This document shows positions 1 through 64,000 of a stretch of 64,000 nucleotides of DNA, in pieces (positions within the stretch are counted from its first letter, which is position 1; each line of letters begins with the position of its first letter). The stretch covers positions 62,001 to 126,000 of the forward strand of contig JAHBBC010000015.1 in the NCBI GenBank assembly GCA_019915015.1, read 5' to 3'. The DNA comes from Auriscalpium vulgare. Lineage: Eukaryota > Basidiomycota > Agaricomycetes > Russulales > Auriscalpiaceae. The position numbers were made by a program, and so were the translations under genes. Below the pieces are notes generated by a model. That model ran no database searches. It was given only the letters and a program-made list of their open reading frames with translations, and was not told where the DNA came from.

Positions 1-1056
1 GGTTGGCGGTTGCATGATGCTTTTTGGATTTTTGAATTTCTTCAGGGAGGATGCCCTTCGGGGCAAAGGCTCCAGAACCTTGACACTTCTGAGTCTTTCT
101 GTTTCGCTGTGCTTCACGTGTGCCCGACTCGGACTGACTCACGCTGCGTCAGGTTAGCAGGTCCAGCTTCCACGCTGTCCGCAGCCCATGCCGAGTGACG
201 AGAGGAGATTGTATGGCTTGATCTTAGGGCACGGTGCGCTGCCTGTCGATATCTGTACATAAACAACAATGTGAAGCTCGACACTGAGGTGTTGATTCAC
301 CGCGAACATCGCATTCTAGCTTTTCGAGCATGCATAGCTCCGACTCCGGAATGACAACACGATCGACGGCATTGGCATACCACAGGCGCAAGATCGAGAC
401 CAGAACATCGACAAGCATGTTGATCTCATTGCTTGGCGGCATTCACCCTGCATGGTCTCTGACTAACTCAGTTCAGCATGGCGATCTGCTTTCATGCGGG
501 CTCCATCGACTGACGCCGTAGAGCCTGGACTGCGTTGTGGATGAGTTGCTCATATCCGGCGCATCAGTGGCAATTTATGGCTGCTCTTGATACAAAGTTT
601 TCCAGCGACAGCGTATGAGGGTTCAAACGTTCAGCTTCAGCTGTTGCTATGATGCCGAGACGTCTGATCACCGCGAACGAATGCCAGCACTGTTGGTATG
701 TCCCTTCTCGTGATCAATCTTCAAACAAGCTCCGAACTTTCTCTAGCTCCAGTCTTAAGCTTAAGTACCGTGAAGCGCACACGCGTCGGCGCGATGCTCG
801 CAACACATGGACCTCGATATCCGCCTTCTTCCTCACCAAAGTGAACCGTCCCCACCCCCGTGCAACGTGCCTTCTGAAGCTCTGCCGCATTCTAGTCTCC
901 ACTTCCTTTGGCAGCACGCCAAGACCACCCCTTGCCAACAGCTCCACTCCCACACTTTGCCATGTGCACTGCGCTCCTCCGTCGGTATCCGAGGTTGCAG
1001 TCCCGCATGTAAGTTGCAAGTTGCAGATATTCGGGTGCCGGACTACCATCCAAATC
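1..1056. other. no supported gene
   Basis: Open frames occur on both strands but none resembles a known family, and none shows a start, splice and stop pattern that holds together. The frame running from 807 into the lysozyme remnant carries about 80 upstream residues that do not look like a signal peptide or a domain. Confidence 0.5.
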
Positions 1057-1550
1057 CATCTCGTCTGTCCGTTGCCGCGCTGTTCGCTGGGTCGTGTGTT
1101 CTCACTAGCCCTACGCTGGTGAAGCGCGCCGATCCGCAAGGCATCGACGTGTCGCGTTACCAGGGTTCGATTAACTGGAACACCGGTACCGTCAAAGCCA
1201 ACGGCGTCGCGTTCGCTTACATCAAAGCCACTGAGGGAACCAGTACGCCCATCAGCCAATGCGTAGTCCGCCACTAGATTGTCTGCTCATGCATGTGTGC
1301 ATAGCTCACACAGATCCCAACTTCTCTGCCAACTGTGTCGGCGCGACCAATGCGGGCTTGATCCGTGGCGGCTCCCCCGACACGTCCACCGGCGCTGCGC
1401 AGGCCAAGTTCTTTCCTGGTTTCCTCGCTTCACCTGCCGTTCTTGATGCGCATAACGAAACTCGGTCGTGTAGGTGGCTGGTCGAGCGACCGCATCGCCA
1501 TCTCTGGAACTTTGAATGTTGAGGGTGAGAGTTTGGATTCGCGGAAGCAG
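1057..1550 (+). pseudogene. GH25 (Ch-type) lysozyme, truncated remnant
   Basis: Remnant of a secreted glycoside hydrolase family 25 lysozyme, an enzyme that cuts bacterial peptidoglycan. A signal-peptide-like stretch (SVAALFAGS) and a KR site lead into DPQGIDVSRYQG, then INWN, VKANGVAFAYIKATEGT and, after a plausible intron (about 1231-1313), DPNFSANCVGATNAGLIRGG. Four residues usual at this point (YHFA-like) are missing between RGG and SPD. A second intron (about 1418-1472) leads to GGWSSDRIAISGTLNVE. The usual catalytic DxE triplet reads NVE here, so the first acid is lost. The frame stops about ten codons later, whereas the family needs roughly another 100 residues. No ATG lies directly before the signal-like stretch. 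I read it as a decaying 5' half. Confidence 0.75.
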
Positions 1551-2005
1551 TGAGGTCCTGCTAGCACTGCACCCGTATTTGCAGCGAATCCAAGCGGGTC
1601 GGAGAGCTGCGGCCTAAGCCCCTCTGCATCAAAATTTCTCAAGCACGTAGCACTCGTCCACTGTAAGCCATCGCCTGATCACATTGAGTGAAATCAAACC
1701 AACCGGGCGTCACGACAAAAGATAAATGATTTTTTTGAGATGACAGGTATATGATGTAGATGTATACAAGGCATGCGAAAGCGAAGGGTAGTAAAGATAA
1801 TGTGATGGTATAGAGGCGTTCAAAACATTCAAGCCTTCTTAGACTTTGCCAAAAAGCTGCGCAACCAGCCTCTCGCCTGCTCCGCGAACTGTATGGGAAG
1901 AACGACCTTCTGCGATGAGCGCGCATCGGCGGTGGGAGGCTCCCGAGGAGGCGAGGGTGCGACAACGGTAGCGCTCTTCGTGCGGAAGACGAAGCGTCTG
2001 GCATT

Positions 2006-2073
2006 AGGGGAGCTCAGAGTAGACCGTTTTCGTTTCCGTTTCGTTTTCAAACGCCTTTCGTTTTCGATTCGGC
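2006..2073 (+). repeat. Harbinger left terminal inverted repeat
   Basis: 68 bp, identical to the reverse complement of 5293-5360. It contains several CGTTTT/CGTTTC words in close succession. Left copy of the target duplication (ATT) is at 2003-2005. Confidence 0.95.
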
Positions 2074-2158
2074 GCCCCGGCGTGATATTACATAATGTCA
2101 CTCAATCTACGCCGCTGCGCGACACCGCCGCCATTGCTTTCGAGCTCTTCCACCAGCC

Positions 2159-3464
2159 ATGGCCCGTGCTACCTACCACGATGAGATTATCGACGCATAC
2201 ATCACATATATGGCTATCCAGATGGCACTCATGCCTCCATCTTCAGCCACAGCTATGATGGAGCAGCTCCAACGCGATAGCTCAATCCTTCACACCATCC
2301 TATCCTCCCGCTACATCAACCCCCGTCCTCCCGTCGTTAAAGCCGGCAATCTCCAGCTTGCATGGGAGTATGCACAGGATCCTGCCCATCACCACCGCTT
2401 TATCAACATGCTCGTGTCTCTCTCCCACGTCTTCGACACTATCCTTGCCTCATCGAGGGTCATCCCGTATTCCAGAACAACTCGACACCCCGCAGGAGGA
2501 TATCCGAACGCAATTAGCGGTGACCCTGTACCGTATGGTCGCTATGGCAATGGCGCATCTCTCGAGGATATCAGCCGTGCAGCGGCTGTTCAGAGGGCGC
2601 TGTGGAGCTATACACGAGAGATGTCAGGAGGCGCTGATGTCCTTGCATGGGATGTTTGTACGGCCGCTAACAGAGGAGGAGAAAGAGGTCGAGAAAGGTG
2701 GATTGATGAGCAGCTTGGTTTCACGGGATCCACCTGGAGGGAGGGATGGGTGATGTACGACGGGACAATTGTGTCCTGTACAGTCGCCCCGCCTCGACGG
2801 TGACGCGTACTACACAGGAAGTGCAACTATGGGTTCACGTCCAGGTATGCTGGATATCTTCTAATAGCTCCTGACTGACATATCTGTACACAGATTGGCA
2901 ATACACCGTCGAATCTACGAATCGTTGACTATTCGCTTGGCATGACCGGTTTCTGCTCATGATGCATCTGCATTTGAGCTACTGCAGCTGTCAAGCATAC
3001 CGACTGGTTCTTCAGAGGTGACGAGTTTGCATGGGTGACTCTGCGTACCCTGTCAGCTCGCGGACCATCCCGTTCACAAGAAACCAGCGTCGTTAGACCG
3101 CTCAAATGCCTTATTCGACAAACACGTAGCTCGCCTACGCGTTCGCTCTGAACACACCATGGGTGCACTCAAGGGCCGATGGCAATCCCTTCGTGGCTTA
3201 CGGCTCATATCCGTTACATCGGGACCATATACGAGCGTGTCGGTGGATTTCATGTTGCATCATCTTGCACAACGCAGTGCTCGACATCGAAGGATGGCGA
3301 GTGGGACAAGCTTTGCGACTTGGCACTCACGTGCTCAGGAAGAGGACGATAGGGGGGAGCCAGAGATCCTATAGATGATGATATCACAGAGGATGATGAT
3401 TGCGAGGCTAGGAGACGTGGCCTTGTGGCAGAAATAGTAGCCGCTCAACGAGCAGGACTTGTAT
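2159..3464 (+). pseudogene. Harbinger transposase nuclease (HARBI1-like), decayed
   Basis: Would be the DDE nuclease that cuts and rejoins the element. Starts MARATYHDEI. Recognisable blocks in order are HVFDTIL, TQLAVTLYRM, GRYGNGASLEDISRAA, REGWVMYDGT (first Asp), LRIVDYSLGMTG, GDSAYP (second Asp), SEHTMGALKGRWQSLRGLR (Glu) and RWISCCIILHNAVLDIEGW. An intron around 2845-2893 is plausible. These blocks lie in different frames: the reading has to shift near 2450, 2490, 2540, 2585, 2700, 2950, 3040 and 3220, so no full protein can be made. The acidic C-terminus (about 3370-3460) ends AAQRAGLV and the stop at 3462. The second Harbinger gene faces it on the other strand. Confidence 0.85.
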
Positions 3465-3585
3465 AAATGAACAAGATTAAATCTGAGATTGTAAAGAGTA
3501 AGAGAGATATATCAGAAAGAAGAAAGGACTGTGTAGCATTAAATGAGAGGCTGCAGTTAGAAAGGACAAAAGCAAAATGATCAGA
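3465..3585 (+). other. AT-rich island with a 37-codon open frame
   Basis: Immediately after the nuclease stop the base composition drops to clearly AT-rich, unlike the GC-rich surroundings. An ATG at 3468 (overlapping the nuclease stop as TAAATG) opens a 37-codon lysine- and arginine-rich frame ending in TGA at 3579-3581. No family is recognised. It may be an alternative C-terminal tail or untranslated sequence of the transposase transcript rather than a separate gene. Confidence 0.3.
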
Positions 3586-3667
3586 CTAAGCCTCGCTCCA
3601 ACTCGTCTGGAACCACAGATGATCTCGTCCAAGATCTCTGTCCAACTGGCTCTCATCCCAGGGAGGA

Positions 3668-5161
3668 CTATTTTCTCTCTGGCTTGTCATCTCGCCTCGG
3701 GCTCATCATCCGGAGTGTCGATGCGCGCGGCAGAGATGAAGGCGTCGATGCAGCGGTTGACATAGAGCCCGTGCGTGAGATGGAACGAGCGGGCGTAGCG
3801 GCGGCGACAACCAGAGGAGGATTCTGAAGGCGCGATATATTTTCACGGAGATCTTGAAGCTGCAGCTGAAGGTCATCGTCAAGTGCTTCCGACTTGCGGC
3901 GATACTCATCGTTCGTCCAAAGCCAATCTGCAGCTCACGAAAGAGGCGGTCGTGGCGATCGCGAGCGTCTTGGCGAAGACTATTCATGTCATCGCGCAGC
4001 CTGTCGACAGCTTTGCGGATGTTCTCTCCTTCCTTTGACACCGCAAAGCTACGCCTGCCACATGAATTAGTCCACGTGCATTACCAACAACTAGTATTAC
4101 TTACTCGATGGACTCCTTCAGTATGTCTTGAATGCCGGTGCGTGACGTGGGCTTGAAGCGACCCTTCAAGCTCTCCAGCTTCTCTTCCGACAGGTGTGCG
4201 GAGTCTTCTTCGCACTTGCTTGCGACGAGGGCGGCACGCGGTTCTCTTTGGGAGTGTGTGGCGTCTGCGGTGGCGATCCCGGGCCGGGTGCGGTCGCAGA
4301 AGAGTCTTGCGCGAGAGGCGCCGGGCCATCGTGAACGCGTAGGACGGGGTCTATGTCCTCTTCGCGCGGTTGCCGCACAGGTGGCGCGTCGTCGGGAGGC
4401 TGATAGTGCGGTGCGGTGACCGTCCGGACCAACCCCAGTCGTGATGATGATCGGGTTTTCATTTGGCGGGTGGCAAGGATCGCGTGAATTCGGGGAAGAC
4501 AGCGAACTCGGCCTCGATCTCCTCTGCACAGGATGTGTTAGCCTCCAGCGTGCTCATCGGAGATCACAAAATGAACTTACGCCAGATATTCTTGTGGCGT
4601 GCATCGGTATCCTCGGATGGGCCATCTGGCCCTATGTAGCAGACCAAATACTCATCTGGACCATCGTCGGCATCACCTGTGTCGACGATGGCCTCATTCC
4701 CAGTGAGGACACCTCCACCCGTGCACTTAATGCGCCCTTGGAGTGATAGGTGATGCGTAGCCTACACAAGCCTGTGAGCACGTATGAGGCATCCAATAAG
4801 GGTATGGACATACTGATTATTTTCCGAGCACTTTGCTCCCAGACTGACGAATCCGAGTCCGGAGCATCCTTCCAGAGGATGCGAGCAAGCCGCTGACCCG
4901 CTGCGACCTTACTTTCTCCGCTTTTCTTCTGGAGATGTCAGTAACAAAGCCCAGATGATGCGTGGGCCACCTGCATACCTCACCACGCTTGTTACCAAAC
5001 ATAACCTTGCGATTTTGCGGCTGTTCGAGCTCCGTGATGAGCTGCAGGAGCAGCTCATTTGGCTTCTTATTTGTGCCCCAGCTGATGTTCTCCTCACGGG
5101 ATTTCTTGCCCGGAGCTGTCTCAGGCTGGTCGGAGTCCGAGCGGCCGCGTTTCCGGGGCAT
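3668..5161 (-). pseudogene. Harbinger second gene (Myb/SANT-like DNA-binding protein)
   Basis: The accessory protein of PIF/Harbinger elements, which binds element ends and helps bring the nuclease to the DNA. Starts MPRKRGRSDSDQPE at 5161. A trihelix-like exon reads NELLLQLITELEQPQNRKVMFG. After short introns come GGGVLTGNEAIVDTGDADDG, then DEYLVCYIGPDGPSEDTDA, AEFAVFPEFTRSLPP, a Pro-rich linker and a C-terminal helical region (EGENIRKAVDRLRDDMNSL, then SEALDDDLQLQLQDLRENIS). At least one frame change in the C-terminal part (near 3935) has no acceptable intron, so this copy is probably broken. The family label rests on position and layout; the DNA-binding role is known for the family, not shown here. 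Confidence 0.6.
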
Positions 5162-5292
5162 TAAGAGAGTAGGAGAGTGTAGATTAAGGAGGTATCGCGA
5201 GGGAATGAGTGTGTGAGACACGAAGACGCCGCACAACGCGAGCGTCACCTAAAGTCACACGATTGTCACACATCGGGTCACTTATGCCGCGG

Positions 5293-5360
5293 GCCGAATC
5301 GAAAACGAAAGGCGTTTGAAAACGAAACGGAAACGAAAACGGTCTACTCTGAGCTCCCCT
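5293..5360 (-). repeat. Harbinger right terminal inverted repeat
   Basis: 68 of 68 bases match the left repeat in inverted orientation. The right copy of the ATT target duplication follows at 5361-5363. Confidence 0.95.
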
Positions 5361-7584
5361 ATTGGCACGCGGTGCAGAGGGCTTCGTGGGCCGAGTGGCT
5401 TTGCTGATGATGCGACGGAATATGCCGACCTTTGCTGCGGGCGGGGGCACTGGCGCCTTGTGAGGCGGCGCGTAAATTAGCTTCGATGACATAAACCCGA
5501 ACCCTGGGAATGGGTCGTCCGCGGGGGTGAAGGGTGTGCCCGACGGCATGAGGAGGGGGCCCGAGTAGATGATGGGCCGTGCCGTGAGACCACAGTGTGA
5601 TGGCATACGGTACGTAGCAAGACCATCCCAATTACTAGCGCAGAATCAGAATGCAACTCATTACACCTACGGGAATAGATCCACGTACATATTTGAAAAA
5701 AAGGGATGATTCTTCATCTCCTGGACAGAAGGCCGTAGCGAAGGATCCTTGGCAAGAACCTGAGATGTCGACAGTGAGTGGCGCGCGAGACAAGAGGGAA
5801 GCACGTAGCACATACCTTTCTGAGGAAATCTTGAGCATTATCGTCTGCCACGAAGCGATCTTCTTCTTCAAACTGTAATGCAGCATTTATAACCTGGTCA
5901 TCGAGCGACGCAGGGTCATTCGGGTCCACCGCCACAAATGGCATCTGCAAAGTAGCGAGCGTCAGCCACACTCTGCACGAGACACCCGTGCGCACGTACG
6001 CGTCCCGTGAGCATACTGAAAAGCGTGACACCCATGGCCCAATAGTCGACAGGGAATGAGTAGGGCTGTCGACTGCAGATCTCTGGCGCCATATAGCCAG
6101 GAGTTCCATGCCGCTCATAGCATAATTTGGCCTCCGGAGCGTCCTGTTCGCAGAGGCCAGGTGGTAAAAGGATGGGATCTCCAGCATCGCTGGGACTTGA
6201 ACGAGATGAAATCGAAGTTGCCTTAGCAGCCCGCTCAAAGTCACGGGCAAGGCCGAAATCGGCGAGGACGACGTGTCCGCAGCTGTCGAACAGGACATTG
6301 TCGGGTTTCACATCGCGATGGATGATGTTGAGCTTGTGCAACTCCTCCAGGGCCAAGAGCTGAACCAATTGCCTGTTAGATGACTGCAACCGAAGTCGGG
6401 ACGAGGAGGCTTACAAGCTGCGCGATCCAGACTTGGGCTAGATCTTGTGCAACCCTACGGTTGCCTCCCGCGTAGATCCTGTCGAACAGGTCTCCGTTCG
6501 CGAGAAACTCCTGAATATTGTGTCAGTAACGAGAATTTCTTGACGGGATGTGAACTTACCGTGGCTATGTAAAAATTCTCGCTATCATGCCAACTGCCGT
6601 GAAGAGGCAGGAAGCCTTTCTTGCCGTCGAGCTTGCGCATGATTTCTTGTTCAACGAAAATCATATCCGTGATTCCAGACTCCGACAGAAGTTCCTTCGG
6701 GACGACCTTCACGGCCAGTGCAACACCGGTGCGACGCTCCCTGGCAAGGTAAACAGTGCCAAAACCGCCTTGCCCAAGAAGCATGATTGGTTGCACATCG
6801 GCGGTGCCGAGTGAACGAGGGAGAACAGGCGCCGCATTAGCTGGGGAGCCTTTGGGAAGTACAGGCGTAACGGCAGGATGGAAAACAGCCGGCAATGGAG
6901 AGGGAGCAGCGACTTCGTCAGCCTGCGCGTGCGATGAGACGAGGGGAGAGGCGGGTATCTCAGCGGCAGCTTCTTTGGTCGACTGCACGGGAGTTGGAAG
7001 AGATGCCGGGGCTGGAGCGATTGGAGGGGCCGTCTGTTTTGAAACGGCCTGGGAAGCTGGGCCATCGACAGATGATACCGCGGTCGAGACGGAGACAGTC
7101 GTGGTCGTGATGGGTGAAGGGGATGCAGGGGGCGAGGGTGACGCAGGAGCAGATATCAAAGCCGCAGAGGGCGACGGCGGGGTATGTGAAAACGCGGCTC
7201 TCACGAAGTGGGGAGGGAGGGCAGGCCCTACGAAGCCTGGCGGGAGCGAGAGGACCCGACGTGCACAGTGAGCCTGCTCGCGTCGGAGAATCTCGAGGCA
7301 GTCGGAGGCTCTGCGTTCAGACCTGCGCTGCCAATACTAGTGGTATAGAAGTGAGGTGGTTGAAGTCAATCTATAACAGAAGTGCGCACCCAATAGCGCC
7401 AAAGGGCGCGGAACACTATATGGGCATCCCGCCGGATGCCAAGGACCTCGGGGGCGTGCATTGCGTCTTGTATTTCTTCAAACTGATTGCTGGTAACGAT
7501 CTGAAACCGGATGGGATCAATGGCTGGATGACGTGCACATGAAAGGCAAACTACCTGCGAACGCGATGCGACTTGCTGCGACAT

Positions 7585-8146
7585 TATCTTGAGAGCTTGA
7601 GAGCTTGAGGACGCGGGTAGTGGATGGAGTAACGAGGGGATGAATGTCCGGAAAGCTCAGAGGAGGAAAACTATATAGTCTGAAGGCATTCTGGTTTCGA
7701 CCGGCCTTCGTCCTGGACCAGATGCTGACATGTAGTTCTGGAACAGCAGACCACAACAAAGAGAAAAAGAGAAGAGTTAATGTGCAGCTAGGCATCGCAG
7801 AGGCGTCTAGGAGATCTTCATGAGTTCGGGGCTATCGACGCTGTCGACAAAAAGACGACTCCATTCGCCTTGGCAGGCTGTGTCCAGATGCGGTCCGAGA
7901 TGACGCTGTGCGCAGACTGACTTCTAGCATCTTGAAGACATGCCAGTGATGGAAATCGAGCGACTCAAGGTGGGCTCTAAGAATCAGATGAATGGCTGAA
8001 GGAACGATGCGGAAAGATCAACAAGCCGCGTGAAGTTGAAGTCGTCGACGGTGCCACCGGGCCGCTGCGCCGCAGGCCACAAGGTCTTTGAATCCAGAAC
8101 CGTAACGGCCACCAGCGATGAACAAATCACTAGGTGATCAAAGTGC
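7585..8146. other. intergenic, nothing seen
   Basis: Upstream side of kinase A and downstream side of the dead glutathione transferase. No open frame here looks coding and no clear repeat or core-promoter motif stands out. Confidence 0.5.
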
Positions 8147-8886
8147 TTATGGGATGACCTCCCACTTCGCAAAGGACTCCATGAACCCACCCCACCTTGG
8201 CGTAGTTGCTCTCCACACCGTCTCCCACTCGTCCTCGCTGACATTTTTCTGCAACCTTCTCAGATGTGCTGCGATCGTCATATCCACAAATGACACCTGC
8301 TCGCCCTATCTCTCGCCCTCCTTTCCTCCAATGTTTTCGCCGAATGCTCCGACGTCCAACTCCCTTGTGCGCCGGAAAAACTCCGCACTGCGCGGGCTCA
8401 ACTGCTCGGCCGACATCCGTGCGACAAGGTGGATGATTGGTGCGCGTATCCTGGTCGACAGGTACGTCTCCAGAAACGCTTTCTGCAATGCACGGGAGCT
8501 CGCCGGCAGGAGTGCAGGCGTCGCAGGGTACTGTGTGTCCAGATACTGTACGATCTGCAGGGAGTCGGAGAGGACGACCCCTGTTGTGCGGTCGCAAATG
8601 GCAGGGCATGTGTACAGTGGCTGTCCTGCGCGCATGCCCGTGGGCGGCGCGCCGATAATCTTCATGGTGGCTGCGATCGCCGGGTACTCCACCCATTCGA
8701 CCTTGTAGGTGAGCCCCTTGATGTGCAACGCATATCTTTCACGTAACTTGCGATCAGGGTGGGATCCAGGTTTACAGCCGCGGTTACTTGCCTAACTCTC
8801 CATACATTTGTAGAGATCGTACCGTCTTGCGTCCCAGTTGCCTGGATGTCGTAAACTGCGATTGTGGTATCACTCTTACTAGTCAT
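8147..8886 (-). pseudogene. glutathione transferase (GSTFuA-like), truncated tandem copy
   Basis: Near-copy of the gene at 9164-9977. Exon 1 (MTSKSDTTIAVYD...TNVWRVR) is followed by an intron with a GC donor (GCAAGT). Exon 2 starts YALHIKGLTYKVEWVEYP and continues with GAPPTGMRAGQPLYTCPAI and SLQIVQYLDTQYPATPALLP. After the residues IGGKEGER comes a TAG (8306-8308), and the same frame then resumes with GEQVSFVDMTIAAHLRRLQ and ends at 8147. Compared with the neighbour, 24 codons are missing exactly where the stop appears, in the C-terminal all-helical domain. The N-terminal thioredoxin-like domain is intact, but the helical domain that holds the second substrate is cut. I call it a pseudogene from an in-frame deletion plus a nonsense codon. 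Confidence 0.8.
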
Positions 8887-9163
8887 GGTTTTTACTGGAC
8901 TAGCGGACAAGAGCGAAGACAAGGTGCGTTTCTTCATGTGACCCGGACGTCTTAGGCATCGTGTGCGAACAGTTCTATTTACTGCACCTGCAAAAAGCGG
9001 TCGCTGACACAGCAATGTGATTCGGCCGAAAACACTCGCTCCTCTTCTCTGCGTCCTCTCTCTGCTGTGACCGCTCGTTGTCGGGTATATACGGGCAGAC
9101 GCACTTATTGATTCCATGGTCATTTCTAGGAGTGTTTGACGTCGCATGGGGAAAAATGATGTT

Positions 9164-9977
9164 CTACGAATTTCCTCCCCACTTCCCGAATGCCCTCATG
9201 AACCCACCCCACCTCGGCTCGATCGCTTTCCAGACCGTTTCCCACTCGTCTTCGCCGACACTCTTCTGCAACCTTCTCAGATGTGCTGCGATCGTCACAT
9301 CCACAAATGACACCTGCTCGCCCGTGACAAACAGCCCGTCCCCCTTCCACTTTCCGAGCTCCTCAAACGCATTAGCGACCTTAACGAGAAGGGCCTCTCT
9401 CTCCTCTGCCCGTCCACCGATCTCTTCAAACGGGATCCCAGTCTCCAACTCCAATGAGCATCGGAAGTGTTCCGCACCACGCGGGCTGAACTGCTTGGCT
9501 GACATCCGTACGACCAGGTGGATGATAGGCGCACGGATCCTGTTCGGCAGGTACGTCTCCAGAAACGCTTCCTGTAATGCGCGAGAGCTCGCCGGCAGGA
9601 GTGCAGGCGTCGCAGGGTACTGTGTGTCCAGATACTGCACGATCTTTGGGGAGTCGGAGAGGATGGTCCCTGTTGCGGGATCGAAGATAACGGGACAGGT
9701 GTACAACGGTTGCCCTGCGCGCATGCCTGTGGGCAGCGCCCCAATCTTCTTCATGGTGGCTGCAATGTCCGGGGCCTCCACCCACTCGACGTTGTAGGCA
9801 AGCCCCTTGATATGCAGTGCATATCTTTTTGTGCCGCGGTAATTAGGCAAGATAGAAGTGTAGGCCCGTGGTGACTTGCCTGACTCTCCAGACATTCGTG
9901 GATATCGAGCCGCCTGGCATCCCGGTCGCCAGGATATCGTAAAGTGTGATGGCGCTGCTCTCGGTGGTCATGGTCAT
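9164..9977 (-). CDS. glutathione transferase, fungal etherase-type (GSTFuA-like)
   Basis: Cytosolic glutathione transferase of the fungal class related to bacterial beta-etherases, thought to handle wood-derived phenolics and other xenobiotics. Exon 1 reads MTMTTESSAITLYD and ends WRVR. The intron uses a GC donor (GCAAGT, about 55 nt). Exon 2 opens YALHIKGLAYNVEWVEAPD, giving the usual thioredoxin-fold start followed by KIVQYLDTQYPATPALLP (glutathione-binding segment and helix 3). The helical domain includes LFVTGEQVSFVDVTIAAHLR, the family's conserved GxxxxxxD-type motif. About 250 residues, normal for the class. An ATG six bases downstream (9971) is an equally possible start. The tandem copy at 8147-8886 shares both exon structure and the GC-AG intron. 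The substrate is not inferable. Confidence 0.88.
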
Positions 9978-11592
9978 TGGTTTGTGGGGGGTTAGATGTC
10001 AAGTGCGATAATAAGGTGTGTTTTCTTCTTAAGGTTCACAGCATGCCGATATGCTGTCGCTTATGCTGTTCATTGCGCCTGTAGAAAGCAGTCGCGCCAC
10101 CCGATATTGTCGGCCTAGGTCTCTTTTGGCTCGTTCCTGAACAACTACTTCGAGGTCTGGTCGATGCAGTACTGTCTTAGCTGATTTTCGTGGCTACATG
10201 TGAGTTGGAGTTGATGGACCCTTTGATTTGTTCATTTGGCTGCTGCCAAATACCACTCTTCAGGTGGACGTAGCCTTGCCTATGCTTGCTTGCCTGCTTG
10301 CGTCCAATGCGTTCAACAGATCTCTGCTGTATGTGAGAATGCTTGCGACTCTTACGCGTGAAATGAACTGCCCCGCCGAGCTCCTGAAAGGTCACATATT
10401 CCTGTGGACCGAGACAAAGCCACGCAACGTTGGCCGGTTCATATACTGTCGACTCGACAGTCATTGAGCATGAAAACTCGAAGATTGTATGTCGGCAAGC
10501 TGACTACTAATGGAAAAATGTGGCGCCGCCGTAGACGTTAGAGTGCTTATTGCAGCACAAATTGCGTATATCTGCTGCCACCTGACGCAGCTTTACCTCA
10601 CCTCCAACACAAGCGTGCCATAAGTCCAGCGCTGTAGCGAGCGCCGCGGTGGCAGAGAACAAATGCGTGATCTTATTGGTCTGATAGATGTCGCGTCCGC
10701 GTGTGGAATCGTTGGGCTCCCTTGGTACCACGCGAGGACAAGCAGTGACGTGCAAAATCGCTGATACTTAAAAGAGTTCGGTTCATAAAACAGGATTCAC
10801 TGTCAATGCTTGAAAGAACGTTGCGGCTTGTCGCGCTCGCTTGCAAGGAGAGTCGCAGCGTGACCCGCCTAACTCATCCGGCAGTTGCCGAACCCCACGT
10901 TTTCCCCAAACTTCCACGTCGCCATCGCATCATCCAGACAATATTCGTGGATATCGTGGATATCGTGCCGTGCGTCTGTACCCACATGTACGAGGCCTTG
11001 ACGGCGGTTCGTCTCGCTCGTCTCCGTTTGTCCTGAGCCAGAGCCGGAGGTCGAATACAAGGTGCATCTTCAAGCTTTTCATTGTGAGCCTCACACTGAG
11101 GTGTTGCCCTTTGCGGAGAGTGGTATTCATTGTACCTGCAGAAGCTTTATGAGTACAGCCTCAGAGCTCTGTATATCTCTCGCCTACCCGCTCGCCACGC
11201 GGCAGCGCTCGTTTCTTCAAGTGGCGGTGCATGTGAGTTTGTTATCCTGATCCCGCACTCTCTTGTCATTGCAGGGGATCCTAGTTTGCGAAGCGATGCA
11301 CTGCGTGCGTTCCATTATATTTTTCCGTCTCGCGTGCGGCGGCGTGCTGCCGTAAAACATCGCGCTGAGATACGGACAGCCTTGTCTATGCTCTCAGAGG
11401 CGGCGTACTTGTATTGTGACTCTGAATGATACGAAAGTAGGCATCAATGACGGGCATCAGGCTACCGTTAGCTCACAGCTTTGAACAAGGTCCGTTCGGC
11501 ACGAGGCGTGCCTCCTATTTGCAGTGTCCTCGGATCCGACATAATGACATATATAAAGTCTCTTTGTGCAGCTAATCACTCAACCATCCTCT
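9978..11592. other. intergenic with possible GST remnant
   Basis: No intact gene. Around 10930-11150 the minus strand shows short matches to the upstream/exon-1 region of the two glutathione transferases (a GATATCCACGAATnTTGTCTGG-like stretch and CTGCAGGTACAATGAA-like upstream words), as if a third copy had largely decayed. The rest shows nothing recognisable. Confidence 0.3.
11550..11557 (+). promoter_or_regulatory. TATA box for the gene at 11593
   Basis: TATATAAA about 40 bp before the ATG at 11593. If transcription starts about 30 bp downstream, the in-frame ATG-like upstream start at 11566 would be missed, which supports 11593 as the start. Confidence 0.5.
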
Positions 11593-12264
11593 ATGACGAC
11601 ACCATCCACTACCGTCAGGCCTGCATCCTCGGCGATCACCCCCTCAGCCAACACGCCGCGCGCTAGCACAGCTGCCTCCACACAGGCTGCGACGATGCTA
11701 AGCAACAGACCCTCCACTACAGCAGCCCGGCCAGCGTCATCCGTGAACACGCGCGTCGTCAACCCGGGAGTCGAGCTCTTGACATACCAGTATGGTGACA
11801 AGATGGTGTGGACCAAGGCCGGAAAGACTTACGAGGTCCGTCTCGCGCATGCTATGTCTTCCTCGCGACCGACCAGTGCCGCCACACAGGAGGCAATGGC
11901 ATATGTCATGGAAGCGTTCCCAGAACTCAACACCGTCGACCAAGCCAACATCACGCTCGACGTTTACGTCGACATGGCGGGGAAGAAGAAGCGCGACGCG
12001 CCGACCGTGCGCATTATGCAGTCGTCGTGGCCCATCGTTGTGCAGAAGCTCAAGACGTACGACGTCGTGCTGATCGGCGTGCAGCTGCCGGTGGACCCTG
12101 CAAAGTCGGACAGTCTGCCGTCGTATGCGTTGGCGGCTGGGTCTGAGAAGAGGTCGGACGGACTTTTGCACCCAGACGACGCTAAACACCTACGGCGACG
12201 AGCGCGCAGCGTGTCACGCCTCGTACCGGACTTCTTGAGGCCAAAGAGCCCTGCGAGAGATTGA
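11593..12264 (+). CDS. protein of unknown function, paralogue 1
   Basis: No family recognised. Starts MTTPSTTVRPASSA with a low-complexity Ser/Thr/Ala head of about 60 residues. A compact core follows: LLTYQYGDKMVWTKAGKTYE, EAMAYVMEAFPEL, NITLDVYVDMAGKKKRD, RIMQSSWPIVVQKLKTYDVV. The basic tail contains HLRRRARSVSRLVPDFLRP. The gene at 13216 is a paralogue: it shares the core, the LHPDDA/LRPEDA motif and the Arg/Ser tail. By that comparison, 11836-11889 is an intron of 54 nt, a multiple of three with no stop, between TYE and EAMAY; unspliced reading would insert 18 residues. No signal peptide or membrane segment. The basic RS-like tail could be a nuclear or RNA-contact signal, but that is only a guess. 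Confidence 0.7.
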   Translation: MTTPSTTVRPASSAITPSANTPRASTAASTQAATMLSNRPSTTAARPASSVNTRVVNPGVELLTYQYGDKMVWTKAGKTYEVRLAHAMSSSRPTSAATQEAMAYVMEAFPELNTVDQANITLDVYVDMAGKKKRDAPTVRIMQSSWPIVVQKLKTYDVVLIGVQLPVDPAKSDSLPSYALAAGSEKRSDGLLHPDDAKHLRRRARSVSRLVPDFLRPKSPARD

Positions 12265-13215
12265 CCCACTCGGTTTTTTTGGCTACGATACTTCGTGGTG
12301 TGGCATGCGTGCGGCAAAACTAGACACAGTATGCCCATGCACACAATTCGCCTCTCAGCTTCAACCTTCAGTTCGCATAATTACATTACATAGCCTACGC
12401 AGCTGTTTGCCTTGCGATCTAACAACACGATTACTTGACGATTACCCACTATGCCACGAGGGGACGTTGCGCTCACCGCCGTGCATACACAAACGTCTCC
12501 GCTACCGTGACCGAGTCGAAGCTTGCAGAGCAATCCGGCGATGCAGTGCGCCGAAGCCGGCGCGTGGGAGGTGCAGGCACTGCCACAGTTGCTACTCACC
12601 TCCCGACAACCTGACATATTCCGAACCTCTGAGCCGAGGACACCCCGAACGACGTGATACCACTAGACATGCCGCCAACGCCTCAAATCCGATCATTGCA
12701 AGCCTTGTTGGTCTCAGAGCGACCTGTACGACCCAGCATGAGAGGCTAGGATACAGGCGCTGGTCCAGAATTCCATTTACCGTAACTCATGTTTACGCAG
12801 TGCAATGCGGTGCCCTAGATGTTGTCCACGTCTGGCTCACGGTCGCGCCATCGTGCTGTGCACGGTGCAGTGCCGTCAATGCGCTTCAAATCACTGCCGC
12901 ACATGGCGGCACATCACTCTAGCACGTCTTCTCAACTCACTCGACGTGGCCGCGTCCTGGAACCTGTACCGTCTTCCGATCCTGGAAGGTGGCGGCACCC
13001 GTCGATAGCCACGTCCAGTGGTGCCACCTTCCTGTACGCCTGTACAGTGTACGTGCGCCTCCCACACTGCCCTTCGCGGCACTTGAACACGTCGTTGACA
13101 TAGCCTCGGGCTCCAGTATTTAAACAGCAGCGATTTTCAGAGCGGTTTCCGCCATCGACGTCCTCTCTCCCTACCAGAGATCCTCCGGTCTTACAGGACA
13201 TCAGATCAATCCACC
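12265..13215. other. intergenic between paralogous genes
   Basis: No coding signal on either strand. A TATA-like TATTTAAA at 13117-13124 lies about 95 bp before the ATG of the downstream gene. Confidence 0.45.
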
Positions 13216-13931
13216 ATGTCTGCACCTCAAAACGAGTCCTTGATTCCTTCTTCCAATGCCCCATCGAGCTCTTCCAATGCCACATCGAACTCTCCCGATG
13301 CCCCATCGAGCTCTTCCAACGTCAAGCCTGCGCATGATCTTATGGGCTTCCAATATAAGACGGAATCTGCTTTGGTCGCCTGGCCCCTCACATACGATGT
13401 GCGCATCCTTTACGCTCATACGGATAGCACTCACCATATATATCTATGCAGGCCGCTTTGGAGATGGCATGCGATACATTCCCGGAGCTCCGCGACAGCG
13501 CGACAGAGGACATCCACTTCGACATCCGCGCGGAAACCAGGCAGATGTTAGATAACGGCAAGACCGTCGCGAAGCGAATCACAGTGCGCGTCACCCGCTC
13601 GGCGTGGCCCAAAATCTCGCGGACTCTGCGGCGTGGCGAGTTTGTCCAGATTCGCGTAAAGGAGCCACCGCGCAGCCGCAGCCCATCACCTGCATCCACC
13701 TTGGTCGACCCGCCTGCGTACGCGCAGGTGGACTCTGTCAAGTATGGGACATCACTCCGCCCGGAGGACGCGCAGCGCAGCACGGGGCTTCTGAGCGGGC
13801 TCTTCAGGAGTCGGTCACGGAGCAACTCAAGGGAGTCGATGAAGAAGGTTGCGACGGTGAATGTGGTAAGTAGTCTAGTTGATCTTCTCTAGATGTCCTT
13901 TGTACTCATACTCCACGCGCAGGTTCCTTGA
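13216..13931 (+). CDS. protein of unknown function, paralogue 2
   Basis: Paralogue of the gene at 11593. Starts MSAPQNESLIPSSN, then a Ser/Asn/Pro head built from a 21-nt repeat. The core follows: LMGFQYKTESALVAWPLTYD, then after an intron (about 13399-13451) AALEMACDTFPELRDS, EDIHFDIRAETRQML, RITVRVTRSAWPKISRTLR and GEFVQIRV. The tail reads LRPEDAQRSTGLLSGLFRSR. A perfect GTAAGT donor near 13867 suggests a last intron and the end Val-Pro-stop at 13931; without splicing the frame would stop at 13892. Function unknown; the conserved core of about 90 residues looks like one small alpha/beta domain. Confidence 0.7.
13251..13319 (+). repeat. 21-nt coding tandem repeat, three units
   Basis: Units at 13251-13271, 13272-13292 and 13293-13313, plus a partial fourth. 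Each encodes a Ser/Asn/Ala/Pro heptapeptide in the low-complexity head of the gene. The first paralogue lacks it. Confidence 0.85.
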
Positions 13932-14236
13932 AACGTCAGAGAGCTCGACCCTTGCTTTGTATCTCATCCTCGAAAGTTTTTTCGGCACCTGTATTTTTGC
14001 ATCCATTTCCTCAGTATATTCACACCATACCCATATCCGCTCAACTGTCTTGGGAGCGAACTTTGGGCTCGCCGCTGTACCTAATAGCTGTCATCTTTGT
14101 TTTGCTGGTACCTACATATAGAGATCTAGTGGCGATTGAAATAAAATGACGTCGCCTTGCTAGGCGTGAATGGCAGCTCTGGGTATGCGAAGGCAAACCT
14201 CACATGGAGGATGTCAAAGGGTCCCGGTACTCGTCC

Positions 14237-15775
14237 CTACGTCCGACTATGCCTGAGCAGCGCCTTGCTCCTGAAAGTTGCATTGTACTGCAGTAGATTG
14301 TTTATGTCCCGCACCCAGTCGTCCTCCTTCCCGGGAACCACGCCCTCTCCCTGTGCTTCGGCGGGCTCCGCGATCGACGACCGATTGATGCAAGGAATTG
14401 GGTGCAACGATGCGCGGACCGTGACAGACTCGCCTGGGCCCAGTACATGCGAAACCTGGCCGTCCATTGAGACGCCGGCAGAAGCGCGACTGCGTTCGCC
14501 GATCTTTGTGACAGGAGGCAGTGAGAATGAGGTCGGTGGAAGGCGATGCGATGCGGACGTACCCGTAGGGTTATAGACGACGATGCAGGAAATACGAGTG
14601 GGCGGAACGAAAGGCTCCGTGGACATATTGGGGTGAGGACCAGTGCGCTTAGAGACGGATGGACGATTGGGCCACCGGCGGAGAGGGAGTAGGCTGTAGA
14701 GCCTGTTGGTGTAGAGACGATAAGCCCGTCGGACTAGAGTAGTTACTTGGATCTCAGCCATGCACAGCTGTGATCGAAGGCGTAACGTACAACTGCTTCT
14801 GTTAGATGCTGTCCGTCCACATATGCGTCGATAGTGTTTAAGTGAGGGCTGGAGCCGCGGTGCAGGGCGACTTCATTCATGACTTGCCAATCTGGCGGGT
14901 TCGGCCTTAGTATGAAGAGGGGCGGTTCCTAGTTTACTTCCGCACCTTCACCGTCGTTACCCATGAGCTTCCCGTCTTTATCCAAGAAGGTACAAGATAG
15001 GCGCATCCGGTACAGCACGGTGGCTTTCCCCTGGAACACGCTCTCCAGGGCTTTTGCGAAGTCGTCGACGTCTATACGGTATGGAGGGTCAGCATCGAAG
15101 CAACCGGCTCATGTGGGAGACGCACGGAATGGAAGCAGGAACCCAAGTGTTCCCATAGAGAAGCTGAGAACTGGCGGGACAGCACCAACTTTGAAGAGAG
15201 ACGACGCATGTAGGATAGTACCATCGCCTCCAAGTGTGATAACCAAGTCAATTTTCTCGGCGTCTTCTCCTTGAGATGAGAGCGTTAGCGCAATCATCAG
15301 TCCACTGATCTACACATACCTGGCCGCCACACCTCCACATTCTGCGGAATGTCCTTCCGATCTTCATGGAAGACTCTTACATTGGGATAGTTTGTCCGCA
15401 CATGCCTACAGACAACGCGTCAGTTGAGTGTCGCGCGGGCAAAGGGCTATAGCCTCACTGAAGGAAGGAATCGATAGCATCAATGACAGGCTTCGTGCGG
15501 AGCTTGTTCACGATGAGTATGCCCTTCACCGTTGCTGCATTCGTGCTACCTTGAACGGTCCGGGGCAGTCAATTGCCTGGACCCATGAAATGAAGATGCG
15601 ACTACGCACGCAGAGCATGTGGCGGTGGCTGCTGAGACGAGTCGGTAATGAGCGTCCTACGCCTTGGCATGGACCATTCGTTGGCCAGCCAGCGAGAACG
15701 GCAGAGCCCATTCGCGGGCGCAGGGGAGAAAAGTCGCTGGCATCTGCGAGATAAGGCTGCTGCTGCTCTGTTCAT
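14237..15775 (-). CDS. POS5-like: NAD kinase, mitochondrial type
   Basis: Phosphorylates NAD(H) to NADP(H). The start [20 protein letters not shown] is an Arg/Ala-rich, acid-free mitochondrial presequence, so the matrix form (yeast Pos5-like) is likely. Exons in order give [54 protein letters not shown] (the GGDG catalytic motif), [63 protein letters not shown] and [10 protein letters not shown], ending LLRHSRT. An apparent in-frame TAG between KLMGND and WQVMNE is removed by a 54-nt intron with a TACTAAG branch site and CCAG end. The first intron (60 nt) joins HAL to the kinase domain. Divergent from the BRCT gene, 413 bp apart. Confidence 0.93.
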
Positions 15776-16188
15776 CGTGGCCGGTGCAGAGAAGAGAGTT
15801 TCGCAGAGTTTAGAGAATGGATGGTCGTCGGGCTGGACGCGAGAGAGCGCAGCGGCCGCAGTGCGAACTTAGCAGCCCTCGACAGCAAGTAAGACGCGCT
15901 ACGGGACGAAGTCGGCAATTGCAAACGACACAAATCTCACACAAATCTGTCGAGGGCTAGCACGAGATCTGTGCGGGAAACACATTTCGTGGCCGCAAAT
16001 GCCCCACGTTGGGGAGGTAATGTCACGTGTACGCAACGTCGCGCCTTACATAATGAGACGCGACTTCGCACCGCGCGCAACAATTGTTTGATCGCTTGTG
16101 ACTTGGCTTGTTCTCCTTCCTGTCCTCTCCGTTGCATTTTTTGCACACCTACATCAGTGCGGCTTAATCTGGCTTGTATACACACACG

Positions 16189-19100
16189 ATGGCCACACAG
16201 ACAAACCGCACGCGCTCCCAGACGACGCTCGATACCTTCTTCAGGCCTCAGCAATTCGACGTTTCCCCACTCAAATTCGCGCGAACTGCAGCAAAGACCA
16301 GTCACATACACGCGAGCACGTCACAGCCATCCAGAATGGAAGCGGGAGGCTCTGGAGCAAGCGATGACGAGCGCATCTCAAGGAAGGGCAAGGAGAAGGA
16401 GGCAGGCATCGCTCGACTGAAGAAGCGCTCGTCGTCGTCGCTCGAGCGCGACGATGTAGTAGGACTTGACGAGGAGCGGCTCAGGAAGAAGGCGAAGCAC
16501 GATGGATTGAATGAAGGTGCGCTGCTTGCTGATCGTGTGTCGAAGGAGGCTTGATTCGAGATTCGCTCACGCTCCCTAACAGACGGTGTCGACCACCCGA
16601 AGATCTTTCCTAGCCCTCGGAAACCTGCTGGTCCTTTTGACTTCACTGTCCTTACCCCCCGAAAGCGCACGCCTTCGTCGGCCGCTCAGTCCCCGAGCAC
16701 GCCTTCCCGCCGTCGTGCGGTCTCTGTCCCCGCATCTTCGTCACCCGAGGTGCCCCATCTTGACCTCCGACAACTTCATTCTTCCCCCCAACGTGCTCCA
16801 TCTACGTCTCCGATCCGACCAGTGCTGCGGTTCACTAGTGTGCCGCGTGTCTTTCGGTCAGATGACCACGATATGGAGGTCGATCCTGAGCCGGGCCTTA
16901 GCACCCCAATTCCCTACCTGAAGCTACCGCAAGACGTTGAAGCCCCTCATATACCGCTGGAACAGCCGACGCTGCTTGCCGAGGACTCTGTGCCACTGTG
17001 GACGCCGAGAGCCTTAGCCTTTGATTCGTCACTTTCATCCCCGCTCACACCCCTTCCACCGACCCCTGCCTCTACTCGGCCGCCGATTCCAAGTATGCTA
17101 GATAGCTTCCTTGTGAGTGTTCAAATCTCACTCATTTATGAACTGTGACATTCATCGCTTCGAGCACAGGTTGGTCTGTCGACGCCGCGGGCGAGTTTCC
17201 TGGAGCCGGAGAACGAAGCCACGCCTCGGGCGGTATTCGTCTCGCCGGTTGTTGAAACCCTACCTGCCGCCACGGACGGAAATGACGAGTTTGCGCCGAC
17301 CCACGATGCCCCTACGCCCCAAATGGCTATCGCAGATCCCGTCATTGTTACTCCAGAAGCAGTGATTTCGGAAGCATCACTCTCGTCGAGCCTCTCGCTT
17401 TCTGATGCCACGCCGTCAGATACTGCAGTTTCACCCGAACAGTCTAGCTCTCAGGTCGCAGATACCCCCAGTGCCCCCATCTTTGATGACGCACTTTCAG
17501 CTACACATGACCCGGAGCAGTCCACACCGTCTGTCGCCCCATCAACATCCTCTCTACCTATCAGTCGCCTTCCACGGCCGTCTAATTACAGGCGACAAGA
17601 CGACTCGTCGTCGCTTTCCCCGCTGTCTTCAGACACAGAAGATGAGCCTACGTCCGAAACACCTCGTGCCGTCGATCGACCTCCAGTCGCACCTGTCGAG
17701 ATTGCTAAGAAGGGACGCCACCCGATGGCCTCCGGGTCTAGTCGGGGTAGGGGCCGGGGCAAGCAATCTCTCACAGGACGTTCTGCAGCACCTGCGTCGC
17801 GCCTCACTCGATCCACCTCTCTCAAGCAGCAGAAGCAGCAGAAACCGGATGCAAACGACCAACCGGCAGTCACAAAACCTGGAACGATACCGGCTTTCTA
17901 TACGGAGACAAAAGCGAAGTCTGTTGCGAGCTCCAGCTCCAGCACCTCCCAGTCGAACAGCAGACCAACATCCACGGTTCCGACGGCGAAGTCTTTCAGT
18001 TTCTCGTATGCCGCGCCTACTGCTTCGTCGCAAATTAGAGCATCGGAGAAGTCGCCGTCAAAGAAACCGATCTCTCTACCCAAGCCTCCCTCATCCAAGC
18101 CGACGTCTCCTGTGAAGCCGGCTTCGACCGCTGGGTCATGGGCACGCCCACAGGCATCTAAGCTATCCAGCCTGTCCAACCTATCGCAGGCTCTGGAGAA
18201 GCTGAAAATGCCCAACCCACGCCCTGTCACCAGTCTCGGCTTCAATGGCAGCAGTTCGCATTCCTCTGATGCGGGATCTGGCGCAAAGGCTGCGCATGCC
18301 AAGGACGACAGTCATATTGGGCGATCAGATCCTGTTGCGGGGAGCAGCAAGCTCGTGGCACCAGCGCTAGGGAGGACGTCCACACTTCCTGTGATCGGCA
18401 GCAAGCCTGCTACTGCGTCCACGACTAGGCCATTCGCGTTGCCGTCTTATAAGCCTGCAGGAGCAGCTGGTCCAAGCCGCATCAATCTAGGCTCCGGGGT
18501 CGTTGCAGGTCGAAAGAACTTCTTTGGCGGACCCATGCGAACATTCGAGAAGGTGAGTAAAAAGTCAAGCTTGCCGGTCGTCTTGGGCAGCCCGGTGAAA
18601 GGTGGACAACGGACGGATGTAGCGGACGAGGGTTCGTCTGTCGCCGGCCCGTCTGGAAGTGGAACGATGGCGCCCCCTGTGGCGCCGATGGACTTGTCCG
18701 GCACTACAGTACCTCTGGATAGTCGATTGCATGTCGGAGTCGTCGACCGTCCGAACCCTCGCAAGCGCGACGACTCGCGCCGCGCGTCCATGGCGTCGGA
18801 GCTGATCACCCAAACCCTCGCTGAGCTCCCGCAGACACCCTCCCCAACCAAACCCAGCTCGAAAGCCCGTGCGTCCGAGACAGCACGGTCGGGCTCGCCC
18901 ACCGCGCGCGCGAAGTCGCTGAGGTCGGCGAGCGGGGGGTCACGTAGTGCGCCGGGGGCGGGCAAAGGCGCAGGCACAGGCGCGCACGTGTCCGCATCGG
19001 GATCGAACTCGAGCGGCGCTGCGAGTGGAAGTGGAAGCGGGAATGGAAAGAAGAAGACTGTATCATTGAAAGTACTCAAGTCGTGCACGATCTTCGTGGA

Positions 19101-19840
19101 TGTGAAGACAGGCTCAGGGGATGATGCGGGTGGTTTGTTCGTGGATATGTTGAGGGGTCTGGGTGCCAGGGTATGCACCTCTATGTGTTTCCTGATTCAT
19201 CTCATCGTTCCCCCAGATACTGGGTAGTGCCGGTTCAACATGCACGCATATTGTTTTCAAGAACGGCGCGGCGGGCACATTGACACGTTACCGGTCCGTC
19301 AGCTTCTCGCGTTATTTGCTCAACTCACAACTTGACATGCATGCATCAGATTGATGGACGAACCCAAACCTTTTGTTGTCGGCATCGCGTGGGTTGTCGA
19401 GTGCGTGGAGCAGATGACTAAAGTCGACGAGTCAAAGTTTCTGGTCGACTTGGAACATCTTTACGTCGCAGGCGGAAACAAGGTGTGTACTCCTCTCTTC
19501 CATCATCACATCGGCAACTCAGTTGTCTCGATATATGCAGCGGCGTCGCTCAATGCTCCCGAAGCAACTGCTTTATACCACGCCGCGTGCGCCTCCCAAC
19601 GGCTCGATGCTACCCCCTCCCATTTCGCATGAAGCGGCAGTGGGAAATCAAAGTAGCCCCTCATCAGGTGGGATACTCATCGTGTCGACTTGTGGCTAGA
19701 GCTAACAGTGTGCTCTCCACCGTGCAGCAGGTGATTCCGACTTGTCGACCTCGAGCATCGTCATGGACGACGACGACGACTTGCCTCCGCTTGAAAGAGC
19801 TCGGAAGAGGCGGACCATGATGGCGATGATGAAGCGATAG
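16189..19840 (+). CDS. PIP-box and BRCT-domain protein (genome maintenance)
   Basis: About 1,000 residues. The N-terminus carries QTTLDTFF at residues 11-18, a textbook PCNA-binding PIP box (QxxLxxFF). A long disordered middle is rich in Ser, Pro and Thr, with a basic AAPASRLTRSTSLKQQKQQK segment and many SP/TP pairs. The C-terminus holds a BRCT fold: SLKVLKSCTIFVDVKTGSGD, FVDMLRGLGAR, AGSTCTHIVFKNGAAGTLTRY and, around the conserved Trp, FVVGIAWVVECVEQM, then AGGNKRRRSMLPKQ. The tail has an acidic DDDDD patch. Introns lie near 16519, 17114, 19170, 19290, 19483 and 19670. PIP box plus BRCT points to replication-coupled repair or checkpoint work at DNA; the middle offers many CDK-type sites. 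The middle could hide further motifs. A specific orthologue cannot be named safely. Confidence 0.85.
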
Positions 19841-20187
19841 CTCTGCACCGCGCTTGCGTGGGGTGGGCATCTTAATGACTGGACACGTTTCGCATGCAAT
19901 TTGGACGACTCTCGTGCAATAATCTATTACACATCCTGTATTCACTTGTTCTTTTAGAAATACCATCTGTTATTGTGGCATACGTCGACCTGATTTAAAT
20001 CTAGTTGCGGGCTTCCACTGGTCCGCGACTCCGCGACGCGCTGTCGCGCTGGAACCTTAGCATTGCATAAAAGATTTCAATAGATTACATTTGCCTTATA
20101 GATCATGGCTACCTAATAGATTGTAACCAGTCATTCGACTGCGACAGGCCGCTGCGCTTCTTTCTGCAGACTCACAATCTTGCTCGC
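19841..20187. other. short intergenic, nothing seen
   Basis: Downstream of the BRCT gene and upstream of the nuclease gene. An A/T-richer patch near 20060-20110 includes GCATAAAAG, a possible weak TATA element for the downstream gene. Confidence 0.4.
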
Positions 20188-22680
20188 ATGGGTGTCCACG
20201 GCTTGACCACCTATCTTCGTGAACACCAACGCGCGCTCTCAAAGCCTCTGGTCCTTGATTCGAGCGCCTCAAATGCCTCGACTCCAGTCGTAGTCGACGG
20301 CTGGTCGTGAGCCTTCTCCTTTACATTCCCATATACTAGGAGCTGAGTGGCGGACGAGTTGATTAGCTTCATCTATGCGTTGCATGCGCAGTCGCAGTTG
20401 CCATGGGTCTACGGAGGAGAGTATGCGGCATTTCATGACTTGGTCGTGAAAGTAGTGCGGGCTTGGATCAGAGTCGGTTTGCAACCTCATTTCGTGTTCG
20501 ATGGTGCGTGTCCACCTATTGATCTGTATCCTCCTGACTGTTTTCTAGGACCATACCCGTCAGCAAAGTGTCCAACTATAATTCTGCGAGTGACAGAATC
20601 CGTCATCAAGCCTTCTTTGCTGTTTTTCAGGACATCCCCTTCCTCTCGGGCGACGCCAGGCTTCCTGCGCGCAAATGCCATCCTTCCACCTTTGTGCTAC
20701 CCCACCATCCTCGAGGCACTCCGCTCGCTTAATGACTCTGTGGTTGTGCATTTTGCAGACGACGAGGGCGATCCATACTGCGTGGAGCTGGCCGGTCGAC
20801 TCGGCGGCTATGTGGTGACCCAGGACTCGGACTTCGTGATATACAACACCGATGGCTACGCGGGATATATCCCCATGGACCACATGGTCTGGAATACAAT
20901 CTCTCCTGAAAAGACGTCCCCAGAAGACGACGGAGGGTTCGTCGCCGCCCGGCGGCCGAGAGCTCGCGACACGCAGAAGCAGAGCGGGCAGGGCCTGATA
21001 CCTCCTGAGACATCAGATCAGCTTTCCTTGACTTGCACAGTTTTCGGCCCCACGGCTCTTGCCGCGCACTTTCAATTGTCATTATCCCTTCTGCCTCTCT
21101 TCGCAGCCCTAGCAGGGAATGACTACACCGTCGATCGCCGCCCTGTGCACACTTTGTTTTTCGAGCATGGCATGACAGCATCCCAGCGCGTCGCGCGCGT
21201 CGCCAATGCACTCCGATCAGCGGCTTCCGCAGTCTCCGGCCCGCCACAAAAGCGCAAGACGAAACGCCCGATGACGAGTGTGGTTGATTTCATCGACGCG
21301 GCCGTCGAGACGCTTCTCGTGCGGCCGTCGTCGACCATGGCATCTGGAGAGCGAGAGGCTATCGTTGAGAAGACTGTACAGGCCACCTTAGCCTACGGCA
21401 TCCCCTCTCAAGGTGGTTCGTCTTTCTATCCAACGCCTGCTTGTCCCCTCCATACGCCCGACACATGCCCTCTCGTCGATAGTCTGTCGCAGCCAATACC
21501 TGGCTCGTCAGATGGTGACGAGCTGCCCAGTCGGACCCGTTGCCGAAAGCTCTACCTCAGCGCGTATCGGAAAGGCCGCCTTTCGCCCCGCATCATGGAT
21601 ATCATCACCGCCGGGACAAGTTGGCCGAAGCTATTTCTCGAGGACCCTGATTTGGAGGCAGTCGCACGCAGCATTGGGCGACCGATACGGGAATGGGTAT
21701 ATGCGATTCTGGAGGACGGCATTGGATTGCCAGTTGCAGAGGAGGCAGAGGACAACGAAGAGGAGGTTGATGAGTCAGACGAGGACGAACTCGTTGACGT
21801 TGTGGAGGACGACTCGGACGACGAGCTCGGGGTTGGAGATCCTCTGGCCCCGCTGCAAGGTGCCCTGCAAGAGCTACATACTGGCGCACGCCCACCCGGT
21901 TCCATGTCGTCCTACGCCTCCATGCGCAATCAACCACCCAAAGTAATTATCGAACACCTCAGACGAGGCGGGCGAGTTGCAGACGAAAAAGTGACGGTTC
22001 CCAAGCTCCACCAATTTCTGTCAGGTTTCGGCATCAACGTCAACGAGAACGAGGAATACATCCCCATTCAACTGCATGATGAGGACCGGCGATTTGACAT
22101 ATTTTTGCGAATTCTGGGTTCCGACACTACTGCTGTTCGAGATTTGCAATCATCGCAACTATTGCACATCCTGGCATTGCGTTGGGTGGTAGGCCACCTT
22201 CGCGATCGCGCGTCGGAGAGCCCCAGTCCGGAACGAGAGAAGGAGAAATGGACTCACAACGAGGCCAAGGCATTCATCGCATCCTACATGCCGGAGCCAA
22301 TAGTACAGGATTCCGCCCCTCTTCCTTTGATCACAAACCGCAACGTACAATTGACTGCGCAAGTCCTAGCGGCAGTGGAGGCGATCGAGATGTTGTCTCA
22401 GGCGCTGCTGCTCACGCAGCGAGTTCCCAGCCCTACGCATCTGTTTGCGGGCTCTACGTTCCACGCGCTTCTTACAGGAGAGCGCAAGATGTCCACACCA
22501 TTGTCTCCACAACTGTGGGAGGCCATCGTTGGCGGAAATGAGGATGCCTTTGGTATAGAAAGGGGTAAGAAGGTGAAGAAGGAGCGGAAGTCACCGGGGG
22601 GCAATAGCCAGTCGGGGAGGTCCATCGTTGCCTCAAGCAGTAGCGTGTTCGGAATGCTCGCAGATATCGATGATGCATGA
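20188..22680 (+). CDS. Asteroid-type XPG/FEN1-like nuclease
   Basis: Member of the Asteroid (ASTE1) branch of the XPG/FEN1 structure-specific nucleases. Starts MGVHGLTTYLREHQ, then VVVDGWS (first acid). After a 60-nt intron (20307-20366) come FIYALHAQSQLPWVYGGEY and HFVFDG. A 45-nt stopless intron (about 20504-20548) joins FDG to PYPSAKCPT. The XPG-I region reads VVHFADDEGDPYCVELAGRLGGYVVTQDSDFVIYN in pieces, with the catalytic acids in FADDEGD and TQDSDF, and PLFAALAGNDYT follows as the helix-two-turn-helix-like part. A very acidic linker (EEAEDNEEEVDESDEDE) precedes a C-terminal helical region ending FGMLADIDDA. Unlike FEN1 there is no clear C-terminal PIP box. DNA-end processing is likely; the actual substrate is unknown for the fungal members. 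Confidence 0.9.
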
Positions 22681-23049
22681 TGCATGATGCCCGTCGTCGC
22701 ATCGTACCATTCACTGCGCTTTCAAATCTACCTTTTCGACGCCGCCAGGTTATCAGCGCATTTTTGTCTTTAATAATCGCTCCGAATGTATGACATCGTG
22801 CCAAACGACGCAAGTAGAATGTACTCAGAAATTGCGTCAGCGCATCGAATCTGCGCCGCCTGTGCGAATGGGCTGCTGTCGCCGCGCGCTGCCATTGATA
22901 GCTTGACCTACTGCAGACGCACAATGAACATTTCTTGATGAGTAACTTACAAGAGGCCCGTCGCTCACCTGCATCGATTACAATGCCTAGCCCCAGAAGA
23001 TCATCCGGCCCTCCGTAAGGAAAGCCGACCTCGTGGCAAATCGCATGGT
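22681..23049. other. convergent intergenic region
   Basis: Lies between the stop codons of two convergent genes. A short GATGCAT repeat overlaps the nuclease stop. The minus-strand frame here carries [16 protein letters not shown], but no domain is recognised. Confidence 0.4.
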
Positions 23050-24387
23050 TCATCCGCGCCCTAGTTCTTTCCACCATTGGACTGTTCGTCCTGCGCTTTT
23101 CGTGCCGCCCCCCTTGGAGTTCGATCGGTGGGTGACGATAGTCGACAGTCCAGACGATATTCCCTTCTTGTGTATAGGTACACGATTGTGGTTGTTCGCG
23201 TCGGAGTCATCGAGATCCAGAACGTCACTATCGCCCTTCGTGAGGCCACGCTTGCGCTTCTTTGACGTCCCAGTAACCTCAACATCCTCCAGCTCGGTTT
23301 CCCGTTCCGTTGGCAGTTCTTTTCCGGTCTTCGAGACTCGGACGGGGATGACAGAGTAGGCGCGTTCCCATTGCTTACGATGGAGGCGATAAATTGCCAT
23401 CGTGGCCCTGGCGTCAATCACCTACAACAAGGGCTCAGGTAATCTCGGTCTGCACAGAAACGTATGGCACATACGCTGCTGTGCTCCCCTTCCTGGATGG
23501 AGATACCAAGCATCTCGCGTACTAAGTTCCGTAGCGCAGGTCGTGAGGAACGCGTCTGGCCGTTTTTGTGGGAAAGATGCTGGGTATCTCGAAGTTGAGC
23601 GCGAGGGTGCGATAGCATAAGGACCTTATGGACACGGAGTATCAGCGCTGATCGCACAAAGTTGACGTGACGGACCTTCATATCATTGTGAATTGCATGG
23701 CCAATCAGCACTCGGTCCTTAATGAGATCAGCTACGAGTGTTTGAACTTCTTCAAAGGACTTCGCTGCGCAAGAGAAGATGCATGAAGTTGGGCATCTAG
23801 GCTGCAACCGTCGAGTTACGCACCGTGCACCATGTCGCGCTCCCTGACACCACTCCACTGCGTTCTCCAGTCCGTTACTCTCTCTTTCTGACGCACGAAT
23901 GCGTCGAGAAGCACGGCGCCGCAAAAGTTCACGATGGATACTCGGGCCAGGGTTGACTCGCTTCCGGCAGGCCCGACGCCCACCATCTCGCAATCAAGCG
24001 CGATGTAAGTGCCCGGGAGACGGTCCTTCTCCCGCAGTGAGTCCGCATACGGTTGCGGGGAGTATATCATGGAGCGTAGATCTGCAAGCTTTTCTCCGTT
24101 CACAGCGGTCGTGTCGGCGAGGAGGTAAGGCGGGATAGGCGTTTTCATGGTGGGAGTCGCAGAGGTCGAAGCCGACGCTTCCGGTGAAACTGTAGGGGTC
24201 GGTCTGCGACGCTTCCTAGAAGGCTCATCACTAGAGGTCTTTCCTGTGGTCTTGGGTTTGCTTATGGTCTGTGAATGGAGTGCACAATTCTCGATGAGCA
24301 CTTTGATTTGTTTCCTGCGTAATGACTGACCTTTTTCAGTGACAGCCAGTTACTCGATGGACGTGATTTTGAGACCTTTTCTGACAT
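23050..24387 (-). CDS. REX4-like: REXO4/Rex4-type RNA exonuclease
   Basis: 3'-5' exonuclease of the DEDDh class, which in yeast acts in pre-rRNA processing in the nucleolus. Exon 1 is [19 protein letters not shown], the family's short N-terminal motif, and fixes the start at 24387. Exon 2 carries a basic head (SRKRRRPTP) and then [13 protein letters not shown] with the first Asp and Glu, [18 protein letters not shown]. Later exons give [11 protein letters not shown] (third acid), [25 protein letters not shown] and [19 protein letters not shown] (His and last Asp). The tail is a lysine/arginine-rich stretch with GTSKKRKRG, ending WWKELGRG. Five exons with introns of 50-75 nt. The last 45 or so codons have degenerate relatives at 29.7 and 32.2 kb. 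Confidence 0.92.
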
Positions 24388-25148
24388 CCAAGGTGAAAAG
24401 AAACGCTGCACGAATGAGGAACACAGAACGAATGGCGGCTGACTAGTAGAGGCCCAGTGCCGCCCAGTGAGCGAAATTGAAGTCGGATGATGACATAAGC
24501 TACAGCATCCGAGTCACTCAAGAATGCGCTTGCACTTGAACTTGAACTCGACCGTGACAGTATCCGTCTGGGAGGAAGTCCATCAACACGCATATGCAGA
24601 CTCTAGGCATTTGTTCTTCTTCAAGCCACTTTGATGCAGCGCAGCCCTTAGCTCGCTGCTATCCTCAGACCACGTTGTGATCAACCCGTTCCCTAAGCAA
24701 GCTGCTCGTCTGGAACCTGGGCCCTCCCGGGGGCTTCCTCACTCTCCTCTGTACATAGCGAACCATCCAATGTTGCTGGGAGGCTCAATCCGCTCTCTGG
24801 CATGCTTTTTGAATTCTGTAATCTTGTAACTCTCGCTCTCGGACCTTGGTAGCTCTTGGTCGCTCACACCAGTCGCTGAGGATCTCTGACAGCTTTGTAG
24901 CTTTCCCTGCTCCGTCTCTCAGAAATAGTGCTCGATTATTTTTAGCTGCAAGATTGGCCATCTCGGTAGAGGGTATCGACTCCTGTCGCCATTCTGCTCC
25001 GGGCGACGGCCAGTCGAAACCACAATGCTGCCCGTCTATATAGCTTCAGCCAGCTGGGACTCGCAGTCGTCGAATTCTTACTCTTCGCACTCACTCCACC
25101 ACACCAACACGTCTTCAAGCTCCTCCATCCCCGCAAGAATTCAAGATA
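24388..25148. other. divergent promoter region
   Basis: Between the exonuclease and kinase B, transcribed away from each other. A TATA box (TATATAG, 25037-25043) lies 106 bp before the kinase start. Nothing else was recognised. Confidence 0.5.
25037..25043 (+). promoter_or_regulatory. TATA box for kinase B
   Basis: TATATAG about 106 bp before the ATG at 25149, a distance compatible with a leader of roughly 75 nt. Confidence 0.45.
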
Positions 25149-27589
25149 ATGTCTACTCAACTCGCCGTCCAGTCACAGGTACTTCACCTTCGTGCGCGTA
25201 TAAGCCACATTTTGACCTCCACGAGCCTTAGATCGTCCTAGATCCCATCGAGGTGATCCAAGCTGCTATCAACGACCCAATTCTGCTTGGTATCCGGCAC
25301 GATGCACGCATACCCTTCCATGCGCTGTGGAAGTTTTGGGTGAGCTCTTCTTCGAGTGACATTGTCAGTGCACCCAGCTCACTGACCTGCTCGTGCTCAG
25401 GAGTGGCAGCGTCGGTCAGAGCGCTTGGCCGCCGATCGCAAGGAGGCCCTTCGTCACGAACGCGCCATGAACATCATCGTGCTGGGTCTCGCTCGCCACT
25501 ACGTGCGCGAACGTCAAGCTTCACGTCTCCTCCAGCCTCCCCCGGGGCGCGCCACTCCACCCGCGTCGCCTGCTACTGGCTCTTCAACACCGGCATCGCT
25601 GTCGCCGACGGCGGTCTCCTCGCCGTTTGGGACTATGACCGTCTCGGTCCCAACCACCTCCTCTTTCTCCAACGGGCCTGACTCTCAGGCCGTTTCGAAA
25701 CCGGCAGCGTTTCAGCTGGATCGACCGATTCTGGGCCCTCTCGCTCCGCCCATTGCCGTGCAGGTGACGGACATCATAGCCCCGGCCACCCCTCACGCTC
25801 CTGTTAGCCTTACTCGCTCGTCCGAGTCTTCCCTCATCCTCGCCGATGAAGTCGCAGGTGCCACCGACTCGGCTTCTCTCCCGCTCAGCGTGTACCTCGG
25901 TGCTCGCGTGCTCCCACAGTACCCTCCCCGCCCGACAGCCTTGCCTATCTACCCTCGTACCCTCGGCACGGATGACCTCGAGCCGATCAAAGTGCTCGGT
26001 CAAGGTGGATTTGGTACCGTCTATCTCGCCAGGGACCGCGCCACGGACACGAAGTTGGCGGTGAAAGTCATTTCGAAGGAGCGATTTGCCAAATACGGCA
26101 GCTACGAGCCTGTCTTTGCGGAGCAGGAGGTGATGCGCAAGATGGCGGGGAAGAAGGGCTTCCTGCCTCTTCATGGAAGCTGGCACGACGAGGACAGCTT
26201 CTACCTAGCGACTGTGAGTGCGCATGCTGCACGCAGCACTTAGTGAACTTACTTCGGCCCGCAGGAATACTGCGCCAATGGCGATTTGAACCACGCGATG
26301 CACGCATGGCGCAAGCTTCCGAACGAGCTTGCTCGTTTCTGGATCGCCCAGCTGGTAAGCACATCCGTAATCCCTACTCTCTCACTCGTCTGACAAGCCA
26401 TTGTCTAGCTGCTGGCCCTTGACGAACTACACGAAAACAACATCATTCATCGGGATGTCAAGCCCGAGAACATCCTGTTCAACCGACACGGTCACGTTGT
26501 GCTGGCGGATTTCGGGCTCGCCCGCCACTTCGCTTCGACGTCCACCCGAGAGCTCGGCGATGGCGACGCCGATTTCCTACCGCCCGGGCTCTTCGAGCAG
26601 GATGACCCTGACGTCAATTACACCCGGCGTGCATGTGGCACCGCGGGATTCATGGCCCCCGAGATCTTGGAGAACAAGCCGTACTCGTTCTCCGTCGATT
26701 TTTGGGCTCTGGGTATTATTATGTATACAATGCTGGTCGGCAAGGTGCGCGGTACCTTGCTGCTTTCGCCGGCTCCGTTTGACGCTTGCTGTGTAGATGC
26801 CGTTCGCGGCGGCCGACCCCAACAACCGCGCTGCTCTCGATGCGGCTGTGGTTAATGACCCTCTACGATTCGAGTCGTGGGATTATGTTGATCCCATGGC
26901 TCGCGATTTTCTATCAAAGGTAAGCGCTGCTGAATCTTTCCACATCGTAGTTACATGCTCATCCGCAACGCTGCAGGTTCTTTCGAAGAACCCATCGGAG
27001 CGCCCCTCTGTTGAGGAAATGAAAGCGCATGCTTTCTTCGAGTCAACGTACGTATGCGGTGCTCTGCCTGTACGACTCGTGCTGACGACAGTTCAGTGAC
27101 TGGGAGCGCCTTGCCGCGCACAAGCTGCGCGCGCCCTGGATCCCCGCGGCACACACCGTCTTCTCGCCCACCATCGGCCTACTTATTCCTTCCGGCGCGC
27201 CTTACACTCCCACAGACGATCCCTGTCCGCAATTCAGCTTCGTTTCGCCAAAGCTATTGGGCGCGCCGCCTGTTATTCCCGAGACGGTCGACGAGCCTGA
27301 GGTGCCTGCTAAGAAAGTGAGGCGAGGCGCGTTCCGCCGGCTGTTCAGCAGAGGCGTGAAGGAGACCTGGCTGCGCGGGGGGGACCTGCGCAAGATCGGC
27401 GACGTCGTCTTCCGCATGGAAGGCGCTGTTGTGATCACGCCCTCGCCGCTTGCGCCTCTCATCGTGTCCGAGACTCCTACCACCGACGCGTCCTCGGAAT
27501 ATGTGTCGGAGATGGGCGTTCGACGGCAATTTGGGGCGCGGGTAAAGGGTTGGTGGCGTAGTATGCTGGCGAAAGCCAAAAAGGCCTGA
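25149..27589 (+). CDS. Ser/Thr protein kinase B
   Basis: Intact paralogue of kinases A and C. Exon 1 is MSTQLAVQSQ, exon 2 IVLDPIEVIQAAINDPILLG, exon 3 a Ser/Thr/Pro-rich head leading to DDLEPIKVLGQGGFGTVYLA, LAVKVISKE and LHGSWHDEDSFYLAT. Then EYCANGDL, FWIAQL, HRDVKPENILFN, ADFGLARHFA, GTAGFMAPEILENKPYSFSV, FWALGIIMYTMLVGK, MPFAAADPNN, ARDFLSK, VLSKNPSERPSVEEMKAHAF and DWERLAAHKL. All kinase landmarks are present (glycine loop, ATP lysine, HRD, DFG, APE). The C-terminal extension of about 170 residues ends WWRSMLAKAKKA. Domain order resembles AGC/CAMK-type kinases, but the long non-catalytic flanks match only the two relatives here. Eight exons; substrate unknown. Confidence 0.88.
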
Positions 27590-27865
27590 AATTTTCTGAA
27601 GACAACTTCTCTATCTTTATTACCATTCGCTTTCTTACAACCTTTGCTATGTTCTTTGCACTATAGATTGCTTTTGTTTGTCTGACGAGGGCTATCACGA
27701 AGTCTTGCCGTTTGTTGTCTGGTCGTCCGTTGACGAGTCTACGCGAGTCCGTGAATAATGACGCGACCCATTTCCGAACTGCCTGCACAACATAAATTCA
27801 AACAAAAACCTCGTTTCCTGCAAAACCTGTCAACTGCCGACATAATACACGCCAACTGGTCGAAG
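27590..27865. other. convergent intergenic, nothing seen
   Basis: Between the stops of kinase B and the first old yellow enzyme. The part next to the enzyme (about 27800-27865) resembles 30050-30113, the same position beside the second enzyme. Confidence 0.5.
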
Positions 27866-31379
<3,514 letters not shown>

Positions 31380-33179
31380 GTCAGGAAAGGGGGATTGGGA
31401 CGCAACAAAGGCCCAATGTCAAGCCACCTACCTTTTATAAGTAGCTTATCGAGCAACTATGCTGAACGATGCAGACGTCCGTGACGAAGACAATATTATC
31501 ATCGGAGTTAACGAGGGCGGTCGTCGGGCTGAGTGATCAGCAATGAGTCAGCATATATCAACATTGCGACAATGGTGAGGGCCAGAAGTCGAACCTCAAG
31601 AAGTTGGATTGCAGGCGAACCCACAGCTGCCAAGGGTGTGAGCGAATGCGTGTGAGCAGCTTAAAGATCCTTCTTGTTCGGATTCGCAGTAGCTGAGATG
31701 AACCATTAGGTAGAGAGAAAGGCAGTGGCAATTACGGACGACAAATGCTTATTGATTCCGTACGCGACAATATGAAAACAGTCACGTCGATCGACTGCTA
31801 GTCGGGCCAACGTGATACGTACTGCGTCAGAGGTCCTGAGGGGAGCAGCAACTGGCTTACACAGTACAACTGTCTTCTGTGGGTAAGGTCAGCCACGGAG
31901 ACTAAGCAAAGCCAACAGGGTCTCAGGGGAACGGGAGCGTATCCGAGTCGTGGGACGTCGCTCAGGCCTTATCGATGGGCTTGCCCTCCTACAGAAGCAC
32001 CGCTAGTGAGCATTCCTCTTGACGACACATGGCCAATCGAAACACTGGGCTGACGACTGCTGGGACCGAGAGACGGGAAATGTCCCACCCAGACACCCAG
32101 GTGACATCCCGAGGGTCCCTCACCTTTTGCCCCCATTGGACTTGCGGTCCTACGTGCTCCCCTTGGCATTCGATCCGATGTGTGACCATAGTCGATGGTC
32201 CAGGCGACATTTCCTACTTCTTTACCGGTATGCGATTGCGGGTGAAGTATGCGAGAGGGCGTGCTGCCGACAGGCCATGTGAGCGGGGTTTTGCACTTCC
32301 AGCGACGGTACAACTTCGCAGAAGGGGTGCCGGAGGACGACATGCCTGCCTCAGTGGATTCTTCCTGCGCCGCCTTGGGCTTGAAGCTTGAGCATTCGGT
32401 GCGGAGATTCCTATTCATCGCTGTATTCGCCGTTCGGTGTGGCCCTCTGTTCATCTATGTTTGCAACAGGACTGCAGACTGCGAACTTGAATGAAGCATC
32501 AGAAGTAAGCGGCTTTGACTAGTCTCCCTGAGGCAGAGTAGACAGATTCAAACCTAGAACCCATGTCCATATTGCCAAATGAGCTGCTAGTCGCAGTCGC
32601 TGTAAAAGAAGGTCACTGCAGTGCCAGTGACTCAGGCTGTGGGCGACGAACAGTATCGGCGACCTCGGGCGACGGGGCCGATTTCGGCCGGCCGAAGGCC
32701 GCCGGGCGTCCGATATGTTTTCGGTAATTCGCGACATGGGCCGAGGCGGGGACACACTACCTCAGGCTATCCCTAGAATTGATCTATGCATGCTACTGTA
32801 GACATAAATTAACAGACGACATGTGCAACCTGCAGCTGTAGGATGCGCCCAAGCTGTCGCGTGAGAAATGCGACTCGTAGCTGCCTTCCTTGCCCTCTTC
32901 CCTCTGCCAGTACTGTTTGCATTGCACTCAATCCTACGACGCATGCATTCGACACGAACGACTCTCCTCCTGCAAGACCTGGCGATTGTCAAGATAACGT
33001 TTTGCCTGCCGTCCGCATGAAGGATAGGATGAAAATTTCATAGCCGCGAGAGTACTTGAAAGCGCGCGTCGAGTCACTTGCATTATTTGCATACATCAAG
33101 CTCTTCCAGTTTCTTCCTCGGATCCTCCGCATCTTTGGACCCCTCCAATATTCCAGGCCATAGCTGTGCGAGAAAGAAC
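31380..33179. other. intergenic, duplicated and repeat-bearing
   Basis: Divergent region between the second old yellow enzyme and the aminotransferase. It holds the second REXO4-tail-like repeat and a stretch (32920-33070) resembling 29850-30010. About 32400-32900 has no counterpart in the other copy and shows nothing recognisable. Confidence 0.5.
32020..32290 (-). repeat. degenerate repeat containing REXO4-tail-like sequence, copy 2
   Basis: 32138-32262 aligns by eye with 23074-23195, the 3' end of the exonuclease gene, at perhaps three bases in four, in the same orientation. Examples are CCATTGGACT, CCCCTTGG and CATAGTCGATGGTCCAG against GATAGTCGACAGTCCAG. Outer parts match the 29.6-kb copy instead, ending GAGAGGGCGTGCTGCCGA. 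The minus-strand frame through it is open for 161 codons but low in coding character. Confidence 0.6.
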
Positions 33180-34990
33180 ATGTCAACGACAATTTCCAGC
33201 GGAGTGGACGGTGTGCTACCGAAGGAAAGCGCGACTTCGATCCAGTCGTCTGCCGTTGAAGTCCTTCCTCCCGATTTCTATGATTCCTTTCTCTCGAAGA
33301 TTGCGAAAGAGCGCAAGCCCAGTCCCAGTGCGTATACGTCCGCCAAAGAAGCTATCATACCGCTCATCCGAAGCGGCAGTCCGCGGTTTATTTCCGCTCG
33401 AAAAGACGCCGGGAGTGATATCTCTCCTTGCAGGAAAGCCCAACGCTGCCACTTTCCCATTTACATCCCTCCACTTCAACACCAGACTGCCATCCGATCC
33501 ATCCAAGGAAGTCTCCCTCACCGTTGATAGCGACGTGCTATCCGAGGGTCTGCAATATTCTGGTACCGATGGCATCGCGCCCCTGCTTTCTTGGCTCTTT
33601 GACCTCCAGGAACGTCAACACAGTCGGAAACGGGGGGAGGGGTGGCGATTGAGCGTCACAGCTGGTTCACAGGATGCGATCTACAAGGTGCGTGTCGATG
33701 CAATGAGTTTGTTGACATGATGTATTGATGTGATGCTTTCCAGGCGATTCAGGCGCTCGTTGACCCCGGCGATGCGGTTCTGGTGGAGAAGCCGGTCTAT
33801 GCGTCAGTAGTGTGCTGCCAATCTAAAGATCATATCTGAAGTTTCTCACAGAGGCGTAATCCCGATTTTTGAATCACTCCACTGTGAGATGGTCGGTCAG
33901 TGCGTCTCATCGTCATAACCCGTGGTATGTCTTAAGCCCTAGGCAGAGGTTGAGACGGATGGCCAGGGCATTGACTCGAAGTCCTTGCGGTCCATTTTGG
34001 AAAATTGGCCATCATCTAAGGCCAGGCCGAGGGTGCTTTACACCGTTCCTGTATGTCTGAGCTTGGTCTGACCATACCGAATATCTCACATGACTGGCGC
34101 AGTACGGGTGCAACCCCACAGGAATGACTGCGACGCTGGAACGCCGCCTCGAAGTCCTTGAGCTGTCACGCAAGTACGATTTTCTGATTTTAGAAGGTGC
34201 GTCGTCAATCTCTCTCCTGGCCAAGATGCTAAGCGATGTGTACTGTTTAGACGATCCCTACTACTATCTGTACTTTGGCGACGCGCCTCGTATACCCTCT
34301 TATTTCACGCTGGAGACACAGACAGGCGTTGCCGGCCGCGTGCTTCGCTTCGACAGCTTCAGCAAAATCCTGTCCGCGGGCATCCGCATAGGCTTTGTCA
34401 CAGGGCCAAATCCTCTGCTGCGGGCGATCGATATGCATGTGCGTATGCTGCTGGCGATTGCCATCGCCACGAGGTGCTAATTTTCGATTCTCAGACGTCA
34501 TCGGCGAACCTGCAGGCATCCTCGTTCGCGCAATCGATTGTGTTTACGCTGCTTGATGCGTGGGGATACGACGGCTTTCTCGCGCACACGCATACGGTGT
34601 CCCAGTTCTATCGGCGGAAGCGGGACGTCTTTGAAGCTGCTCTGCACCGCCAACTTGGTGGTCTCGCGGAATGGGACACGCCGGAAGCGGGCATGTTTTT
34701 CTGGTGGGTCCGACATGCTAATGTGCTGCGGACACACGTACTGATACATATTCAGGTTTAAGCTGTTGCTCAGCGATAACCCGGAGGAAGAAGGCGACTC
34801 CGCCGCCATCATCCAGACCAAGGCATTCGAGGGCGGCGTGTTGGCCTTGCCGGGCACAGTCTTCTTACCGAACGGCGCGAAGACAGCTTACGTGCGCGCA
34901 TCCTTCAGTCTCCTTGGGGAAGAAGAAGTCAACGAGGCGTTGCGGCGATTGAGAGAGGTTATTCTGAAGGAGCGAGGACAGTCAGCTTGA
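33180..34990 (+). CDS. class I/II PLP aminotransferase (ARO8/kynurenine type)
   Basis: Pyridoxal-phosphate aminotransferase of the fungal aromatic/alpha-aminoadipate group, cytosolic or mitochondrial. Starts MSTTISSGVDGVLPKES, then YDSFLSKIAKERKPSP. A 51-nt intron joins this to IRGLFPLEKTPGVISLLAGK, the family's substrate-pocket start. Further landmarks are LQYSGTDGIAPLLSWL, LSVTAGSQDAIYK, LVDPGDAVLVEKPVYA, YGCNPTGMT, RKYDFLILE, DDPYYYLYF and FDSFSKILSAGIRIGF, which holds the PLP lysine (SFSK). Then SSFAQSIVFTLLDAWGYDGF, PEAGMFFW, AFEGGVLALPGTVF and FSLLGEEEVNEALRRL. At least nine exons. Likely roles are tyrosine/phenylalanine or lysine catabolism; the sequence alone does not separate them. 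Confidence 0.92.
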
Positions 34991-36138
34991 CGTATGTGTA
35001 TGACGCCCTGCAAATGATCTACTGATACATGTATAGCGAAAAACCTTGTATATTCTCTGCCCATATTTCCTGCGTCTTTGTGGGCGTACCCTCTCTGCTG
35101 ACGGACCCCACGATTCCGTCCATCGCGAAGGACATCCCACGACATAAGCTCCCGTGCAGCGAGGGGCTTCGTTATTTCGAAAGCGAGATTGAAGAAAGAA
35201 CGAAGGCTAGCATCACGGTGCGCGTTCCGACTCGTGGTCCAGCTGCACTGGCTGCTGGTGCTGAGATTCTTGGTTGCTCGTAAGAGCTGAGCGGAGCCAA
35301 GATACAGGCATTTACACCGAGCACGCATGACTCGCAGCTGGGAATTACACCTATGTATGTAACTTAGAAACGTCTTTCAATCACAATTGCCACGATGTCC
35401 CGGAGTGCGCTTGTCGCCGTATGCGCTCCATTACTCCATTGCTTATCCAGGGAGGTCTCACTTGCCGCATCAATTGAAAATCAGGCTGAGACACCTCCGG
35501 TGAGCAAGTCCTCACAGTGCCAGTTCACCATCTCATCTATCTCATGGCCACCTGGCGGTGGCCAGCGTTGATGTACTTTTCTTGCATCGTTGAATGTGAC
35601 CGCACAGCGAAGGTCTTATCGATATCGGTGACCTCGGTCGTTTCAAGACGTGAACGCGCGTGGAACAGTGTTGGGTTGATGGATATTATTCTGGATCCGG
35701 CATATTGATGCGGGCGCAGCGCCACTGGATCAGCTGCATTGCTTGCGCTCTTTTGCTACGACCCTATGCATGCTATCCTCCGTCACCGAGCCTCTATCGG
35801 TTCCCTTGCGCTCACAATCGCGCGAGGACCTGAGACTTGGCGCACGTCCGGCGTGAACAGCCTCTGCTGAGCCCTGCTGAGCCAGGCTGAGCCGCCTCGC
35901 GGCCGCGCACAGCGCTCAGGCTGTGCACTGCATGTACTTGTTGCTGTTACCCTCGGACCTGTGTCCAGATGATCTGAACACGTAACGCCCGGGGCCCCCG
36001 TCTCAGCTCTGTATATAAGTTGAGGCGTTGCCAAAAAGACAAAGTGCCTGCGACCACTCACCACCACCCCCTGCTCCCGAGTCTCTCGCTCCCCCTTCTC
36101 TCACCCAGTCGATCTTTCCTTCGAGCACCCTCCCAAAG
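34991..36138. other. intergenic with a TATA box
   Basis: No supported gene. An 84-codon frame at 35029-35283 has no recognisable domain. A TATA box at 36012 serves the downstream membrane protein. Confidence 0.5.
36012..36019 (+). promoter_or_regulatory. TATA box for the membrane protein at 36139
   Basis: TATATAAG, 120 bp before the start codon, in a CT-rich promoter with a pyrimidine-rich leader. Confidence 0.5.
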
Positions 36139-37022
36139 ATGGGCCACCACTTCTGCTGCTGCTTTCCCCTCCGCCTGGGCGTGTTCATTATCTCCCTCGT
36201 GCAGGTCATCATCTATGGCCTTTCCGCAACTGGCGCATGGATCGAGATCTCGGGCCACTGGCGTACGCCCTCTCCCCAGCATTCTATGAAGTCGTGAATC
36301 ATGACATCTCTGTGCAGCTGCCGATGTGGGGAAGAAGTTCAAACAGGTCGCCTTTGCGTTCGCCGTGTATTGGACGATGATGACCCTGCTCTCGCTCGCC
36401 GGGTACGTCTCCCACATCTGATGCCCCATGAGCTCGGCGCTCACGGCATCTGCTACTTGTTCAGCTTCATCGGCTCCATACGTCGCTCTATAGGCAGCTT
36501 GAGGCTATACGCTCGTGGCTTGGGCTTCGCCTTGATCGTGTCACTCGCCATTGATGGCCTGTACATATGGGCCGCCTTCACCACCAGCCACGCGGACTTC
36601 GTGCAGCGTTGCATCAATGGCTCCACCGACCAAAAAACCATCGATGCGTGCAACAGCAAGGACGCAGGCACGATTGTGAAAGTCCTCGTCGTCGTCGTCG
36701 CCGTTATCACCCTGGGTGTCCAAATCTGTGAGTTACGCAGACCATCGGCAGATCTGCACGACGCTGACACGCTTTGGCAGGGGCGACCGTGATCACCTCG
36801 CAGTACGGCGACAAGCTGCTGGAGGAGCAGGCGTGGAGGGCGAACATCGTGGGTGGGCCCCGCGATGTGCCGGTGCCGATGACGGGGAGTGGGGGCAAGT
36901 ACGCGAGCGCGCCGTTGGATGAGGCGAGAGCACCGCTGACGGGCGCAACATACGCGTATCCGTACACGGACAGCTCGAATTCGCACGGCCAGGCGTACGA
37001 CCCGCCTCAGCACCGCGTGTAG
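36139..37022 (+). CDS. four-helix membrane protein of unknown function, copy 1
   Basis: Starts MGHHFCCCFPLRLGVFIISL with a cysteine cluster before the first membrane segment (LGVFIISLVQVIIYGLSATG). The next exon gives KKFKQVAFAFAVYWTMMTLL and a second segment; the third exon has GFALIVSLAIDGLYIWAAF and, after a Cys-containing loop (CINGSTDQKTIDACNSKD), VKVLVVVVAVITLGVQIW. A hydrophilic tail with DVPVPMTG and Tyr/Pro-rich YAYPYTDSS follows, ending PPQHRV. Exon/intron pattern (GHW, SLAG, QIW borders) is matched by the gene at 37879, so they are paralogues. The CCC cluster might be lipid-modified. Two cysteines in the long loop could pair outside the cytosol. No transporter motif is seen; function unknown. 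Confidence 0.78.
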
Positions 37023-37878
37023 GCGGAACGATGACTGCATGTCTTGAGTACAGCACGGACGTTTTGAATCATATATACAGTACGTTTGAAGATTCGTTGT
37101 CACGATATGAAGTCAGTATGAGACATGGCACGTAGCACATTCTGACCCGGCAGGACCCTCAGCCAGGTTTGAGGTCGACGAAAGCAGTATGATGCTGAGG
37201 ATCGCTGGGCGACGGTGGTGCGGTGAGCGGCGGCGGCGGGCACGGACACCTCGGGCGCCGCGGGCACGTCGGCCGGCTGCCGACGAAAACGTTTTCGGCC
37301 CCCGCTCGTCTTCTAAAGGTTTAAATTACTCTGCCTACCCCCGCTCCTACTCGGCCCTTAGCAAGCTCACGAATGGCACTGCCCACGACCTCTCAAGCAT
37401 CAACGCCACATCATCTCGCAGTCGACTGGACAGTCATGAACAGTGGTCAGTGCTCGACTAATACTAGCGCGACGCTCGGAGCTTGCTCGATGCAATCACT
37501 ACACCCTTGCGGAAAAGCCCAGATACGCGGTGGCCGTTTGGGTTATAGCGTAGCTCCTTGCGGGCTTCGAGGAGTTCTTGGTACGCACAGCCGCAGGCAT
37601 GTCACCGATCTGGCCGCCGTGGCACTGCCGGGATAATGTCAGAGCCTCAGCGCGCTTGCCAGTGGAGAGACTCGGCAACCCTTCGCCGCAACCGCAGCCT
37701 TCAAGGACATGGCGGCTATATACTCCTATGAATTCAACACGCCTGCACCCTCACGCCCAACAGCCCCACCCCTTTCTTCCACCCCTCCTCATCATCTCTT
37801 GAGCTCCTGTGCGCGACGCACTTACATGCTCACTGCCAGCCTAGTCGCATCCTCACTCTCGACTTTGCAACAAACATA
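37023..37878. other. intergenic with a TATA box
   Basis: No gene found. TATATA at 37718-37723 lies about 155 bp before the next start codon, followed by a CT-rich leader. Confidence 0.45.
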
Positions 37879-38827
37879 ATGCCACATCTCGGAAGTTTCC
37901 ACGTGCCCTGGCGGTTTTTCGCGTTTGCTTCTGTGGTCATGCTGTTCGCAGACTCTGCTATCACGGGGAGTGTGATGTGGGAGCAGCTTTCACGATGGCG
38001 TACGCAATCTATATCCTCTCGCGCAGTCTGTCCTGACGACTGTCGCCCCGTACAGCAAGTGTGATTGACGAGAGACTGAAGGGCGTCACTATATTCTCTG
38101 GGATCTTCTATACCGTCCTCTTGCTGTCCGCTGCTCTCGGGTTAGTCAATCACACCAAGTAAAATGTCCTCTCAGCTGATCAAGCGCGTAGGTTCTTTGG
38201 AGTCCTAACCCGCCGAGCGCTTCTCATCGGCCGCTATGCCTTCGCATTACTCGTCGCATTGCCCGTACATATTCTTGTCTCAACACTCCGCCTATGGGTC
38301 TTCTTCTCCGTGTCCAGCGGAACCCTCCTCGGCCAATGCCAAACGATGTCGAACGGCGCCATCCACGACTGTTTCCGTGCTGCGCACCCTATTGCCTCAT
38401 GGGCGCTGGTCAGTGCCATCGGAAGCCCAGTCTTTCAGCTCCGTACGTGCGCCCAGTCTCTTCCGCCCCTGCACGACTTGATCTGCTTGCAGTTGCATTC
38501 ATTGGCCTCCTTGCGTACAGCAACAAGCTCCTGGACGAGGAGGAATGGACGGCAAAGGCGCCCCTTCCGCGCCGCCGCCCGTCGATGATGTCAACTTTGA
38601 GCCGCTTCGGCTCGCGCCGCAGCAGGGTCACCGCCCCGGTGCACCAGGACAGCCTCGACAGCGCCTCGGTGTACTCGGTTGAGGATACACCGCCGACGCA
38701 GTATCATGATCAGTACCAATATGTGCATGTGAACCTACACACGGCGCCGGAGCCGATCAGTGCGCCGACGGGGATTCTGTATGGGACTACGGAGTCGAAC
38801 CGTGTTCGATGGGAGCCGGGTGTTTAA
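37879..38827 (+). CDS. four-helix membrane protein of unknown function, copy 2
   Basis: Paralogue of the gene at 36139 with the same four-exon plan. Exon 1 (MPHLGSFHVPWRFFAFASVV...QLSRW) ends at the same place as copy 1. Exon 2 is VIDERLKGVTIFSGIFYTVL, exon 3 FGVLTRRALLIGRYAFALLV then VHILVSTLRLWVFFS, a loop with two cysteines (GQCQTMSNGAIHDCF) and ASWALVSAIGSPVFQL; exon 4 opens with AFIGLLAYSNKLLDEEEW, which matches the ITSQYGDKLLEEQAW segment of copy 1. The tail is longer, basic and Ser-rich (TLSRFGSRRSRVTAP) and ends VRWEPGV. The N-terminal cysteine cluster of copy 1 is absent. Confidence 0.75.
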
Positions 38828-39096
38828 GCAGTGGACAGTAAGTGCGCGATTGCTGTATCTGTTAAATTTGGACTGTCTGGACTTTGGATGCCCTCTGTAC
38901 GAGCTATGTAACTTGGACAGGCTGGACTTTGGATGCCCTGTACGAATACGGACTTCTGTAGTTCTGCCCTCATTTGTATCGTTACTCGTTCTGATCTCAC
39001 GCCATTTTGCATTGAACCGTAGCATACTAACACAAATCTTATCCCTACCAAAATTCGCTTTGTTGTGTTGTGCCATTGTACGTTCTCCTCTACGAC

Positions 39097-41549
39097 CTAA
39101 ACAGAAGGCGAATCTGCCTTTCCGAGTAGGTACGCGATAGTTTGGAAGGCGGCCCACGGGACAAATTCTGAACATACGCGTGAGGAAAGTCACTTGGAAA
39201 ATCAGGCGGAAGGTATACTCACGCGGTGTCATGTGTCCGCTGTAGAAGAACTCCACATCTGCGGCAGCCGCGATCATATTAGGCATGAAGGCAATCGGAG
39301 GGCAAGTTGCGTGCTCACATGTGAGATTGCGCTCCTGGTGCATGTTACCGTACACGCCCATATTCTCGACGCTGAATGTCTCGGGCTCAATGGGGGTCTG
39401 GAAGCCTTGCAGGCCGCCCCACGTCATGTTCCTGTGAATTTCGACCAAAGTGAGATAATTAAGATGAAATGATGGAAGATCGGCGCACTGGATAGCAATG
39501 CGCGTGCCTTCCGCGACTAAAATAAAGTCCTATAGAACAGTCAGGCGGAGTGAAACCAGGTAATTTGAGTTGACAGGCCTACCGCCAAACCATGCACTAT
39601 GACGGTCCTCTCGCTCTTCTCGATGACGTTGGGCAGCACGCTCAACGTCGACGGAACGCTCAGGTCGTTTCCGGGCCGCCCTGTTGTAGGGTTGATGTAC
39701 ACGTTTCCGTTGGTGCAGTCATCCCAGGTGATATGCGGCGCGTGGATTGCGTCTTGAACCTGCGGCGCAGTGCGTCAGCTGACGAGGGTGGGTTGGATTT
39801 AGACCATTGTACTTACATCTGTGCGATTGAAGTAGATGAATTCTTGCGTAGAGCGCGGGAAGCCGAGCACACTCCCTGCAGTCGTGGTCAGAGTTTGAAT
39901 AGCCACAATGGACGGAGCGTCTCACATGGAACAGGCCAGGTCTCTGTGACTCGGTAGACATCGAACGCCGGATTGAGCCTGCATTCACAGGTGGAGTGAG
40001 ACCATGCAGGCAATATCCCGCGCACTAGATGCGCACGCACACAGTGACAGCCCTCTCGATCGGGCTATGGATGCGGCAGCTCGCGGACACCGAGCCAAAA
40101 GTACCATTGATCACGCCTGCTGGGAATGGCAGCTGGCCTTTTGGCGGGTACGTGACGAAATTGTCCAGGTAGTCCGTGTAGCCGCAAGTGTCGGAGATGT
40201 TCTGCAACGTCGCGCGGAAGGACGCGTTAAATGGGAAGACGTTGGCGTTGGCCTATGGACGCTGCGCGGTCAGCTGGGCCATTGCTGTCATGCGTTAAAG
40301 GAGCGTGCCTGGGCGAAGCGGAGGGCGGGAATCTCTTCCTGGACGACGCCGTAGGAGAGCGAGGGGTCAGCGATCCATATGCCTTTGAGGGCGAGGTCAA
40401 GCCCCGGGTTCTCGTAGATGTAGTTTGCGATGTACGGGACGTCTGGGTGCTATATTAGTATATGAACAGAAAAGCAAGCCTTGCACGGTGCACTAACAAA
40501 AGCCAGCATACTGACGAAGACAGAGTGAGTGACGAAAATTAAAGCAAAGGTAAGCCTCACGCTCTCGCCCGTTACGAAGAAATTGCTGCCCTTGAGCTCG
40601 CTGAAGACTTCTAAGAACTGTTGGAGGAAGCCAAAGACCTCGGCTGCCAACTCGTCGTCGTTGGATATGTCGGGAGTCCCTTGGCTAAAGCCCGTCTACA
40701 TGCATTATAGATGAGCCCTTACGTTCGAAACCGAAGGTGAACAAACATACTCCAACCGGCTGCTCGACCCACACCACATTAGACAAGTTTGTCCACGACC
40801 AAGGGTTCCTGTGTGGCACAATGAGATGGTGCGCGATATAATCTAGATTGATTACAACGTACGGCGTGGGCTGCGCCTGTCCCCATGACCATGCTGTGTT
40901 TGTTGGATCACCTCAGTGTCCCGAGATACCGCAAAAAAAACATGTACGCACAGATGGGGCCATTCTCTTGCAAGAAACCCTCAAGTGACGAACATCCGGG
41001 GCCACCTGCGGGCGCGTCAGTCACCGCAGTAAGAGAACCGCCGGACTGTATGCACCGTTAGTCCAGAAAGTGAGGTCGTTCTTGTTGGAGGCATTAGTGG
41101 TCGGCCAAAACCTACGCGTTCTCAGATCAGTATCGTCGCCGTCATGCACACAATTTATTCCCACCAGAAGAAGAGCTTCCGAGTCTCGTTCGCGTTACCA
41201 GATATCGGTAGCAGACCAGCCCAAGAAGGGCCCGCATCAAACGGAACTGGGAGTGTGTTAGTCCAAAATCGCATCGTATTACATGAGCCTCACCATCAGG
41301 TATTTTGGTACCGTCTACGAAGAACTCTTGAGAAGCCGGGTTGGCGAATGAGATGACGGACCCGTCTTGCCTCTTCACGGTGCCGGCGTCGGGAAAGTCG
41401 TCTTGAATCGGAGGAGCGAAGACTTGGTGGCGCTGCTGGAAGTCCTCAAACATCTCGCGCTGTAAGTCGAGGGACTCGCGCATGTCGGCGGTCGCGGAAG
41501 GCAGGAGCCATGCAGCGGAGACTGCGAAAGTGAGTAAAGGAAGTCTCAT
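39097..41549 (-). CDS. secreted serine carboxypeptidase (peptidase S10)
   Basis: Acid serine carboxypeptidase that removes C-terminal residues from peptides. The signal peptide is MRLPLLTFAVSAAWLLPSATA. Landmarks in order are FANPASQEFFVDGTKIPD, SWAGLLPISGNANETRKLFF, LTFWTNGGPGCSSLEGF (oxyanion hole), VVWVEQPVG, DDELAAEVFGFLQQF, NFFVTGES then YAGFYVPYIANYIYE (nucleophile Ser at an exon end), NISDTCGYTDYLDNFVTYPP, WPVPCE-like segment, VIVHGLA then DFILVAEGTRIAIQ (catalytic Asp) and the His in FFYSGHMTPQFVPWAAFQ. Ends GKADSPSV. Many short introns; three cut directly at catalytic motifs. Several N-glycosylation sites (NET, NIS, NMT, NLT). Likely nutritional, extracellular or vacuolar. Confidence 0.92.
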
Positions 41550-42651
41550 GACGGGAAACTGACGACGAAAGTCATTGCATGTTCGGCTTTTATACCGCAG
41601 GCTGCGGAGTGAGGACGCCCGTCCCGGGCTCATATGACGGGAAGAAGCTCATGAGATGTGCAGGAGATAGAAGGAGGCAGAACCAGTGCACATGGTACAA
41701 GAGAAGCTCCGTTCAGATCCTAGTCCGTCGGCTCCGCGTAGTCGCATATTGCAACCTAGTATGATGCACTTAAATCGCAACGTAAGGATCTGATGCTTCC
41801 CCTTTCATTGCCAGTACCATAGAAAAGTAGACCTTTGAGGACCAGGATGAACGTGCTGCACAGGAAGAGACCAGCGAGACGTGAAACACCTCTGGCAGCA
41901 CCATGTGGGCGAGGAAAAGATACAGTCACGGGAGTGCCAGCGCATGCTGAGAGGAAGGTGCTGACCACTGCGACGATACTTGGGAGTGGGAATAAATGTA
42001 TTCGTTCGGGAAGGGAAGCCGTCGGTTACGAGGGTCGTAGCACAGGGTGGCGGTTCTCGAGGAAAGTGTTGTCGAAATCGTGAATGGCATCTCTGCCTTG
42101 TGTCGCGGTGTCGAGATAGGCGTCCGAGTCAGAGACTCAGAAGACGCAGCCGGGCCGCGCCGGGCGCCGAAGGAGGATGGGCCGGCCGGGTCTGCTCCTC
42201 AGCACCTGTACACGACGTCACTAGGCAGTCAAGCCTCCGCGGTATGTGGAATAGTGGATGATGTGGTTCCGGAAAAAGCGCAGTATGGGGGACCTCACGT
42301 AGACTCGGACGAGTACTCTAGTGGACTCTGTGGGTGTGCGGCCCGCGGCCCGGCCGCCCGCCAAGTCAAGTTCAGCGCGTGGGCGCACACTGCACCCGCG
42401 CGCACGCTCTACCAAAACTAGGCCGGTCTCTCGCCCTGTTTCAAAGATACTTACAGTACCAGTTGGACTCTTGGATAGTCCTTCAGAGATGAGATGGCCG
42501 GCCGCGGCGAAGGTCGGCGAGAGCCGAAATAGGCGCGCACGGTTGGTGCGTCATCGTAGCACGGCACACGAGCTCGTGATTCCCGCCAGGCTGTCGCGCA
42601 CGTTTCCCTTTACATCTACCAGCACACAAGGAGGCCCTCGTCGACGCGCCT
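41550..42651. other. divergent intergenic, no gene seen
   Basis: About 1.1 kb between the carboxypeptidase and the acyltransferase. Several short frames overlap on both strands but no domain, repeat or convincing promoter motif was recognised. Confidence 0.5.
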
Positions 42652-45600
42652 ATGGTCCTCACCAAGAGGACAAAGACATGGTCAGCTGGCGAGCACGTCC
42701 GGGAAGACTCCAGCGCCGACGATTCCGCCTCCACCTCGGACGACGTGCAGCGTCTGCAACATGAACTTTCGCAGGAAGTAAAGGACGTCAAACACAAGTC
42801 CAAGAAGGTATCGAAGCATATAAACACGCGTGACCGTGCTTGCTACACTATACACCATGTCTGACCCTCCCCATCCGCAGCTAAACCGCCACTTCTACGC
42901 GTCGCGCAGATTCCTGTTCCCGCTCGGCATCCTTCGTATGTCTCTGTCGATTCCCACCCAGGGCCTCGCTGACGGCTGTAATAGTGGGAGTCGTTCTCGG
43001 GATCATTTTCATCGAGCCCTCAGATTTCCAAGTCGTACCGGCCCAGCTTGCCTTGATTCTCAATGAATACGACATATCGTTGTCGCTCCCCTCACTCCCC
43101 CAGTTGGATCTCACGCGAGTCGAGACAGAGTGGAAACGACTAGTCAGCCAGATTCCTGAGCCTTGGAAGCTCAACAACGATGGCCGGGAGTTCCAGGTTG
43201 GCGACGCGTTGAGAGAGCGCGGGCTCACCGCGAACTACCCTGTCATCCTCATCCCTGGTATTATCTCCACGGTGCGTATATTCCTTCGTTATTCTTCGTG
43301 TAATCTAAGCGGACGCATGCATAAAGGGCTTGGAATCATGGTCCACCGCGCCCGAGTATCGGGCATTCTTCCGACAGAAGCTGTGGGGTGGGTTTCATAT
43401 GATCTCACAGGTGACGTTCAACCGCGAGAAATGGATGTCTGCTCTGCTCCTCGACCCAATCACGGGCCTTGACCCAGCTGGTGTCAAGGTGCGCGCGGCA
43501 GAGGGTTTGGACGCCGCGAGCAGCTTCATTCAAGGCTATTGGATATGGTAGGGTTTGCGCGGCTGGAATAGTATATCTCGGGCTCATTGGTCAAAGGTCG
43601 AAGGTCATCGAGAACCTGGCGGTTGTCAACTACGACACGAACAACATGCTCCTGGCGCCATATGATTGGCGGCTGTCCACATATAACCTCGAAGAGCGCG
43701 ATGGGTATTTCTCAAGACTCAAGAGCGTGATAGAGGGATTCAAGTTGGTACTGATTCTTAGGGAAATGGTGCGCCAGTCAGTTGATCCGTTGAACAGGAG
43801 GCGACAAGGCAAGAAAAGTGTTATCGCTGCCCATTCAATGGGTGCTACGGTGTGTGTTACTACTCTCGTACTGTGCGGGGGAAATCCTTATGTCGAACCA
43901 GGTATTTTTGGTAGGACGATCAATCAGAGGTAGTCAAAGGTCATCTGAATGCTGATCGACCTATTGCTTCGCAAGTAGTACTTGTGAGTTCCCTCCATTT
44001 TGCTGCCTCGTATTCGTATCAACGCACCATGTTTAGTCTCAAATGGGTGGAGTCTCCCCAGCATGGTGGCGGCGGGCCCGATTGGGTTGAGGTGGGTACG
44101 GGACCTATACTTCGTCGTCAATAAATTGACAGAGCGTCGTGGCTTAGAACCATATCCAAGCATACATAAGCATCGCAGGGACTCATCTTGGAGTCGTACG
44201 TACCTCTTGTCTTATGCAAATTGCGTGACCAACATTCGCATAGGCGAAAGCTATGGCTGCCCTGCTCTCTGGCGAAATGAAGGACACCGTGCAGATGAAC
44301 CCTGCTGGCGAATATGGTGCGTTACATAAAGGTGCTGTGCCGGCGGGCTCTGTCTCATGAAAGTATAGTCTTGGAGCGATTCTTCTCCAAGAAGGAGCGA
44401 CAAAGGCTTTTCCGCAGTTGGGCCGGAAGCGCCAGCATGTGGCTGAAGGTTCGCATAATATTCCGCGTCGTTCGAGGATCTTCTGACATGCGGCGCGCAC
44501 GATAGGGAGGCGAAACTGTGTGGGGTAACACGACGCACGCACCAGACGATGAGGGCGACCATCATCATACCCATGGAGAGCTGATTTCATTCAGAGACAA
44601 GGCCCCTATTCCGGCCTCTGACGACACTATCTACACGCCACCATACATGGTCGAAGCCAAGGCCGCCAACAATCGGAGGCTAGATGATTCTTACCCTGCT
44701 GCGAGCGATAGCTTGCCGAAGAACATGACTGCGGACGAAGCCACTGCGTGGATCTTAGAGCACACTCCACAGACTTTCCAGGTGCGTCTTCCCGTTTACT
44801 CTATGCGGCCAGAGATTAAGCGTGTATGTCCAGAAAATGATTGCGAGTAATTACTCGTTCGGGATTGAGAAAGACGAGGCGGTGCTGGAGAAGAACGATG
44901 GAGATCACACGAAGTGGACGAACCCCTTAGAAATTAGGTGCGTTGGATCTTCCTGGTGACGATGACGGCTCAACGATGCCGATCAGGTTACCCAATGCTC
45001 CGTCTATGGAGCTGTATTGTGTATATGGGCATGGAAAGGAGACTGAGGTCAGTCACACAAGTGCGATTGACATTCTATGTTGCTCATGATGTGCCACTTG
45101 CACAGCGATCATACTGGTGCGCTGACTTTCTCTGCGCTCCGTTCCTATTTGCTCTGACACTCCGCAAGGTATGCCTCCGGTCCCTACGAATATGACGACA
45201 GCTACTCTCCGGCTGGCCCCGGGACATGCAGTAACGACACAGACTGCGCTGCGGTCTCCGTCCGGAACCCGCTTGACCTCCCACTTTCACGGCGGAGCTG
45301 GATAGACAAGGACTACACTAATGAGACTACGCTGCCCAAGGTACGCGATCCGATCAAGATATCCACTGGCGACAAAGCTGATGGCCCCGGACAGGTCCGT
45401 AATGGCGTGAAGATGGGCGAAGGAGACGGGACGGTCTCGCTGCTGAGCTTGGGCGCGATGTGCGCAGAGGGCTGGAAGCGCAAGCGGTGGAACCCCGCAG
45501 GCATCAGGATCGTGACTGTCGAGGTGCGCACCCGTTCTCAGATTGGCGTGCGATGCTAGTGCTCACGTCGATGGCAGCTGCCGCATCAACCTGTGTCGAC

Positions 45601-45763
45601 GATTCCGCGCGGCGGCGCGAACACGAGCGATCATGTCGACATCCTCGGGTCGACGATGCTGAACGAGATCATCGTGAAGGTCGCGACGGGCGCAGGCGCG
45701 GAGGTTCAGGATCGATATGTCTCGCGGATACGCGAGTATTCGCAGAAGATACGGTGGGATTGA
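42652..45763 (+). CDS. LRO1-like: phospholipid:diacylglycerol acyltransferase (PDAT)
   Basis: Makes triacylglycerol by moving an acyl group from phospholipid to diacylglycerol in the ER. The short cytosolic head (MVLTKRTKTW) is followed by one anchor helix (FLFPLGILLGVVLGIIFI). The lumenal LCAT-fold domain shows VILIPGIIST, GLESWSTAPEYRAFFRQKLW, APYDWRLSTYNLEERD, VIAAHSMGAT (nucleophile Ser), WVESPQHGGGGPDWVE, YISIAGTHLGV, LLSGEMKDTVQMNPAGEY, ERFFSKKERQRLFRSWAGSA, GETVWGNTTHAPDD, GEGDGTVSLLSLGAMC (Asp) and NTSDHVDILGSTMLNE (His), ending YSQKIRWD. At least fourteen exons. Joining HSMGAT to LKWVES in frame needs a 5-nt exon (TACTT, about 43977-43981) or a short deletion. All catalytic residues are kept. 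Confidence 0.93.
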
Positions 45764-45893
45764 TTAGACGGGTTTAGATAGATCAGACAGGCATGATTTT
45801 TATTGGGCTCGTTATCATAAGGCACTAAAAACGTTACTCTAGCCTTCACCTTCGTTTGGATTTGTAATATAATAAAGGGTCTCAGTGACCGGA

Positions 45894-47061
45894 CTATTGC
45901 ACGCCGAAGTTCGGGGAGGAACTGAACGTGTCGAGTGGAGGAAGCATTACCGGTGGAACAAACTCTAGCTTTGCCTCTCCATCATCATCAACCTCTTGAT
46001 ATTCATCGGCTTGTGATATCGGTGTCTGCCCTGTCACAGATCTAGAGCTTTCGTCGATCGGGTCCTCTTTGCTTTCTTCTCCTTCTGAAACTAGGACTCT
46101 AGGACTGCCGTCATCGATTAGTTCTTCCTCCCTCTTCTTCTTCCTCTCTCTTCTCCAACAAGGCTTGTCGCTTGTCCAAAGCATCGCTCCTATCATTCAA
46201 AGCCAACTTCCACTTGGATTCAGCGTCGAAGCTTTCATTTTCCCGTTGCTCGACCTTTTCCTCACGTTGCTTGAGCTTTATCTCCCATTGCTCAAGCTCT
46301 CTCTCTCGTTCGGCGATTTCGGATGCCAAGGTTATGAGATGCTCTCTGTCATCTTGAAGTTTGGCTTGAGGGGCCTCCTCATTCTGTATGTGTTCACTCT
46401 GGAGATCTGGTCCTTATCCCCTCTGGTCATTCCCCTGAATACGTCGGATGGTGTTGGGGACTCACCTTGCTGAGAATCCTCCACTCGATGGACGCTAGGT
46501 TCCGGCAGGTGTAATGAGGCAATCAGTTGGGAAGAAGGCATTTCAGGCTTTTGTGCCTGTTGGCGCTCCTGCCTATGAGCGGGTGTTACGAACTTGTCTC
46601 GACTCAGAAAGACGGTCCGGATTTGGGGGTTCAAATGTTGACAGTTCAGCAAGCGCTTCGGGCGGCCATCTTTTTCATCCCAGATCACGTAGTTGAACTC
46701 ATCAACAAGTAACTGTGGCGGAACGACTGTCTTCCGCGCAAGGTCGGCAACGGGGACTACAGGTGACTTGAAGTTCCCGATTGCTTCTTCCAGACCTTTT
46801 ATTATTTCAAGTGTTGTAGAAGTCATGAACTGATTACCGCGAAATTCCATGTCAGAGTTATGCATGACTTGATTGAAGTGATTGAACACATACCTTCTCG
46901 CGCGACACCGGGATGGCACAGATGGCATGGTTCATGCGCTCTGGTTGCTGGGTACTCGACGCGAGCGGACCGACTGGGCGAACTAGTACGACGAAAATCA
47001 CGTCGGTGTCCGATTTGTCGCTGGCGAGACTGGCGAGTGATGGTCGGGGGACTGCAGACAT
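45894..47061 (-). CDS. coiled-coil protein of unknown function, with an unresolved frame change
   Basis: No family recognised. Exon 1 is MSAVPRPSLASLASDKSDTD through NHAICAIPVSREK. Exon 2 starts FMTSTTLEIIKGLEEAIGNF and has NYVIWDEKDGRPKRLLNCQH. After an intron (about 46414-46467) comes LQSEHIQNEEAPQAKLQDD and a heptad-rich, charged helix: EIAERERELEQWEIKLKQRE, KWKLALNDRSDALDKRQALL. In a purine run of GAA/GAG codons near 46120-46150 the frame ends (TNR, stop 46111), yet the next frame continues with coding-like sequence (DDGSPRVLVSEGEESKEDPI...SSSPNFGVQ) to a stop at 45894. No acceptable intron joins them. Either the protein ends at 46111 or a one-base change has broken the tail. Divergent from the Bud4-like gene, 302 bp apart. 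Confidence 0.55.
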
Positions 47062-47363
47062 CTGTAGCTATGAATGAAGAATTCATGCCCTCCCAGCAGC
47101 AGAGGTTTTATAGCCATCGGACTCCGTCGACCAACGTATCGACAGGAATGAAACGCTGCGAGTTGCCAGACAACGCACTGCAACGCTCGGGGGCGTGGTG
47201 AGACGTGCTTTACGCACGAGACCGTCGAGACGTGGACGGGACACGATCACATGACGGGATGTTTGTTCAACATGTGGAGGTTCCCACGGTGGACTTGAAC
47301 TTGATTGACAACGTCGACCACGCTTTGCCCCGGCGACGTGCGCTGCCTTGGAACGAGACTACG

Positions 47364-50300
47364 ATGGCTCCCCTCCGTGACCGGCCGCTGTCCAACTCCC
47401 CCGACCCCGAATGGCCCCCGCGTGCCACCACCCCGCTGCGCATCGCAAAACGCGACACGCCCCAGCGCCCCCATGCCTCCCAGATCAGCAGACGCAACTC
47501 GAACACCTACTCCAGGCTCACAAACAGCAGCCTCGTCTCCCAATCCCCCTTCAGATCCCAAATCCCTGCCCCCCCACGGCCCTCATCCGTCAGCAATGCG
47601 CCCACCCCGCGCAAGTCCAGCGGCGAGAAGCGGCCGCGCCCCAGCTCCATGCACGCTCAGGCGGAGAACGAGAAGCCCCTCGGCTTCAAGCGACGTCAGT
47701 CAAAAGGCTTTCAAGGCCTCATTGAACGGGAGCCCGTCAAGAAGAGCCCTTTCCGTAACCCCACTTCACAGCTCGAGGATCCTTTCCCCCCGCCTCCAAC
47801 CCCGACCGTAGCCCACAAGTCCCATCTGCCCACCCCCACGTCTTCCAGCTCCCCTACACGCTCCTCACTCGTGTCGAAGCGCTTGCACGGCCCACGAACA
47901 CAAGGCCACGACCAACCAATACGCCAGCGTCGAAAAACGGTCACGTTTGACGAACGTTGCGACGTTGTTACGTTCGAGCGCGACGAAGTTGACTACGATG
48001 AGGATCCGTTTTCTTCGGACGACGAATACGACTTCGGTGGACGTGGGGACGAGGAGCACGAGGACGGTGGCGAGGGAGACGACAGCATCACAGGCCTCGT
48101 GGACTCGATGCTGGAAGACACGCGCGACGGCTCTTTGGAGGTTCAAACGCCGCCTCACGATGGCGGTTTTCCCGAGGACTTGGATGCGGAAGACGACGTT
48201 CCCTACGGTCGCTCGCATCACGCCGATCGCGCTGCGGTCGCCCATGACCATGACGAACACGACGAAGCTGACCAGCTTTCGCCGCCAAATCTCAGCCCGG
48301 ACGCCAGCGACTCGCCACCTATCAGTACGCCACCCAGAAACCGTGACTCGTTGGCTGAAATTACCAGCACGTCGCCTGGCTCTCACATACCCCTCGGTCG
48401 CTCCACACACTCGGAGCGCATTCATGCTGAGCGAACACCGGATGATTTGGAGAGGGACGTGCAGATGCTCCCACCGTCTCCTTCTCCTGCCAAGGGACGA
48501 CCATCTGTTGGGGGCAATAAGGATGCGCTAGTCCCGCGATTCGGCATTGATGTTCATAGGGATGAGCATCAGGTTCAAGCCGGTAAGCAAAAATCGCTAT
48601 CGAAAATGAGCGAGCCGTACTCACGAATTGACTTAGATCGCGACTCTGCAGACCCCTTCGCTATGGAACAACACGATGTTCAAGTGGCCGACTTTTCGTT
48701 CATGTCGGACGAGGGGAAGGAGGAAGGCGAGGGCGAGGGCGATATCTCTTTTTCGGGATTGGCAGCTGAGCTTGGCCTTTCGAGCTTGGGCATGGAGCGA
48801 AAGATAGACGTCAAGCCCACACCGTCCACCCCGCCATTGAACCTGAGGTCGTCGCTGAACTCGGTACGTTCTGGCGGGTCATCTGGCGGGCGCGAGCTCC
48901 CGGCTGTGCCACGCAGTAGGAGCGCCTCTCCATTCACTCTGCCTGTCACCGCCCGCATCAGCTCTCCCGCTCATGGGCGGTCGGGATCGCCTTCGTCACT
49001 CGCCGGCTCACCTGCTTTTAACCCGCGCATGTCCTCGCCTCTAGGAAACCCGGGACGTGTAACGTCACCACCGACCTCGAATTCCGGCAGCATTGGAAGC
49101 CACGGGAGCATGGGTAGCCTCAATGGCAGGCCCAGGATCAGCAGGGAGGACGTCCACCGGCGACTACTACGCAAGCGCAGCGTAGAAAGCCCTCTGAACG
49201 AGGTTCCTCCGTCGGGAGATGCTCCGGGCGACGAGAAGGAGCCGCCTCGGACACCGCCAGATGCCATGGACCTGGACGACTTGCCACCAGCTGGTGCACG
49301 CTTCGGCACGCCGCTTCGACGCGGAGAGAATCCAACTTACGACGGCGTCATGTCGATCGATCCCGAACCTCAACTCACCGACCCGCCCCGACCCTCTGCC
49401 ATCACTCGCGCCTACTCTGCAGACGATGCAGCATCGGAGACCTTCAAAGGCATCAATCTCGACTTCTCAGATCCAGGAAGCGGGATGGACCTGGGCCTGA
49501 AAGGGATGGACTTCGCCGCCACTCGAGTGGAGATCGGCGATGTGAGGAGCGCGTTGGACCAGCTTGTCCAGGATGTGCAAGAAGGGTCCACGCACCCACC
49601 TGCGAATGGTGGCCGCCAGCTGAAACTGAAGGGCAGCCAAGGCTCGCTCCGCGTCGAAGCTGTCACCGAGGGCGTCAAGGCGCGCCAGTTCCCCGCGCCG
49701 CGCGACCTCGACACCACAATGGAGGAGGATGAGACCATGGAAGACGAAGGCGCAGACGCCAGCGGGCGCATGCACACGCCTGCCTCGCCCAAGACGTACT
49801 CCTCCGCCGGGCACACGCCCGAGCTGCTCGCCGGCGGCGGCTTCACAAGCCCCCCGCTCAGCCGCAGCGCGAGCGGCGCGTCGCTCCCGCCGCCGCCGCC
49901 GCCGAAGGACGCGATCAAGACGCGCGAGCAGATGATCCTGGAGAAGCGGCGCGAGCAGCGGCGCCGCGAGGACGACGAGAACATGGGGCGCCGCACGCCG
50001 CCGCGCAACGAGCGCGCGGCATTGGGCGTCGGGCGCCCCGGCAAGCGCAGGAGCTTGAGCACGGGCGATGCCGAGGACCTCGAGGCGACGCGCCGGAAGG
50101 GCGAGGGCGGCTATTTGGACGTGTCGCCGTTTGAGCAGGACGACGATCCGCTGGGGGATGTCATCCAGAAGGAGCTGAGCAAGTTGGATGAGCCAGTGAA
50201 GGTGAAGAAGAGCGTGAGTGTTTTCCTCTGGGAGTGGTCGTGGTTTGTAGCTGATAGGTTTCATTATCGCAGAAATACCATGTCAGGGAGCGCACGGAGA

Positions 50301-51898
50301 CGATTTACGCGTCTTCGGATGCGGACAAGGTGTCGCATATGAGCGGGGCTGGTGATCTGAACACCGGGAGAGCTTGGCGAACAGTCCGACGGCCTTCGGA
50401 TATGGTGCGTTATTCGTCACAATTCGCCTTTGAGGGCATGCCTGAGATTTGTGTGGTAGAACGAGTATGCGAAGCAGATCCGCGAGTTCCGTGCGCAGGA
50501 GAAGCCGGGCAAGGCGCATGGAAAGGTGTTTGTGCGAGGTGCGTACCAGTCATTGATGGACTGACTTGTCGCTCATGATGTGTGCAGTTGTGGACGTGAA
50601 GGGCTTGAAATTGCCTTTGCCGCAGCAACCTACGGCGTTGACGTGCACTCTGAATAACGGAATTCACTTTGTCACGACCCCGGAATGCCGACTAGGGCCG
50701 GAGACGAGTATCGAGCAGGAGTTCGAGCTGTGCGTATATGCGTCTTGACGGCGTGGATTTGAGCTAATGTCAGGCACCAGGATTGAACACAGCAAGCTCG
50801 AGTTCACGCTCACACTCAAGATCCGTCGGGACCCGCACATCGTCGCGCAATTCAAGGCCAACTCCGCACCACCACCACCACCTCAACAAGAACCCCCACC
50901 TCCGCCGCCTGCGTCCAAAGGTGGCATGCGCAGCTTCTTCTCATCGCCAAAGAAACAGCCCAAAGTCGTTCCGAGGCCCATCGCCCCGCCGCCCGTACCG
51001 AAGCTGCAAGAGAACCTCGCGCGCTACCTGAAGCCAGACGGGACGCTCGCGCGCGTGTTCGTGTCATTCAAGGACATTGCGAGCCGATGCGACGGCAGGC
51101 TCTTCGAGACGAACTTCCCGCTCATCGGTCAGCGTCTGGAGGACGGCGCGAGGGCAAGCCCACTGCAGGTCGGCGAGCTGGTGCTGCAGTTCTTCAGGCT
51201 GCCGGCGATGCCCGGTATCCCGTCGAACCAGCTACCTCAGAGCCTCGAGGAGTGCCATAAAGGCCTGCGGCGCGTGCAGTGGCACAAGACAACTTACCAT
51301 GATGGCACTTTGACGCAATGTGGCGGAGACTGTCCGGTACGTGGACCTGCAGACTGACATGATTGTGCCCAAGCTGACTTGACTTTCTCTCGATGTGTGC
51401 AGACCTGGCGACGGCGACATTTCCGCGTCACCGGTGGGAGGCTCCTCGCATTCAACGACGTCACGCGGAGAGTGACCACGGCCATTGACCTCCGCCAGGC
51501 AACCGGCGTCGAGGAGATCCGCGACCCGCGCTCGCGCGCGATGAGCCCTGCGTCGGTGCAGACGACGCGGTCCACCGCGCAGTTCGAGGAGTTCGACGAG
51601 ATGTACGGCGTCCAGCGCGCTTTCCGCATGTTCTTCCAGCGGGACGAGCCTGTCGTGTTCTTCGCGGACACGGACGAGGAGAAGGACAGGTGGTCAGTGC
51701 CTTTTGCTTTTCACCGCTGTGCGTTCGGATTCTGATGTGTATTGCTTGCTGCACAGGCTGGAAGTCTTCCGTGCGCTCATCGGCATGATCCCGCCGCATC
51801 CGCTGTGGGCGGAGCTGCTCTGGCAGCGCCAGGAAGACCTCGCGAAAGCGAACCCGCCGCCCTCTCACACCCCAGCCGGCCCGTCGTCACGTCCATAG
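47364..51898 (+). CDS. BUD4-like: Bud4/anillin-like protein with C-terminal PH domain
   Basis: Scaffold of the septin/cytokinesis site. Start chosen at MAPLRDRPLSNSPDPE; the frame is open further upstream but that part is not low-complexity in the same way. About 950 residues of disordered, Ser/Pro-rich sequence follow, with an acidic patch (YDEDPFSSDDEYDFGGRGDE), many SP/TP sites, and a charged helix (ILEKRREQRRREDDENMGRR). Short exons then encode the anillin homology region: RERTETIYASSDADKVSHMS, YAKQIREFRAQEKPGKAHGK, VDVKGLKLPLPQQP, LEFTLTLKIRRDPH, a Pro stretch, ARVFVSFKDIASRCDGRLFE. The PH domain is TWRRRHFRVTGGRLLAFND to VFFADTDEEKDRWLEVFRAL with its conserved Trp. Likely CDK-regulated, judging from the SP/TP density. 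Confidence 0.88.
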
Positions 51899-52396
51899 GG
51901 AGGTCGACGGACTGCCGGTGCCGCTCGCGATACCCGTCCCATCGTCGTCACACACGCTGCTTTCGCATCGTGGCTCTGTAGTATAACATTATCCATGTCT
52001 ATGTCCATGTCGCAGTCCCATATATGCATGTGCTGGTCGTCATGTCGTTTCGCTGTTACGTTTCACGTTTCATGTCCCCCTCATCTTGTCATATAGTCGT
52101 TTTCCGATGTTTTAGTCATTTTTATTTACTTCTGAATCGTCGTACGTTACGAGTCGCGTCTGTATGGTTAGCGTACATAGACCGTTTAGTGAAGAAGAAT
52201 CAAAGCTGCTTTCTCTGCAAAGAGCCGTTTCGTTACTAAGTCGCGATGCGGCGTTCAGAGGTGTGGTTGCAACGTGGTAGAGCCAAAAGCAATTGACATT
52301 GCAAGCCTCGAAACTTTATGAAACATAGAAACGAACAGAAATCGAAGTAGATACGAAGAGGAGAGGGAAAGGAAAAGGAGAGGATGCAAGCAAGGA
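51899..52396. other. convergent intergenic, AT-richer
   Basis: Between the stops of two convergent genes. Contains TTTATTTACTT- and ATG/CAT-rich stretches, as expected for 3' untranslated regions. Nothing else. Confidence 0.5.
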
Positions 52397-55040
52397 TCAT
52401 GCGCGAGGAGGCCAGACACCGTGGAGCCATGCCTTCACTCGATCCGCAAAGCGGGGAGTTTGGCGAAGAGGCTCCGGGTAGTCGGTAGTGACTGTATCCG
52501 CGCTGACCGCATCGAGATGAACATCCTCGATGGGCGGAGGCGCCTTGCGAGCACGTCGGCGACGAGGAGGAGGAGGAGAGTTCACGACGGGAGGTGCCTT
52601 CTGGACGGGCTGCCGAGGAGCAGGTGCGTCGAAGCAAGGTGGCGCCTTGCGGACACGTCGGCGAGGAGATGGCGAGTGGATGGTGGGAGGCGGCGGCTTG
52701 CGAACAAGCCGAGGATGTTGTACGTCGAGACAAGGCGGTGCCTTGCGCAGAGAAGAAGGGATATCGGTGATAGGAGCCTTCGTGTCAGGCTCCCGAGGAG
52801 GGATGGCGATGCAAGGCGGCGCCTTGCGAACAGGTCGACGAGGTCGTGGGTCGGCGAAGGGGGCGGTGTTCTTCTGGAGAGGCTCAAGATGAGGAGGGAG
52901 GTGGAGGGAAGGCGGCGCCTTGCACAAAGGAGGCCGCCGAGGAGCAGGCGTTGCGACGGCAGTGATTGCTCCGCGTGGGATATTCTCGACGAGAGGCGCC
53001 TTGCGCACGATACGCCGGGGAGCAGCGACGACGGTAGCCTGCTGCTTAGCGGGCGCGATCGTGGCCACGTTCGCCACGGAGTCGGGGCGGCCCTTGGTGC
53101 TGTAGAACCCGTGGGAGCCCATGAAGAGCGGAGGCTGCGGTGACTCCTCGCGAACCTCGGGACACGATGAAGCCTCGAGCAGCGAGGGCGAGACATAGGT
53201 AAACGCGGGGCAAGGATCTTCCCCGGGCTCGTACGGCGTGCCAGCAGGAATTACGAGGCACGTCGTAGGCTTGACATTGCGAGCAAAGGGAATGTAGGGA
53301 GCAGGCGCCGTGTGGGCCGCCATCTGGTCCCAGTTACTGTAGCGAAGTTAGCAGAGATGGCACGACGGATGTTCGATGGGCTTACATCGATTCGAAGAAT
53401 GGATGGGATTTCATTTCGGTAAGAGTCAGTCTTTCCATGGGGTCCTTGTCAAGAACCTGCGAGGACTTTTGTGAACAAGTCATTCAAAAGCAGGAGATGG
53501 AGAGGCTTACCTGCTGCAGGAAATCCTGGGCCATGAGATCTACGTCATCCCACGCCTCGAAGCGCAGAGGTTGATTGATGGTTGCATCGGCGAATGCAGC
53601 GAGATCGCGGACGTCGGGGACAGCGAAGGGCATCTGGGCGATGAAGTTAGATGGGTACACCACAGACTGACACGACGACGTACCCGTCCGGACAGCATAT
53701 AGAATATAGTGATACCCAATGACCACACGTCGACCTCGAACGAGTACGGCCGCCCTTGCCAGACCTCGGGCGCCATAAAACCAGGTGTGCCGCACGCGCC
53801 GGTGAACTGAGGGCCTTGGTGATCGAGTCCAGGAGGGAAAGCAGGCCCGGAGTCGTCGCCATCGCGGTGTGCATCGAAGTTGCGCGCCAAGCCAAAGTCC
53901 GCGAACATGACGTTCCCGTCACTATCGAAGAGTATATTTTCTGGCTTTATATCGCGATGGACGATTCGCGCCTCGTGAAGCTTTTCCAATGCGACGATCT
54001 GCAGGACGCGGGGTGAGAGACGATCAGGCGCATCAGGAAAGGAGAAGCACGCACCAGCTGCGCAGACCAGAATCGCGTATGAGATACGGGGATCTTGCGC
54101 CACTTGGTGATCTCCCACTGGAGATCGCCCTGCGGGCAGTACTCCTGAGATTGGAATCAGCGCGTGTTCATCTTCAAAAGAGTTCGGCATACCGTGGCAA
54201 GATAACAATTCTCGGTGTCTTGCCAGCTTGCGTGCAGCGGCAGGAAGCCCTTGCGGCCCTCGAGTGCCACCATGCTGTCTTTCTCAGCCAAAAGTTCCTT
54301 CCAGCCACCACCATCAAGCTTCGCACCAAGCTTGCTCTTCGACATGACCTTGAGCGCGAGCTGCTTGCCTGAGTGACGATCCGTCGTCAGGTAAACTGTG
54401 CCGAACGCGCCTTTGCCCAGGATCTTGATGGGCTCGAAGTCGTCGACGCAAAGAGTGCGAAGAAGAGAGGGAGAGGGAGTGGGGGTGAGGCTGACGAGTA
54501 GCGAGCTTGGGACGGGTTTGCGGCGAAGAGCGGGAGCGCGCGCAAGACGAACGGCGGGCAGTGGGGATGCTTCCTTGACGGAGGCGGCTGGACTGCATGG
54601 GCGAGGAACAGGGGCTCGCACTACCTCCGGAGAATGCAGTCTAATGGTGGAAACTGAAACCGTTTCCGGGAGGCTGACCTGCCGCAGAGTCGGCACATCG
54701 AGAACAGCCTCGCCGACGGTGGGCGCGGGCAGAGCGAGCGGCAGGGCATTGCGTTCGCCATGGACCTTCTGGACGATACGTAAGGCCAGTGAGCATATGA
54801 GCTGTTCGTGATCGACTCGGAAGACCTTGACGCGTGCCTCCGCAACTTGCGCCTTGCGATGGTAGCACTGTCGAGCGAGGATGAGCCATGCATGTCGACA
54901 TCTTACAATGGGCTGCTCACCAAGACCTGCCACTGAACCCGGACGGCGAGTTGGTCGCCACGGTGGATGTCGAGGACCGCGACGTCGTAAAAGGCCGCCT
55001 GCATTTCGGCGAGGATATCTTCGTTCGAGACTAGTGCCAT
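52397..55040 (-). CDS. Ser/Thr protein kinase C with RKAPP repeat tail
   Basis: Third member of the local kinase family. Exon 1 is MALVSNEDILAEMQAAFYDV through RVQWQVL; a 53-nt intron leads to CYHRKAQVAEARVKVF. The kinase domain shows DDFEPIKILGKGAFGTVYL, ALKVMSKSKL, LHASWQDTENCYLAT, EYCPQGDLQWEI, HRDIKPENILFD, FADFGLARNFD, GTPGFMAPEVWQGRPYSFEV and VWSLGITIFYMLSGR, then MPFAVPDVRD, AQDFLQQ, VLDKDPMERLTLTEMKSH. All catalytic landmarks are present. The last exon adds a tail, absent from A and B, made of about eight degenerate repeats of the type R-x-V-R-K-A-P-P (about 52530-53030), ending DRVKAWLHGVWPPRA, which corresponds to the RGWLRSFLAKSKKA end of A. The Pro/Arg repeats could bind SH3-type or acidic partners. 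Confidence 0.87.
52530..53035 (-). repeat. coding RKAPP repeats in kinase C tail
   Basis: About eight degenerate units of 15-24 residues, each centred on (V/L/A)(R/Q/C)K(A/P)P followed by Pro: VRKAPL, LCKAPP, VRKAPP, LRKAPP, VRKPPP, VRKAPP, VQKAPP, ARKAPP. On the DNA, a GGCGCCTTGCG word recurs at the same spacing. Confidence 0.8.
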
Positions 55041-55666
55041 GTGGTAGATGTCTTGAGGGCGTTGACGATCTTGAGGATGGCGAGGGATGAAAGCGAGAGC
55101 GAAGAAGATGAGGTCGAGGCATCGCAGCGAGCATAGTTCAAATAGCGAGGGCGATGTCAGTTCAGACTGGCCGCTGAGAAAAGAGGTAGTTGTGAAATGG
55201 AGTCGGCCAGTCCAAATTGATATGCACGTGTCCGATCCATCCACATCTCATCCTTAAAGTGCACAAGCAGATGCTTGTATAGGATTAAGGGAGGTCCGGG
55301 CAGCATAGTTCAAGAGGCTGCGCTACAGTAGTAGAGTTGAAGGTGAGGATGGAGCTACTCGAGTGGCGGCTAACTACTTACTGGAGCATAGCCTGAGAGT
55401 AAATTTAGGATTTCATTAAGCACATTTTCATGGCATACTGCGCACTTTCTAGTCGTCTGCAGAGAGGTGGAAGACATGTTAAGTCGTGAGGTCAACTTCG
55501 CGTGGTGGGGGTCAAGAGCAGAATCATGCGCGTCCTTCAAGCTTCCAGAAATTCGATATCTGATAAGATTTCCGATCTCAATCATCTTCATGCAGTCGGC
55601 ACAAAATACTCTTCGATAAACAGAACATGCTCGACATCCGGCTCTTCGTCCTGGTCACTTTCACGA
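55041..55666. other. intergenic, nothing seen
   Basis: Promoter side of kinase C and 3' side of the cyanase gene. No coding frame or repeat was recognised. Confidence 0.45.
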
Positions 55667-55783
55667 TCACCATTTGGCGTATGGCAGGAATTTTCCGCTG
55701 ACATGACACAATCAGTGTATGAACAAACTGCCTTGATTTCCACTCACTCGAACGTCAACAAAACGCGATCGCCTTTAGGGTCT

Positions 55784-55791
55784 GGCTTCTT
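55784..55791. repeat. left target-site duplication of the cyanase insertion
   Basis: GGCTTCTT, repeated at 57075-57082 on the other side of the element. A ninth base (G at 55792 and 57083) also matches. Confidence 0.8.
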
Positions 55792-57074
55792 GAGGGCGGT
55801 GGGAGTATGGGGGATTGTCCGCCGGAGTCCGCCAGAGTCCGCCGGAGTCCGCCGGACGACAGAAACGCCTTAAGGCGACACACATAGCCTTCTAGCATTA
55901 ACATAGCATGCCGCCATGTACCCCAGCCCGCCATCTCGTCAATTATGCCAGGTGCACATTCTTCTTTCACACCCTGTAGGGTTGAGCAAGGGTAGCCAAC
56001 GCAAGGGACCTGTTGACCTTCTGCAGGTTTCGGCGAGCACGTACATTGTGGACATGTAGTGTCTTGAGTTGTTCCTCTCAAATCGGCTTAAAGGCTATCT
56101 GTTGAAATTGGATTAAGCTGTGTCTTCGACACGTCCTAAGCCATCTATCAATACCAGAGTAAGCCATTTTTTCACACTGCCTTAAGCCATTTCTTGGATA
56201 CATCTTCAGTTGTTATCTGTCCCGCCTTAAGACATTTTTAATCTGCCCTTGAGCTGTTTTGTCCGATGTGTCTTCAGGCATTCCCTCGCTAACCTGGGTC
56301 TCAGCTTAAGTCATTTTCGGTTCGACGTCGGTCCGACGATAGAAGAATGACTTAAGCCACATGTGGGACAAGAAAAAAAAAAAGCGCTATTTGTCAGGTT
56401 CGAACCCTATAGCCCTACCATCAATACGGCCGGCGTAATATACCAGTCAGCCAGAATGTTCATGCTAGCTACTTCAAACTAAAACCTATATTCCGCCACA
56501 TATCCAGGCTGTGACAGCCATTGCACGCTCCTTCCAAGCTTGCTGGTCTAGTTTCTGAAGGGCTACGTTAGGAAGAATGTAAGCTCATACTATTGGAAGT
56601 GCCTTGGTTGCTTTCCGAAGCCCATGAAGCCGGGGGGGATGTCTGACAGTCTTCAGGGTTTTCGGAAGCAGCTGAAGTCATTCTGAATGGCCTTAAGGCA
56701 CTGGATGCACGGATGAGCTTAAGACATATTCAAAACATGCCTGAAGGCAATATTTGGTCATACTTTGTAGAATGGCTTAAGCCACATTCCGTGATGCTGT
56801 ATGTGCGGATAAGCTTAAGTCATTTTTGAAACACGCTTGAAGGCAATTTCCTTTTGGCACTTTGTGGAATGGCTTAAGCCACAATCCGTGACGCTGTATG
56901 CGCGGATGAGCTTAAGTCGTTTTCGAAACACGCCTGAAGGCAATTTCCTTTCGGCACTTGGTAGAACGACTTAAGCCACAATCCGTGAAAAAGCTGGAAT
57001 CCGGCGGACTCCGGCAGACTCCGGCGGACTCCGGCGGAAATCTATTAAGTAATCCCTATACTCCCACCGATCTG
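55792..57074. mobile_element. non-autonomous DNA transposon, hAT-like, 1283 bp
   Basis: No transposase. Imperfect terminal inverted repeats: the right end in reverse complement reads CAGATCGGTGGGAGTATAGG, the left end GAGGGCGGTGGGAGTATGGG. Just inside both ends are four inverted copies of a 10-bp unit (GTCCGCCGGA type; 55817-55856 and 57000-57039). The body holds twelve CTTAAG hexamers and three tandem units of 96-97 bp. An 8-bp target duplication and a CAG-type end favour hAT; if the duplication is counted as 9 bp a Mutator-like origin is possible. Confidence 0.82.
56710..56993. repeat. three tandem units of 96-97 bp
   Basis: Units begin at 56710, 56806 and 56903 with CGGATGAGCTTAAG-like sequence. 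Each contains two CTTAAG sites, the second inside the palindrome GGCTTAAGCC in the first two units, and a CTGAAGGCAAT word. The third unit is slightly shorter. Confidence 0.85.
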
Positions 57075-57082
57075 GGCTTCTT
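57075..57082. repeat. right target-site duplication of the cyanase insertion
   Basis: GGCTTCTT, identical to 55784-55791. Confidence 0.8.
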
Positions 57083-57823
57083 GTCGACATGGACCTTGCA
57101 GTCAATCATAGACATGATCCCATCCCCGAACTGCGTATCCCGGTTACTTGCTTATCGGTAGAACAAACGGTGTGAGCACTGACCTTCTCGTGTATGACAG
57201 CCTGCGAATGCGAAGCAAGTTAGATGCATGTGCTGAGCACCCGTGTGTGCGTGTATGCGTACCTTCAATGCGTGACCGTAAACCAAAACTCCCTGGCCGC
57301 GGTGCAGGGGGTCAGACGGAACTACAAACCCATGGCCCGTCAAGACGGTACCTCAAACAAGCGATAGATGACCGGATCGGTGGGAGGAATGGGACCAAGG
57401 CCGCGATTCGGCCACCAATGTGCCCCCAAGCTCGCAGTTAATTGATCCTCCGGGAATCCGAGCACAGTGGCAAGTGCGGCTAATTCTTCGGGTGATCCCT
57501 TTGCCTGTGATTGCTCGCCCATTAGCGCGCGAGACAGAGAATGAGTGGGCCTACCTGGCCATAGAAAAGGGCAGCAACCCAAACTTCATCCTTGTTTATC
57601 TTCTGTGCGATCTGCTCGAAAGTCAATCCTGCTCAACATTTCAGCAAGGAGTGCAGGGATCTATGACGTCAGGGCGTACCCTTTCTGGCCTTCGCTTCGA
57701 GGAGCTGGCTGATAACTGGCGGCAGGTCGCTGTACGGGGCGTTGTTGGACGGGACAGTCTAAGACAGCGTCAACGTAGTGCCAGAAAACGAAGGAACTTT
57801 CTTACAGCACTGGTAGATGCCAT

Positions 57824-58396
57824 GATTGCGTGCGGATGAAAGCAATGGCGCTGGGATGCGGAAACGGAGGCATTTTGTACTCCGTAGCTTCAGGGCGCTT
57901 AGAAATGTCGGAACCAAGCACATGTGACTGAAGCCTGAGAGCGAAGGTGGGAGGTGGGAGGTGGGAAAGATATATCACCTATGGCGCTGGGCGCATCTAC
58001 AATCCTACTAGGCACATGTTCACGGGAAGCAGAGCAGGATGGCGCCAAGGACGTGCTCCCGAAGGCACACACGGGGATGGCAAAAGCATTGAGCAACAAT
58101 GAACAGGATAATGTCGTGATAGCCAGGTCGTCGAGGTGGGAGGAGGTCAGGGAGAACAGAGATACCACCTATGGCGCCGCGTGCATCTTCAATTGTCCAC
58201 GGGAAGAAGGGAAGTATGGCGCCAAGGACAGACTCCCGGATGCACGCACGGGGATGGCAAAAACATTGAGCAATAATAGATAGAATAATGTCATGATAGT
58301 CAGGTCGTCAGAGTCGTAATAGATCGTGAGCGTGAGGATACAGTAGAAACGATGTCCAAAAAATTCAAAAGATACAAACTCAGAGACCTCGCCATG
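57824..58396. other. intergenic with a local tandem duplication
   Basis: Between the cyanase start and the stop of the TMEM184 gene. Two diverged direct repeats, about 57950-58130 and 58135-58310, share CACCTATGGCGC, GGATGGCAAAA and GATAATGTCGTGATAGCCAGG-like stretches. The offset drifts from 190 to 176 bp because of an internal gap. No gene. Confidence 0.65.
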
Positions 58397-61249
58397 TTAT
58401 TGTCCAAAGCCAGGCAAGGGCGGCAGGGGCTCGCCCACAGGAGCGACCGATCTGTGCCGGCTGCGGTCGCGCTCGCCGCGAGACCCCGAGGACCGTCGAC
58501 GATCGCTGGGCGAAGGCAGCACACCATCCGGACCTGACGTGGAAAACGCATATGACGAAGAAGTCGGGGGTAGGCTTGCGTCGACTGCACGTGGCCGCGA
58601 GTGTGAACGCTCACGCTGCTCGAAAGGGCGCGTCCCGGACGAAGAGCGTCCCTTGGACGTCGAGTGGGCATTTGCTGACTCTCGCCGATGCGACGACCCC
58701 CTTGAGCGCTCGTCGACATCGCCCTGCTCTTGCTGGCGCGGACGAGAGCGCGAGCGGGGCTTCGTCCTGCGCGCGCTGTCAGACGGCGGGGGAGGCGCAG
58801 GCGTGAACACAGGTGACACATGCCCGGACTCGACCGACACCGCGTGTGGCATCTCGCGCTCCGGCATCCTGCCTGCGCCTACGCTCTGCGGCACGCTTTC
58901 CCACGGCGGATTCAGGCGCACCTGGGTGTGGTGCGACTGTGACGACGGCGGTGGGACCGCCGACTGGACGGAGTGGCTGCGCTCAGACTCGGGCAGGCCG
59001 TGCGGGAATAGCCGCCCGAATAGGCTGTCCGAGCGCACAAGGGGCGGCGGGTTTGAGGAGGACTCTGCGATCGGCGGCATGGCGGGCGGGGCGTACCAGT
59101 CGGAGGACGGAGGTAGCGCTGTGGGCATTGGGGTAGAGGAGAGGTCCCGCGAGCTGCGACGATCGCGGTAGGTGCGCATGATGGACGGCGGGGGCAGGTC
59201 GTCGTAAATGAGCGCCCGCTGCTCAGCAGGCTGACGGCTGGAAGGCCCGCGCCGTGGGCTTGGCGACAGCACTACGTTCGCGTCCGCGTCGGTTTGCGAG
59301 ACGCGGTCGTAAACCCGGCGCCACCAGGAGCGATGCCTGCGCACCGGCGCAGCATCTTCAAGGACACTGTCGTCCAGTCTCGACGAGTTGTAGGCTTGCG
59401 CGGTGAAGTCAGGAGCTTGGAAGTGACATGGGATACTCTGATACTCACCCTGCATTGAATACCCTTTTTTCGTCAACTCCTTCTCGACCTGCACATTGAA
59501 TGCCTCGCTGCGCTCCCGCCTTCCCAGCCCATAACCGTATTCATCGCCCACACCGAGCCACCGCCTCTCCCCGTTGACCTCCGTGACGCTGTCCACTGCG
59601 AGTGCAACCCCTTTCTTCTCCCCCGCTTCGCGGGCCGGGCGCATGCGCGTTTTTCCAGAGACATCCTCGAACGCAGCTTCGCGCCGCGCGAGTGTGTCTG
59701 TCTCGATGCCGCGCATGCGGCGCCACATGTACACCCAGCCGGCGCCCAGCTCGCGGAATGTGTCACGGAAGTCCATCGCATGGAAGAGGGAGCGGAAGCG
59801 CGGCGTACGAGGCTCATCAGCGCGCCTGTAAGGCTTGTAGGAGAACGCCTTGATATGTAGGAAGGCGAAAAGGCTGGGGTTGTGGTGAGCTTTGCAACGG
59901 AGGAATAGCAGGTCGCTCACGTCATCTCGAATGTCTCAAGTATTGCTCCCCAGCCAATGTTGATATCTTCCGCTGTCATGTATGGAGTCTGCCAGATACG
60001 TTGAAACTCATGTAGGTTGAACGGATATGCAACTGACGTCTTTGACAACACCGAACATGGTGAGCAAGGAGAGGAAGGTCGCTTGCCAGAACGTGAGGAA
60101 GACTGCGTTAAAAATCAGCGGCAGACTGATACTGGCAGAACGACTGCACTCACCGACCGCCTTGACGGCAAATAGCTTGAGGACGGGCCGGTATGGCACA
60201 AGCTCCGTGGCGACAGAGAGGTAAAGCTGCAATAGGCAGTACATACCTATCGTGACACTGATCGAGATGAGGCCTGTGATCTGATATACATGTAAGTCTC
60301 ACTGCCATTCGAATTCGACATGATCACGGTGCTTACCCAGATATGGCCCCATGCAGGAGACCAAGATGTCTCGCAATACCAGCCAATATAGTTAAGGACG
60401 ACCGCAAAAAAGGTAGTGCTGAGCGAAGATCAGCAAGGTGCCCTCGGAGGTAACGTAAACACAAAACTTACACAGGCCGCACAACGCAGTATTGCAAAAC
60501 GCCGTACTTCATGAGCTGCAAGAAGTAAAGACCGTCTTGTGGTTTCCACTTGACGAAACTAAGCGGGAAGACCCATTTCTTCCGGGGTAGACCACGGCGT
60601 TCCCTGGCTTGATCGTTCTCGCGAGACAAACCTTCCCTGCGGAAAATCGCTTTCTGCTCGTCGAGGTTTGGGGAGAGATATGTCAGGAGGAGGTAGAAAA
60701 AGGCGGTGAGGAGAATGGCTTCGTAGGCGTCACGGAGGAGAAGAAGAGGCGTGGAGTGGTTCTTGAGAGAGATGAGAGCTTTATTCATGCTGCAGAAAAT
60801 GAGAGATGGTTACCCAGAAGAGGTAGGATGCGAGACTGATATTGGCGTAGATGGGGACCATGAAGAGAAGACGGACGATATCTAGAAGACATGACTATAT
60901 GCACTAAGGGCGCACAAAAAGAGCTTACATCTCTGTTCAGCTTTCTGCGGATATTTTTTTAGCACGCCATAGACACCTAAAGGAGAGAAACACACGTTCG
61001 TATACCACTGCAGGTGCTTGTTGATGAGCCAGAACGAAGTGACAGTGGCGATAATGGTGAAAAAAGCGGTCACGATCCATCCAACGTCATGCGCTGCTCA
61101 AAGGATGAGATAGACGGACATTAACAAGACGCAGCCGACGCACCTTGGAAGACGATGTTGCCGTGCTGAAAGAGTGGTGGGCCTTCCTGTGGAGCGCGAG
61201 GAGGAAAGCACTTGTGGGTCGAGTTCGCGGGGGAATCGGGTTCAGACAT
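58397..61249 (-). CDS. TMEM184/DUF300 (organic solute transporter alpha-like) membrane protein
   Basis: Multi-pass protein of the family that includes human TMEM184 and Ost-alpha; fungal members sit in the vacuolar or plasma membrane. Starts MSEPDSPANSTHKCFPPRAP. Membrane segments come from successive exons: GWIVTAFFTIIATVTSFWLI, YIVRLLFMVPIYANISLASY, DAYEAILLTAFFYLLLTYLS, DGLYFLQLMKYGVLQYCVVR (with PL-x-F-x-KWKPQDGL, a family motif), FFAVVLNYIG, ITGLISISVTIGMYCLLQLY and FLTFWQATFLSLLTMFG. The family's WGAILETFEM follows, then AFSYKPYR. A long cytosolic tail of over 400 residues is Ser/Arg/Pro-rich (RRRSSGSRGERDRSRHRS) and ends PPLPGFGQ. A 54-nt stopless intron with a GTGAGT donor (about 59399-59452) probably lies within the tail exon. 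Confidence 0.88.
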
Positions 61250-61626
61250 GTTTCATAAAGTAGTCGTTGATATTATCGTGAATGTGAGATCGTGAAAGTC
61301 GTGGTGGTGAGATCCAGTGGCAGGATATCGCGAAGGCGAGGTGAGTATGATCCGCTGTTGACGCCGGGGGAGGGATATGATACAGGGGACGTGGCCAGCG
61401 TGAGATGTTGGTACAGATACAACGCAACGAAGAGAAGGAGAGTCTTCGAGGACGTCTGTGTCCGCTGCTCGAAGCCTCCAGCAGACGTTGTCGCTGCGGC
61501 GCGAGAGAGTGCAAACAGCCTTATACCCCTTATCTTATCAGATATGCCATGTATTGCTTTCCGACGCGCGCGGCGCGCGCCATCCGAAAGCGGCATGTTA
61601 GAGGCTCGCGACATAATAGCATTGAG

Positions 61627-62031
61627 TCACCTCTCTTCGCTCCGTAATGCAGCTACGGTAACTCTCAAACACCAGCTTATATCCTCTCCCAATTGATCGA
61701 ACGGCGGTATCTCCAGTTGTAGTCGAACGCCTCGGTCATCGGCCACGTCGTACACCCCGACGGAGCTGTGCCCATTCAATCCTATTGAGCCATGGGCATG
61801 GGCGCACAAGAATCCTCGGCATCCCGGGAAGCTATTATGTCGTCGTGTCGCCAGAGGACGGCACCAGACCGATCGCGGTAGCGTATGTATGTTCGTTGCA
61901 GCCTGGTGGTATCGATAGCAGTGCGTAGACTTACGCTTATCGCCGGTCATGCTCGCCTCTGACTGATATTTGTCCAACTTCAAGTTCTCGCCCTTAAATG
62001 TCGGCTCTAGCGAAACCGCCGAGCTGCCCAT
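61627..62031 (-). CDS. small hypothetical protein, doubtful
   Basis: A single open frame of 134 codons starting MGSSAVSLEPTFKGENLKLD. Its first 30 residues look coding; the rest is less convincing. A GTAAGT donor just after TGDK suggests the real gene may splice there and end differently. No family is recognised and there is no signal peptide. It lies between two divergent genes, on the strand of the TMEM184 gene. It could be a short gene or a remnant. Confidence 0.3.
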   Translation of the reverse strand: MGSSAVSLEPTFKGENLKLDKYQSEASMTGDKRKSTHCYRYHQAATNIHTLPRSVWCRPLATRRHNSFPGCRGFLCAHAHGSIGLNGHSSVGVYDVADDRGVRLQLEIPPFDQLGEDISWCLRVTVAALRSEER

Positions 62032-62178
62032 TGCTTATGGATCCTACCTTTGTATTGATCAGAAGATGCCAAGTGCGACGTACCGCTCGAAATCAGCAGC
62101 GATCCATCGTTCCTTTTCCCACCGCTCGCCGTTCTAACATAAAATGCGGGTCAATTTGCATCACTTCCTAACGCAACA

Positions 62179-63513
62179 ATGTCGCAGTACGCCCACCTCT
62201 CTGAAGTGGATCCCGAGTACGCAGCTTTCCTAGCTGCGTACCCCACCCCGGACCCTGACTTATCGTCGGCCCCGGCTCTCAAGCACATCTATCTAAACTA
62301 CGTGCAACCCAACCTCGCCGCTCTTTACAAGGCTCGCGTTTGCCCGGGTAAATTGACCTCCACCCGTCAATATTGCATGCGCTGATTTTGCCTCCTATCA
62401 GATGCGAAGTACAGCGTGAAGGACCACAAAGTGCCCGTCGACGGCGGGGAAATTCTCGTCCGTGTTGTGATCCCAGAAACCGATGATCCCGAGCAGACAT
62501 TCCCCGTTCTGACGTGGTTTCGTTCCGGCGGTATTACCTCCCTCAGAATCGTCAGGACATAAGAGCGCTGACTCGTATTCGGACAGGATGGGTCCTTGGG
62601 AACATCGACCAGGACGACTGGCTCCTGCGCGCCTACGCAACCGAGCTGCAGATTGTGACGGTCAATGTAGAATACCGCACTGGTCCGGAGCACACTTTCC
62701 CAGCCGCATGGGATGATAGCTTCGCTGCATTGAAATGGGTACGGCCTATCCTCGATCCAGCATCTCCAGGACTGATACATCGGCTCAGGTGGCATCAAAC
62801 GCTGCCTCTATTTCTGTGTCTTTGGATAAGGGCTTTATCATCGGCGGCGCGTCCGCTGGTGGTAACCTGGTTGCGACGACCGCGCACCGCGCACGCGACG
62901 ATCCATTCTTCAGCGACAAGCCGCTCACGGGGAGCTACTTGGCGGCCCCCGTGATTGTTCATGTCGATGCCTACCCTGAAAAGTAAGCCATGGCACCTAT
63001 CTGAAGGCTATTGACTCACTCTGCGCAAGATTCAAGAACCAGCTCCTGTCCATGGAGCAGAACAAAGATGCGAAGAACATGAGCCGCGATTTCTTGAGGT
63101 TTTTCTGGGGTGCGTCGACGGCTGCTCGAGATATGGGCTGGGATAGTCGCTGATTTTTTTTGTGCGCTTGCAGACACAGTCAAGGCGCCTCCTACGGATC
63201 CCAAGATATCACCTCTGCTTTACCCTTCGCACGCCGGTCTTCCACCTGCATATTTCCAGATCTGCGGCCTCGACCCGCTGAGGGATGAGGGGCTGCTGTA
63301 CGAACGCTTGCTACGCGACTTAGGCACCCGGACGAAGCTGGACGTGTGAGTGTCAATTTTCCGCAGTGCTCGACTGCGATTTATGGGTCCGCCGACAGGT
63401 ATCCGGGCCTGCCGCATGGGTTCGCGGCGTTTAGCCCGACTATTTCAGCCGCGGCGAAGTACGAGGCGGACACGCTTGTGGGGCTGAAGTGGTTGCTGTC
63501 GGGCGGCAAGTAG
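62179..63513 (+). CDS. alpha/beta hydrolase (HSL/GDXG esterase family), HGGG motif altered
   Basis: Esterase/lipase fold related to hormone-sensitive lipase and arylacetamide deacetylase. Starts MSQYAHLSEVDPEYAAFLAA. Exons give DAKYSVKDHKVPVDGGEILV, PVLTWFRSGGWVLGNIDQDD, ELQIVTVNVEYRTGPEHTFP, KGFIIGGASAGGNLVATTAH (GxSxG nucleophile), FKNQLLSMEQNKDAKN, LPPAYFQICGLDPLRDEGLL (Asp) and YPGLPHGFAAFSP (His), ending LLSGGK. The triad is complete, but the oxyanion-hole motif HGGG reads RSGG. That motif straddles an intron (about 62535-62586) with a good GT-AG match, so the reading is not an obvious splicing error. Seven or so exons. The tandem relative starts 192 bp downstream. Substrate unknown. Confidence 0.87.
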
Positions 63514-63704
63514 GTGCTGCTATGGGGGTGCCAATTGTATGAAGTACCGGTTACGATATACCAAGGTCAAGGTAGCTTTGCTTGCGAATCGGAACAGTGA
63601 GCCAGCCGACGGGCGCCTTCCGTCCAGCTAACGCCGCCTAGGAGCGCTATCATTAATCCGGGACGTGGGACAAGGAAGAAGCACAGCTGGCCTTCCGGTT
63701 CTCC

Positions 63705-64000
63705 ATGTCGCAGTATGCGCACCTGTCTGAGCTGGACCCCGAGTTCGCAGCTGCTCAAGCAGCAAAACCGCACCAGGGCTTCGACCTCTCGGTGGGCACT
63801 TTGGCGCTAAAGGAAATGTGGAAAACCGTCTTGCAGCCTGCCACATATACAGCACTCTATAAGCCTCGTGTCCGCACAGGTGCGTGCGACGCCTGTGGTT
63901 CTGATAGCACTTGCGAGTGAAGTGAGTCTGATGACCACCTGACCTCTATCAGACGCCAAGTACAGCGTGGAGGACCACACAGTAGCTGTCGAAGGCGGCG
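63705..64000 (+). CDS. alpha/beta hydrolase, tandem copy, 5' part only
   Basis: Starts MSQYAHLSELDPEFAAAQAA at 63705, then LALKEMWKTVLQPATYTALY and PRVRT. An intron (about 63881-63952) is in the same phase and place as in the upstream gene. The next exon begins DAKYSVEDHTVAVEGG and runs off the window. The start MSQYAHLSE is shared by both genes; the middle of exon 1 has diverged. Whether this copy keeps HGGG cannot be seen. Confidence 0.8.

Follow-up and report, generated by a model that had tools for sequence, protein, structure and literature searches.

A recent DNA transposon insertion in the cyanase gene of Auriscalpium vulgare, with evidence for an intact allele in the species

Introduction

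How did the coding sequence of a cyanase gene in Auriscalpium vulgare come to be broken, towards its 3' end, by more than a kilobase of non-coding DNA, and has the fungus lost the enzyme? The gene lies on contig C15 of a genome assembly of 51.63 Mb in 96 contigs, in a stretch of 64,000 nucleotides (contig positions 62001-126000) that was analyzed as a whole and is called the window below. An earlier reading made from the sequence alone had described an otherwise undamaged gene interrupted at an in-frame site by a small DNA transposon, and had raised the prospect of a recent loss or polymorphism in cyanate metabolism. Gene disruption by a transposon is a familiar and ordinary kind of event. A literature search (cyanase, transposable element, fungi) returned nothing on such an insertion in titles and the opening parts of abstracts, and a second search (CxC5, KDZ, transposase) found nothing.

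The interrupted cyanase gene

The coding sequence consists of nine blocks, placed manually and then checked by script: eight exons, one of which is divided by the element (Table 1). Its seven introns are short (47-61 nt) and all GT...AG, with CAG acceptors in six and TAG in one. Joined without the element and one copy of the flanking duplication, the exons encode a protein of 164 residues, with a cyanate lyase domain at residues 96-162 (PF02560, 116.3 bits against a cut-off of 25, E 5.1e-34); a database protein identical to it, P0001, scores 165.7 bits against TIGR00673 (cut-off 113.3). The catalytic Arg, Glu, and Ser of cyanase (R96, E99, and S122 in E. coli numbering) are present in the motifs YRLFE and GIMSMID, visible by eye in three alignments, and all precede the insertion point. 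Just upstream of the cyanase start is a direct repeat (57959-58003 and 58149-58193; 45 nt, 78% identical, 190-bp spacing), with more short matches nearby.

The description of the gene as interrupted by a small DNA transposon stands: the insertion is precise, and is flanked by an exact 8-bp duplication. These boundaries are not a chance match, because exact 8-bp duplications also flank other copies and related elements. The site is “in-frame” only in the sense that the reading frame is restored when the insert is removed; codon 143 is split by the 1,283-bp element, and the net insertion of 1,283 + 8 = 1,291 nt (3x430+1) is not a multiple of three. Translated past the junction, the frame picks up five foreign codons (RSVGV) before a stop, so that the last 21 residues of cyanase, which belong to the cyanate lyase domain, are lost; loss of the C-terminal part had been foreseen from the sequence. 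No other lesion is seen at the protein level, where 164 of 164 residues are as in P0001. Many stops in the flanking exons, along with the same insertion in related genomes, had been named as counting against the earlier reading; the exon check found no stops there.

The interrupted allele is most likely null. On general grounds, the truncated cyanase would be expected to lose assembly or activity, and the transcripts are probably targets of nonsense-mediated decay, since the premature stop would be followed by a long 3' tail and by an intron.

Table 1. Features of the interrupted cyanase locus (window positions) and related sequences elsewhere in the assembly (contig:position).
Feature	Position	Strand	Remarks
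Cyanase gene, start to stop	57823-55667	-	contig C15 window (62001-126000)
Cyanase exon 1	57806..57823	-	start codon at 57823
Cyanase exon 2	57680..57758	-	
Cyanase exon 3	57555..57628	-	
Cyanase exon 4	57352..57504	-	also matched in genome search with protein
Cyanase exon 5	57263..57292	-	
Cyanase exon 6	57184..57201	-	
Cyanase exon 7, portion preceding element	57075..57130	-	ends inside codon 143
Cyanase exon 7, portion beyond element and duplication	55748..55783	-	
Cyanase exon 8	55667..55697	-	includes stop codon
Target-site duplication, copy 1	57075-57082		8 bp, GGCTTCTT (+ strand); flanks element
Target-site duplication, copy 2	55784-55791		8 bp, GGCTTCTT (+ strand); flanks element
DNA transposon, non-coding	55792..57074		1,283 bp; longest stop-to-stop frame 98 codons
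Terminal inverted repeat	57051..57074	-	begins CAGATCGGTGGGAGTATAGGGATT; end common to C2 and C23 copies and C4:991134
Terminal inverted repeat	55792..55816	+	begins GAGGGCGGTGGGAGTATGGGGGATT
Subterminal array, 10-bp repeats	56999..57038		
Subterminal array, 10-bp repeats	55817..55856		inverted relative to 56999-57038; 39 nt, 95% complementary
Internal tandem repeats, ~97 bp	56701..56988		with CTTAAG palindromes
Full copy on C23	C23:721741-723034		
Related element, 2,064 bp	C12:1241957-1244020		exact 8-bp duplication GAATCATG
Related interval, 26,075 bp	C12:489734-515808		exact 8-bp duplication CTCATGAC
Single GAGGGC-type end	C36:172342		
Single GAGGGC-type end	C36:195762		
Single GAGGGC-type end	C1:399907		

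Structure and relatives of the element

The terminal inverted repeats are imperfect: a 16-nt terminal core is 94% complementary and the 39-nt subterminal arms 95%, while the outermost bases of the two termini differ (CAGAT vs GAGGG). CTTAAG occurs 12 times in the element, compared with a mean of 0.42 and a maximum of 4 in 300 first-order Markov samples. An Rfam scan of the window returned no family at gathering score.

At least three full copies are present in the genome, including the one in the cyanase gene, a minimum from a search in which all five candidates were scored. The copy on C2 differs from the cyanase copy at 3 of 1,273 aligned bases, with one 10-bp gap (99.8% identity), and this near-identity indicates that the family moved recently; the copy on C23 is more distant (54 of 1,255 aligned bases, nine gaps, 96% identity). 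Each has its own exact 8-bp duplication (GGATTAAG on C2, CTCAACGT on C23). Such a duplication accompanies all five of the two-ended elements examined, the ends of the 2,064-bp and 26,075-bp elements on C12 having been paired partly by their own duplications.

Across the C2 insertion site no frame exceeds 72 codons. At the C23 site, an open frame of 252 codons, which may or may not be coding, is interrupted at codon 24 by the element copy; its 182 downstream residues gave no Pfam match and appear terpene-synthase-like by eye. For the three single GAGGGC-type ends, no matching second end was found among the five places searched. The two on C36 face one another across 23 kb, with unmatched flanking bases.

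Source of the transposase

It is fairly probable that the element is non-autonomous and mobilized by a KDZ transposase. This is favored because of a CxC6 frame in the related 26,075-bp interval, the 8-bp duplications, the abundance of KDZ-domain matches (at least 168 in the genome, with 150 of 204 candidates scored), and the absence of hAT-domain matches from C12 and C36. The CxC6 match (“cysteine cluster associated with KDZ transposases”; Pfam, E 2.4e-25) is to one frame of the interval; another frame matches a family-2 glycosyl transferase (Pfam, E 3.6e-40), and two further frames tried gave no Pfam match. The interval may be a large KDZ-type transposon with cargo. None of the KDZ-domain matches listed is on C12. 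The 33 hAT-domain (PF05699) matches in the genome include none on C12, which has four related ends, on C36, which has two, or near the single end at C1:399907.

In the available part of the source, target-site duplications of 8 bp are given for Zisupton, a KDZ member, and as usual for hAT elements, with 2-3 bp for Plavaka and 2-5 bp for Plavaka and its CACTA relatives (CMCT) together (PMC12730594). A Plavaka partner was rejected on this basis, the duplications here being 8 bp in five of five cases. That length would also suit a hAT element, but none of the 33 hAT-domain matches is close to the related ends, which makes a nearby hAT partner less likely.

Three observations or possibilities weigh against KDZ mobilization. 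The 26,075-bp interval could be two small elements around host DNA, sharing 8 bp by chance; it is possible that a hAT transposase encoded elsewhere in the genome acts in trans; and an unexplained 24-bp match to one terminus is found on C4, close to a Tnp2/Plavaka-like frame. The last is a lone, perfect copy of one element end (C4:991134), ~3.9 kb before the transposase frame, which matches PF02992 (E 2.3e-15) and scores 24.2 bits with the Plavaka model, below its cut-off of 26.3. A second end (up to two mismatches) was not found in the 18 kb read around it, and the 8-bp flank has 17 matches in those 18 kb (up to one mismatch, itself included), making the duplication test uninformative.

The element resembles Zisupton/KDZ transposons in its 8-bp duplication, its terminal inverted repeats, and the CxC6 frame of the related 26-kb interval, but it is itself non-coding and its termini differ at their outermost bases; the presumed 26-kb partner is known by its CxC6 frame, its KDZ catalytic domain being only presumed. 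There is also a likeness to MarorhAT of Marasmius oreades, described in the available part of PMC9674265 as short non-coding elements that share the ends of a longer relative and make fresh insertion polymorphisms in a mushroom. MarorhAT elements, however, belong to the hAT group and have a hAT transposase as partner, whereas here no hAT match lies near a related end.

An intact allele in the species

The joined protein served as query against 5.8 billion proteins, and the best 120 of 7,990 hits were used. The top hit, P0001 (“Cyanase [Auriscalpium vulgare]”, NCBI), is identical over 164 of 164 residues, and in all 119 other homologues among those best 120 the alignment of residues 136-152 is gapless. 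The contig that encodes P0001 is 422,403 bp long. Contigs of the present assembly are numbered by size (19 of 96 seen), and C31 (462,460 bp) and C32 (410,387 bp) bracket this value, so P0001's contig should not occur here. Nor does any GT...AG or GC...AG intron fit the removal of exactly the element plus one duplicate (border bases read by eye). Since P0001 appears to come from another assembly, and no intron fits, it is best read as the product of an intact allele whose insertion site is empty.

Judged from this protein, an intact allele very likely exists in A. vulgare. The polymorphism, and its recency, proposed in the sequence-only reading are supported by the intact and fully matching protein recorded for A. 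vulgare, apparently from a different assembly.

Proposed history of the locus and alternatives

The following sequence of events would account for these observations. A non-autonomous cut-and-paste DNA transposon, its KDZ (Zisupton-like) transposase most likely supplied in trans, would have inserted recently into the cyanase gene, at codon 143, in one A. vulgare haplotype, copying 8 bp of target. Transcripts entering the element would encounter a stop after five foreign codons, at the cost of 21 catalytic-domain residues. The interrupted allele would segregate with an intact one, carried by the other A. vulgare genome and perhaps also by the dikaryon's second nucleus. Taken as a whole, a recent KDZ-type insertion producing what is most likely a null allele, segregating with an intact allele, is the best explanation, and we consider it highly probable.

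Whether the strain has lost cyanase altogether is a question within this explanation, not exclusive of it. A fixed loss, with the insertion in both nuclei, is conceivable but somewhat doubtful. In its favor, the sole cyanase locus found in the assembly is the interrupted one. No second cyanase was found there by a family-profile search, a search with the protein gave four exon matches, all at the interrupted locus, and the 2.9 kb adjoining the gene revealed no second copy or retained haplotype; a second intact cyanase, cited earlier as something that would make this copy irrelevant, is thus not found in the assembly by any of these searches, which a very divergent copy could escape. Against a fixed loss, the sequenced genome is almost surely that of A. 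vulgare CBS 236.39, and in the available text of PMC8401616 this strain is among seven sequenced, all dikaryotic. Because the strain is dikaryotic, its other nucleus may carry an intact allele, hidden in a collapsed assembly that displays one haplotype. The exons also match the intact allele at the protein level, which argues against long pseudogene decay. The suggestion of a recent loss in cyanate metabolism consequently goes too far: the strain could be heterozygous for the insertion and could still be producing cyanase.

Another possibility is that the element is spliced out as a new, introner-like intron of 1.3 kb, with a slightly altered cyanase still being made. The windows tested contain 77 GT...AG pairs, eight of which would keep the full C-terminus in frame, giving proteins of 158-170 residues, and introners, in the portion of PMC9860276 available, can make a coding sequence a few codons longer or shorter. 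The element is also like them in being a non-autonomous DNA element that lies within an exon and has inverted repeats and a duplication. In-frame pairs are, however, expected by chance, and each of the eight depends on an AAG acceptor, in contrast to the CAG or TAG of the native introns; the candidates, at 1,273-1,309 nt, are more than 20 times as long as those introns. Introners are characterized by many copies residing as introns in genes, from 5 to more than 2,000 per family and with median lengths of 30-654 nt (same portion of PMC9860276); here three full copies were found, as a lower bound, of a longer element with no good acceptor and only hypothetical splicing. Splicing of this kind is therefore very unlikely. 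Slightly slimmer still is the chance that the element is an incipient intron yielding a working cyanase of 158-170 residues; the intron's donor would lie within the terminal repeat or immediately ahead of it, and the duplicated target would supply the AAG acceptor.

Finally, an assembly artefact, in which an element copy was mis-joined into the cyanase gene, is made conceivable by the near-identical copy on C2 but is extremely unlikely: a mis-join would not generate the separate, exact 8-bp duplication that is seen around every full copy, and the cyanase copy differs from that on C2 by three bases and a 10-bp gap.

Significance

The preferred explanation, a recent transposon insertion segregating with an intact allele, would provide a clean natural allele pair: one probably null allele and its intact counterpart in the same species. 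The gene concerned, found once in the assembly, has roles in nitrogen metabolism and detoxification, and a comparison of cyanate tolerance between strains or nuclei becomes possible. Were the incipient intron to prove real, it would capture, while still polymorphic, the opening stage of intron birth through a KDZ-type element. The insertion also points to a DNA transposon family that has recently been mobile in the pinecone mushroom, together with a related 26-kb element that is probably of the KDZ type.
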